Source: Daphnia pulex (Eukaryota > Arthropoda > Branchiopoda > Diplostraca > Daphniidae). Taken from it: 64,000 nt of DNA. The translations under genes and the position numbers were made by a program. The notes beneath the pieces were generated by a model that was given only the letters and a program-made list of their open reading frames with translations, made no database searches and was not told where the DNA came from. The stretch is taken from contig NC_060026.1 in assembly GCF_021134715.1 (NCBI RefSeq), positions 14,375,001-14,439,000 on the forward strand. Reading direction: 5' to 3'. Below, piece after piece: positions 1-64,000 of this stretch (within the stretch, counting starts at the first letter, position 1; every line of letters starts with the position of its first letter).

Positions 1-589
1 CGACGTCCTAAAGCTCGGCAGGACAGTGAACGAATTCCCAAAAAGGGGGTTGCTGGAATATGCTTGCACGATTTTGGTTTTTTGATTGAAAAAGAAAGAA
101 AAAAAAACAGACGGATGTGGCAGGCGTGAAAAATGGACGAAATAAAAAAAGTGTGTGGGTATTTTTAAGCTAGACGGAGAAAGGGTAGAGGATTCAAAAT
201 CCAACTGATTACGTTGACCAGTTTTTCGAGAAAACGAAAAGAAAAAATATGTCAGAAACGAAATTATTATTAGCAGCAGCAGCAGCAGGGGTCTTTTTGT
301 CAATTCCCGACAAGCCTCACACTTTCCCAAAGTCTGTCCAAACCACATGAGCTAACCGAGTTCTATCCTTCTCGCTCATCATCTTAACTCGAACAGGGAG
401 GAGGAATAAAAAAAGGCCCAGGTTGGCTGTGAAACCAGGAGCTAGTTTTTTCTTTTTCTTTTTAGGTGAGGGGAAGAGGCTCCGTTTTGTTTCTTTCACG
501 AAAACAAAAAAAAGCGACACACTTTGAAACCTAATTTCTTTTTGTTTTTACTGATTGTTTTCTTTTTTGACTTTGTCGAATTAAATAAA
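1..589. other. Downstream flank of the ORP gene
   Basis: No coding region is supported here. The stretch is rich in A and T runs and contains a short CAG-type repeat near 275-288. It lies directly after the stop codon of the oxysterol-binding-related gene on the minus strand, so most of it is probably that gene's 3' UTR. The open frames on both strands are low-complexity and show no recognisable domain. Confidence 0.5.
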
Positions 590-3500
590 CTACCAGAGAC
601 GAACAATGTTCATGTCCCGGAATTTCGACTGGGCTCTAGCATCCCAGTAATTGTGAGCGAATTCCCATTTCTCGCCCTCGGCCTCGTCGATGTCAGACGT
701 GGTGCATCTGAACCATCTGGGCTCGTGCTTGATACCTCGTTGCTCGTTGGCGATGCGCCGCTCACGCTGCGCCTGCTCCAGTTGCAACTTGGAAGCTTCA
801 GCTCCTGGAACGTTGCCCTCTTCCAGCAGACGCTGATCCGGTCGGAATCGGCTGTCGGTTGGCGGTAGGACGTCCACCAGGCAAGGTTCAAGGTCGTTCA
901 GTTCAATCGCAAATCGGGAAAAGCCGTAATAGTGTTCGTGATCCTCTGGAAGGGCACCAGGTCTCCAGACGCATCGAGCCGAAGGCGCCACTCCGCAGTA
1001 TAAACCTTCGCTCCATTTTCCTGTTATTGGATGATGACGATCACGTAATGCCATAACTCTTTTCTCGTCGTGACATAATCAAAGCCGTGCCAAGAAAAAA
1101 GAAAAGACAAAATTACCAAACAAATGGTGGACAAGTTTGCCATTGGGATCAGTGACGGAGCCCACAACTTCGTATCGATTCGACGACCAATACGAGGCTT
1201 TGGCAAAGTTTAACTTGCAGCGGATGCCCTTGTTGTTGGTGATGATGAGGTCACCGTACTGGTCGACCCAGCGCTGACCGCCAAATAAATTGTGAACGCA
1301 AGTCGTCACTTTATTCCAACGGTAATGATCGTCGTGCATAGGAAGTCGAACATTGACCGTTCCTAAATAAATTGATAAAACATTGAGAATGATGATCAAT
1401 CAAAGTTGAATTTGATATTTTACCCAGAGGTTGAAACTCCATCGATTTGCCCCAAAATTTAGTTTTGATTCGGATATCCTGCCAGAATTCAAAGTTGTCG
1501 GAAGATGCGTAGCAGGCGCTTATGGGCGGATGATGACTCACCTAAAAACAAGAGATAACAATCGACACACAAACAACAAACAAACAAAAAATAGGTGAGA
1601 CAAATAAGACCACTTACACAACACCCTATGACTACAAGTGAATACGTGTGCCAGTTATTACAAGTCCCTTATTTAATCTTTGAGTCATAACTACGTAAAA
1701 AGGTGACACACTATGAGGTAGGCCTCCTACCTGTTCGCCAATGTACTTGAAGCCCTTGTCCTCTCGTACGCATTCGTAGGTTTCGCCTAGTAGGGGATTA
1801 AATGGCTTATGACCAGCGCGGACGTGCGAGGACCCGTACGCCGAAACGGCGAAGGCGGCAATCAGTACCATTCGTTCGTAAGGGTCCTCCGTTTCAGAAG
1901 CCTTATCCAGCAACTCGCTGTACTCTAATTCTTCGCTAAGTCGTTGCAACATGCCTGTTTTGTTTTGTTTTTTTCGTGAGCCAATAAGCGGGTAAATCTA
2001 TTAGTATGGGACCCCTCCATAAAGTATAGTCATAATAATAACTAGGGAGGTTATTGGGATAGGTAGGTGGGTAACGGAGACAATTTGTTTCGACGTCTAC
2101 GTGTGTGTGTGTTTTGAGCGTACCTATTGGTTCGTTGAGGACGACTGGCATTGAGACTTTGGACAAGTCTTTCCCTATATTGCGTTTCATCAAGTTCCAT
2201 AGACTCAAATCCTCCGTACTGGGTTTAGGGGCGGGTAACTTTGTCCGGCGCCCAGTGGTGCACTTGACCACAGGCTCGGGAGATTCTGTGATGTGAAATA
2301 TTCCACGTTAAAAGGCAATTCCCAAATGATAATCGTTAGCAAACAGGAGGGGGAAAAAAAAACCTGGATCGTTTGATGCTTCGTTGCCCATTTCACTGGC
2401 CTCGCTGACACTGCCTTCCTCTTCCGCCTCGTTTTCGCCTTCCATTTCCGTTTCACTGGCGTCAGAAGATGAATCGCTGACGGCTACGTCGGTCAGGTAC
2501 TCCTTGGCATCAAAGAACTCTGATTGGCTGACGCATGAGCTACTGTAAGAGAGAGAATGGTGGCCCAGTCGGGCTGAAGCGTTCAAATCCAGTTCCAGGG
2601 ACATGGTCAAGTTGGGGCCCTCAATGGCCACCTCGGCTTCACTCCGAATCTTCTGCAGACGGGCACGCAATTCGTTGTTCTGCTGGACGGCCACGTGTAG
2701 AGCACAGCGAAGAGAGGCAACCATGCTAGGAACTGCTGCAATCACGAAAAAAAAACACAGATGATGTAACGCGCATTTCATATGCTGAACCATTTTACAA
2801 TTGACATCATTCACTCGTCCTCCTTACCAACGCCAGCGTCACGCTGCAAAGTCGCTCCGTTACGAGAAGATATGGACGACGTCTCTGTTGCCGTTTCAAT
2901 GACCAACTTGAGTCGCTCTCGTTCGTGATTCAAAGTGCGTAAACACGTTGTGAGCCGCCCAATCAGATCTTGAGCCCCATTCAGAAAATCGTGGCCTGGA
3001 TCGGCTGGCGAGAGCATGTTGGAGTCAGACGTGGGCGGTGCCAACATTTCAGTCGCCGAAGAGCCGTTCATCGATGGCGAGAGGGACGGGATGCTACAGC
3101 TGAGTGGAGAGTGCTTATCGTTGAGAGCAGCGTTGTTGATATTTGCTGTTGAAAAAGAAGAACAAGACAGATAAATAACGGGACAACTTATTTACCAACT
3201 GATTTATAGCGTGAGAAAAACTTACCCGACTCGGATTCAGACATGGAAGCAGAAGCAGGTGGCTCAGCCGAGTTAGTGCTAGTATTGGATTTGTTCTTTT
3301 TGCGCCTCAAAACAAATTTCTTTCGATCCTTTTTAGTGGCTGGTGAGATATTTCCCGTCGTCGACTGACTGTCGGACGAGTGGCTCCACGCTCCGGCGCA
3401 CTTGACCAGGTGAATGAGCCTCTCCTGAGCAGAAACAATGTCATTGTTCAATTGCTCCAATGCTGCAGAACTTTCGCTGAGCAGCATGTTTGCTCTGGAT

Positions 3501-4425
3501 GGTTTCAAGTTCCGCATCAGCGAGCCTTCCCGTGAAATGGGCATCAGACTTTCTGCTGTGCCAAAACTGCTCGATACGTGAAGGCCACCGCCTCCCGTTG
3601 GGCTCATCTCGTCCCGACTGCCAGGAGATAGCACCGGAGAAGCCACCATCTTCTGAGCTGAATCCCGGGTGTGCAATTGATGCTGACGGAATTGACGATG
3701 CTCTTTCAAGGCCTCTAACCATCGTCCAAACTCTTCTCGTGATTTAACCTGATCAATAAAAAACAAGATTCTTTAGTCAATTTACAGAAATTGGTGGTTG
3801 TGTTTAGTTGTACCTTGATATGATAAATAAATACTTCTGCGTCAATGTCGATGCGACATCGACGTCTCTTAGCCGATATCACTGATAGTCCTAAATCAAC
3901 AGAGCCGTGGGGTTTGCCACGAGCTAAATCAGCTGAGCGTTTAGCATACATCAAACTGCCTTTATCTAGTACAAAGTATCTCTGTTGATGGAAAAATAAG
4001 AAAAAAAAATTGTTAATGAATGTATGAAATTAAAATAGTTATTCAGTTTATACCTTGTGCCATCCTTTCAGGGGCCATTTTCGTTTTTTGAGAAGAACAC
4101 CTTCAAGTTTGAGGGGTACTTGATCTACCGTTTGGAGGCCTTTGAAGCTATCGATGATTTCCCACTCTGCACCTCTTCTTCGCTGCTTTGACTTGACCTG
4201 GTGTAGGTCTAATCCAGATGGTGTTGATTTCACAGGTGATCTGCCATTGTCATTATTTGACTCTGCAGAGAGGCTGTTGGTTTCTGTGCTGAGCTCTGAA
4301 TCGGAAATCCTTTCACTGTGGGACTTTGTGTGGTGTCTCAATCGTGGGCTCCTTTCCATCTTTACGTCCTGACCCTTGGAATCCAAACTGTCCGGTTCCG
4401 TTGCAATTTGCCTTAATCCAGACAT
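590..4425 (-). CDS. Oxysterol-binding protein-related protein, ORP3/6/7 type
   Basis: Lipid-transfer protein expected to act at ER-plasma membrane contacts. Ten exons join in frame to 977 codons: 4425-4054, 3981-3814, 3748-3226, 3145-2828, 2735-2364, 2285-2124, 1954-1731, 1541-1424, 1362-1117, 1020-590. A PH domain starts near residue 106 ([18 protein letters not shown], then RYFVLDKG), closest in my memory to human OSBPL3/6/7. A canonical FFAT motif, EFFDAKE, near residue 533 predicts binding to ER VAP proteins. The ORD follows, with the family signature [11 protein letters not shown] near residue 712, split exactly by an intron between EQ and VSHH, and ends at residue 977. Length fits this subfamily. 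The start is the first ATG upstream of the PH domain in an open frame. The gene class is clear; the exact vertebrate paralogue is less certain. Confidence 0.95.
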
Positions 4426-4815
4426 TATTATCTAACCAGGTCTGATCATTACCATAGTAGTGGAGCAAATTTTCTCAACAAAAGATGACAAACGCGTGTT
4501 TTCAGGCTGGAAAAATAAAATAGAACGTAACACGAAATTAGATCAACGCCGAGAGAAAAAGTCAATAAAAGAAGGTTAACTTTGCCGTGTGCCCCTTCAC
4601 TTTCGTCCTAATCTCACACTGTTTGACACAAGACATAACATGGTACCGATACCGAAATAACAATGATATTACCAGGGCGAGAAAAGCGGATGACAGGTAT
4701 CTCTCTTAATTTTTAAAAGAGGTAATGAAAGAGGTCCGGCCTCCTCGTTTGAGCCCGAAAATAAAATTGCCAGGATGCAAAAAAAAACACACTCCAACTT
4801 CACAGCACACAAGGA

Positions 4816-5091
4816 TTATAGAGACTGTTGGGGACTTTGCACTAGAGTGACTGGAAAATTTTCGGATGACGAATCTGATACAGTGGAACCCTCTGGTGGT
4901 TGGTTTGGAATTATTTCTTCGTTAAGTTTTTTCTCCGAGACTTTCCTCGCATGTTTTGCCAACTTTGTTGAACCGCTTAACCAGATTTTTTTGTATACAA
5001 ATAATTCGTTTAAAGCCAACTAAATGTCATTAAGTTTGCGGCGATTTTTTCGCAAAATTTTTCTGCACACTTTTGTGCAAAAATAATTCAT
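4816..5091 (-). pseudogene. Small ORF interrupted by a single in-frame TAG
   Basis: Reading from an ATG at 5091, 23 codons (starting MNYFCTKVCRK, basic) run into a TAG at 5022-5020. The same frame then stays open for 67 more codons, ending at 4816. The second part is charged and protein-like (NELFVYKKIWLSGSTKLAKH, then a Ser/Pro-rich tail). The second part has no ATG of its own near its start; its first codon is TTG. It could be a small gene with a nonsense allele, a short uORF followed by non-coding sequence, or an exon whose acceptor is the 'atttag' just before it. It lies about 390 bp upstream of the ORP start codon on the same strand. I recognise no family. Confidence 0.3.
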
Positions 5092-8000
5092 TTTCACTTA
5101 CGTTTAACTGAAAGATAAATCGCCAGCACGATAGGTTATTGACTTAACAGATGCAGTGGCTCTACTTGTTGTGTTACACTAACGTTGCTAGGCTAAGCTG
5201 GCCTGATTTTGACTTTTTAGCATTATATACAATAACGTTATGAAAGAAAAAGAAGGAGGTGGGTCTGCCTGGCTCCATGCGATAACACGTTTTACGCAAC
5301 GTCACGCTACGTGAATCTACAACAAACAACAGCAGAGCAGAGATCGACTGCTGTTTTGGAAAAATAGCGAAAGGGCGAGGACAAAAAACAATCTCTCAAA
5401 TAGACTCGTTATTAGTTTCTTACTTTGCTGCGCTTAATGGCCAAGACCGGGGAAACAGCTGTTGTGGACTTCTCTGCTAGGAGAAGATGTGGCGGCGGAT
5501 AGGTTTTTATGCTATGCTGTGTTGAGCGCTCGACTAAACTTCATAATGCACCTCGGCAAACGTGTCTCGGATACTCTCCCGCTGCAACGTAATAATGAAA
5601 TCGATCTCACGTTCGATAATGACTATAGCACTAAGCCAACGCCGAGCGAGCCTTTCAGATCCAGCCGCCCCTTAGTCTCTCTCTCTCCTCGGTTATTCCC
5701 ATCAGACACAAAGGGATAGAACACAGCCCATCATCTAAACTTTTCTTTTAAAAAAAGGAATACATATATATATGCTTACAGCCGAGGCTCTAGCTTCTTA
5801 AAAGAATAAAGCGTTTTCGAGAATATTCGTATATTATAATACTGTTCACGGGCTATCGATAAACTCAAACCTAACCGTGTGTGACTGAGCCGAAGTCTAT
5901 CCAGCATGTGACGTTATATTACGCATTGATTTCCTCATTTCGTGACCCACGATATTTCAACGAAATTGAAAAAAAAAAAAGTTTGTGTGCGGAATTCCGA
6001 GTGTTGTGTTTATAAAGAAGGTTCTAATGAAAATTGAGACTGGATACGACTGGAAATTCTAAACCAGAAGAGCCTTCACACACACGTATATATATATGTG
6101 GAGAGAGCAGAAAGAAAAATAAACATTAACGAGGAAAGACTGGTTATTGAAAGAGAGAGAGAGAGAAAAAATTGTAACCAGTTATGCAGGCCTTTTTTTT
6201 CCGCAGGGTCTATCTCTGTCGCTGTCGCAGGGGAAAGATATATTTTCTACAGACGTGGAAATAATCAGGTCAAGCACGCCACGCATGCAGTATACATAAA
6301 AACGCCGAAAAACAACAAGTAACACGATGCCAAAATATTTATTTCCACTGCCGCGTGACTTGGTATCTGTCCGCCGAGCTCTATCCGCGCTATACTATAC
6401 GCAAGTCATGGAGATAAAATTGGTATCGATGCAACACACACACACACTATACACGAAACGTGATGAATTGGACTCAATAAAACATTCTCATGTCGTTCTG
6501 GAATTCTCTTTGGCTAAATTTTAGAGCTCGAGAATTTGCGTGCGAATTTAATAAGGGGAGTGGGCGATGAGCTACAATTGCGCTGTTGGAACTTTTTTTT
6601 TTATTTTTGATCACGAAACTTTGTACAAGATGAAAAGATGGTGTTGGTTTTACTACGCTGGTGATGGAACCGATTTCTAATTTTTCCGCTCAACGTGACA
6701 TCACCCCAAAATCATTGAAGCGAAGAAGATTTCTAATCTCCCACCACAATTGCGGCAAAGTGAAAGGTCCAAACGATTCCCTTTCACATTATTTATTTAT
6801 ATCTCTTATTCAATGTGTTCTCTTTCACTTTCCTACTTTTCTTTACTGCTGTGCGCATTGCGTATTATTGCATAATTAATCTACCGCTAGATGGCAGTAT
6901 AGAATTCGTTGATTTTCTCACCGCCAGATGGCGTGCTGAAATGAGGAAAAACAAAACCAGACAACATTTCTCCGAAACGGGAAATGAATGTGTCAAAATT
7001 CTTATCCATGTATGTCCGGTAAAATTCCGTTGGTGGTCTGTGACTTCCGTTCAAAGCCCAAGGCCGCAAACAATTTGTGGGCACATGAAAGAAACGACGA
7101 GGTATCAAAATAATGAAGTAAAATTCAATCGGCTTAACCGAATAGAGGGCACACGCAGTTTTATGTGACCTCACCGAAACCAGATCTTCGTTTTCTTTAA
7201 ACTAATAAAACATTTAAATTGGCATGCAAACGGCCGTCACGAAATGTTGAAGCAAGTTGAAGAGATTCTCATCATCGATTTGGTCTTACCAATCTTGATG
7301 AAGTTGATATTGATTCTTTTCTGGCCGAACGGCGTAACACGTATTGGCATCGTGAAGAAACTGACATGTGATGAAACGTTCGACTAACTCGTCTTGTCAA
7401 TGACAACGTCACGTTTGTGTAACTTCTTATTTGACATATTTGGTAGTTATTCCCACATCTAGCTAATGCGACTGGTATCAACTAGGAGAACCGTTGGAAG
7501 CAAGGCTATTAGCTAGAGTCCGACATGGACATTGTTCTTCAGCCTTGAACACCGGAGCTGCTGCCGCCCTCGATATACAAATTTAAAAAACAAAATAATA
7601 AAACACGTTTCCCCGAGCACTCTTTTATACATTCCCCTGCGGTATCATGTGCCCCCATTCGACACTATAATTTCAGTCCTGGAACTCCACTGAGCATTAA
7701 TCTCGTCTGCCAATCTCTTTTCCCATTCGTCTGCCATTCTCCATTAACACGATTGACCTTGAGTGAGTATAACGGCGTTTACCCCGAATGCCTGTTCCTC
7801 GAACTGCGACTAATCATAATGCTTTTGTAAAAATGTAGAACTGGTTTTCTCTATCCCTCCAGCAAGTTATACTTTTGTGAAATAGCCGGTGGTCAGAACT
7901 TAGATCCGCATCGAGTGTACTGCTGGTCAACAGGTAGACAGACTTGTTAAAAAGTCTCTTTGAACACAGGTGTGTCTGTAGCCAAAAAAGATGCCAAATC

Positions 8001-8284
8001 GGCCCGTGCTGTAGTAACTTGAATGCTCTCGAGTCACTAGGGACGCGCGGCACTCTCGTCTATCCCTCGAGTTCGGTGTGCTGCGTATTTTGTTGTGCAG
8101 AGTGGCTGAAGTGTGAAACATGTGATTCGACTCAACAATTAGTCACTTTCAAGTTGATACAAACATTCTCCAACGCTGTCTGATTGTTCAGATAAGATTC
8201 AAATCGGAATATCTTCACATTCTTTTGCGTTCATGTTGGCGAATTCTCGTACCTAAGTTAGTGTGAGGAATTTTGAGGCAAGAA
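5092..8284. other. Intergenic region with no convincing gene
   Basis: About 3.2 kb between the ORP gene and the tetraspan gene. It contains AT-rich microsatellites (TATATA runs near 5764 and 6088, a GA run near 6150, a CA run near 6436). Open frames on both strands are short, lack domains and have composition unlike the neighbouring exons. A pair of CTCF-like motifs is listed separately. The last 500 bp before 8285 probably holds the tetraspan gene's promoter and 5' UTR, but I cannot place a start site. Confidence 0.5.
6883..6935 (+). promoter_or_regulatory. Pair of CTCF-like motifs
   Basis: Two copies of a motif lie about 36 bp apart in the same orientation: CCGCTAGATGGCAGTAT near 6886 and CCGCCAGATGGCGTG near 6921. 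Both fit the CTCF core as I remember it (CC, purine, C, pyrimidine, AG, two variable bases, GGC). A second pair occurs upstream of the PIG-T gene. That these are bound sites is inference. Confidence 0.4.
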
Positions 8285-9680
8285 ATGGTGGCCAGTGTTG
8301 CTCAAGTTGAGTTTATCGAATCCAGTCAGATGCACACTTCCAACTACCTGCGAAGCAGCAAAGCTGTAGGAGTCCTATGGGGGTGAGTATTTTTAAGTAA
8401 TTAACTAATAGGTTGAACTTAACATTCTTGTATTTATTTTCGTAGTGTCTTCACATTTTGCTTTGCCATCATTGATGTGGTGGTTTTCATCCAGCCACAG
8501 TGGATAGGTGACACCGTGGAGTCGAAGGGAACAGGTTATTTTGGGCTGTGGAAGCACTGCAGTTTGGTTAAAAGTGCAGTCGGTCAGGAAATCATCTGCA
8601 AAGGGCAGCTCGAAGATTTCAGCACCATCCTGAATCCTGCCTTCAGATCTGCCACAGTATTCGTAGGCCTTTCAGTGGTCATCATCGTTTTATGCTTGTG
8701 TGCCATGCTCTTCTTCTTCTTCTTCAGCCCATCAACAGTCTTCCATATCTGTGGCTGGCTCCAATTCTTCTCGGGTAAATAACCACTCAACTATAAAAAT
8801 AGTTTATAGCTATTCCTATAAAAAAGTTAGTATTTTCGATGTGGAACGTGACCCAAATCTACTGATCGTTTAATCTCTAAAAACGGTGAAAGCCCAGCGA
8901 TGGTTTTTTTTAAATACGTCATTCAACTTTCTGCTCGACAACACAGGCATTGTTCTGTCTATTGTCTTAATATTTTCCCCTTTTTTTTTCTCTTCTTGAC
9001 AAGTAGAAATCTCTCTCTTATCACTTGTATTGTCAGACCGGAACGCTTTCCATCAAGTTATTACCGTGAAAGATTTATTAGACAACAATAACATGACGTC
9101 GTTTTCTAATGTTTGTGTTTATATTTATAATCTTGGCAGGTGCCTTTTTGGTCGTGGGCGTATTGGCTTTCCCTGGAGGCTGGTCAGATCCATCTGTTCA
9201 AGAAGTATGCGGTCCGTCAGCCAGACATTTCTATCCCGGACAGTGTGGCCTGAGATGGGCCTATATCCTAGCAATGATTGGAGTGGCCGACGTTTTGGTC
9301 CTTGCCGCCTTGGCATTTACCCTCGCAGTCCGTCATGTGAAATTGTTATCACTTCAACCTTATCCCATCATCTACAAAGGTATATTTAAATGTTGTTCAC
9401 ACCCAAATAATGAAAACTCGTCTCCAACCGGTTTCCATTCACAGGTGAAGTCAACCAAGGTTACGCCAATGACGGACACCGATCGCGACGATCTTCAACC
9501 AACACGATTTCCGGTCATTCGGTAGCCATGTTCCCACACCCGAATGAAGTTCACGATCGAATGTCCGAATATGGAACTCCTCACAGGGCTGGTCACCGTT
9601 CCATGAACAAACCACCGTCAGCCCACTCCTATAGACCGGAATATTCCAGCTCTGCCAATCAACATCGCTTCCACCTCTAA
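8285..9680 (+). CDS. LHFPL-family tetraspan membrane protein (Tmhs-like)
   Basis: Four exons (8285-8382, 8446-8774, 9140-9379, 9445-9680) join to 300 residues. The protein has four hydrophobic segments and the LHFPL pattern: an N-terminal NYLRSSKAVGVLWG (vertebrate LHFPL3/4/5 have a similar NYVRNSRAVGV start), FIQPQWIGD, GYFGLWKHC, then ICKG, a Cys-rich luminal loop, FPGGWSDPSVQEVCG and CGLRWAYILAMIG. In vertebrates these proteins are auxiliary subunits of hair-cell mechanotransduction or GABA-A receptor complexes; Drosophila has one relative, Tmhs. The role here is inferred from the family only. The cytosolic tail of about 70 residues is Ser/His-rich and longer than that of vertebrate members. 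The ATG is the first in frame, just before the conserved N-terminus. Introns 1 and 3 are 60-70 bp. Confidence 0.92.
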
Positions 9681-10194
9681 GGAAGTAAAAAACAACCCAA
9701 CCCAACAAACAAAACTCTACACCGATTATTATTCCTCTCTGCCCTGGAGATAAAACACAACTCGACAATTTGACACACACACTACAACAATCTATAGCCT
9801 ATATTCTCAAAAAACAGCACGCCACTGACCTGTTTGGTTTGTCGATCTGAATGTATTACGTGTACATTAACAATTCCCTTCCTTTTTTTAGTTTTTTAAT
9901 TCGTCCCGAATTGTATTTAAATGTTTTTTTTATTTGTTTTACACACAATGGATATTATCATCAACCTTTTATCTCCAACCTTTTTGACTGTTTTTTTTTT
10001 TAACGTCAAACTTAAAAAATACAAGAAAATGAAATTGATTTTTGGCGGATGTGTGACTCGAGCGAAACTAGATCTGTGTGATATTCGAAGAAAACTGAGA
10101 GGTCTTCTAATGACTAGACATAACGTTTTACGGTAAATAATTATATGTGATTTTCTTTTTTTTTTCTTTTTTTAATAGATCGGAGGGGCCAGGC
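9681..10194. other. Convergent 3' ends of the tetraspan and pox-neuro genes
   Basis: The two stop codons face each other across about 510 bp. A minus-strand AATAAA at 9933-9928 would end the pox-neuro transcript within 260 nt of its stop. No clear AATAAA exists on the plus strand. The region is T- and A-rich. The open frame at 9921-10136 is low-complexity and is not called as a gene. Confidence 0.5.
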
Positions 10195-11454
10195 CTAACT
10201 GTCATCCTTTTTTAACAAATCTTCGATGGCGTACGAAATCTTTTTGCGTTTGACGATGACCGGCGGTGGAGGAGGGACGGCTGGACTAGCACCGGATTCG
10301 GAATCAGTCGCCGTTCGTTTGCTGCTGCAGTCTAATGGCATGGCTGGATCGTAGCTGGATGTCGTTGCGGATGTCGACGGAACAGATAAATCCAGTTGAA
10401 GAATGTTGGGAAACGCATGAGCGGCGGAGGTTGGCTGTGTAGTACTTCCAGATGGCGATAGCATTTGATGGTGTTGCTGCTGTTGTTGCATCGATGCTGA
10501 TTGGTTGCTGATGAACAACTGCTGCATGTGATGGCCTACCATGAGTCCGGGCCATTCCGCCGCCAAAGAACTGGATGCGGAAGCCGCTTCGCGAAGGATT
10601 CGATTAATGGATGAAACGGATGGCACCTGACCGGGATCGCAGAGCCGCTGACTCAGCAGAGCTTCTCGGATCTCTGAAGCGAATAGCGACGGCCTTTCGC
10701 TCTTGAGTCGCAACACTTTCCGCACGACGCTAGGCGTCGCAATCTATTAGCAGAAAAAGCAGTAAAATATTTTACTAGTTAGCAAACGACTGTACCGGTA
10801 AATTCCCACAATCAATTAACGACAATTAACGACCCATTTCTTGTTTTCCGTTCGAATGATTTAGTTTTCGCGCCGGAATGGTTCCGTAACTAACTGCCAC
10901 CTTACAAGTAAACCAACCACCAATTTGACAAGACAAATTGGCGTTCGCTGTTCACTGAATTCCACATTCGAGAAAACGAGGAGAAATTCTCAAAATGAAA
11001 ATTGATGCGAAGGTAAGAAAATGAGTTCGAGCTTATCGGTGCGTTGAAATCACCCAAATAAAATTCCCAAACATTATAGGCTTTTTAAAAGTTATATAGC
11101 TTGTCACGAAATTTAAATTTTTAACCTTATGTTTGTTGTTGACGGCAACCGATCCGGGCCGGATGGACCCCGTTTCGTAAAAGCGGGTCAGTATCTTGGA
11201 GACGCATCCGTGGGAGACTAGAAGCTGCCGCGAGATATCGCACGGACGGACGCCTAACAACGCCAGCTGGACGATCCTTCGACGGACGTAGTCTGGCAGT
11301 GGCCGTCCATTGACGAATACGCCACCCAATTGGTTGACCCCGGCTTGACCTGTTCATATTCCACCAATAATAAGTAAATTCATTTCACGGAAGGTATCAA
11401 TAAATTTAAAAGTTCACTTTTGTTTTGTATTCATTACAGACCTGTATGGGGCAT
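10195..11454 (-). CDS. Poxn: Pox-neuro paired-domain transcription factor
   Basis: Three coding exons: a 13-nt first exon (11454-11442, MPHTG), 11349-11126 and 10743-10195, in frame, about 261 residues. The paired domain starts at residue 5 ([19 protein letters not shown]), continues through [20 protein letters not shown] and [16 protein letters not shown], and resumes after the intron with [14 protein letters not shown] and [10 protein letters not shown]. The opening [14 protein letters not shown] agrees with my memory of Drosophila Poxn. There is no homeodomain, as expected for Poxn. The extreme C-terminus, [13 protein letters not shown], resembles a YSIEELLKK motif near the Drosophila C-terminus. 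The protein is short (Drosophila Poxn is over 400 residues, from memory). In flies Poxn specifies poly-innervated chemosensory organs; the role here is inferred. The exon 2 donor follows NNKHK, where other paired domains carry a GGSK-type linker. Confidence 0.93.
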
Positions 11455-14400
11455 GATCCAGCGACCGGAATCCAGCAGTTTAATAAGGGGCGGATGACGA
11501 GCTATGAACGAGGGGCGGAAAAATGACGTCCTGCTGAAACGATCGAAATGGGATTGTTTGAATAATACAAGTACGTATAAGAGGGAATAAAAAAAAAACT
11601 ATTGAAAAACACGTCATGTTTTTAGCGTCGGATCACCCCTCCCATTTCACGTGTACACGCTACTGTCTGACGCTAATCTGATCTGACAGCCCCGCACAGC
11701 CGTCGGGATTATAAAACACACGAAACAAGCTCAGCACAGTGCGCGATCATCGGTTTGATTCGTTTCTTATTCATTGCCATTTTGACGGGTGCTGATATGT
11801 TGGCTGTGGGCGGGAATGTCGTTTCCTCTTGTCACGATCACTTTTTGACGTCAAATTTACAGTTTCCAAAGGGGTATCATCATCCGGAGGGCTCAGATAT
11901 TACGTCAATAATAAATCAGTAACATCCCGTGGGGACAGCAGACTTTTGGTATCTCAAAAGTTTTAGCCTAGCTCGACAAAGTTACACAACTGCCAATAAT
12001 ACCCTTTCACTCGACCCTTGAAAAATGAATCAATTCTACTCGATGGAAACTACAATCAATTTTCTCAAATCAATAATCGATCATTAAAATTATTTCTCGT
12101 TTTGATACAGATTCTCCGGATGATTGAAATTTTACCTTTTTGAAATTGGCGATGTATGAAAATCCGCACAAAACTGGAGAACTCACTTTAATTACTTGCG
12201 ACGCAGACGACCGAGTGAACCGACAAGAGCGGCCGGAATTGCAGCGATTTGGACTTTTATAGATGCGCGGTGAAGAAGTGATTTCGGAGGAGGATGAGGC
12301 GCCACCAATCACCGGCGTATCGGTTTCTGGAGGGGGGCATAAACGAAACGGCTTTCAAAAGGACCGCACACACACACACACACACGGGTGAGAATGGGCG
12401 TTGATATTTCTGCCGCCTATAAATTTCTTTATTCGCGTTGCGTCTGCGTGTCTCATCTGACGTCAGCATTTGCCCAGCAGCAGCACAGTCTCAACGTCGC
12501 CAGCGTAAACTATAATAGTCCCAAGCATAGCCGGAACTGCACCAACTCTCTTTACAGCTCCGCCCTGTCTCCTTCTTCCGGACAAGACTCCGCCCCACGA
12601 CTGGAGGGTCACGGAACCAACCGCAAATCTCATCCGAAAACTTTTCTGAGCCACTCCCCCCCTCTCCAACCCCGGATCCATTTCTATATGTGCTGCACAA
12701 ACATCATCAAATCTAAGCTAAAGACAATCATTTTGCCATGATTCGCATCATTCGAAATGGTGTGTCTATTTGGCGAGAGGAAGAAGAAATTACCGGATGG
12801 CATCCATCGGAAGTTGCGGATCTGTGGCTTATACACAACCTCCCCCGAGATCCCCCCCAAAAAGTTCATTTACTCGGCCTAAACCTTTTGATAATTATCT
12901 CTCTCCTATAACCCGCGAAGCACTGATTGTCGTCTTACTTATAACCTAACCAAACAGTCCATACGGAATTTATATCTTTTTTTAGACAATAACAAAGCCA
13001 TTCATCAAGTCTCATCGCCGGACCCCCCCTATCCATATCCGCTCCTATACAGGAAGGTTCCGAAGAGGGGGTAAAAAAGGCTCTTTTGTGTGTCAGATGA
13101 GAAGAGTATTGGCTTGATGATTCGCTGGAAAAACGCCGTTTGCGCTGTACACAAGAGCTGCTGGGCCGCGCCAACTGTCCAATCGATCAAGTCGTCGCGC
13201 ACAGTATATAGTTACCTCACTAAATAAATCGAGAGAGAGAGAAAAAAAAAGGCGACAGCTATAATATTCTTTTGGGTTGTATACACACACAATAGGAGCA
13301 GAGAGAGACTGTTGAATGTGCTACGAGTATATTATACACACATCAACATACACAAGAGAAGAAGAGTAGTCAGTTATTTGGTAAGGGGGGCGACAAAGTT
13401 ACCGATCCGGAACATGGATACCCTCATCGACTTATATGGTATATCCCAACAATGACACGCAGTCATATGCGATGTCACTTGAAAAAAATAAAAGAGAGGA
13501 TAGCAGAGACTGTTGTATATCCTATTGCTAAATGTATTTGATACGATTTTTCTTTTATGTTCTAAAGTTGAGAGCTGTAGTTGATACTCCCTATTCAAAC
13601 GGGGTCACATTTATATAACTACAGACGCGCTCTCAGCACAGAAGTGGAAAAGGTTTTTTTCTGCTATGACGACGTAATAGTTGATTTCGATTCCGGTGCG
13701 CTCTGGCTGCATCGGCAGAGTGAAGAAAAGTTTCCTTCTTCGCGCGTATCAGGCGCCGGCCAAACTCTCCCTGGAGGATCCCAGCATCGGACAATGTAGT
13801 ATAGCATTCGGGGCTAGTTTGAGCTCTCTGTCCTCCTTTGACACACTCCCGACGTCTGCTGCTGTGAGTGTCATCGGTGCTCTCAATGTAATCGGGAATT
13901 CATAAACCCACTCGCTCCGTGGATTCAATTCCGTCCTGCATGGTGGTGGTGGGTGGGTGAGAGAAACTCTCTGCCGAAAAGAAAAAAACCCATTTTCGTT
14001 AGCTCTTTTGTCATCCGGAAATTGACTGCTGGCCCCTTTAACAAAACATTATTTCTCGTCTAGAGCTATATAGCAGGAGCAGGAGCAGCAGCCGCTGGCG
14101 CAGTTATTCAAGCGCGGGATTTTATAATTACGGCGATAGCCATCGTTTTGTTGAGCCGCAAAAGACGACGGCGACAATTGAAAATAGATGCGCCGCCTTT
14201 ATATGTGAAGAGCCCGCGCCATTATGGAGGTGTAATCCGGACTGGTGTGTTTGTGTCTATCCCTATCTGTTACGACACCAACAATATGAGCCGCGGACGC
14301 CTTATTGGAAACTCTCTCTAACCCCGGGCGGACAACAGTCGAGATAAGCAGAACGTGAGCGTTGACAGCACACACACAGCAGCGGAGATGATCTGTTTGG

Positions 14401-15359
14401 TCCTTTCGAATTGTTGTTTGCTATTTTTTTTCCCGGGCTGCTCTCAAGTGTTGGATAATCGAGGAGCGTGTTCACAAAAGGAGCAAACGCGGTATATCGA
14501 TCATTACATGAATGAAATAACAACTCGACGACCCTTCATATCTCCCCCCCCCCCCTTTCTATTGTGAGAGTCGATGGGAGTCGGCCGGCCGTAACCAGCA
14601 ACCTATATAATAGAACTGACACTCTTTTTTTTTTTTTGAAACAGGGGGACCGACGACAATGGCCGCCATCCTCGCATTGGGTTTTTGGTCGTATATAAAT
14701 CTCAACGAGATGAGCGGTGCTATATAAATGTTTGCGCTTGGCTCTCCCCAACATCACATCATAAGTCGATGTAAGTGCTGTGTAACGACACATCAAAATA
14801 ATCCAATACATTTGGAGAGATGGATTAGTATAGGGGAGCATTATTTGAGGTTTAGGATATTTCTTTAATCTATTGGTATATAGATTCAAAGTCTTGTGGG
14901 GGTTCATTTGGTTCGACGCGAAGAAAATCACAAAGTCGTGAAATCTAATTTTGAAATTGGCGGTTTAAACGTGCAAAGAAATGTACGCCATTTTGTTTAA
15001 AGAAAAGGGTAAGAATAATTCGTTAATGTTTGTTATGAAACACCTGAAAAAAAGGTAGCAAGGAACCCAAGGATTATAATAGGTAAGGGTAAGATTAAAA
15101 AGCTTTTCTTTTCCAAGGTTTTTTCTTTTCGACAAAGAAAGGTCGTGGAAAACCCGGACGTTTTAGTTAACTCTAAAATGTATTTTAGTAAAAATGATTC
15201 TCAAGATGATCTGGAGAATTGGACACAGTAGGTAAGTAACAAAGAAAAATTCAACTTGTGGCAAATCTAAGAAAATCACAGTTAAGTATAGTTGAGCCAT
15301 CACAGATCACAGTCCTTTTTAACTCAAATTTCAATCTGCTTAGTAAGGCATATGAAGCA
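11455..15359. other. Upstream and intergenic region of Poxn
   Basis: About 3.9 kb without a supportable gene. It has CA repeats near 12367-12384, several TATA-like strings and a possible minus-strand core promoter (listed separately). It separates Poxn from the receptor kinase gene, which is also on the minus strand and ends at 15360, so the left part is candidate Poxn cis-regulatory DNA. Open frames here are low-complexity or shadows. A C10 run sits near 14545 and a T12 run near 14626. Confidence 0.4.
12187..12263 (-). promoter_or_regulatory. Possible core promoter and noncoding first exon of Poxn
   Basis: On the minus strand a CTATAAAAG box lies near 12263-12253. About 30 nt downstream is GGTTCACTCGGTCGTC, with an initiator-like TCACTC and a GGTCG element where a DPE might be. 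A perfect GTGAGT donor follows at 12186-12181. Together these could be the Poxn start site and a noncoding exon ending at 12187, about 730 bp before the start codon. This is pattern-based inference only. Confidence 0.35.
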
Positions 15360-18723
<3,364 letters not shown>

Positions 18724-19810
18724 CTGAGCGCAATTTTTATCCGCCCAGCGACAGCAAACGAAATATTCCAACGGATAATTCCTGCGTACCAACTCCACTC
18801 AAGTTTATTTCAAACGTAATTTTCGCACTGAAACACTCTTGCCGTAATAACAGCACATTTACACACGAGCGAAACATCCAACACGTCTGCACTGGAGAAG
18901 ACAAAGTAGTACACTGAGCTTTGCACGCACAGCCACCGTCGAGAGATCAGCAGGTATACCTAATCAGGAGTGGCCGGATTGTGAAATGAAACGGTATTTC
19001 CCAGTGCTGGAGGGAGTGTGTGACGTGCCTATCTGACCGGCAAAACATCCACCGGCTGAATGAGGAAAGAGTTGAGATCTCAACAGAATTATTTGCTGTA
19101 ATTAAAACTAATGAGTCGAATGCAAAATGGAAGACCCGTGTCATGCGACGACTTTCACTTTCTATCTGTGAATCAGTGGCGCAAGAGGTATAAACCCTTT
19201 CTCTCGGACATCCGTTTTTCAGCGAGTCATGGGATTTAATCGGGCGGATGATTCGATTGATAAATTTTTACCTAAGTTGGACATTTGGAAAAGAAAAAGA
19301 CCTTGGATCATAACTTCATAAGTTTCTCTATCTCTATGCTGACTAAATATGTCGGCTTTATTTGGTCACCAACATGCGCTAGAAAAATGTCAGAAGGAGA
19401 TATTAAATCTTATTTTATTCGTGAACTAGCTGTGTGTTGCGTATAGTCAGTATTGCGCTATTGCGAATCTCGAAAACAATTCCTTTCCTGTTTACACTCG
19501 ATTTGTTACGTTGAATGTAAAATTAAATCAATAGTGCAAGCTCTGATTCGCATGGCAATATCTTTAGAAAGTCAAATTCATCAATCAATATCCCATTCTG
19601 CCGTGAATTGTATATTCTGTGGAGTGTCATCTTTGCCAATCAGATTTGTCGAAATCAACCAAAACTTTCGATTTTCAATTTTCCGCAGGAAAACGTTCTC
19701 ACACAAAGTACTGATTGAATCTGCTAGATGGCGTTTCTATCTTTCGATTTTACTTCACCGCTAGATGGCAATGAAGCTGCAGTGTTGCGATCTGTCAGTT
19801 TAAAAAGAAA
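18724..19810. promoter_or_regulatory. Divergent promoter region between the receptor kinase and PIG-T
   Basis: About 1.1 kb between two divergent start codons. No coding exon is supported. It has a plus-strand TATAAA near 19189. CTCF-like motifs stand close to the PIG-T end, and an arthropod initiator-like TCAGTT at about 19795 lies only 15 nt before the PIG-T start codon, which suggests a very short 5' UTR. Open frames here are shadows. Confidence 0.4.
19718..19775 (+). promoter_or_regulatory. Paired CTCF-like motifs next to the PIG-T start
   Basis: TGCTAGATGGCGTTT near 19721 and CCGCTAGATGGCAATG near 19760 share the core GCTAGATGGC in the same orientation, about 40 bp apart. The second lies about 35 bp upstream of a TCAGTT initiator-like site. 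The same motif pair with similar spacing occurs at 6883-6935. Either CTCF-type insulator sites or a proximal promoter element would fit. Confidence 0.4.
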
Positions 19811-22205
19811 ATGAAGTTCGCTTCCAAAACATACATTTATGTTCTTTTTTTCGGGTTTAGTTTAATATTGGTCGATGCTACATCAGAATCATTCAGTGAA
19901 GAGCTTCTCATAAAACCATTACCCACTGGTCATGTGTATTCTTTTTTCCAGTTCACTACAAAGTGGGATGTTGATCCTTCGGAAACTAAACGTGAGCCGG
20001 CTTTATTTTCTTAAGCTTGAATTAAGACAGAAAAAACTAAAAAAACAAACAAATTATTTATATCTTAGTGCAACACTACAACCTGTTTCCGAGATCAATC
20101 GGAGAGATCATACAAAAACATTCTTTGAGAGAACTTCATCTCAGTCTAACACAGAGCTTGTGGCGCACACAGAAATGGGGATACCCAGTAAGATTTGCTG
20201 GTCCTGGTGCAGAAGTTTTTGCTACTTTTCAACCTCATTTGAACAAGTAATATTTTATAAAGTTCAATATTTATCTATTTTTCTTATCATTAAATTGTCT
20301 TTTCATAGTGACGAAGTAGATGGTGCTTGGATTGATCTAGTGAACTCACTGTCTGGCCTTTTCTGCTCCTCTTTCAATTTTGTAACTCTAACAAACACCA
20401 TTCAGCCTATTTGGACCTTTTCTCCAGAGGGTCTGAATTTAGGCGGAACTAATGCTTCTCATCAGCGTTATGCAAACCTGCCCAGAGAAATTGTTTGCAC
20501 TGAAAATCTAACACCATGGAAAAAACTTTTACCCTGCGAAAGCCATGTTGGTTTACTTATCAAATTCCTTAAACTCTATGCACTCTACAATATTTGTTTT
20601 TTGAACAGAGTGGATTGGGTGAACTTTTAAATGCCAAGAACATGTATGACAGCAGTTACCACTCTTTGGCTCTAGATTTGAGGCCCATCTGCAGGGTAAA
20701 ATGTTCTTTTTAAAAACGTCAAGCATGTCTTAACTCTTTTGATTCAAAAGGACAAAAAATGTCAAGAATCGTCCTTGGAACTGAAATTATCGCTGTCTCT
20801 AGTTTCTGAACCAACCGTCCTGCATGGAAATACCTACCACGGTATCAATGCTGACTGGTCCTTCAAAAGTATTTATGGGGCCCATTTATTCTCATCTTGT
20901 CCAAGAGCGACACTTTCGAAGGTTTACATCGACATCACTTCAAACATTGTGAGTACAGCGCTATTGAATCCTTTATTTAGAAAACAAATTTAAAAAGGAT
21001 TGTATAAAAAAACCAGACAAGCACCACACACTGGAACCTGAGGCCAGACCCTGCAGCGATCGTCGTCAATCAGCGGGGAGGTAGTTCAACTCATCTTGCA
21101 GTCTATGATCTCAATGAGGTATCACCTTGGCCCATCAATGTTCGAGCTGCGTACACCAAGAAACTTTCTTATGGAATTATTCCACCACCACTTATCCACG
21201 CTACTCGTTTTGTAGGAGGTAAATTTTCTAATACAAAAGCTCAATCTGACATTTTAAATAATGAGCAATTATTGGCAGGTCATGGGCAAGCTAAAGGAAA
21301 GTTGGTGACTCGAATCCACAACAACTATTACAGCAATGATATAGACATTGTGTTTTTGGAATTGGTGCCGTGGTATTGTCGCGTTTTCCTCCATACATTG
21401 GCATTTAGTAATTCCAAAAACAAACCAGTCGCAATCGGTAATGGCCTTTTAAAATTAATACTTCCATCTGTGGATAAAGCATCAATTTATATTTGAAAAG
21501 ACATACCGCAGAAACTATACTTCAGGCCTGGGCTTGATCGACAGCGACCAAACCACCTCGAATTGCGCCTCACTCTACCTGCCAACTCTGTCACTGAAAT
21601 CGAGTGGGAATTCCAAAAGGGTTTCCTGAAATGGACTGAGTATCCTCCAGACGCTCATCGAGGGTTCGACTTGGGACCAGCTGTGATTTCTGCACTACTA
21701 CCCGTTGCCCGCAACTGGACTGGAATACCTAGACATGTTTCTACTTTCGATGAGAGGTAGATATGAAAAATAAAACGGTATTTTTTAAATAGATTTGCAT
21801 TTAAACCTCATCCGAACTTTCTAGCTGGAACGTTAGCCAGTCCGGTTATTTCGTTCGTGTTCATACCGAGACTTTGGTTGTAGCTATGGCCACCCCTGAT
21901 TTCAGCATGCCCTACAACGTGATCTGCTTAGCTTGTACGGTGGTAGCTTTGGCGTTCGGACCACTCTACAATTTAACCACTAAAAGGCAAGTGAATCTTA
22001 CTATTTAAATTTTATTCAGATTTGTGTAATGATTGGAACGGTACTTCTTAGGTTGGTTGTCAAAGAATCGAGTGGTGGCGGAGGAGGAGGACTGATCTCC
22101 AAATTGAAATCTGTTTTGGGAAAGAAAAACAGCAATCCTGTAGAAGAAGAAGTAGCAGCAGCACCGAAAGCAAAGGTTCTAGCAACTAAGAAGAAAGATG
22201 ATTGA
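19811..22205 (+). CDS. PIGT: GPI transamidase component PIG-T
   Basis: Subunit of the ER complex that cleaves the GPI-attachment signal and transfers the protein to the lipid anchor. Ten exons: 19811-19991, 20069-20246, 20309-20546, 20609-20695, 20751-20948, 21017-21218, 21279-21437, 21501-21756, 21825-21986, 22052-22205; 604 residues. A signal peptide is followed by the luminal family pattern: [42 protein letters not shown]-like [17 protein letters not shown]-type [19 protein letters not shown], and [23 protein letters not shown] over the single TM helix near the C-terminus, then a short basic cytosolic tail. The length is close to human PIGT as I recall it. Intron 9 (21987-22051) uses a GC-AG pair: the donor AAAAG|GCAAGT is the only one that keeps the frame. 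Start ATG is followed directly by the signal peptide. Confidence 0.96.
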
Positions 22206-22479
22206 GTTCAGTCCGTGTACAGTAAAAAAAAAGTCACTAATTCACAGCAACTTTTTAAATTTAAGCCTCTTGAGTTTGTTTTTTTTTTCTAGTATTAAAA
22301 TTTATAATAACCACAAGGAACTCCAAAATCATTTTTCCAAAATACGATGTTTATTCTGTCGGGTGAAAGTTCATGTTGCGGATGAGCATTTTGCCATTTT
22401 ACATCATTCAAAGGTAAATCATTAGCAGAGAATAAGGTCGCTATACAACAGACAACGAGGAACCCGCCTTTCTATGCAA
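22206..22479. other. Convergent 3' ends of PIG-T and TANGO6
   Basis: The stop codons lie about 275 bp apart. A plus-strand ATTAAA at 22294-22299 (variant polyadenylation signal) and a minus-strand AATAAA at 22355-22350 lie close together in this gap, so the two 3' UTRs probably end near each other or overlap slightly. Confidence 0.5.
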
Positions 22480-25400
22480 CTACGGAAGCCGAAGTTGGCG
22501 AATGGTTTTCCCCGCTAGTTTCGGTGCAGAGAGATACTGTTTGACGATTTCTCCTAGTTTTTCCAAGCCTTGGTTTGCATGGAACGTAACAACACGATCG
22601 TCGTTATCACGAAGGACTATTTCTTTTAATACCCGGTACAAATCTTTAATGATCGGCTCCAAAACCTAGAAACAAAGAGTTAAACGTTTATAGACAATTA
22701 ACTATAATCAAAGAGGGGTAACAACGTTTATAGACAATTAACTATAATCAAAGAGGGGTAACAAAGTACCTGTAATGCTTCAGAATCTAGTCCACGTAAC
22801 AGCAAAGTAATCAAAAGGACGGCCGCTCGGCGAACTTCAACTGCCGGATCTCGAGCAGCCAAATTGCTAACGCAGCTCAGCAACTAAAAACGAGATGTTT
22901 TATAATGGCAGCTCTCATTTTCAAGCATTTGAAAGTATGTTTACCTCAAAAGCCACCGAATCCAAAGAGTAACGAAGCAGTGCACAGAGTTCACCCAGAT
23001 TGTGCAAACAAGATGCTCTTACGAATGGATCTTCGTCCTTGGTTCCACGAAGGAAAGAATTGAGCAACACTCTTTTGTATTTCGGGATGAGAGGCCCAAC
23101 AAGACGAACTACTTGGAGTAGAGCTTCCCCTACTTTCAAACGGACTTCTGCTGGACGTCGTACTGGTTCCGCTGTCGGAGTGTCCATTTCAGACTGCTCA
23201 TATTCAGTCACCAACTGGGGCTCCTTAAGGTCAGTGAACTGTTCCAGCTGTTGAACAAGAGCTTGGACAACTTGTTCTGTAAACACATCAGCCAGAGAAC
23301 CCAGAGCCTGAATTCCCATCTAAAAAGAAAACATTAAAATATTAAAATAAAATGAACAATCAAACTTGTGACTGTGAAAATACCAGATAAATGTACGAGT
23401 CCTCGTGCTCCAGCGAGTCAAGGAATACTTTCAATAAGCGTTCTCGATTTTTAAGTGCCTCTTTATCCTTTTTCTTGAGCAAATGCGACAGAGTAAGAAT
23501 TGCATGACCTTGGACGGGCAGGAATGGATCACTAAGTTGATCCCAAGCCATCTGGAAAGCTTGATCTTTGGCACTGCTACTATTTCTCGATCCAGTGGGC
23601 GTAGATTCTTTATTGAACACGAAGCCTCGGGTTTGAATTGCAAGACGAAGCTCGTCTGCTCCGCTTCGAATTCGTTCCAGCGGATGCTTTTTCACCAGTT
23701 GTTCAAGGGACTCCACCAGAGGATCAAACAAAGACCACACATCAGATTTATCTCTAAAAAGTAAGAGTTAATTTAGTCAAAGTTAAACCACATTCAATAT
23801 GAAAATCCTATCTTACTCTTTTCCAACAAGGTTATCGATTTGCAGGGCAATCACGGCGAAAACAATAGCCAAACCTTCCTTCTCAAGGTCTACATCAAAG
23901 TGATTGCGATCCAAATTTTCTGCAGCACGTTTGAGGAAGACCTGCGCAAAGTCTACTGCTTGATGAGGATTGTTGAGTAAGAAACTCTGTAACTGTTCAT
24001 CTTCGCTAAGTAAACCAATCAGTCGAAGAGTCACTAGTCCTCTCCTAACCGAATGAAGGAGATGGGGTTGTTGGGGTGTTAGTGAGCAAGTCGTTGGCTG
24101 GTCAACCATCAGTTTGGGAAGATCTTCTAATAGCGAGACAAAGACTGAATACGTCAGGTGGACATCTTCTATGCGCTGAAGCATAGCGATGAGAGCCATC
24201 ACACTCTTTTCGTCTTCGTCCAGAAAAGATTCATCATCTTCGTTACTAGCATGAATTTGAAGCAGACTTCTGAGTAACCCAACGCGATCAGGGTTATCAC
24301 TATGACGAATCAGTCGAACGAGTAGCTCTTCTAGTAGCGTCTTTACTTGTAAAATACTTTGACACCAAATCCTGCGATAAAAAATCAATTTTTTAATTGG
24401 CCGGTAATTTTTCACAGTTGCTGGTGAACTAACCTGTAAAGTTGCATGAGGCGGTAGGAATGGGGCACCAGCAATAGCAAAAATCCAGAAGGATCTGTTC
24501 CATTCACGAAGATAGAGTGAAGTGTTTCAATGCAGCTGATCAAAACGTCTTGATCTTCGGAAGCAAGAGGTTGAAACAACGGTCCGAAAACGGTGTCTTC
24601 TGCCACATGACGATAGCGGGCTGCTATTTCACGGTAACAGCCAGCTGCTATGCGATTGAAAGGTCCATCAGGAAGTTCCTGAATAAAGCAGAGAAGAAAA
24701 GTTATAAAACAGTTAATTGAGCAAATTCATAAAAAATAAACCTTGTGTGATTTTGTGACTAATTCTGATAGTTGTGGGCCAATTATCGAATAATATTCCC
24801 GTTGTTTTACAGGGTCTCTGCTAGGTGGAGTAGAAATGATGTAAGCAAGGGAATCGCATCGCTGCCACATTTCGGAAGTGATTTCCGCCAAATCCATGAC
24901 GCCCTGAATAGTCATAGCTAAACCATTAGGATGCATCAGCTGCTGAGTGAGCAGATGGGCACAGACACGAATCAACCATCTCGGTGCTGGTTGCGGAGCG
25001 TCCTGTAACAAAACACATCAAGTTAATACTATAAATATTATTCAGTTGGAATTAAAGAATCATACCCGAATGATTTTAGCGTGGGATGCAGAAGGTCCTT
25101 GTAATAGCAGTAAACTTTGCACCAACAACGGCGGATACGTCCGTTCGAGAACAGAGTTCAAGAGCGGAATGAACTCTTGGCGTTCTTCATGAAGTCTCTG
25201 CCAAAGTAGCACCTGAGAATCTGAAGTTGGCTTACTGATGGGTGCATGACAGATCTGGAGTAGAGCTGTCAGCAAATCAGCCAAATGTTTGGTTGCGAAT
25301 TTAGCTCCAAAAGACTTGCTCTTTTCGATCTCACATAGTCCTCTAACTGTCACTGTTAATCTTGAATATTTCTAAAGAAAAAGAGAATTGAGTAAAAGTG

Positions 25401-26078
25401 AAAGAGTTAATCATTATTTAGAAAACTACCTGCTCATCAGAAATATCTGTTGGTTGATGGAAGAGATTAAAGAATTTTGATCTCTTTTGAATTGGAACTC
25501 CTATGTTTGGAAGGAGATTTGGAAGCAACCCAAAGCCAACAATGAGCTGAAAGCATTTTGCAATGTCAATCTCATGTTGAACTGATAGCCGAGGTAGATT
25601 GGGATCGTTGAGATTGCCAGAGTTATTACAATTTACATTGTCCAAATCAATTGATTTGGCGATTTCAAGAATTGTTTCGAGGCAAACACAACTGTAGGAC
25701 CATCTGCATGAACAAGAAAATAAAACAGGATGACGATTTGGTTTCCCCATTAATAAATAATTTATGATTTACCTCACATCTCCGACATGACATTTCTCAA
25801 TACCATATGTTTTCAACAAATCATGTTTCCCTTGATCTTCAGCTGCATTGAGAAGTGTATTGACTAGCGTTAAATTATTTTGCAGTACTTGATCAATGGT
25901 TTGCACCGTCGAGCCTAGGTCATTCAACAAGACGTCACAAAAGGAATAAGAGAAAAATGAGTGACAACACATGTAGCGAGTGCATATCGATTTCAAAGTT
26001 ACCTTGAAATTGTTCCAACTGTGCAGGTTTTGATAGAAAACCGATTATTTTGAGACGAGTTGTCATAAGATTGTCCAT
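22480..26078 (-). CDS. TANGO6 (TMCO7) homologue
   Basis: HEAT/ARM-repeat protein related to yeast RTP1; in Drosophila TANGO6 was found in a screen for secretion and Golgi organisation, and RTP1 assists RNA polymerase II nuclear import. Eleven exons: 26078-26003, 25914-25773, 25703-25430, 25371-25066, 25002-24742, 24678-24434, 24371-23817, 23753-23384, 23319-22945, 22883-22770, 22665-22480; 967 residues in one frame. Identification rests on the C-terminal RTP1-like repeats: MGIQALGSLADVF, VGEALLQVVRLVGPLIPKYK, DPFVRASCLHNLGELCALLR, then AVEVRRAAVLLITLLLRGL. The rest is helical-repeat-like without motifs I can name. It is somewhat shorter than human TANGO6. The start ATG begins a 25-codon first exon. 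It is divergent from the Tousled-like kinase gene. Confidence 0.85.
22683..22762. repeat. Perfect 40-bp tandem duplication in a TANGO6 intron
   Basis: A 40-bp unit beginning AACGTTTATAGACAATTAAC at 22683 is repeated exactly from 22723. It lies inside the intron between the last two coding exons, close to the 22770 donor, and does not change the donor. The identity of the two copies implies a recent event or an assembly artefact. Confidence 0.9.
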
Positions 26079-27463
26079 TGTTTACATTGCGTGTGACAGA
26101 GCAACTCCTCCCCTCTTAACGCAACGAATACCAAACCCCGAATTGATGGCAGCGCCACCCAAAATATGGTTTGATGACTACGGGAATTGAAGCTTAATCC
26201 AACCAGGCTAGTAAACCTCGTTGTATACTTTAGTATAATTTCTTGCCGTTGGTTGCCGTCGCGTTTTCATGTGCCACAGTGCCCACAGACAGACTATGTG
26301 AATTTTTGGTCTCGCCGAAGTTTGTGTTCGAGTGAGCGTGTGTGTAGAGTGTAGACAAGCAGCAGAGAACTCGATTCCCACTCTTAACTATCGCGCCATT
26401 TAATAAAAGTACAAGTCGGGAGGAGAAGTTATCCATCCAAGAGGAGCAGAAGAGGAGAGAGGAGACGTCAAAATCAACCATAACCATATTGATTTGATTC
26501 CGGAAACGGAGCTTCTGTGGTGTGGTGTGCACAGCAGTCATTCTGGTACATGTATATTCGATCGAGATTCCTACTTCTCCGGCCCTTGGGATTATATGGT
26601 GTACTTTTGAAAGCCTCGCGAGCGCGAGGCAAGATTGTCAATTTTGTTGATGAGTTTTGACTACGACAAATAGTCTCGTCGCCATTTTGACCTGTGTGTG
26701 CAAGTGAGTTTCACAGAAAGAGAGGGGGGGGTGGTGTGCTGCTGCCTGCTGCCTATTCGTATGGAATATTTCATCCGAGCCCGTTAGACACACATTCCTT
26801 TTTTTTCCCCATTATTTAACGACAACGAGAGATTGAGAGAAGGGCGATTGTGTTTTCCGTCTGGCTGCAGCCATGCAAGTTATTGCTGCAGCAGCACAAC
26901 CTTCAGTTGTTTCTTCTTCAACTTATAACCATTTTCGATTCGGCTTGCTTACATTTTGGTAACCCATCCGTCAATCAAAGTGAACTGTCTCGGCTCGAAC
27001 AAGCCACACAGTTTGTCGCAGAGTTATAACAGAGAGAAGAACTCAAGAGCCTCTGTAATCCGCGGCCATGGTGCATACCGACAGCCATATCTCGAAAATC
27101 TCTCTCTGTTCTGGTAAAGAAACTTAAAATTGTGAAAATAACTGGGTTTTTCGTTACTGCTCTTTTTCGATTCGGCGTTTCAAGTGCCATTTTGTTGAAG
27201 GACTAGAATTACTTTGACCAAATTGCTGGATGAATGGAAAGTTTTATCCATTTATGTGAATCCAGACATTTCATTCATTCATCAGCTGCCATGTTAAATT
27301 TGCTACCCAGTAAATTTTGCATTCTCCATGGGTGTGTGCCTTTCTTTCTGACTAATGGTTGTTTCTATTTCTCTTTTCAGTGTCGATGAGATGAACTTGC
27401 CAGCCAACTCTGTCCTTCTACATGAACCATTCTGCGTCTTTGCATAGCTGTTCACATCTCATA
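26079..27463. promoter_or_regulatory. Divergent promoter region and 5' UTR of the Tousled-like kinase
   Basis: About 1.4 kb between two divergent start codons. A GTGAGT donor at about 26704 and an acceptor ('ctcttttcag') ending at 27380 bound a likely 5' UTR intron. The exon 27381-27470 then carries the kinase start codon. No other coding sequence is seen. A GTTTT/ATTTTGACC-rich stretch around 26640-26700 could hold core promoter elements, but I cannot fix a start site. Confidence 0.45.
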
Positions 27464-30400
27464 ATGTCTGGTGAGTAACAACTTGCTAATTGTTGGTGTC
27501 TGTGTTTGCCTAACCCGTCTCAGCTGTCACAACCCAACAAACCATTGTCTAGGCAGATGACGATTCATCCACCACCACCACCACCAGCTAGTACTAGGCA
27601 CAAGCTCGATTAATCAGGATTGCAGATGTGATCGTGCATTATCAAGAAGCTGTTGTGCATGTGAAGACTGGTGTTCAGTGATCTTTGCGTTTATCAGTCA
27701 GTGCTGTGTAACCTGTCGTACTCAGGAATCTGATCTGACATTTGATATTGAATGGGGAGGCAGAAAGTCAGCATGTTTATTAAGTGTATTTCTGATGAGT
27801 GAGCTAGTTTAGAAAAGTAAGTAATCTGCAGCCATTGCTTCTTTTCAACATGCCAGTCAAGGTTGCCATCAAGTGTGTCTACTCACACACACACACACCA
27901 GGCCCCCCTGTCCTTCCTATATCCCCCCCATCACCACCCTCCAGACGTCATACGTTTGTCCGACCGTTGCCATAAGAGAGAGAAACAACCCACGATACAA
28001 CACACACATAGGAAAGGGGAGGACGAAAGGAGAGAAAAAATAAAATGACCAGCAATGGTATCGATTTTTTTTTGAACGTGAACATTGGGTTTAGGGCCGC
28101 CTCTCCGCCTCCCCAATACTTCCGTGCATCTCAATAGATCTTAAAAAGGGAGAGAGAGAGGCAGGGACGAGGCGAATAGAAGGGAGAAGAGAGAAAGAAT
28201 GTGGTGACGGAGCGCCAGTGTGTGTAAAAGGAAAGGATGGAAGAAGAGTGGAATGAGAGATAGAGAGAGAGAGTAACAGTACTGTGTAGTGTATAGTAAG
28301 CTGCTGCTGCAGCCGCAGAAGCAAAAGCAAAGGACTTATAAAGGGAAAAGGTATATACGTATCGGTGTGTGTGTGATATGTTCAGTCAAGGAAATAGCTA
28401 AGAGACTAGCTGGGGGGGAGGGGAGACAAAGTACTAGTATGTGTGTGTGTGTGTGTGTGTACTGTTCGCCCAGTCTGTTATTGATCCGCGATGGGCCTCT
28501 GGACTAGACTCTCACACACACACACAACACTCTTTAGTATAGTATACTAAACAGTACTACTGTACTATGAGTCGGTTTGGTTGCCTTATGAACATAGACA
28601 GCCGACTTGTCTCCTCCGGCGGCCAGTTTGTGCCGAGTTTCTCGCACTCCTATTTTTCTCTAACCAACCAACCATCCGTCCGTCCGTCCGTCCGACCCAC
28701 CCGCACATCGCCCGCTCTCTACCGGTTTATTTCTTCTTTACTTTAGCTTGAGCATTTTTTTTGCTATGCTACACCTTTCGGACTTGGATCAGAGCCCACC
28801 ACCGCCATTCTTTTTCACTTCTGTGGCATTTGCATTACGTTAGTAGTCGAAGCTTGTGTGTGTGTGTGTGTTATAATCACCCAGGGCAGTCCCCATGTCA
28901 CCGACAGGCATAGCCTCGATTCTATTTCTTTCCCGCTTGTCAAGAGAGCGCCCCAAAGAACAACATTTTTAGGTACTAGTGACTGGTGGTGCATTGTGGA
29001 TAAGGAGAAAGAGAGAGAGACTAGTAGACAACTTCCACCTCCGACCTAGCCCGCGCTCCAGGAGTTGCATCCGGCAACTTAGCGAGCGCCCACCAATAAT
29101 CGAGTCCGTGTGTCCTGGAGCTTTTGGTTGGGGACTCGTTAATTCCTTTTCTTTCTCTCTCTCTCTCTATGTATGTATGTATGTGTGTTGTGTGTTGTGT
29201 GTTGCTTATCTCTTTTCTTTCTTTGCCCTCGCGGGCTGTTCTCTTTCTCTCCTTCTTCTTCTTCGTCCTCTTCTTTCCATTTTCTTCGTCTTTCAATTCC
29301 CTTGAAATGTCCCTGATTGGGCGTCGTCGACTGTTGGGCGATCAAGGAGGAAAAGAGAATGAGAGAGAGAAGAGTAAGAAGCAGAGAATGAGAGAGAGAG
29401 AGACACAAAACGATCGATAGAACAGGCAATCTGTGCCCCCTCTCCGATCCCCCGAACCGCCACTATACTAGGCGAGAAGAAAAGTGAGAGGCGTAGATGT
29501 CTAGTAGTGTACTTTGTTGTATTCCACACACATCCAGAAGAGAGCCAGCAGAGAAGCAGCAGCAGCTTTTGACGTCGTGACCTCCTCCCTCACACGCCAC
29601 CCACTATATAGCGACCCCCTTTACTTTCTCTCTGGACCGGCGTCATCGGGATGAATAGAAAACCCCACCGAGCGACCGACCCACCGCCCGCCCGCCCAAC
29701 CTGCCAAAAAGTCAATGCCCAGACAGTCTTAGTGTGGGGTACAGTAGTAGGATCGGGATTGCAGGAGGGGGACGGCATATTTTTCGGGATCCGTCATGGG
29801 GGAGATATTTTTGAGTTTTTTGGAATCCTCAGCATTTTGAAAATATTTCATTTTCTTTTTGTGTGTGGTTCTACAAACAAAAAATTTGTTGTTCCTCTAT
29901 GTGTGCAGGTCCTCGGGTGGACAATTTCCAGGCGTTAGATCCACGCAAGCAAGAGCTGCTGGAGGCCCGCTTCCTCGGCATGAGATCGACGTCGAATCCG
30001 GCCGGCGGGAGTGGCGCCACACTGCAACATCAGCAGCTTCAGCAGCATGCTGCGACTATGGCTGGATCCCACTCTGCTGGGCCACCGCCGGGTTGTCACG
30101 TCATGACAGCAGCGGCAACCAACCAACTAGTACAGCAATCACTCCAACAGCCTAGTCCGTCCAGTCTCCTCAACGCCTCCGCCAACGCACCGCCACTACC
30201 GCCACAACAACAACAGCAACAACAACTTGCAACTCCCCAGTTCACGGCTGCCTATACGAATCCCTCCACCAACAATCATGGTGAGAAGAGATACACTCCC
30301 CATTCCCTCCCAACGATCCCCCACCACCACCAATTTCTTTTTTCCTCCTTCCATCCCTGTCGTAGAACATAAATATGCGTGTGTTGTACACGAAATGTGG

Positions 30401-33400
30401 TCGGACCGGTTTTCTTTTTCCATTGAATCGCTTCAACCCTTTGAATCCAGTTGCTCAGTATTCCCGTCACGTTTTTAACCCTATTGACATAAGACGACCA
30501 AGATCGATGATGAGATAAAAGACCGGCAGGACCATTTTTTAACGATTTCTTTTTTTAATTCTATTTCCAAAAAAATTAGGTTCGGGAGGTTCGGGCAGCT
30601 CTGGAAGCAGTGGCTATTCCAACCCGAATCAGCCGGTCCTGTACAACTTGCCGGCGCCTGGCGGTTTGGGCGGTGGGTGCCCGCCAACTAGTGGATCTAC
30701 TCCTTTGCAACATCAACAACATCTGCAACAACAACAGCAGCAGCACCAGCACAACCAAGATTCGAACCTGAGTACGGGCTCTTCCGACCGGGAACTCATG
30801 CGACTCAACGACAACAACACGAATGAAGAACTACGGACACCTGAGCGCGGTGGCAGTAGTGGAGGTGGCAACAACAGTGGCGGCCCACAGCAGAGGATTT
30901 CTAGCTCTAATGCGATAGCGGCCAGCGTCGGATCGGCCCAGGCGGCCGCACCGACTACCCCCACCGAGCGGAAGAGAAGACGGAAAAATGCCGACGACAC
31001 GGTGGCACCTTTAGGTAATTCCTCGGCTGTTTCTGTTTTGTTTTTTAATTCTTTCCTGACTTTTGATTTGATTTTGACATTACAACCCATCCAAACCCTG
31101 GTCTTCCTTTTCTACCCTGCCACCCTCGCTTGTCGTTTCTGTTCTCTTGGCTTTTTTCCTTTTCGTTTTTGTTGGTTGATACGATTGAATCATTTGGAAT
31201 GACATTAGGCAAACAATCACGTGGAGACAATAAGAAAATCAGCGAATATTTCAAAGGTCACCCACCGAATAGCCCAGGCCGTCAAAGCGGGACCAAATCC
31301 CCATCTCCAGTTCACCAGCAGCAGCAGCAGCAGTTGCAGCCGATGCAGAGCCAACAACAGTCTTTCATGGGAGTGCCCAATATTTGCCCGTCTCCTCAGG
31401 GCGCGGCGACTACCACAACAACAACAACAGCCGCAGCAGCAGCAGCAATCACGGCGTCCTCAACAGTGCCGTCGTCGACTGCCTCCAGTTATCCAAATTC
31501 GAACATGAATCATTCGGCACCGTCTGGTGCGTTTCTTTCGCTTTTACTACACCTCTACCACCTACACCCGCAACTACCTACTACCCCCTTTTTGGCCTGC
31601 TCTCCTTATTTATAACTTTTGTCTTTCGGTCCTTTTTTTCGTGTTGTTGTTGGTGGTGTGGCTGAGATTGAGAGAAAAAGAAAATTTCTTGACGCAATTC
31701 TATTACCGTCCATCAGGTGGCATTCCAGTCAACAATACGGTGATGGTGACTGGAAACGGAACGCCCGGCGGATTCGGATCCGGGCTACAACAGTCTCCTG
31801 TAGCCCAGTCAGTGACAGCCACAGGTGCCCAGGTGACTAGTGGGTCGAATCAGCCGATCGCGGCGGCCGGAGGAGTCCCAGCAGCTTCCACGCCCGCAGG
31901 AGGAGTGGTGGGCGGATCTGATGCCGGATTAATGCAACCACCACGAAACCCGGCGCCTTCGACACACCACAAGAAAGTGGGCGTTGCCGTGGTCTCTTCA
32001 GTGGGCGCCATCGGCGCCGGTCTTGCCGTCTCTGCTGGCCTGGACGGCACCAATAGCAGCGGTGGTGGCATCAACAGCAGCAGCAGCAGTCCGGCCGGAA
32101 GCACAACGAGGCGGAGAGGTGTTGCCGCTGCCACAATTTCCAGTGTTGCCGCTGTCGTCGCAGCGGTGGCAGGTGGCGGGGCCGGCCCCGGTCCACCTCC
32201 CATCGTGACCGGTAAGTTTTATCGTTGAGCTCTGAAACATTGTGAATCTCTAGAAATGACTTGATTTTATTATCGATTTTATTCTCTCGTTCAAAGTAGA
32301 AGTCAATAAAACACAACAACAGAACGAGCTGGAGCTCAAAGAGAATCGGATAGACGAGCTGTTGCGATCGAACGAAGAATTATCGGCCAAAGTGTCTGCC
32401 CAGCAGAAGGTGGTTGACCAGCAAAAGGCTTCCATTCAAAAGTGTCTAGACGTTGTCAAAAAATTGCTGATCGAGAAATCGACCATCGAGAAGAAGGAGG
32501 CCAGGGCGCGATGTATGCAAAACCGGCTCAGGCTCGGCCAGTTCGTGACGCAAAGGGTCGGGGCCACTTTCCAGGAAAACTGGACGGACGGCTACGCTTT
32601 CCAGGAGCTGGCCAAGCGACAGGAAGAGCTGAGCACCCTGCGCGAAGAAATCGACAGGCAGCGTAAACTCTTGTGCAAGCGGAAGCCGACCACGTCGGAA
32701 ACGCCGACGGGAACGACCCGGAAGCGGACGGCGGCCGGCAGCGGCAGCTCTAGCACCTCTTCCGGGCGAGACTCGTCCAACAGCAACAACCTCCTCAACG
32801 GGACGGAGAGTACGCTCAAGTCGGGCGACCTCAACCGCGACTTCAACATCCAGGAGTACTACGAGGCCGAGGAGATCCTGAAATTGAAGCAGAACGCTTT
32901 GAAGAAGGAGGACGGCGACCTGCAGCTGGAAATGGAGAAGCTGGAACGTGAGCGCAACCTGCACATTCGCGAACTGAAGCGGATTCACAACGAGGACCAG
33001 AGTCGCTTCAACAACCACCCCATCCTCAACGATCGGTACCTGCTCCTCATGCTGCTGGGCAAAGGCGGCTTTAGTGAGGTCCACAAAGCCTTTGACCTCA
33101 AGGTACTTGTTTTGATTCCTTGTCTTGTCAATTATTAGAAAAGTGGGGCATGTTGACAATTTGGCGTTTTTGCAGGAGCAACGGTACGTGGCTTGTAAGG
33201 TCCATCAGTTGAACAAAGACTGGAAGGACGACAAGAAAGCCAATTATATCAAGCACGCTCTCCGCGAGTACAATATTCACAAGCAGTTGGACCATTCAAG
33301 AGTCGTGCGGTTGTTTGACGTTTTCGAGATTGACGCCAACTCGTTCTGCACCGTCCTCGAGTACTGCGACGGCCACGATCTGGATTTCTATCTGAAACAG

Positions 33401-34345
33401 CACAAGATTATCGGCGAACGGGAAGCCAGGTACAAAAAAACAACAACAACAACACTCACTCTCGGCTATTTTTCCTAATTAAAATGTTGTTGTGTCTTTT
33501 TGTTTTTACTTCAGGTCGATCATTACGCAAGTTGTTTCGGCTTTGAAATACCTGAACGAGATCAAACCTCCAGTCATTCACTACGATTTGAAGCCGGGCA
33601 ACATCCTGTTGAGCAACGGTAGCATTTGCGGTGATATCAAAATCACGGATTTCGGCCTCTCGAAAATCATGGACGAGGACAATTACAATCCGGAGCACGG
33701 CATGGATCTGACGTCGCAAGGCGCCGGAACCTACTGGTACCTGCCGCCGGAATGCTTTGTTGTCGGCAAAACGCCACCCAAAATCTCCTCCAAAGTCGAC
33801 GTCTGGAGCGTCGGCGTCATTTTTTATCAGTGTCTCTATGGTAAATCATTTATAACTTTAATTTCAATTTAACCTCCTACAATTTAATTTGTTTTTTTTT
33901 TGCAGGTAAAAAACCATTCGGACACAATCAGTCGCAAGCCACCATTTTGGAGGAGAACACCATACTCAAAGCGACTGAGGTGCAGTTTCCCACCAAGCCA
34001 GCTGTTAGTTCGGAAGCCAAAGTAAATACGAATGAAATTCAATTTTTAAAATGAAGTGAAATTAACTTTTTATTTGTTTTTCCCCGTTAGAACTTTATCC
34101 GGCGATGTTTAGCGTATCGCAAAGAGGATCGAGACGACGTGCTGTCACTGGCCCGTCACGAATACCTGCAGCCGCCTGTCTCAAAGCACGGGCGCCAGTC
34201 AGCTCAAGTGCAGCAGCAGCTGCAACAACAGCAACACCATCACCAACTACAGCAACAACAGCAGCAGCACCAAAGTCAGCCGCAGTCGGGACTCTTTACT
34301 GGAGCCTTTGTCAGTTCGGGAATGAACGCATCCAGTTCGTCCTAG
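27464..34345 (+). CDS. TLK: Tousled-like serine/threonine kinase
   Basis: Nuclear kinase that in animals phosphorylates the histone chaperone Asf1. Ten coding exons: 27464-27470, 29909-30280, 30580-31014, 31209-31526, 31717-32211, 32300-33102, 33176-33429, 33515-33840, 33906-34021, 34091-34345; about 1126 residues. The first exon contributes only MSG; the family start follows ([20 protein letters not shown]). Residues 125-540 are Gln-, Ser-, Ala- and Gly-rich. [10 protein letters not shown] is a TLK hallmark. Coiled coils cover about 555-780. The kinase domain starts near 785: [92 protein letters not shown] in place of HRD is normal for TLK. Exon 6 could start 3 nt earlier. A His/Gln-rich tail follows the kinase. 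Confidence 0.95.
27471..29908 (+). other. Long first coding intron of the Tousled-like kinase
   Basis: A 2.4-kb intron between the 7-nt start exon and the second coding exon, far longer than other introns in the window. It is full of simple repeats: CA at 27882-27898, GA tracts near 28150-28275 and 29000-29020, TG at 28438-28460, a CCGT tetranucleotide at about 28677-28694, CT then ATGT at 29153-29185. No exon or RNA gene is evident. Such introns often hold regulatory elements or alternative first exons; that is inference. Confidence 0.5.
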
Positions 34346-37300
34346 ACCCAGAAAGAAACAAGACAACAAACAACAACATCAACAACAACCAAAAGACTAA
34401 AAAAAAAATGAAATAACGAGATAACATTGAAAAACATGAAATGAAGCACCTGCTCTCGATCCTCCTCTTCTTCCTTCTTTACTTCTCCTCCACCGTGATC
34501 AATTGTCAAAAAAACAACAAAAGAAAATAGCAGGAGAAAAGAAAAACCCACCCTCCCGGCCCCTCCCAATGAAATGCTCTGTCGAGGACTGGAAAAAAAC
34601 AAAACAGGGGAAGGAATTAATTCATTTTTTTTTTCTAAATTCAAAAGTTTATGCGAGTGAGAGTGTGAGAAAATAATTGTAAAGTACGTAACTATTGAAA
34701 AGAAGAAGACGACAGAAAATGATGCCAGTGTATCTCGTGTGTGTTCGTGTTTCAAAGAAGAAGGAGAAAAAAAAAGTGAGAGTGGTGTGTGAAAACGTTT
34801 GCGCTCGTGTTAAGTGTGTGCCGTGTGTGACGTTGTTGGTTGCTGAATACCGACGAACCAGGTCTGTGATGATGCCTCCTTTTTTTGATGATTGTGCGGC
34901 CACTTCCCCCCCTATCCCCCCATTACTACCCCCCTTACTTCCGTCATCCTTTACCGACATCGGCTTCAAGCTACAATTGATAACTGTGCGTGTGTTTTTT
35001 TTTTCGAGTGTGACTACCTACTCCTACAAACTGGCAAACAACAGCACCCGATCGGAATTTTAAAAAATATATCCAGCGGATCATAATTTTTTTTTTCCGG
35101 CGGAAGGCGGAAGGATTATACAACACGATATACTTCTTCTAATCCTCCCATACATCATTCGTCTCGTGCTGCTGCTCCCTCCCTACTCTTTTTCCAATTA
35201 TTATCAACATATTTGTTTGTTTGATTATTTTTTTTTCCCTTCTTTCCTTTTGGGTCTTGTTCATATCTTCCCTCCATCATTTTCATTCTCTCTCTCGTCA
35301 CCATTAATCCATTTGTCAAACCGCGTGTGTGTGTGTTTTGTATGTGCCGCGACCTCCCGACCCTCATCGTGCGAGTGCGATCTGCTCGCGCTGATATTTA
35401 GACAATGAGGAAATTCTAAAGAAGGAAAGAAACCGGCCAAAAAAGTCTGCTAATTATTTTTTTTTTTTTTCGTTTTTCTTCTTCCTCCTCCGCCCAGCCC
35501 TACAATAATGTTATTTGCCGATTCCGCTCCATCTTAATTCACGTTTTTTTTTCTCTCACCCCTCCCCACATCTCAAATTCCTTTATTCTCCGTCATCCAA
35601 AAGTCTTTTTCCGGCCAATTTTTTCAATGACGATTGGTTCATTCAAAAGCTGCTGCTGCTGCTGTGTGTATGTGTGTGTGTGTGAATTCCCTCATTTATG
35701 ATATGCAGATGATCGCTCCTCCTCCTCCCCCCAATCTTTCTAATCTTTCTCAATTGAATTTTTTTCTCTCTTTACAATGACCGTTTGATTGACAAAGAAA
35801 TACTTCTCTCTCTCTTGCTCTCGAAAAAAAAAACAGAAAAACAAAAAAGAAACGGCAATCTTTTTTCATACACTTATCGTATACCGATATACGTATATAA
35901 CAAAACATATTTTTTTTTTAAATTATCATCGATTCATTTATTTTCGAGATGGAGAGGAGAAATTGATTCAAACACAATCCTAAGGGAAATTCATTTTTAT
36001 TGAATGAACGCAGTGACAGCAAGCAGACGACGTCGTCGTGAAAGACCCTGTCTTTCATCGACTCATTCCACCACTATCAACACCCTCAGAATTGATTTTG
36101 CACCACGCCCTTTTAAGTAACGCAGATATTTGTTTTTATTACAATTTTTCATGTCATACCACACACACATCATACACACACGCAGCCACTCCTCCCTGTT
36201 TTTTTCCCCTTTCCAATGAACGATTTTAAAAAAAGAAATGACTTGGAAGACGAAAAGTTTTGGACTACAAACAATTGCGCCGCGTTAATATAAATGAAAA
36301 TAATAGACGTGCAAAACAAAACATGATGTCAAAAAAAGCAAAACCAATTTTTAGCATGTGTTTTCATTTGTGCTTGTAAATAATAACAATAATTATTATT
36401 AATTATGGTGATGATTTTTGGATGATGAAACTCCTTCACTGATTTGGGCCAGGTCGCATCGGAGTAGTAGACCCAGGAAAACTTGCGCGGAATCTATGAT
36501 GAGAGAGAAAATAGAAAATGGACAAGTTCTCTTCATGAATTGAACAGTGTGACTAATTGCCGTAATGTAATAAACCAAACCCCTCGTTCCTTTTGTCGTC
36601 TTCTTCTAAATCCATCAAAATCAAGACAAAATGATGAACCTATTTCTGATTATTTTTTAAATTATTCATGCGCCTATTCACTGTCTCCTTCAAAAATTTG
36701 TGTTTTTCTTTTCTTCAAATTCCTGGATATTATTAACTCCCTTTTTTTAGTTATCAAAAAAGATCCTTGTAATATTTTTTCCTCCCAATCCTTCCTGCCT
36801 TTATTCCCATTATTTCCGTTTTTTTTTTCATGCAAAAAGAAAAGAATGAAAGAAAAATGGCGATTGATATTTATCGTCGCCGAAACATAAACGGGGTGAC
36901 AAACAACACGATCACAAAAAAATGCAAAAAAAATCAACCAATTTGTTTTTCTTTTGTCAAAATTTATTTCGGCTAATTTTATTTGCTACTTCCTCCTCTA
37001 GCGGCTACTTAACGAATTAGCCAAATTTCGTGAATTGTCAAAAAAGTCTCAAAAGACTCTTATTTAGTGATGAACCGATAAAACATTCTTCTTTTCATGA
37101 GTCATGAAACAGACGACACCAAGGACGACGTCGATGAAAGAAAGAAGTCACGGAATTAGACACGACGCTTCTTTTTGGGGAAGGGGGCGGCGGCGGCCAT
37201 GATGTTATCCGATAGGGCCCTCTATAACCGTGACGGCCGAGTTCTGTATGCCAGTGCCAACGGTCCGTGGTGTGACGTGGTGTTACATGTCCGCACTAAA

Positions 37301-38754
37301 AGGAACAGGGCCGGTCGGGCGACTCGTTGAATGTGTCTACGCTGCATATTATAATCCCGGAGACACACACAGTGTCACACAAGTGACTCCGCCCACCGTG
37401 AGCTTGGTTATACAAAACGACGGGGATGACACGTATTATTACACGTAAGCATCCGATAAAATAGAGACGAGGAAATGTTCAAAAATAGCTCGCAGTCTTT
37501 TCATACATGAACGCCGAGTAGCGTATATTTCCAGGGTCTTTAACCAGCCAACCCAACCGTGCACACACACACAAAGACATTTTGGATATTTTTAAAAATG
37601 AACTTTTTTTATTTTTTGTGGGTTTTTAGCTGCTGGCTGGGAATATGGTCGTGCTCGTTCAATTAGAAAACAACCTGTTACATATACAATGGGGATTTGA
37701 AAGGGAACAAATCTAAAACCACAAAACTATTAAGCTACGTTGAAATGCCTGTGGGTTATGGCGGTCTATAAATAGAAATCCGTTCCGTTGGACACACGCT
37801 GTGATTACAGACAAGAGTCCCGAATTTCGTACACGTGGATGGCAGTTCCATTAGCAGCGCTCGACTTCCCATTTATTCCCACATTTCTTTTCTGGGACAG
37901 TAATTATAACGATAGCGAACATCGATGAATTCAATATCATGCCAGTCGGCCTTGATCCCGAGAAAAACATTTAATATCCAACTCTTTTAACGAAAAATAA
38001 TGAGTGCATGTTGCTAGGGCCGAGAGCGTGAGTAAACAAGTTTCTTTTGAAAATCCCGTCAGGCACCACTTCTTGCCATCGTACGGACAACGGGAGAACC
38101 ATGTCCTCCTATCGATCCACCTGTTTTTCCTCTTTTTCAAATATCGAATAACAGTCTTCTGTAAATATAAATTGTAAACTTTAATCACGTTGAAGAGAAA
38201 AAGGATTTAGAACGCGATGAAATTACAACTAGACGTCTTTTTAACCAAAATTGAATTTTGTCTGCTAGTTGAGAAAATGGCGACGTTTGTTATGAATACT
38301 GACAGTAACAGCCTACCTCATCATTTTCGTTCGTAGACTCGGCTACAATGTTCTTCTCATTAGTCTATGGATAGAAAATGATATAGGGATCCCGAACACG
38401 TGAACGTATCGAAGAACTGAGCACATCTCACTGACCAATTTCGTTCGTGTGTATCGAATAAATTGCATTCGAAAAATAAGAAGGGTCGAAGCCCCCCTCG
38501 AAGGCGCATGTTTTCTCATGACCAATCCGGTAACCCACGGTAACCCGTCTTGGACTGCCCACTGTAGACCAGGAAAGGTAACGACCTATTGGAGGAGGCC
38601 GTCCTCTGATGATCCAGTTCCATGTACTGCTTTTGGATTTCTAGGTATATTTATTTCGACCAGTCTTCACTGTTGAGTCTTTGCTGTTGGTTGTGTTTCC
38701 TGTGAACTCGTGTGAACCCTTTCATAACCCTGGGGTTGATTATTGTTATGACAG
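34346..38754. other. 3' UTR of the Tousled-like kinase and intergenic DNA
   Basis: About 4.4 kb. The first 2 kb is A-, T- and C-rich and could be an extended 3' UTR. I find no convincing exon. Simple repeats include a (CTG)n/(TG)n block at 35649-35684. From about 38690 the sequence leads to an acceptor-like 'ttatgacag' directly before the ATG at 38755, which suggests that a 5' UTR exon of the next gene lies somewhere upstream. Confidence 0.4.
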
Positions 38755-39697
38755 ATGTCTCTTTCAACAAACGAAAGCATCAGCAGCCCAGAAAGTGGTC
38801 CCATCATTCAGTTGGATCACTCAACAGTTGACGTACAAGTAAGTGGGTTGTTGGTTGTTAACCTAAACTTGCATGTTTTATATTTAAGCTACTTATTGCT
38901 AAATAAGGTGCGGATATTTTCCTCTTCAATGGCATCCCGAGGCGCAAATCAGCCGAATACCGCCCCATTGGCCGCTGACTTGACTATTCGTTTGCCTCCC
39001 GTTCAGCACTCTGGTAACCATCATCCTCTTTGTTAGGATCGGCAATCGATAATATAATAATGGTTTATTTGTTGTTTCTAATAAATTTAGGATCACGGAA
39101 TCATTCGGGGGCTCGCACGCACATCACAGAAGGAAGTGCGTGGAAAGGCCAGCAGCAGCAGCAGAATCGGCCTTGCCCCGCTATTGTCGGAGGAGGAGCG
39201 ACCCTAAATCCCGGTTGGCTTCCAACTGATACTGGAGGTCGCGTGAATAATAATCCAACTAATTACGCTAACCGACGCAGAAGTCCCAGCCCGTCAGTTA
39301 GGAAATCTCCCGCCGTCGGCCATCAGACAACTAATCTGGCAATGGGGGCTACTCATCAGCAGCACCGACCCAATAACGTCTCCTCGGCACGATCTTCATA
39401 TCACGCAGGGTGTCAGCATTCGAACCAGTCAAGGATTCCCGTCTATCAACGTAATCAATCATTCGACACGGTTCAGAGTCTCTGGGTTTTTCAAAACCTT
39501 CTAATCGGGTTGGACTTTTTTTTTTCCATTTTGCAATTTTTTTGGTTTCTGGGCGTTTACAGTTTCATCCTCGATTTCATCGCCTTCGGCATCACGCTCC
39601 TATCCACAGCCGCTGGAGCTTCTCATTCCAGCCGTCCGAACTCCGCATCGATTTTCCTACCACAATCCAGCCGTGGCGGCGATGGCAGCAGCAGCAG
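38755..39697 (+). CDS. Probable N-terminal exons of a long PDE10 isoform
   Basis: Three exons (38755-38838, 38908-39013, 39091-39697) encode a Ser/Pro/Asn/Gln-rich, apparently disordered region starting MSLSTNESISSPESG, with a CAG-encoded Gln run. No domain is recognised. The frame runs on to TGA at 39702-39704, but a donor AGCAG|GTTTTG at 39697/39698 is in phase 2 and would join exactly to the acceptor before the phosphodiesterase start at 40702, giving ...GDGSSS-R-MGDGPLSS. The phase match and the matching strand suggest a long PDE10 N-terminus. A T-rich hydrophobic stretch (about 39486-39609) inside the last exon looks like an unspliced intron; removing 39478-39609 keeps the frame but uses a weak donor. 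It could instead be a separate small gene. Confidence 0.5.
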
Positions 39698-40701
39698 GTT
39701 TTGATTGACTCCTCTATTGAATCCCATTAAGTCCTCCCGTCTCAGCGGGAAAAAGAGAAAAATCCTTTTCCCGTTTATCTCGGTGATGGTATAGGGGGCG
39801 CGTTGAGATTGGCGGGCATTGATAAGATAATAATACAAAAACACGCAACACAAAGCCCTCGAAACCCCGGCACATAATCATCAACATACGTAAGCTGCGT
39901 GTGTGTGCCCCGCCAGATTATTACAAAATGGTCTAAGGAAAAACTCGCTGGTTAGTTAATCTTTGAGCTGAGAGCACGATAGCAATGATTGGGCATGAGT
40001 TCCACATTTACGTCATCAACTGGTCGCAACCTTAAAAAAAAAAGACACTCGCCCTTTCGCCTTCGGTCGTGTCGCATCTCTTCAATACCGAAAATTTTTC
40101 GTTTTGGCCGCATTTCCAACAGAAAAATCGTCTGCGCATCACAGCAGTTTGAGGCGCTGCCTCGGATTCATTTCGACAAAACAAACAACAAGATTTCATT
40201 CAGCATTACAGGAAATCAGTGGAAGCGTCGAGTTTAAGATTTTGGTTTTTCAATCAAGAGGTTTAAAGCTTTTAAATCCCCTCCCCAGTGATTATGTGAT
40301 AGTGAATCCGGTTTTATTTCTAAATCGAATCAGGAGTAGAAAATCCAATCGACAAAGTTGTTACCCTGACACTGCTACTTGTTTCCTGTCGCGACAGCTA
40401 GTGCAACTAGACGTAAACGAATGTCGAGAGTTTAATTGAGTGTATTTTACGATCGAATAGGAATGCGAAAGCCTTGATACTCTTAAGGAAATTTACCTCA
40501 AATATCCCTTGTGATTAAAGTTACCGAATTGTTTATAAAGCTGTGCTAATCCTCGGTGCTGCTGTGTACTTTTGCTGTTGCTGATAAGCCACGTTGTAAA
40601 ACATCATCACCTACATTGGTGTCGCTGATGAGATATCGCTTATAAAATCTCAAGTTCCGTTTGATTGTGTATACGTACTAAATTCACCTCTACTAGGCAG
40701 G

Positions 40702-43700
40702 ATGGGAGACGGACCGTTGAGCAGCAAACACGTCACTGATTACCTGAAAGCCAACAGGGGATTCTTGGAACATCACGTGCTGGAACATGTCGATGCCGCC
40801 ACTTTGGAACGTTGGTACATGCGCCGGGTCTGGAGAGAAAAGGCCATCAAGTCGCCAACGGTCGAGAATCCGTCGGAGGAAATGTTGAGCAAGAAGATTA
40901 GCATGTCAAAATGGAAGGTATCAAGTTCAGTATCTTTTTAAGGAAAAATGTTATTGACTTGAAAATGTTTTTGACAGTTCTGTAGGCACACTGATAAGCG
41001 CCAAATGCTGGAAACCCTCATGAATTCCTTATCGACACAGCCGCAACCTGGCAGGATACTATGGGAACTAGCGTGTTGCGTTGCTTCGTCGGTAGGAGCC
41101 GACGGATTCATTCTACATCTCTCGCATCCGCAAACGGGAGGATTCCGCGTCTTTAGAAGGTACTTGCGCTAAATTGATTTGCTCTCGGATCGTTGATTAA
41201 TTAAATTTTCGCAACAGCTGCGACATAGAAGCCGATATCGACAATGGAATTTTCAACTTGAGAATGGACCAAGAATTTGGCGGATATGATAACGATGAAG
41301 AGACAACTGGACCCGGCGACAATTTCTACTCCCTGTCAAAGAGTGAGAATCATACGGTCGCTTCTTACGTAGCTAAAAATCGCCACACGATAACAGTGCG
41401 GGATATTCGTCGCCCGGATTCTAGATTCAAGGACGGAAGTATCTGTTTAAAGGTGAGGAATTATTTCTGAAATTAAAATCTAGCGCCAGACATTTTAACA
41501 GTTGATTTCAATACTTTAATTAGGAAGGAGGCATTCACATTCTAGGAGCGCCAGTCGTACAAAATGATGGGACCCTGACTGGAGTCATTGAACTCTACAG
41601 GTGACTTATTATTAAGTTCTTGCAATTGAAATGTTAAAGTTTGACTTTTTCACAAGTGCAGACGATCTACGGAACATTACAAATCTTCTCGAGGGCCATT
41701 CGCACAAGATGACGAAGAAATCGTTAGTAGTTTTCTAGTTTGGGGCGGGATCGCTTTGCACTACGCGGACATGTACCACGCATTGGCCAATCAGCGCAAT
41801 TTGCATCAGTTTCTATTAACCGTCGTTAAATCCATTTTCCAGGTAAAATTTTACCATCAGAAGGAAAATCACTTTACCTAACACCCAAATTTTGCACAGG
41901 ATATGATTAGCATGGATACGGTGATTGCCAAAGTAATGACTTTTGCGCAAAAATTAGTGGACGCCGATCGGGCATCTCTTTTTCTTGTGGACCACAAATC
42001 CAACGAACTTTACGCTCGCATTTTCGATATGGGCGACGGAGTAGGTGATGGACAGACCCCTGCAGCTGCCCAAGAAATTCGTTTTCCTATCGGTACTGGC
42101 ATTGCCGGCCAAGTAGCCGTCACCGGGAAGGTAAACTAATTTCGTGGAATTTCGTTGAAAATGAACAACTACAAAATAATTTTATCATTAGGTTTTAAAT
42201 ATCCCTGACGCTTATTTGGACCCGAGATTTAACCGAGCTGTTGACCACCAAACGGGTTATCATACGACATCTATTCTGTGCATGCCCATATTTATACAAG
42301 GGCAGGTGATTGGGGTTATGCAAATGGTCAACAAGCATCACGGAACATTTAGCGCTGAAGACGAAGAATCGTTTGAACTTTTCGCCGTTTATTGCGGATT
42401 GGCCCTGCACCACGCCAAGTTGTACGACCGGATCAGAGTGTCGGAGCAAAAGTACCGCGTCACGCTCGAAGTCCTTTCGTATCACAATTGCTGTACAGAG
42501 GGTGAATTCGAAGCGTTGCAGCAACTGGATGGCAATGCCGGCGTGACGGAATCAGAAGAATCTGAAACTCAGTCGGTTCAACAGCAAGTCACGACGACTG
42601 TTGTCGGCTTGGACCAGTTTTGGTTCAGCGCCTTCAGCATCAACGACATGGAGAAAGTCCACAACGCCGTCTACATGTTTGTCGATTTGTTTGGGTTGAA
42701 CCAGTTCGAGCGGGACTCTCTCGTCCGTTTTATGTTGACTGTCCGCAAGAATTACCGGCGCGTCCCCTACCACAACTGGACGCACGGCTTCGCTGTGGCC
42801 AATTCCATGTACGTGATACTCAAACGGGCGCCGGATGCTTTCAAGCCGCTGGAAGCTGTGGCTCTTTTCGTAAGCGCTCTCTGTCACGATCTCGATCATC
42901 GTGGGAAGAATAATAAATTTATGCTGGATACGGCCTCACCGTTGGCGTCCATTTACACCACGTCGACGATGGAGCATCACCACTTCAATCAAACTGTAAT
43001 CATTTTACAACAGGAAGGCCACAATATTCTGGGCAAACTTAAAAGCGACGAATTCAAAGAGGTCTAACATTCTGCTTAATTTGACATGTTTTTAGTGAAT
43101 TTTATTGATTATTTTTGTTGTACAGGTGTTGAGGAATATCAAACATTGCATTTTGGCCACGGACTTGGCTCTCTTTTTTCCCAATCGAGCCAAATTAGCC
43201 CAAATTGTTGAGAAAGATCAGTTTACCTGGGACAATAAAGATCACAGACTTTTGGTTCAAGCCATAGCCATGACGGGATCGGATTTATGTGCATCTTCAA
43301 AGCCCTGGGATATTCAATCTGAAACGGTATTACATTTTTTGGGTGATTGCTTCAAAAGAATTCATTTATTTAATTATTTCATAAATTATTAGGTTAATGT
43401 AATCTTCCAAGAGTTCTACGAACAAGGAGATGCGGAAAGAAAAGCCGGTCGTGTGCCAATCCCAATGATGGATAGAACTCAACTGCACTTGCAGCCGGAT
43501 TCCCAGGTCGGTTTCATATCAGGAATCTGTATCCCTTGCTATGGTTTACTCTATCGATTGATTCCGGAGACCAAACCTTTACTGGACGGCTGTCAGAGCA
43601 ATTTGGAACGGTGGAAACAACTGGCCAAGGAGAACGAAAATGTTCAATTAAACGGTGTTGTAGAGTCTGATAATGATGGATCGACGTCGGCTAAAGATCC

Positions 43701-43770
43701 GAAACACTTGCTTACCCGTGCAATCTCGCTTCCTAACCGGTCAAATAACGATCTCGACTCGCCCGAGTGA
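40702..43770 (+). CDS. PDE10A-type dual-GAF cyclic nucleotide phosphodiesterase
   Basis: Hydrolyses cAMP and/or cGMP. Nine exons (40702-40917, 40978-41159, 41218-41452, 41524-41600, about 41663-41842, 41900-42130, 42192-43061, 43126-43326, 43393-43770) give about 856 residues. Closest by memory to vertebrate PDE10A: VTDYLKANRGFLEHHV and LERWYMRR at the N-terminus, GAF-A with ASYVAKNRHTITVRDI, GAF-B with ADRASLFLVDHKSNELYARIFDMG, GTGIAGQVAVTGKVLNIPDAY and LCMPIFIQGQVIGVMQMVNK, then the catalytic domain. That has RRVPYHNWTHGF near residue 568, the HD signature HDLDHRGKNNKF near 606, STSTMEHHHFNQT, ILATDLALFF, PIPMMDR, and the purine-clamp Gln in SQVGFISGICIPCY. Drosophila, as I recall, has no PDE10. 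The terminal TGA overlaps a good donor (GA|GTGAGT), so an alternative 3' end is possible. A plus-strand AATAAA lies at 44063-44068. Confidence 0.92.
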
Positions 43771-44154
43771 GTATCTTTTGTTTGTTTGTTTGTTTTGCTT
43801 TGACACATTTGTTTCAAGGTGTATCACAAATTGCCACCGATTCATATGTGAATTCATGTCTATTGATTTCCCACTGGATGGAATGTATTAAATTAGTTAA
43901 AAATCTGACCGTCGTGCACGGTAACAATAATTGCTTTACAATCTTGGTTCCAAAATTTCCATTTGTTCTATATTGTAAGCTATTTGGGTTTTTTGGGTTT
44001 GTTGTGCAAGACCCTTAAATGTTCAACATACTGGTCACAATGGATTAGTACTCAAAGATACAAATAAATATGTGAAAAGAACGATGTAGACCTACTTTTC
44101 TAAATGTAAGTACATGAAATCTCATGCATCGAATGGACGATGGTTCGGGTTGCT
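43771..44154 (+). other. 3' UTR of the phosphodiesterase gene
   Basis: AT-rich sequence after the stop codon with a canonical AATAAA at 44063-44068, about 295 nt downstream. No coding potential. Confidence 0.55.
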
Positions 44155-44412
44155 GACAGTAGAACTCCAAAGATAGAAGAACCCCAATATTTTAAATAAT
44201 TTCTAAAGATTGCTTTGTATGCGACAGTAGAACTCCAAAGACATAAGAAGTTCTACTGTCGGGCGCTGGAGTTCTATTGTCGGGTATTTTTAATAATATT
44301 AAAAAAGGAGTTCTTATGTCTTTGGAGTTCTACTGTCGTTGGAGTTCTACTGTCGCATGCAAAGAAATTTTTAAACATTATTTAAAATATTGGGGTTCTA
44401 CTGTCGGTGGAG
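44155..44412. repeat. Hairpin array of a 15-bp GACAGTAGAACTCCA motif
   Basis: The motif GACAGTAGAACTCCA and close variants occur in direct orientation at about 44155 and 44223 and inverted (TGGAGTTCTACTGTC) at about 44267, 44323, 44340 and 44393, with a partial copy at 44250. The left half (44155-44251) and the right half (44308-44408) are largely complementary, including ACATAAGAA and an AT-rich block, so the element folds into a long interrupted stem. It resembles a foldback or MITE-like repeat. No target duplication was identified. Confidence 0.8.
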
Positions 44413-44633
44413 TTTTCTGTTTTTGTGTCTTTGTACGTATAGTTCTATGGTCGCCATACCGATGGTTCAGCCTTCAGGTATAAAATTTACCAGATGTTGA
44501 GTCCTCAGAGTTGATATTTCACAATGTAGGCTTTAAATTATTTGTCAACTTGAGTGTATCTGCAATTTTCAAATAACTTTCAGTTTTTTTTACAACACGA
44601 AGGTAAAGGATTTGATTGCATTGCTTTTGCCGC

Positions 44634-44735
44634 CTGATACAGGCGATTGTATAGCATCTAGCGGAGAAATTCTTTACTGCCTATCGGCCATTGCCATTCA
44701 TCGTCTGCTACTTAATTTTTTCATTTCTCACGTGG
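44634..44735 (+). repeat. Dispersed repeat copy, inverted relative to 51835-51940
   Basis: About 100 bp here, with ACAGGCGATTGTATAGCATC and CATTGCCATTCATCGTCTGC, recurs in reverse complement at 51835-51940 with a few mismatches. Homology fades into ATTTCTC-rich sequence. It contains a CATCTAGCGG core resembling the CTCF-like motif. The family is not recognised. Confidence 0.75.
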
Positions 44736-46007
44736 TCGGAGTGGAGACGGTGGCCTGTCACGCCTGATCCCCATATTCCTGGAATTTGGAAATTCCTTGC
44801 CCAGTTGGTTATCTCTCTTCTAATTGTGCTACCAACTATTGTTAAATATAATTTGTTGTCATTTCGTTTTCATTAAACATTCCTCGCTGTCAAACAGTAA
44901 AGATATTTGTTCTTGTCCAGCCCAGCTTGTGATTCATTGCTCAAAGTAACTTTCATGTTGAAATTTTCCAAAAATAATTTTGTTCTGGTTTCATTTAAGT
45001 TAAGAATAGCTAATGAACCTAAACATTATTTGTGTTAATCTTTCTATTTTATTCAGATTTCCTGACTTCAGAAGTTGGTGAGGTGTTAAGTGACGGTGAG
45101 GTGTTAAGAGATCTGCCAGATTGACCAGGACTCGTGTTCATCACCAAATTATTTCATGTAGTAATTTATCTATGTTTAGTGAACACACAATTTCCAAGTC
45201 TGATTCCTTTTTCTAAGTTGAGACATCACAATTTTTGTAAAAGGTTTTCTTTGTGTTAGGATTCCTTTTTGACAGGAAAATTAGAAGTTTTTTTTTTGGG
45301 GGGAAAGAGGTACTTTGGATTCTTTCATTTTATTTCTGAGGGTGGATGAGGTGGCAAGATTCAAACTTAACTGTAAATTCCTTGACCCTTGTTCCGTGGC
45401 GTTGGAGGACAGCGTCATTTTGAGGTGACAGTATTTTCGAGTATTGTACATTTCTTTTGTTCATGTTCCCAGAAAATTGACTCTTTTTAAGGTTTCAGCC
45501 ATGTCAATCGATTTCGTAATGAATGGTCTCAATTAGATATTGTTTCTTATTAGCTTTACTTTACTTCCCCCCGAGATTAGTTGCTCCTGACTAGTAATTG
45601 CTATTTTCCGTATCGACTTCTTCCTAATATTAATTGCCACAATCTTCTCCTGACTGAATGTCTTGGATGCAGTTTTATCACGGCCATGTTTACAGTTTGA
45701 CTGATGGGAGATTTCACGCAGTCATACAATTAACACAGATTGGGATAAATTTTGTTCTTTTATTTGAAGACATTTCTAAAAAGATTTTCCGAACATCAAC
45801 CAGCTCTTTCTCTTGCTAAATAAACTATATATATTCGTTTACGATATGTAGTGTGTTTAAAAGTATTGATTCTTAAAGTTGAAATGTGTAATTAAAAACG
45901 GAAATAAATAGTTGGAATTGCATTTATTTTCCCACCTCTGCCCACAATTCCTCCACTTTTCATACAATATACATACATACAAACATACATACATACACTT
46001 AAGTTAA
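44736..46007. other. AT-rich intergenic DNA
   Basis: No gene is supported. A possible acceptor ('ctattttattcag', ending about 45056) could receive the alternative phosphodiesterase donor and add a few codons. An (ACAT)n microsatellite at 45968-45998 abuts the TTAA element that follows. Confidence 0.4.
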
Positions 46008-46337
46008 CCCGTTGGCTGCCACGCCATACAACCCGTAGGTTGCTCTCTACTTCTCTACGCGCCACGTCAGAAGGATCCATGACCAAGGTGGGACTTGCGA
46101 TTGCTGACAAGTCCGGGCTGACACGGTGACAGGAGAAGATGGAATGCACAACCTCTAGAATCCATCACCGTATCGACAAGGGGGGAAGTCCCTATGGTGC
46201 ATTGCCTAACAGGGCCTTTCGGCGAATCTGGGGCTGGTGCAACTGTCCGACCCCGCGGCAAATAAACCACGAGACCGAACAGCGCGGGCCCGTGCTACAG
46301 AGCTAACATGGGGGACCAAAGCGTGGCAGCCAACGGG
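46008..46337. mobile_element. Non-autonomous piggyBac-like MITE
   Basis: A 330-bp element is bounded by perfect inverted repeats CCCGTTGGCTGCCACGC (left 46008-46024; right, in reverse complement, 46321-46337) and flanked on each side by TTAA (46004-46007 and 46338-46341). TTAA target duplication plus inverted repeats starting CCC is the hallmark of the piggyBac superfamily. The outer bases extend the symmetry to 23 bp (AGTTAA...). No transposase is encoded, so it would need one supplied in trans. The intact ends suggest recent insertion. Confidence 0.88.
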
Positions 46338-46594
46338 TTAACTAACGAAAACATATTACCAACAACAAAGGATGTTCCGCAACTGACATTTTTGACACTC
46401 TGGCGACGTTTTTGGTGTCGGTCTTCTCAACGTCTCCTCTGCAATATCTGAAAGAGAAAACAATTCTTATGAAATGACATGGCAATTAAAGTTACACATT
46501 GGTAAAAGGATCAGATTTTCTGCTGTAAACTTAAACAGGGCACTTCTATTTGCTTAAAATCTAGCTGGCAATTCAAAAAATATACGCAGAATAG

Positions 46595-46976
46595 AGCTCA
46601 CTTGCTAGTTTCATGCAAATTTTCCGGAACTAAACCGGAAGTAAGCGATAGCGCCTTAACCATTGAGCTCCCGTCAAAATAAACCAGATATTCGTGATCT
46701 CCATGAAATTTGGGGTCGATTAGATGTGATCTAAACGAAATCTAAAATTTGGCCAAAATCGAGAATTTTCCTGAACTATATTAGTTCAGGAAAATTCTTG
46801 AAACCGGAAGTACGCGTACGTACAAACAAAAACATGAACTTTACCACAAATTTGATGAGGATCACGAATATGTGGTTTTTTTGTGCGTCAAATGAACATT
46901 TACTGAACTACTGACTGAAATAAGAAAAACCGGAAGTAGAAAAAAAAACCATTATTAAAAATCTAACAAGTGAGCT
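46595..46976. mobile_element. MITE-like element with imperfect inverted ends
   Basis: The ends AGCTCACTTGCTAGTTT (left) and AGCTCACTTGTTAGATTTT (right, read in reverse complement) match over about 17 bp with two differences. The interior holds a perfect 15-bp hairpin (listed separately) and several CCGGAAGT strings. No target-site duplication is clear and no protein is encoded, so assignment to a superfamily is not possible. Confidence 0.55.
46763..46797. repeat. Perfect 15-bp hairpin
   Basis: GAATTTTCCTGAACT and its exact reverse complement AGTTCAGGAAAATTC are separated by five bases (ATATT). It lies inside the MITE-like element and could be part of its transposition signals or simply an internal palindrome. 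Confidence 0.85.
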
Positions 46977-48480
46977 TTGTTGGAGGGATAGTTATCGTCA
47001 GTTTTCACTAAAAAATTTCCACACAACAGCTGCCGATAAATGTTTAAAGAGATTTGCAAAGTAACTTAAACTGACTGTTTTGACAGCTGAAAATGATCGA
47101 AAAGCCATCTAGCGTTGGAAAAAAGAGTTCACAATTCTTTTACGCGCAAGAAGGGCCTGATTTTGGTATTATTACACAGACAGAGAGTTTAACGCTATTA
47201 TTATTATTAGATTACTAATAGATAATCTACGAAAATAAGTCAATTGTCCGGTACCTGGCCATAATTCCTTGGTGAGTGACTGCAGGTGTGTCACAGCAAC
47301 TGAAGTGATCCAACTCGCCAGTAAAGCAAGAAAAGTTGTGTAGCAGCACAAGAAGCGCTGAAGCAGTGAAGCTGGATGAGCGTACGTCTTGAAGATGAGG
47401 ATGGAGCAGAAAGTTGGTGGAAGTCCCTAGCTTCTGTCATGGACAAAATCCAGCATTGACTCAAGGATGTCCGTGGGGATCTTGCATGCTCTGTAAAAAA
47501 AAATGTGACATTAATGAAAATATAAAAATTAAAAAAGCATATCAATCTTTACCTTTTATAAGAAGCACACTGAAATGTTCATGATGAAAACTTGTAATAA
47601 TCGAATTACAGCAATCAACTGCATTACTCCTCAGGTGGGGTAAATTTCCTGATGCTAAAGAAAGGGTTATGAAGTATTGTACAGTAGCGTAGTGATAGGT
47701 GATATTGATGCTTACCTTTATCATATGAGTGATGATTTAGTAAGGCATTTGACGTAGTGTGGTTGGTGTGGTAGCAGTAATGGGAAAATACCTTATACCC
47801 GCACATTTATATTCCACTATATGTATGCTTCAAAAATGGGTTTTAGGCTTTTGACAGCATGGGGATCTAATGGATGGAAAGTGACTGAGTGCTAAGAAGT
47901 CAACTTGTTGGGACGATGGCTGACAGTACATAAGCTATGGATCTAGTATTTGAAGAAATAAGTTGGTATAATATGAAAATAAGGAAACTAGGTCAAGATA
48001 AACCTACACAAGATACGAAGATCCATTTGGTATTTGAAATCACAGGAATATAAGTATAATTAGCAAAAATTTGTTTTGTTTCGCCCATTTTTTCATCTCG
48101 TTTCATGACATGGGGACGTAAACAACAAGTGCGATAGTGGCGACATCTAGTAATGAGTTTTGAATCATATGTTAGTTGCACAATCTCGGTAGCACACACA
48201 TATTACATGGACATTACAAGTCGTAACTTTCAGTCTTTCAAAAGTTCCTTCAAAACAAATTAAAACGTTAAAAAACGGAGATCGGGTAATGAGTCTAATT
48301 TTTTAAAGTAATAGGTAACACTAACACAATCCTTAGCTAATTATTCTTACTGCATTCTTTACTAAATGTTTTCAATAGTTTCAGGTGAAGTTTTCACGTG
48401 TACCTGGCCAACTAGGTGCTCGTGAGTCGTGACAATAGAAATAAAATTGCCTAAAATCCAATAATCCAAGTTCGCAAGCT
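46977..48480. other. Gene-poor AT-rich DNA
   Basis: About 1.5 kb with no convincing coding sequence. Short minus-strand open frames at 47291-47545 and 47542-47724 have low-complexity or Ser/His-rich translations and no domain. GCCATCTAGCG (47105) and GACATCTAG (48146) resemble the reverse complement of the CTCF-like core seen elsewhere in the window. Confidence 0.35.
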
Positions 48481-48883
48481 ATGTCTTCTGAAGCTAAACA
48501 ATTTCTGTTGCAAGGTAGTTAATTTACCAAAATTTATCTGGTGTTCTTTCTCTGTTCTTTAAGGTTTATAATGTTCACATGAACTTTTCCCTTTCAAGAT
48601 TTTGTAAATCTTCAAGATATTGATGTCTTCGCCAGATCCAATTCTTTGATGCTATCTATTTTGCGGCACAACAGCAAGAAAATGCTGCCACTTAAGATTT
48701 TGTGGTAATCGCCACTTTGTTCTAATTTAGGAGGGCAATGTGAGATTGATAGGTTCGAGGTATTGCTTTCTGTCACTACAATATGGTTTGAAAATCTAAA
48801 TAATTAAACATAATCTCCTTTCAGGTTAATCCCTATCATCTGTTATGGAAACCTACAAGAGATTACTGGAATTGAAGACTAAT
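48481..48883 (+). other. Possible small spliced gene or gene fragment
   Basis: An ATG at 48481 opens 34 nt (MSSEAKQFLLQ) ending at a GTAGTT donor. An acceptor 'ctttcaag' near 48598 starts an open exon (DFVNLQDIDVFARSNSLM, then LPLKILW) ending at GTAATC near 48706. Two more exon-like blocks, each with acceptor and donor (about 48731-48759 and 48826-48890), follow in a frame that reads LIPIICYGNLQEITGIED before a stop. The second-to-third junction does not keep that frame, so the model is incomplete or decayed. No family recognised. Confidence 0.2.
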
Positions 48884-48897
48884 AATTTGCGAAGGTG

Positions 48898-49191
48898 TTC
48901 CCTTCTTTTCTGTGGCCCGTTTCCCTAACTAACCACTAACCAGGTCAATCACTATCACAATCACTGATAACCAGGAGGATGAGGAGGGCTCTGGTCGAAC
49001 GGGGACTTGGACGACGGATTATCTGAGAAAAACTTTTGGAGGGTCATGAGTCTATCCGGAAATCCTGCTATGACTAATCGCTCCCTAGCAAAACTGGCCT
49101 CGTACTCTTCTTCACCGGCCAGGTAATATCCCTGGTCGCAGACAATCAAGGCAGTATCAGATAATGTTTCAGGGTTAACTCTTGAAAACAA
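48898..49191 (-). pseudogene. Gene fragment, left member of an inverted pair
   Basis: A minus-strand frame of 76 codons (49191-48961) reads SRVNPETLSDTALIVCDQGY, then LAGEEEYEASFARERLVIAG, then FPDRLMTLQKFFSDNPSSKS and a Pro-rich end. It looks like real protein sequence but I recognise no family. Its DNA from about 48898 to 49130 recurs in opposite orientation at about 50031-50272. The first in-frame codon may not be a true start, so it is probably an exon or a remnant. Confidence 0.4.
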
Positions 49192-49584
49192 TTAAGTGAC
49201 GTTAATTTGTCTTTTCAAAGAGCATTTCCATTGATGCTGAAGATTAATTCATTTTATTTTAATTCTACTAGGTGTTGTTTATGTTCCTGTCATTGCTGCC
49301 CGATGTGGCACGTTGTTGCAGCCTATGCTGGTGAAAGCTCTTATTGCATGAAGTTAAACTGGCTGTTCCTTGGTCCTGCTGTCGTGTTAAATTGTAATCG
49401 TGTCTATACAGTTTACTGTTTTTGTGTTAAGAAAAAACAAAAACAGAAATATGGGGATGTTTTATGTCAAAAAAATAATAAACATGTGTTTGGGATTGGG
49501 ATAGGAAAGTAGAGGATGTAGTAGGGAGGAGATTTCAAGTATGGAAAAAATCAATTAATCTGTAACACAACAAACATATACCTA

Positions 49585-50010
49585 CTAATTAACCTCCAAA
49601 CTCCACAAACTTGTAATCTTCAAACCCCACAAACATATACCCAGCATATACCTACCAACTCTCAAACTTACACCCTCAACCCCATAAACCAGTGTTAACT
49701 TAACAAAATGATGTATGTAATAAATAAAAAAGATACATTTAATGCAAACTTTTATTATTTTTCTGCAATATATTATAAAATCACTTAAAAGAGCGTCCGG
49801 TTCAAGACGTTTTTCTTCTGCACGAGTTAGAACGCAACCCGCCACCACCGCTGCGGCAATGAGACAAAAAGCGATGGTCAAGTTTTGCGGAAATCTGCAT
49901 CGTCTTTGTAACTTGACTGACGGAGATTTCCACAAAAAATAAATCATGGCTATTTGTTTCATTAGGTAGTGGATGCATTGTTTTAACTCGCACATGCTGT
50001 TATAGGACAT
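49585..50010 (-). CDS. Hypothetical 141-residue membrane protein ORF
   Basis: An open frame with an ATG start at 50010 has a hydrophobic helix (LTIAFCLIAAAVVAGCVL) near residues 44-61, followed by RAEEKRLEPDALLSDF and a second hydrophobic stretch (CIKCIFFIYYIHHF). It lies between the arms of the inverted repeat pair. The C-terminal part is translated from AT-rich sequence and may not be coding. No family is recognised and it may be chance. Confidence 0.2.
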   Translation of the reverse strand: MSYNSMCELKQCIHYLMKQIAMIYFLWKSPSVKLQRRCRFPQNLTIAFCLIAAAVVAGCVLTRAEEKRLEPDALLSDFIIYCRKIIKVCIKCIFFIYYIHHFVKLTLVYGVEGVSLRVGRYMLGICLWGLKITSLWSLEVN

Positions 50011-50030
50011 GTCTACGGCCCCCAGAGATA

Positions 50031-50272
50031 TGTATCTGGACCGAGAAGAAGAGAGAAGTACGAGGCAAGTTTTACCGGGGAGATGTAGTCATACTAGGCT
50101 TCTGGGTTAGACTCATGACCCTCCAAAAGTTTTCATCGGATCATGCGCCTTCCAAGTCCCCGTTCGACCAGAGCCCTCCCCTCCTCCTGGTTTCACAGCG
50201 GGTGAGTGACCACCGGCGGGCGTTGGTTAGTGGTTAGTTAGGGAAACGGGGCCACAGAAAAGAAGGGAGCCC
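50031..50272 (+). pseudogene. Decayed right member of the inverted gene-fragment pair
   Basis: In reverse orientation this matches 48898-49130. The shared reading RLMTLQKF, then SKSPFDQSPP is intact, but indels upstream break the frame that is open in the left copy. After SPP it reads LLLVSQR and meets a GTGAGT donor-like string. The two copies lie about 0.9 kb apart, so the pair could form a hairpin transcript if read through. Confidence 0.55.
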
Positions 50273-50624
50273 AGATATATGCACTTTTAATTTAGCTAAC
50301 TAGACAATTTATCGGTCAGTCTTGAATAGCAGCATTCTCTCCTCAGTCTTTGGAACAGCGGTAAAAGATTCAACTGAAAGAGGAATAAAGATTTGTTTAG
50401 AATTCAATAATTTTCAAATAATATTGAATAATAATCAGCATTACCTCAAAACAATCAATCCTAGATCGTCTTAACTCTTAAATGAGAAGTTATTTTGGTG
50501 ATTTCTGCAATCTCTAGAGTGGCACACACACTCACTCACAGTCCACTTTAATATAGTGGCAGCAAAGAATTGGAACTGATGAGGGCTTCAATATTTGGAT
50601 TATGACTAAACAGCCAACAATTAC

Positions 50625-50749
50625 GTAATGGGTTCCATATTATCCCAGCTGTTTTCCTCCCAAGTAAGACGGGCTAAAGGGCCGAATCGAACGCCCATGA
50701 GAGCCAGGCCGGCCCAAAATGTCGTCCTCCTTTCAGCTCCGGCCATCTT
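50625..50749 (-). pseudogene. Isolated exon resembling the pore region of MCU
   Basis: A 125-nt exon-like block with acceptor ('ttttttcttag') and donor (AC|GTAATT) encodes [20 protein letters not shown], then [18 protein letters not shown]. From memory this aligns with the first TM helix and selectivity filter of the mitochondrial calcium uniporter, AEKRT...GGLAYM..QFG.LARLTWWEYSWDIMEPVT. The filter motif DIME appears here as DNME. I find no flanking MCU exons on either side within several kb. It is therefore probably a duplicated exon or a pseudogene remnant, or part of a gene with very long introns. If unspliced, the frame stops at TAA directly after PIT. Confidence 0.55.
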
Positions 50750-50869
50750 CTAAGAAAAAATATATCCATCAAAAGAAAGAAAGAAAATATTTTTATTAGC
50801 GTTCGTATGGGAGGGAAGAAAAAAGTAACAACTTTTGGTCGTCCCAAAGACAAACAGAAAGTCAATACA

Positions 50870-53181
50870 AAACCCAGGCCATTAACAACAAACCCTACTG
50901 CTTAAAATGGGCTCGTCGCTGCCGTAATAAAGAATGAAATAATAAAGAAAAGGTACATTTAAAAAAAGACTTAAATAATAAAAACATTCCATAATAAAGC
51001 CTAAAAGGAATAAAAGAATCTATTAGTGGCAGCTGCATGATCAACCAGATTATTTTAACTCGTTTATTCTACACGAGAACTGCAATCCTTATCATTTAGA
51101 TATCATATATAGAGAAATTTGTGCACTTAAATCATTCAACCCACATCTAACCCACCCTTAAATATGGTGAAAATAATAAATAATAAATAAATAAATTGGG
51201 GAAAGCGCAGAGGAAAGCCAAAAATTGTGTCATCAAGACAAGCGAATTTACGATGTTGAAAAAAGACTGGACTCCAAAAATGATATTGAAATAATAATTT
51301 GAACACTTCAACATTTAGAACATGTTGAAACTATAAATATAATAAGAAACTTACTTCAAGTTTGAAAGACTTCCCGAAATAAAAAAAACGTGTACAGTTC
51401 AACTTTTGAATAACAAAAGCCTTTTTCCCACAGTTGGTTTTGAGAGAAATATAAAGTAAACTATAAGTCAACTTCTTCTTTCCTACACAATGTGTGTGCA
51501 GGAAAACGTAAAGCATTTTCTCCCTTCAGGCAGAAGTGATAGAAGATCCTTTCAATGACATGTAAAATAGATCCCTGGAAACACAGTTTAGTGATTACCT
51601 TGAAAACGAAAACCCATCCTTAAAAGATAAAAATCAATTCGAAACGATTGATAGGAAATCAAAGAAAAAATGGCGTGAAATACGAAATGTAAATAAATCA
51701 TTACCTGACTTGTGTTTTAATTGAAAGTTTAGATGATGTATATTCCGATAAAACATCAAAATTTGCATTCTCTCAAGAGACTCACGTTTGTAAGAAAATA
51801 GATCACATAGAAGTGCACATTGCACACCTTGCTGGCGCGAGAAATGAAGAGAAGACATTAAGTAGCAGACGATGAATGGCAATGACAGATAAGTAGTAAA
51901 GAATTTCTCCGCTAGATGCTATACAATCGCCTGTATACAATCCGTCAGGGTTTCTTGACTGCTGGATGGATGGATTAAGTCGGATGCAGCGGTAAACTTG
52001 CCCAAAAATTTCAGCAAGCGATGGACCCAGACGAAAATCATAATTGAAAATATTTTGAAGATTTGATACATTCCCCGCGTCCTTTTATAGCTGTGAAAAT
52101 TTCTCTTCTGATCACCGGCATCAATAGTCGAAGGTTTCAGAGGAAAAATCTGTCTCACTGCAAAGGGCGTCGCCTATAATCACGCGGTTGGTGGGTGTCA
52201 GCTAGCCAAACTCATTTCAATGTGAAATATGCAGCGTTCGAGATTTCTTCAGCAATCTCTTAGCTTATTTTATTTATTTTGGTATATTTTGTTTTAAAGA
52301 ATCAAGAATCTGTTTGTATACTCGGGATGTTCTGTTTATAAAACCTTGGCGGGAATATCAGATGACATATTTTTTTATCTGCAACTCTCGAGGATGAACT
52401 TTATTCGCGAAAACCCAATTCGAATGAGTCTGCCTTTATATTTCTGTATCAAATTGTGAGTCTTTATTCAATTTCAAACTTGAACGTCAACAGTCGTGTC
52501 AATAAAACCAATAAACAATTCTAGTGAATATCGTTTGATGTGTACAACCTGTGCTTTGTATCATCTAAGGTAAGCCTGTTTAATTTTTCTGTGGAATTGA
52601 TTAAAAAAAAATTATTTTCAATTGTTGCAATTACAAAAACAAATTCCCCCAGAACAAATCCCCATTGATTGTGGTTACGATCTCAATAAATTGCATCTTC
52701 GCCATCCTTTAGCCGTTTGTGAGCAATAATGTATCATCTTCAATAGTGCTTGGGTGTTGGTGGATAACACAGAGTAATATGAGTGGCATTCGAGATTTCT
52801 ATGACCTTTAAGTTTCATGTCATTTGCCTGGGAGTTTGTTTAACTGCTGATTGAGGATTTCATTGTCCACCAGAAATGTTACTCTTAGTACGAAATACTA
52901 CTTAGCCAGGAATATTGAATTACACTTCTGTTTAGTCTTCCACTCAATCCTGGACTTTAACCGCGCACACGAATAATAACAAAATAAGTTTTTATCGCGA
53001 ACCTTGAACAGTGTACACGCACTGCTAGCGAATGAGTCTGCCCAACTTATCTGTATGAAGATACGCAGTGATTCGTTAGTTCCATTTTAGTTAAGAGTTT
53101 AAGTGTTAAATAAAACTAAAAGTGGTCCCCGGTTTCATTTAAAAATAAATTCTTTTTCACTGTTACAAGTTTTGAACGGAA
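50870..53181. other. AT-rich intergenic DNA upstream of the C1q-domain gene
   Basis: About 2.3 kb with no supported gene, apart from the dispersed repeat at 51835-51940. The last 250 bp probably contains the promoter and 5' UTR of the secreted gene starting at 53182. No TATA box is obvious near it. Confidence 0.4.
51835..51940 (-). repeat. Dispersed repeat copy, inverted relative to 44634-44735
   Basis: Reverse-complement match to the block at 44634-44735, including CGGAGAAATTCTTTACT and the CATTGCCATTCATCG string. The two copies are about 7.2 kb apart in opposite orientation. Confidence 0.75.
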
Positions 53182-56100
53182 ATGGTTACTACACAAATGA
53201 GGTGCATCCTCGTTACAGTTTTGGTTGCCGTTTGCTGCAACTGCCAATCGGACAACCCCGGTGGTTCTTCTTCTTGGGAGAAACTGCAAATCTCACCGGA
53301 CCCGTTAAGTTCCATGGAGTACGGCAACTTTCTCGTTGAAATTTACGAACACGCCAATAATCACAAGCCAACGACAACTGCCAGTGAGAAAAAATATTTC
53401 TACTCTCCTCTTGCCCTATTGGACCATAAAAGTGCCTTTGTTACTTACAATAAGTTTACGAAGCAAACAGAGATGAGATTCCGCATTGAAATGTGGAACG
53501 ACAAAGTCCAAAATGAAGTTGTCAAACATTTGAATGAAATGCAAATGGATGGCCATGAAATCAAATCCAATAAAGTGAGAGTCATTCCCTTGGAAAAGGT
53601 CATTCTCGTCAGCAAAAGACCCACAATGGATTATTCGCTATCGCCAGAGTGGACGAATTATGACAAGAGCAAAATCCTTTGGCTTTCTCTGTCGTGTTAT
53701 GACCAGAAAATCTGCGACGAACTGGCCAATGAAATGCGATCCGTTCCCAAACATGCAGACCATTTCAAACTCCTGTACAGTTTGTCATCGCAGACGTCGC
53801 AAACCAAACAGACGACCATCAGCATTGACAGCGTCACTTCCGGTCAAATGGTCTCGACTCTTTTACAGAAATTTGGTGACAAAAAAGAAATTTTTCTGAC
53901 GGCCAACGACGAGAAGAAAATGTTGGCGGAAACGGTCACTAGCATCCGAATGGACACATTTGACGACTACGAGGTCTTGTCTCCGGACACGGAATCCCAA
54001 ATTTTGAGTATTTTAAAAGATTTGCTGGTCACGTCCAGAACGACCATCAAAGAGCAAAGGGATAAAATGTGGGACTCGGTTTTCTGGATTGAGGACAATT
54101 ACCGGCCGGACAAAACGACGAAAACTTTGAACGAAATCATCAACAAACTGGACAAGGAAACTCAAAAGAAATTGTCGGATATGTTTAAAACTCGAGAGAA
54201 TGAAGAAAGAATCCAACACAATTTCGACTCAAACAGTTGGGCTGATGTGGACCGAATAAGTTCAGTCATTTCAGGGAAAATGGCGAACGATTCCGATAGT
54301 TCCCGGCGGGTTGAAATTTTGAAGGAAGACGTGGAAAAGTTATTACAAGAAAGTAGAAATCACGTCGAATGGGACGGAGAAAGATTTGTGCCCAAACCGA
54401 TGCAATTGAGCAGAATCAATTTGGCCAAATTTCGTGATTCTCAATCGTTTCAGGATCGCAACCTCCGTGTCCGTTACACAAGCGCTGAACTATCAGCGCC
54501 AATCAAATTTGTAGAACACGCAGAATTGACCGTCACTGGCGAATGGAACAATTTAAAGGACGAATTCCAAGGTTTTAAATAATTTTTGCAAAAAATTTAA
54601 ATATTGAATTCATTAAATTGAAATTGAATTATTGTAATTTAATTGCAGCCACTACTGAGCTCTTAAACATAACCGTGAACAACTTGGTGAAAATAAATGC
54701 CGAGCTTAGTCATGTGAAGAACAACTTGACTAATAAATTAGAAGGTATTTTGAATTATAGAAGGATTGACAAAAACTGCATTCCAAAACGATGTGCGTTT
54801 GAACAGGGACTAAAAAGGAGTTGGAGAAAACCAAAATCACCTTGGAGGAAACGAGGTCCAATTTATCTACCCAGTTAAATGGTATTTTATTGTTACTTAA
54901 TAGTTACAAAAAATTAAAATGCAACCAAAAAATTTCGCTTTTATAGCAAATTTTAACATTTTTTCAAACAAATACTTTTGCATTTCGTAAGCTACAAGAT
55001 CTTGGATTGATACCTTAAAATTGTGTTCTTTATACACAGAGACTAAGCAGGAGTTGTTGAAAACGAGGCCCGATTTCCTAAAAACCTTTGATGATTTATC
55101 AACAAAATTAAATGGTATTTTATTTTATTTTAAAAAATTTGACAAACTTCAAACGCAAAACCTTTCCAATACATTTAGCAACTAGCAAAGAATTGGCAGA
55201 ATTGAAAACCATGGCCAGAAATTTGTCAACTGAATTCGAAAGTAAATTTTAAGTTGAATGAAATTTTTTTGAAAATTTGATTTAATTTAATTCTGTTTTC
55301 TTTGAATTTATAGTGACTAAAAAGGAGTTGGGGAAAACCAAAATCGACTTGGAGGAAACGAGGACCAATGTTAAGAATTTATCTACACAGTTAAATGGTA
55401 ATTTTGTTGTTTTATTAGAAAATGAGATCAAATCCAAAAACATTTTCATAAATTTAGCAACTAAAAAAGAATTGGCAGAATTGAAAACCAAGACCGGAAA
55501 TTTTTCAACTGAATTCGACAGTAAATTTTAAATTGAATAACAAGTTTTTGAAAAATAATTTGTTTAAATTAAATTCTATTTTCTTTGAATTTATAGAGAC
55601 TAAAAAGGAGTTAGGGAAAACCAAAATCGACTTGGAGGAAACAAGGACCAATGTTAAGAATTTATCTACACAGTTAAATGGTAATTTAATTTTTATATTA
55701 GAAAAAGAGATAAAATCCAAATACCTTTTCATAAATTTAGCGACTAAGAAAGAATTAGCAGAAACGAAAATCACAGCTGGAAATTTCTCAACTGAACTCA
55801 AAGGTTAACCGGGCATTTCTTTAAATATTTAATGCACATTATAATGAAATTATAAATGAAATAATTCGACTATGTAAGCGCATAGCAAATATTAAGCCTT
55901 TTCCTTAACAAAATAGGTTCGAAATATTTTTTTGTTAAAATTTTGTAAGCTTAAAACCTTACGATGAATTTGTTTTTAACTCGATTTAATTGTGGTTTTT
56001 TAAATCACACAGAGACTAAGCAGGATTTGCTGAAAACAAGGGCTGATTTGACAAAAAAAGACGATGATTTGTCAATCAAATTAAAAGGTATTTAACTGCT

Positions 56101-57833
56101 AGATTGAAAAATTATAAAAACCCCAAATGCCAAAACCTTTTCAATGAATTTAGCGACTGAAAAAGAATTGGCAGGATTGAAAACCACGACCGGAAATTTT
56201 TCAACTGAATTCGACAGTAAATTAAAAATTGAATAAAAGTATTTTTAAATAATTTGTTTAAATTTAATTCTGTTTTAAATCTGAATTTATAGGGACTAAA
56301 AAGGATTTGGGGAAAACCAAAATCGACTTGGAGGAAACAAAGAGCAATGTTAAGAATTTATCTACACAGTTAAATGGTAATTTTATTGTTAAATTAGAAA
56401 ATGAGATATAATCCAAGTACATTTTTATAAATTTAGCGACTGAAAAACAATTAGCAGAAACGAAAATCACAGCCGGAAATTTGTCAACTGAACTCAAAGG
56501 TTAAACTGAAATTTCTTTAAATATTGAATGCACATTATGTTGAACTTAAAAATTAGGTAATTCGACTATATAAGTGCATTAATAAATATCAAACATTTTC
56601 CTTAACAAAATACGTTCGAAATTTTTTTTATAAATTTTGTAAGCTTAATACCTAAAGTTGAATTTGTTTTGAACTCGATTTAATTATTTTTCTTTATCAC
56701 ACACAGAGACTAAGCAGGATTTGCTGAAAACGAGGACTGATTTAACCAATAAAGACGATGATTTGTCAACAAAAATAAAAGGTATTTTAATGCTAGATTG
56801 CGAAATTGGAAAAAGCCCAAATGCAAAAACCTTTTCAATGAATTTGGTGACTGAAAAGTGAAAAAATAGAGTCGACTTTTTCGGCTACATTTGCGACCAA
56901 AGGTAGCCGGAAAAAACCTCAATAGAATTTGTACCAACTAATTTTTTTTTAAATTTGCTTGTGTATATCGATTGCGTAACGATTAGAACACGAACTTAAA
57001 GTCGCCGAGGAAAATCTGAGTACAGTGAAAGGTAGGTCTAGAATTTATTTCTTGAATTTATTAATTGTTTTAATTTTTAATATAATCCAATGAAATGGTC
57101 TAGAAATTTTCTATGTTTTGGGAATTACAACAAATTTGAGCACAACGAGAACGGTCGTTGGTCAAATGCCAACCTCGTGTGCAGATCTGGAGCGAAATGG
57201 ACAAAAAGTCAATGGATTCTTTTTGGTAAAGGGATCGAAAAAGATGGAAACGGTTTACTGTAACTTTTATCCTAATCAAACTGGTATGAAATGTTGAAGT
57301 TTCTTGTTTATTGATTCCCTAATTAAATTAGTCGAAATCTTTTGTTTACAGCCAAGCAAAAATGGATTGGATACGCCGACGTCAAATCGGCGCCCGTCCA
57401 TTTCTACGTCCAGAGAAATTCTTCATTTGACACAAAAGACACTCCGCTTCCGTTCGATTTGGTGCGGGTGAACGAGGGAAATGCCATGAATTTGATAACG
57501 GGGAAATTCACGGCACCGCAACCGGGAACTTATTTTTTCTCATTCGCGGCAGTGGTGCGTCTTTCATCTTCATCAACTTTTGTTGATTTTTATTCTCATC
57601 TTTATTTGAACGGGAATCCAATCGGGTCGAGTAAAGTTTACGAGCATAAAAGCCCCGGTGATCAATGGAATCCGTTGACCCTCCAGTCGACGCTGAACTT
57701 GAAAAAAGGAGATCAACTCTGGGTGCAGAATTGGTATCGTGATGATTCAGCCTCGACTTTGTATGACGGCGGTAACCGCTACACCCATTTCACGGGTTTC
57801 TTGTTGGAGGAGGAAATTTTCGACTCCCTTTGA
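53182..57833 (+). CDS. Secreted modular protein with coiled-coil exon array and C-terminal C1q domain
   Basis: Seventeen exons (53182-54571; 54649-54744; 54807-54881; 55040-55114; 55179-55241; 55314-55397; 55458-55520; 55597-55680; 55741-55803; 56013-56087; 56154-56216; 56293-56376; 56437-56499; 56707-56781; 56987-57031; 57104-57283; 57352-57833) join to 1019 residues. A signal peptide (CILVTVLVAVCC) precedes a 440-residue domain I do not recognise, starting EIYEHANNHKPT and FYSPLALLDHKSAF. Then come short heptad-like coiled-coil units, a Cys motif (PTSCADLERNGQKVNGFF, VYCNFY) like a fibrinogen-type N-terminal hook, and a C1q-like domain (residues about 875-1019; FTAPQPGTYFFSFAAV, LNLKKGDQLWV, FTGFLLEEE). 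Every internal junction is phase 1. If intron 1 is retained the protein stops after FK, giving a 466-residue form without C1q. Role: probably extracellular recognition or adhesion (inference). Confidence 0.85.
54807..56781 (+). repeat. Tandem array of 12 coiled-coil mini-exons
   Basis: Exons of 75, 63 and 84 bp alternate, in three sequence types. Type A (75 bp: 55040, 56013, 56707) reads ETKQELLKTR..DL. Type B (63 bp: 55179, 55458, 55741, 56154, 56437) reads ATKKELAELKT..GNFSTE. Type C (84 bp: 55314, 55597, 56293, related 75-bp form at 54807) reads TKKELGKTKIDLEETRTNV then KNLSTQLN. Flanking intron sequence is repeated too, so whole exon-intron blocks were duplicated. All exons are multiples of 3 and begin and end in phase 1, so any may be skipped without frameshift. 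A 13th unit is broken (listed separately). Confidence 0.88.
56848..56880 (+). pseudogene. Degenerate type-B mini-exon
   Basis: GGTGACTGAAAAG at about 56846 matches the start of type-B exons (AGCGACTGAAAAAGAATTGG), but the acceptor AG has become GG, part of the middle is lost and the frame runs into TGA at once. It marks the end of the duplicated block, after exon 56707-56781, and is skipped in the gene model. Confidence 0.65.
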
Positions 57834-59028
57834 GGTTCCAACTTCATCGGCGACACGAAACATTTTCGACTCGAACATTTTTCTTTAACGTCGACACGAA
57901 ATTTTGGGGAAGGGAATTTTAAGATGGAAGGGGAAATAATTCGATCGACTCTAATTCATTTTATCATTTAGGGGTAGGAATTTCTTTACTAAAGTTTGAC
58001 TATGGATGCAATTACACTTATTAAATGCACCAACCAAGTTTTTAGTTTCTATCTGCAAACTCTGGACGTTACAAACAAAAAACCAATTTTGATTGCCAGA
58101 TTAAAAAAAAAAACGGTCGGACAAGAAATGGGAGAAAATTCATTTACCTCTAATTCGTTTACGGATTAGAATTTTTCGAACACAATTTCAAAATGACACA
58201 TAGGTAAACCGCACGCATAGCTGAACGCAAATTCGCTTTTCTATATCTGTAAAAACCTGAATCCTCCAAAAAATTTCTCAATTTATTTTCTTGTCGCAGC
58301 TCAAATTGAATCAAATCAACACAAGAACGCAACTCTTTTAGTGTCTACGTTATCTCGTTTTTCTTTGGAAAATGCGTTTCACTTTTCAGTTTTAATTTAC
58401 AGAATTTGAATTTCACCCGCCACAATAAATGGCGCGCCATTTATTCGTTCGTTGTGAAAAGACGAAAAACGGAAAAAGCAATGGTCGTTAAATCAAAAAG
58501 AAATGAAAGACCAATTTCATTTCACATTTCATTTCAATCGTGTCGTGCGAATCAATCATGCCAATTGGGCACGTCATCAGTCAAAAAATGACAATTGAAA
58601 TTTCAATTCGCGACAGGTACAAAAAGTTCTTACCTGCTGCTTCCATTTTGATGAATGTCACGTGGTGTTGTGGGGACTTGTGGCTCATCAGGTGAGTGGA
58701 ATTTTCTGAATCTCTTGTCCAGAGTCTCGCGTTCGGCCATTCACGGTCTCTTGAGGGATATCAACTTGTGATGATTACGTGACGTCAATCTCCACAAATC
58801 TCACTAGAATCAAACAAATGGATTCAACTTTGACACAACACTGTGAACTGAGTTGTTGGCAGACTTGTGGCCAAATTAATTCTTTACTTGACGAAATTTA
58901 ACGAGTTTCACAACTTTCAGTTTTATTTGGCACTGCAGACGAACTATTGTGAGAACCAGGAAGCGGCGATGCCAAAATTAAATCAGCAAAACAAAAAAAA
59001 AAAAAAAAAAAACAGTCTTTTTGATTTC
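57834..59028. other. 3' flank of the C1q-domain gene, duplicated downstream
   Basis: Non-coding. Two segments recur further on: about 58060-58330 resembles 60040-60310 (ATGGGAGAAAATTCATT, then TTACGGATT.GAATTTTTCGA), and about 58410-58870 resembles 61735-62110 (GCGCCAT.TATTCG, GTTCTTACC.G.TGC.TCCA.TTTGA). This shows that a whole gene with its flanks was duplicated in tandem. An A20-type run at about 58991-59012 abuts the palindromic element. Confidence 0.5.
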
Positions 59029-59032
59029 TTAA

Positions 59033-59999
59033 CAAGCGATCTCCCACTCAACCGGACCGAAATGGTGGGGGTACTTTTCGGATCGTAATCCGGAAAAGAA
59101 CTTTACAAATCCGGACTAGGTCTAATCTGTTCAGAATCGCAAGGCGATTCCAACGGAATTAAGTCCGGATTTTTATCTTTTCCCGTTCACGAGATAATCA
59201 CGGTTGAAAATCGTGAAATATCACGAAAACCCAAAGTCTCCACGTCCGACTACATCGCTTTTAGCCGTATATTCGGCTTGTAAAAAAAAACTAATTGATA
59301 CAAAATGTAGCCCTTTCATCCCTCTTTCAGAATCCAAAAGGATTTTTTATAATTCTTTGAGATGTTTGAGATATCACGATTTTCGTGATACCCCCATTTC
59401 GACAAATTTTTCAGGCATTTCATTCGGCGTTGCCGATTGCCGTATATGTGACTTCGCCCCCACTCCTTCACATTTTCCATTGTTTCCTATGTATCAAGTC
59501 CCATCTGTATCGATATACAAGGCCTTGATACATAGGAAACAGGGGAAAAGCGAAGGAGTGGACAGGAAAGGGGGCGAAAAGCACATATACGGCAATCGGC
59601 AACGCCGAATGAAATGCCTGAAAAATGTGTCGAAATGGGGGTATCACGAAAATCGTGATATCTCAAACATCTCGAAGAATTATAAAAAATCCTTTTGGAT
59701 TCTGAAAGAGGGATGAAAGGGCTACATTTTGTAACAATTAGTTTTTTTTTACAAGCCGAATATACGGCTAAAAGCGATGTAGTCGGACGTGGAGACTTTG
59801 GGTTTTCGTGATATTTCACGATTTTCAACCGTGATTATCTCGTGAACGGGAAAAGATAAAAATCCGGACTTAATTCCGTTGGAATCGCCTTGCGATTCTG
59901 AACAGATTAGACCTAGTCCGGATTTGTAAAGTTCTTTTCCGGATTACGATCCGAAAAGTACCCCCACCATTTCGGTCCGGTTGAGTGGGAGATCGCTTG
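59033..59999. mobile_element. 967-bp near-perfect palindromic element in a TTAA site
   Basis: Left arm 59033 to about 59490 and right arm about 59528-59999 are reverse complements with few differences, meeting at a short spacer near 59490-59527. The ends are CAAGCGATCTCCCACTC and its complement. TTAA flanks both sides (59029-59032 and 60000-60003), which fits a TTAA-targeting (piggyBac-like) foldback MITE, although the ends lack the usual CCC. Both arms show the same open frame (starting KIVKYHENPKS) on opposite strands, a consequence of the palindrome and not evidence for a gene. Transcription through it would give a long double-stranded RNA hairpin. Confidence 0.8.
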
Positions 60000-60003
60000 T
60001 TAA

Positions 60004-61139
60004 ATGATTCTCAAATAATAAGTTTTTATTTGCAAAAATGTAGACGTGACGAGTAAAAAACCGACTATGATTTAGATTTACGTTTAGAAATGATGGGAGA
60101 AAATTCATTCACCTCTTAATTCTTTACGGATTGAAATTTTTCGAAAATCTTTTCAAGGTTAAACGCGCACTACAGTTGGTCATGGCTGAATACAAATTGC
60201 GTGCCAATTTGTAAAAATACCGGGACGTGAAAAATTCATTTTGATTGCCAGATTTTCCAAAAAAAATGTTAATTTCTCAATTCACATCAGAGTTAATGAT
60301 TAACTCAATCGACATGAGAACTTTAAAAGATGAGAATTTGTTATCACCGGTTATCACTTAGCTGGGGGCGCAAGATCTGGCTGCGCAAGGAATGTCGGCA
60401 ACGTAGTCAACAGTAAATTTCTTTGTTATCTCTACTTCCAGTTCCGACCAACGTTGAATGTAGGGGGACACAAGCTTTCGTTTTTCTCGACACGCAAGAT
60501 GCATTTTGTAAGCTCAGCATCTCGAAACCCCTCGAGGACAATGAATTGGCCGGTTTTAGCCACCGATTTGTTGGTATCCTTGCAAGACCCCGGAAGAATT
60601 GAGGAAAATAAAAAAGTGTTGATCGAGATCGACTTACAGGTTCGGCATAACGTCATCCTCCCCGCTCATGAAACAATAGACGTCCCAATTTAAGGTCATC
60701 TGATCCATCCGGAAGAAAGAGTGCAGCAAGAGAGAGACATGCACAACTATGAGCTTCATGCGATGTTTGTTTGAAGACTCTCGATGGGATTCCATAGACA
60801 GAAGCTCGTTGATGGTGTCTGCAAGTTGCATTTCTACTTGGATGGACAAACAGATGTACATCATTTGGTTTTACTGGCAAAATCTATACAAGAATTGAAA
60901 AATCATTAAATTGATAACTGAGTTTTCTACAATCTCTGTTAGAACAACTTACAAATATGATGGCACGACTAATATAGAAGGAAAACTCTCCCCTTTGTGG
61001 GGAATTATCTGAATATACGGACCAACTTGTGAATTTTCTACCTGTAAAAATGTGGAAGCAACAAGTAAAATTATAATTGTTTTTTTTTTGTTTTTTTTTC
61101 AAAAGGCGAATTACGTGATAAAACTGCGAGGCGGGCGAA
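60004..61139. other. Duplicated flank and unresolved minus-strand open frames
   Basis: The first 300 bp duplicates 58060-58330. The minus strand from 60864 to 60432 shows protein-like frames (KLIVVHVSLLLHSFFRMD and NKSVAKTGQFIVLEGFRD) separated by a GTAAGT donor at about 60638, with an acceptor-like 'gcaag' near 60589. The two frames do not join in phase, so no gene model is offered. They may be exons of an unrecognised gene or decayed remnants. Confidence 0.3.
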
Positions 61140-61149
61140 GAGCCCCGAA

Positions 61150-61575
61150 AAATTTGCGATTTTAATTGAAATTTAGGTGATAAAGAAAGTATCCTACACC
61201 ACTACGACTCAAACAGTCCAATCGATTTGGCGGTGGTGAACGAGGGACCTCAAACGGGAATTTATTTCTTCTCACTCATAACATATAGGACTGGTGCAAA
61301 TTTCAAATGAATCATCTTTTTCTATTCGGTTAGGAGTTGGTTGTTTTTTGAACGGGGATCGAATCGGGTCGAGTTATGCTAAAGAGTTAAGCACGGTCGA
61401 AACACAATCGAGTTCTCTGGCCCTCCACAGTCGACGCTGAACTTAAAAAAATTCGATCAAGTTTGGGTGGGAATTGATTTGATGTAGTCAAAACAAAACA
61501 AAAACGAAAAACACTTAACCCATTTCACGGGTTGTGTTGGAGGAGGAAATTGTAAAGGCGCCCTTTGAGTGTTGA
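61150..61575 (+). pseudogene. Decayed C1q-domain exon
   Basis: Compared with the last exon at 57352-57833, this keeps patches in order: TTTGGCGGTGGTGAACGAGGG, GGAATTTATTTCTTCTCACTC, GAACGGGGATCGAATCGGG, CTCCA.AGTCGACGCTGAACTT, CATTTCACGGGTT then TTGGAGGAGGAAAT. It has several indels and stops and no intact frame. It is followed by a flank matching 58410-58870, so it is the remnant of a tandem gene copy, probably sharing ancestry with the two intact genes. Confidence 0.8.
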
Positions 61576-62630
61576 TCAGCCGAAATGCGTGAAATAGTAA
61601 TCGACTTAGAGATGGTAATGACGAGGGTTGGAAGGAAATTAATTTGATTCTAATTCGTTAAGGGGTGGGCATTTCAATGTGAAAGTGTATGCAAATATTA
61701 ATTAGATAGATATTGATAGAGATAGATTAGCGGATAGATGCGCCATCTATTCGCTCGGTGTGAAAAAGACAACAAGGAACAGTAATAGTCGTTAAAAAAA
61801 ATAGAAAAACCCCAAAAATGAGAGACCAGCATTACAATTTCAATTCAATCACGTCGTGTTAGTTAATTAAACGATTGCTAATGCATCCACTATTGGAGCA
61901 TGTGCACTCGTCGACAATTATCAAATTCGCGACAAATAAAGAAAAGTTCTTACCCGTTGCCTCCAGTTTGACGAATTTCGTTTGGTATTTCCCTTCGATG
62001 TCGGGTGGTGGTGGCTCAGTTGGCCAAAATACCTTCCTCTGATTACGTCAACGTCAATCTCCATCTCACTGTAATCAATGGCAGACTCACAACTTTGATC
62101 CGACTATTTGAGCTATTTGGCAATTGTTTTTAGTTTGCCATCAACAAAGCGAAATAAAGCCGAACAGAGAATGTGTTTTTCTTCACTTGGAACCAGCTGG
62201 CCAGTCGGCGTTAGGAGGAGGCCATGTACCGTTGAATGTCGTTTGTATAACAATTCTGTCACCGGATTTGCTCGGCCGCAACCAATCAGCTGCCCCAATC
62301 CTAATAACCAGATAATTGAAGAGATTTTAGTAATTTACTTTTGTCTAACCTATGTTTGCTGCAATAGTCTAACCTGACTTATTCTAATAGAAATTTACAA
62401 AGCAGTATGAGTCCTTAATCCATTAGTCCTTAAAATACTTTGTGTCAGTTGTTAACAAAATATTTGTATGGCCCTGAAAATTTTGTGTTTGGTTTTACGT
62501 TGTTTGCAAGGCTATCGTTGTACGTTTACCTTTGGCAATAAGGTACTCCTTCTGGAATGTGGACATAGGTAGTGAGTTGATCAGAGGGAAGGCAGGCTCG
62601 TTTTTGGCCGTGAGGTTTCATTTTCCTCAG
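61576..62630. other. Duplicated 3' flank and intergenic DNA
   Basis: Positions 61735-62110 are homologous to the downstream flank of the intact C1q gene. From 62110 to 62630 I see no supported gene; open frames are short, in several directions, and without domains. Confidence 0.4.
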
Positions 62631-62855
62631 GCACTGGAGAATGGCCGTGATAAGACTTTGCTATGCACGAACAGACAGGAGATCATGCTCGAAACAGGAA
62701 AAGAAAACGTTTCGGTTAAGACCTTCGCATCACAAAACTTCCTATTAGATTCAACCTTCAGTTCATACCGTCTCACATCTTCAGCTGCTCTTCACCGAAG
62801 CACATCGAAAGATCCGAGTTCTGTTTCAAAGGTAGTAAAAATTAAACCAAAATAA
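62631..62855 (+). other. Orphan exon-like ORF
   Basis: After an acceptor 'ttttcctcag' an open frame of 75 codons reads ALENGRDKTLLCTNRQEIML, then ETGKENVSVKTFASQNFLLD and a Ser/Lys-rich end, with a GTAGTA donor-like site after TCAAAG at 62831 or a stop at 62853. It contains a GKEN string that resembles a KEN degron box. Neither upstream nor downstream exons were found, so it may be a retained fragment of another gene. Confidence 0.25.
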
Positions 62856-62936
62856 ATTCAATTATTAAACAAATCATCCTTTTGTTATATCAATAAATTT
62901 TCGTGTTATTTCGTAAATTTCAAATGTCATTTATAG

Positions 62937-64000
62937 ATGGGAATTTGGTTGTCATGGAAACTGATACTAGTTGCGTCGATTCTTTTTCTGACAAGTTTGG
63001 CTTCTTCGGAATCGCCCGACCCTTTAACCGATCCCACCTCATCTGATACTCGCGAGGATAAACCACTGCCGAATAAAATTTCCTCGGTGCAGTTAGGGTC
63101 TGTTTGTGTCAACATTTACGACAGTCAAACAACTTCACGAAATAAGAAAATCTATTTCTACTCGCCGATGGCTCTGCTAAATCACCTGAATGTCGTTTCC
63201 ATTCACAATCAAACGGTCACCCAGGGAATTCTCAGTGCCAGTTTTTCAATTTGGAATCAAGAGGTCAGAAATAAAGTGGTCCAGCACCTTTCCCAGCTCC
63301 TCAGTCAACAGATCGAGCCCAGTCAAGTGAAAATTTTTCCTTTCGACAGTGTCAGGCTGACCAGTAAAGTGCAATCTGCTGATTTCTCACTGACAAATGA
63401 GTGGCGCCTGTATGACAATCAGCAGACACTCAGGTTTACCTTGATCTGCCCGACACGGGAAGATTGCGATCAAGTGAAAACTCAAATGCGCAACAGTCCT
63501 GAACAATTTCGACATTTGCAACTTGATTTTAATCCTAAATTGAACGACGGTGCGATGATTTGTTTAAACTAGATTCATAAAAAATCTTACTTTACTTTTG
63601 CATTTCTAGATGATTGTTTCAATGATGAGGTTGGAGTAGCTAAAGAAAACGAATTGCCAGCACAAGTCAAAGGTTTTTAAATGAATTCATTTGGATTCAT
63701 TATCACATACAATTTGATTATGAAATGGCCCTAGTTTTAATAATTTTAATTCAAACATTTTTAGAATTATTGGTAAATCTCGAAGACAAATTTAAGAAAG
63801 AGCTAATCGCCATTAGGGAAGGTAATACACATAAAAATTAATTCATTAAGCGGTATAAGTTAAAATTGTAGGATATATCAATTTTTTAACTTAAAGGTTT
63901 TACTGATAAAAAAGAATTTTTAAAAATCTGTTTACAAATTTCAGAAACAAAAAGGGATTTTGTAGCAACTTCACAGATGCTAGCAGCTAAAATAAAAGTC
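62937..64000 (+). CDS. Second member of the secreted C1q-cluster family, partial at window edge
   Basis: Four exons are visible: 62937-63549, 63610-63672, 63765-63821 and 63945 to the window end. A signal peptide (LILVASILFLTSLASS) is followed by the same N-terminal domain as the gene at 53182: VCVNIYDSQTTSRNKKIYFYSPMALLNHLN aligns with the earlier EIYEH...KYFYSPLALLDHKS, then ASFSIWNQEVRNKVVQHLSQ, DFSLTNEWRLYDN and LICPTREDCDQVKTQMRNSP. The N-terminal exon is only about 204 codons, lacking the second half of the paralogue's domain. Short phase-1 exons follow, again multiples of 3 (63 and 57 bp), with coiled-coil-like translations (ELLVNLEDKFKKELIAIRE; ETKRDFVATSQMLAAKIK). A C1q end is expected beyond the window. 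The ATG directly precedes the signal peptide. Confidence 0.82.

Follow-up and report, generated by a model that had tools for sequence, protein, structure and literature searches.

A C1q-headed gene of Daphnia pulex with a predicted coiled-coil stalk encoded by symmetric, register-neutral mini-exons

In fibrillar collagens and in the stalks of C1q and collectins, small exons preserve both the reading frame and the register of the repeat, and a C1q head can be attached to such a stalk. The secreted C1q-like proteins of type II in bivalves are outlined as a large clustered family with a coiled coil and a C1q head that is mostly constrained with hypervariable sites, and the six oyster genes described have two exons (PMC6835236). 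Schistosome micro-exon genes (MEGs), as outlined, have exons of 3–81 nt, which account for the greater part of the coding sequence, and introns of up to 5 kb (PMC4350168, PMC10526429). In Daphnia magna, a C1q/COLFI gene, 11F-21.35, has been reported near the Pasteuria ABC/F loci (PMC11193740). Among the titles and abstract openings of the literature searched, we found no description of a mini-exon C1q stalk in Daphnia.

The window analyzed here is a stretch of 64,000 nt of the Daphnia pulex genome, and the gene studied occupies 53182–57833 on its forward strand. The model runs from a first exon through 14 mini-exons and a small exon bearing cysteine to the C1q exon, and encodes 1019 residues (1020 codons including the stop). 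A sequence-only reading had proposed a 1019-residue frame with a large first exon and a C1q-like terminal exon, all of which were reproduced. It had also counted about 13 mini-exons of 45–96 bp, all multiples of three and in phase 1; the sizes and the phase were confirmed, but the number is 14. Because all 14 (within 54649–57031) have a length divisible by three and phase-1 boundaries, any subset of the stalk exons could indeed be skipped without a frameshift, as that reading had stated.

The first exon (53182–54571) is an open frame that accounts for 463 of the 1019 residues and contains a hydrophobic, signal-peptide-like start, judged by eye, and a conserved N-terminal region. The exon-chain model places mini-exon 1 (96 nt, 32 amino acids) at 54649–54744, mini-exons 2 and 3 (75 nt each) at 54807–54881 and 55040–55114, and mini-exon 4 (63 nt, three heptads) at 55179–55241. 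Mini-exon 5 (84 nt, four heptads) at 55314–55397 is identical at 81 of 84 positions to mini-exon 7 (84 nt) at 55597–55680, and mini-exon 6 (63 nt) lies between them at 55458–55520. The array continues with mini-exons 8 (63 nt, 55741–55803), 9 (75 nt, 56013–56087), 10 (63 nt, 56154–56216), 11 (84 nt, 56293–56376), 12 (63 nt, 56437–56499), 13 (75 nt, 56707–56781) and 14 (45 nt, 56987–57031). Multi-exon blocks are duplicated inside the array at 55303–56579 (repeat families D1 and D3), with copies starting at 55303, 55586 and 56282, and a larger unit occurs at 55928 and 56622 with a spacing of 694 nt. The penultimate exon (57104–57283) carries a PTSCADL...GFFLVKG...YCNF motif, and the terminal exon (57352–57833) contains the C1q domain and the stop codon.

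The exon-chain finder, into which divisibility of exon length by three is built as a constraint, returned 14 exons with a score of 405 from the real DNA. Among 30 Markov shuffles it returned 0 exons in 27 and one exon in 3, and it found 0 exons in the reverse complement, indicating that the mini-exon chain is not a product of chance. The finder used in these controls had been trained on all 144 modelled exons, including those of the window gene; when it was retrained on the other 130, the identical 14 of 14 exons were recovered. Leave-one-out runs on paralogues recovered 22 of 23 exons in g28 and 8 of 8 in g21. A frame-blind BLAST search yielded 15 exon-like stretches in addition to the 144, and these were frame-broken, lacked a splice site, were short fragments or, in g35, fell slightly under the score cut. 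An extra 33-nt exon at 56870–56902 from the first chain run was discarded as spurious.

The same genome contains at least 150 C1q matches, 99 of them on one contig. The first exon matched 29 other loci (L010–L038) at 52–79% identity, many as two pieces and three with stops inside the match; these loci are a subset, and further N-terminal matches exist in the genome. We assembled 31 genes, namely the window gene, L010–L038 and one from L001/L054. Seven of them (g11, g14, g29, g31, g33, g37 and g38) were excluded from the stalk counts, as no anchor for the penultimate exon could be placed in their sequence; g37 and g38 had each given two short exons in the first chain run. The remaining 24 members, including the window gene, have 2–23 stalk mini-exons each and 144 in total. 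In all 12 of the closest pairs of paralogues, the two genes had different numbers of mini-exons, demonstrating differences in stalk length between genes. Some members are damaged: the N-terminal exons of g13 and g36 contain stops, the frame of g19 is broken in its penultimate exon, and g13 also has a frame break in a C1q exon.

These genes share with the type II genes of bivalves, as outlined, the order of coiled coil and C1q domain, the large clustered family and a head that is mostly constrained with variable sites. Unlike the oyster genes, they add an N-terminal exon of about 450–600 residues and have a stalk split into 2–23 symmetric mini-exons. The repeat also differs from that of collagen, C1q and collectin stalks, being a heptad/hendecad coiled coil without Gly-X-Y; the 1019-residue model contained no stretch of at least four consecutive Gly-X-Y triplets. 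Like the outlined schistosome MEGs, the Daphnia genes are probably secreted and have many small symmetric exons that could be skipped in frame. In contrast to MEGs, their mini-exons measure 42–129 nt with a single exception of 159 nt, their introns are short (median 71.5 nt; 131 of 168 are 100 nt or less), and in the window gene the first exon alone holds 463 residues. The features that define schistosome-type MEGs (a coding region formed mainly by tiny symmetric exons, long introns and restriction to flatworms) were not found here. D. magna 11F-21.35 likewise has a C1q head and in addition a collagen-C-terminal domain; its outline mentions neither a stalk nor a mini-exon array (PMC11193740). 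In Dscam-type arrays, one exon is chosen from each cluster to the exclusion of the others; successive exons here would encode successive pieces of a stalk, an arrangement that gives no hint of mutual exclusion.

The terminal domain was identified as C1q by PF00386 (68.4 bits versus a cut-off of 23.7), and its sequence relatives in the PDB include adiponectin, cerebellin, C1q and collagens X and VIII. Single-sequence AlphaFold gave a pLDDT of 54.0 for C1q and of 35.6, an unusable model, for the N-terminal exon. The latter had no Pfam match over the cut-off and no match in NCBIfam or the PDB; its sub-cut-off Pfam matches (CNDH2_C, DUF643, Terminase_6C, HSL_N and others) were discarded as chance. 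The motif in the penultimate exon presumably resembles fibrillar-collagen-C/fibrinogen domains; this short piece of 59 residues gave no Pfam match at E 10, COLFI included.

Hydrophobic residues recurred with a period of 3.52–3.56 in all five stalks tested among the 24 modelled (3.52 in the window gene), and in each of them 0 of 300 shuffles reached the peak. This period predicts a coiled coil upstream of the C1q domain. The exon ends are conserved: position +5 is hydrophobic in 133 of the 144 exons, and positions −2 and −6 are each hydrophobic in 138. Exon lengths fitted 7a+11b residues in 135 of 144 cases, compared with 22 of the 40 integers in the range, and by distinct lengths the fit was 14 of 21; because the exons share descent, these length and end counts are not independent. 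As nearly all mini-exons begin and finish at a shared core position, the 7-residue core spacing is kept in the window gene at every one of its 91 possible junctions, and over the 24 genes at 503 of 586. The suggestion that skipping could vary the heptad register was therefore contradicted: skipping would alter the length of the stalk and not its register. In-silico exon skipping left the periodicity roughly as strong as in the unskipped stalk, although it also largely survived when segments of matched length were removed at random (1.15 versus 1.45 for exon skipping in the window gene).

The sequence itself shows how the gene is built, its family, the periodicity, exon ends that are neutral in register, unequal exon numbers in close paralogues, a constrained base, and a head in which a constrained core is combined with variable patches. 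From these features, we consider it fairly probable that these genes form a C1q-headed, probably secreted family with a conserved base, a variable head and a cassette rod whose length is set mainly in the germline. The N-terminal exon would form the base and the C1q head the variable binding part. Between them, each mini-exon would supply one register-neutral coiled-coil cassette to a rod-shaped stalk, which would be oligomeric and most likely trimeric. Most cassettes start and end at the same hydrophobic-core position, and their lengths add up from repeats of 7 and 11 residues, so that duplication, loss or skipping of an exon would spare both the frame and the coil. Stalk length would mainly be set in the germline as exons are duplicated or lost, and splicing would be largely constitutive; secretion of the protein, its formation of helices and trimers and a lectin-like recognition of microbes are putative. 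Boundaries that preserve both frame and register would allow the rod to be lengthened or shortened by single exon events, much as collagen exons do, but for a coiled coil. With its varying head and conserved base, the family offers a natural system for studying how the length of the stalk and the sequence of the head evolve within the recognition repertoire of an invertebrate, and the host-parasite genetics of the genus is well studied.

Combinatorial exon skipping in the soma could instead produce many stalk lengths per gene and receptor diversity in one animal, a proposal of the sequence-only reading that we regard as distinctly unlikely. The symmetry of the modelled stalk exons and the neutral register of most of them speak for this proposal, but many extracellular modules are expected to have symmetric phase-1 exons anyway. 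Four frame-broken mini-exons in three paralogues keep usable splice sites while the N-terminal and C1q exons of these genes are open, which speaks indirectly for skipping: either the exons are skipped or the genes are dead. In the window gene, the donors of the five 63-nt exons and of the 45-nt exon are weaker (5.0–7.3) than those of the other eight (10.8–11.3), which would favor skipping; however, the family as a whole does not show weak donors in its 63-nt exons (p = 0.13, and 0.81 without the window gene). D. pulex is known to use exon skipping, which is put at 18–19% in a list of splicing types and, in the results as outlined, is the most frequent kind of splicing change in response to copper (PMC7318467). 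Skipped exons, in contrast, are generally reported to be flanked by longer introns (PMC6142364), and the very short introns of this family thus argue against somatic combinatorial splicing. In addition, a change in stalk length leaves the binding head untouched. It also seems very improbable that water fleas carry a receptor repertoire in which a modular rod of such cassettes joins a conserved base to a diversifying C1q head and has its length adjusted in the germline, where paralogues and clones gain and lose exons, as well as in the soma, where exons are selectively skipped. Frame-broken cassettes would then be tolerated because they are skippable.

The reading of a conserved base and a variable head agrees with the substitution rates. 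Omega was 0.29–0.31 in the N-terminal exon, indicating constraint, and 0.64–0.69 in the C1q exon; g13 was excluded from both C1q rate analyses, and g36 also from the one that gave these omega values and the sliding-window ratios. In disjoint pairs, the C1q head separated into a constrained core with pN/pS of 0.36 (0.25–0.48) and variable patches with 0.98 (0.79–1.20). Pairwise omega of the head against the window gene reached 1.97 and sliding-window ratios in close pairs reached 1.92, but positive selection was not upheld: because the ratio in disjoint pairs was only 0.98, we claim nothing beyond loss of constraint for the patches. The last stalk exon of the family was near neutrality (omega 0.90–0.97), and the duplicated exons of the window gene were not clearly more conserved than their introns.

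A structural or reproductive component of the extracellular matrix, rather than an immune receptor, appears an unlikely role for these proteins. Non-immune collagens VIII and X, cerebellins and adiponectin carry C1q heads and are among the PDB relatives, and C1q-domain genes of D. pulex were reported to be over-represented among genes down-regulated by predator cues (PMC4514973), both of which would suit a matrix role. However, a family that is large and clustered and that combines a variable head with a conserved base resembles recognition repertoires, and balancing selection has been reported at the D. magna C1q gene near the Pasteuria resistance loci (PMC11193740).

The 3′ part of the stalk in the window gene is eroded, and the full-length model depends on one weak acceptor at 57104. 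At about 56848–56910, repeat families D3, D5 and D9 and the site scores reveal the degenerate relic of a further 63-nt mini-exon, in which GG replaces the AG acceptor, an early in-frame stop is seen by eye and the donor is poor (1st percentile). Mini-exon 14 has a weak acceptor (8th percentile) and looks like the 3′ part of a 66-nt exon of the paralogues, whose usual last stalk exon (105 nt) has no counterpart in the window gene model. The penultimate exon is 7 nt shorter than in 20 of 21 paralogues, as located by a script for the motif and acceptor. The acceptor homologous to theirs, at 57141, where the 7 nt are missing, is in the wrong phase and scores −2.2.

These changes raise the alternative that the window copy is a decaying member that no longer makes a protein with a C1q head, which we consider rather unlikely. 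Private changes at otherwise invariant columns of the N-terminal exon point in the same direction, comprising nine non-synonymous and two synonymous ones in a biased count, and could reflect relaxed constraint on the window gene. In contrast, omega of the N-terminal exon against paralogues at dS <0.6 was 0.21–0.33, resembling the family. All modelled exons of the window gene are open, with no internal stop in the C1q exon, and the acceptor at 57104, although weak (13th percentile), is phase-correct and yields an open frame through to the C1q stop.

The C1q-domain gene at 53182-57833 (+) comprised an exon 1 at 53182-54571 (+; the N exon), 14 stalk mini-exons between 54649 and 57031 (+), a penultimate exon at 57104-57283 (+) and a C1q exon at 57352-57833 (+), upholding the 1019-residue model of the sequence-only reading. 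The same 14 mini-exons were found by an exon-chain finder trained without the window, which recovered 22/23 and 8/8 mini-exons in two other genes. Markov shuffles of the region (n = 30) gave no exon in 27 cases and one exon in 3, and its reverse strand gave zero exons. Among 10 window ORFs scanned against Pfam, three matched: PAX (paired box; 10198-10725, -; 39.3 bits), Gpi16 (GPI transamidase; 19932-20627, +; 101.2 bits) and GAF plus PDEase_I (cyclic nucleotide phosphodiesterase; 42216-43064, +; 118.5 bits).

The stalk has the appearance of a coiled coil built of cassettes, each one mini-exon. In all five stalks tested, the best hydrophobic period was 3.52-3.56, with a peak above those of all 300 shuffles of each; this is longer than the period of a pure heptad (3.5) and shorter than that of a hendecad (3.67). 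Exon lengths predicted a mean period of 3.53-3.57, in agreement with the one observed. Mini-exon lengths equalled 7a+11b residues in 135/144 cases, although 22 of the 40 integers in this range fit the formula. Counted by distinct lengths the fit drops to 14/21, indicating that shared descent carries much of the higher figure. More direct evidence came from conserved hydrophobic positions at the exon ends: residue +5 in 133/144 mini-exons, and -2 and -6 in 138/144 each. Junctions between such ends produce a core spacing of 7 residues, which was found in 91/91 ordered exon pairs of the window gene and in 503/586 across 24 genes. When 4 of the 14 window exons were removed in silico, normalised periodicity was 1.45, compared with 1.28 for the full stalk, 1.15 when same-length segments were cut at random places, 0.89 when lengths were random as well, and 0.17 after shuffling. 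The order was unchanged in the other four genes, with smaller differences; in one of them, the paralogue g28, skipping (0.48) fell slightly under the full stalk (0.52). Junction spacing and in-silico skipping together suggest that skipping would alter stalk length and largely preserve register; of the two properties it had been proposed to vary, length and heptad register, only the first would be expected to change appreciably.

Whether such skipping occurs combinatorially is a separate matter, and we regard it as unlikely. Eukaryote-wide, skipping is associated with exons that are short, have weak sites and lie between longer introns (reported in PMC6142364); the stalk exons share the shortness, but the introns are short too (n = 168; median 71.5 nt; 131 of ≤100 nt). 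On the other side, skipping is reported at 18-19% among splicing types in D. pulex, and as the commonest type in copper-responsive splicing changes (PMC7318467). A frame-blind search yielded 15 exon-like stretches beyond the modelled exons, of which four (two in g22 and one each in g17 and g28) had lost the frame and kept usable acceptors and donors. The N-terminal and C1q exons of these three paralogues are open, so that the genes must either be dead or skip the broken exons. Donors of the window gene fell into two groups: those of the five 63-nt exons (55241, 55520, 55803, 56216 and 56499, +) and of the 45-nt exon scored 5.0-7.3, and those of the other eight 10.8-11.3. Donor strength tracked exon type, with 63-nt exons weak and 75-, 84- and 96-nt exons strong, but 63-nt donors showed no significant weakness family-wide (p = 0.13 with the window gene, 0.81 without). 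Short of proof, frame-broken exons and weak donors are the best sequence-level handles on combinatorial skipping.

The 3′ stalk of the window copy looks eroded. A relic mini-exon at ~56848-56910 (+) had an altered acceptor, ran early into a stop in its frame and kept no more than a poor donor; the 66-nt exon of the paralogues was seemingly cut to 45 nt, and their 105-nt last stalk exon had no counterpart in the window gene's stalk model. The penultimate exon lacked 7 nt at its start compared with 20 of 21 paralogues in which a script located this exon, so that the homologous acceptor at 57141 (score -2.2), if used, would not preserve the reading frame. A full-length protein would hinge on the acceptor at 57104, which is weak (score 4.6, 13th percentile). 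Because the N exon was under ordinary constraint relative to close paralogues (omega 0.21-0.33), function would have been lost fairly recently, if at all.

Repeated multi-exon blocks were present inside the window array, and exon number differed in 12/12 closest pairs (N-exon dS 0.255-0.349), indicating fast array turnover relative to the N exon, unless gene conversion homogenises the latter. In disjoint pairs, omega was 0.29-0.31 in the N exon, rose to 0.64-0.69 in C1q and reached 0.90-0.97 in the last stalk exon. The C1q exon alternated between a core at 0.36 (0.25-0.48) and variable patches, picked after their variability had been seen, at 0.98 (0.79-1.20). By these ratios the base is under constraint, and the head combines a constrained core with segments that vary freely. 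One segment reached ratios of up to 1.92 among close pairs, which are non-independent; positive selection on the head is suggested at most.

Genome-wide (133,188,837 bases, 13 contigs), PF00386 gave at least 150 matches (150 scored of 242 candidates), 99 of the 150, counted by hand, on contig C10; 172 D. pulex genes are reported with a C1q InterPro domain (PMC4514973). The N exon was matched by 29 other fetched loci (52-79% identity); many of these matches were split in two and 3 contained stops, and the list of matching loci extended beyond those fetched. The N exon had no match in Pfam (above cut-off), NCBIfam models or PDB sequences. It is itself length-variable, with 463 residues in the window gene and 464 to 597 in close paralogues; one further reading of 406 is truncated by its locus. 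Of 31 genes assembled, the stalk was modelled in 24 with the penultimate exon located, giving 144 mini-exons (2 to 23 per gene), and the window stalk was the second longest. Damage in this set included stops inside the N exon of g13 and g36 and a broken frame in the penultimate exon of g19. In g13 (C10:14614838-14622108), two successive C1q exons were apparent, the first frame-broken within the domain. Two stalk-exon peptides matched 37 and 28 places in the genome. A second family member probably starts at 62937-63572 (+), where a distant N-terminal homologue lies (33% identity across residues 26-199), and runs past the window end; stalk-exon matches lay just beyond, at C10:14439196-14439294 and C10:14439519-14439623.

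The window gene product is a C1q-domain protein that would function, with a coiled coil replacing collagen, in the manner of the bivalve secreted C1q-like type II proteins (described in PMC6835236), from which it differs by an added N-terminal region and a many-exon stalk. A D. magna C1q/COLFI gene near Pasteuria resistance loci, reported under long-term balancing selection (PMC11193740), is a suggestive candidate relative. A schistosome-type micro-exon gene was ruled out by exon and intron size.

At C7:2412283-2437941, four N-exon-fragment copies with equal scores, ~6.09 kb spacing and one stop each, adjoined by a fifth, longer copy also with a stop, make up a tandem array of damaged members that arose recently. 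Equal-scoring, evenly spaced C1q matches, three ~10 kb apart (C10:620699-641144) and two pairs ~13.2 kb apart (C10:357089-374068), suggest either that segments were duplicated very recently or that the duplication lies in the assembly. Among four C1q loci with no N-terminal match listed nearby (L002, L003, L004, L006), three had zero or one weak candidate stalk exon; L002 (C7:388761-392180) had candidate 63-nt and 105-nt phase-1 exons upstream, from which the cassette stalk may extend beyond the window gene's subfamily.
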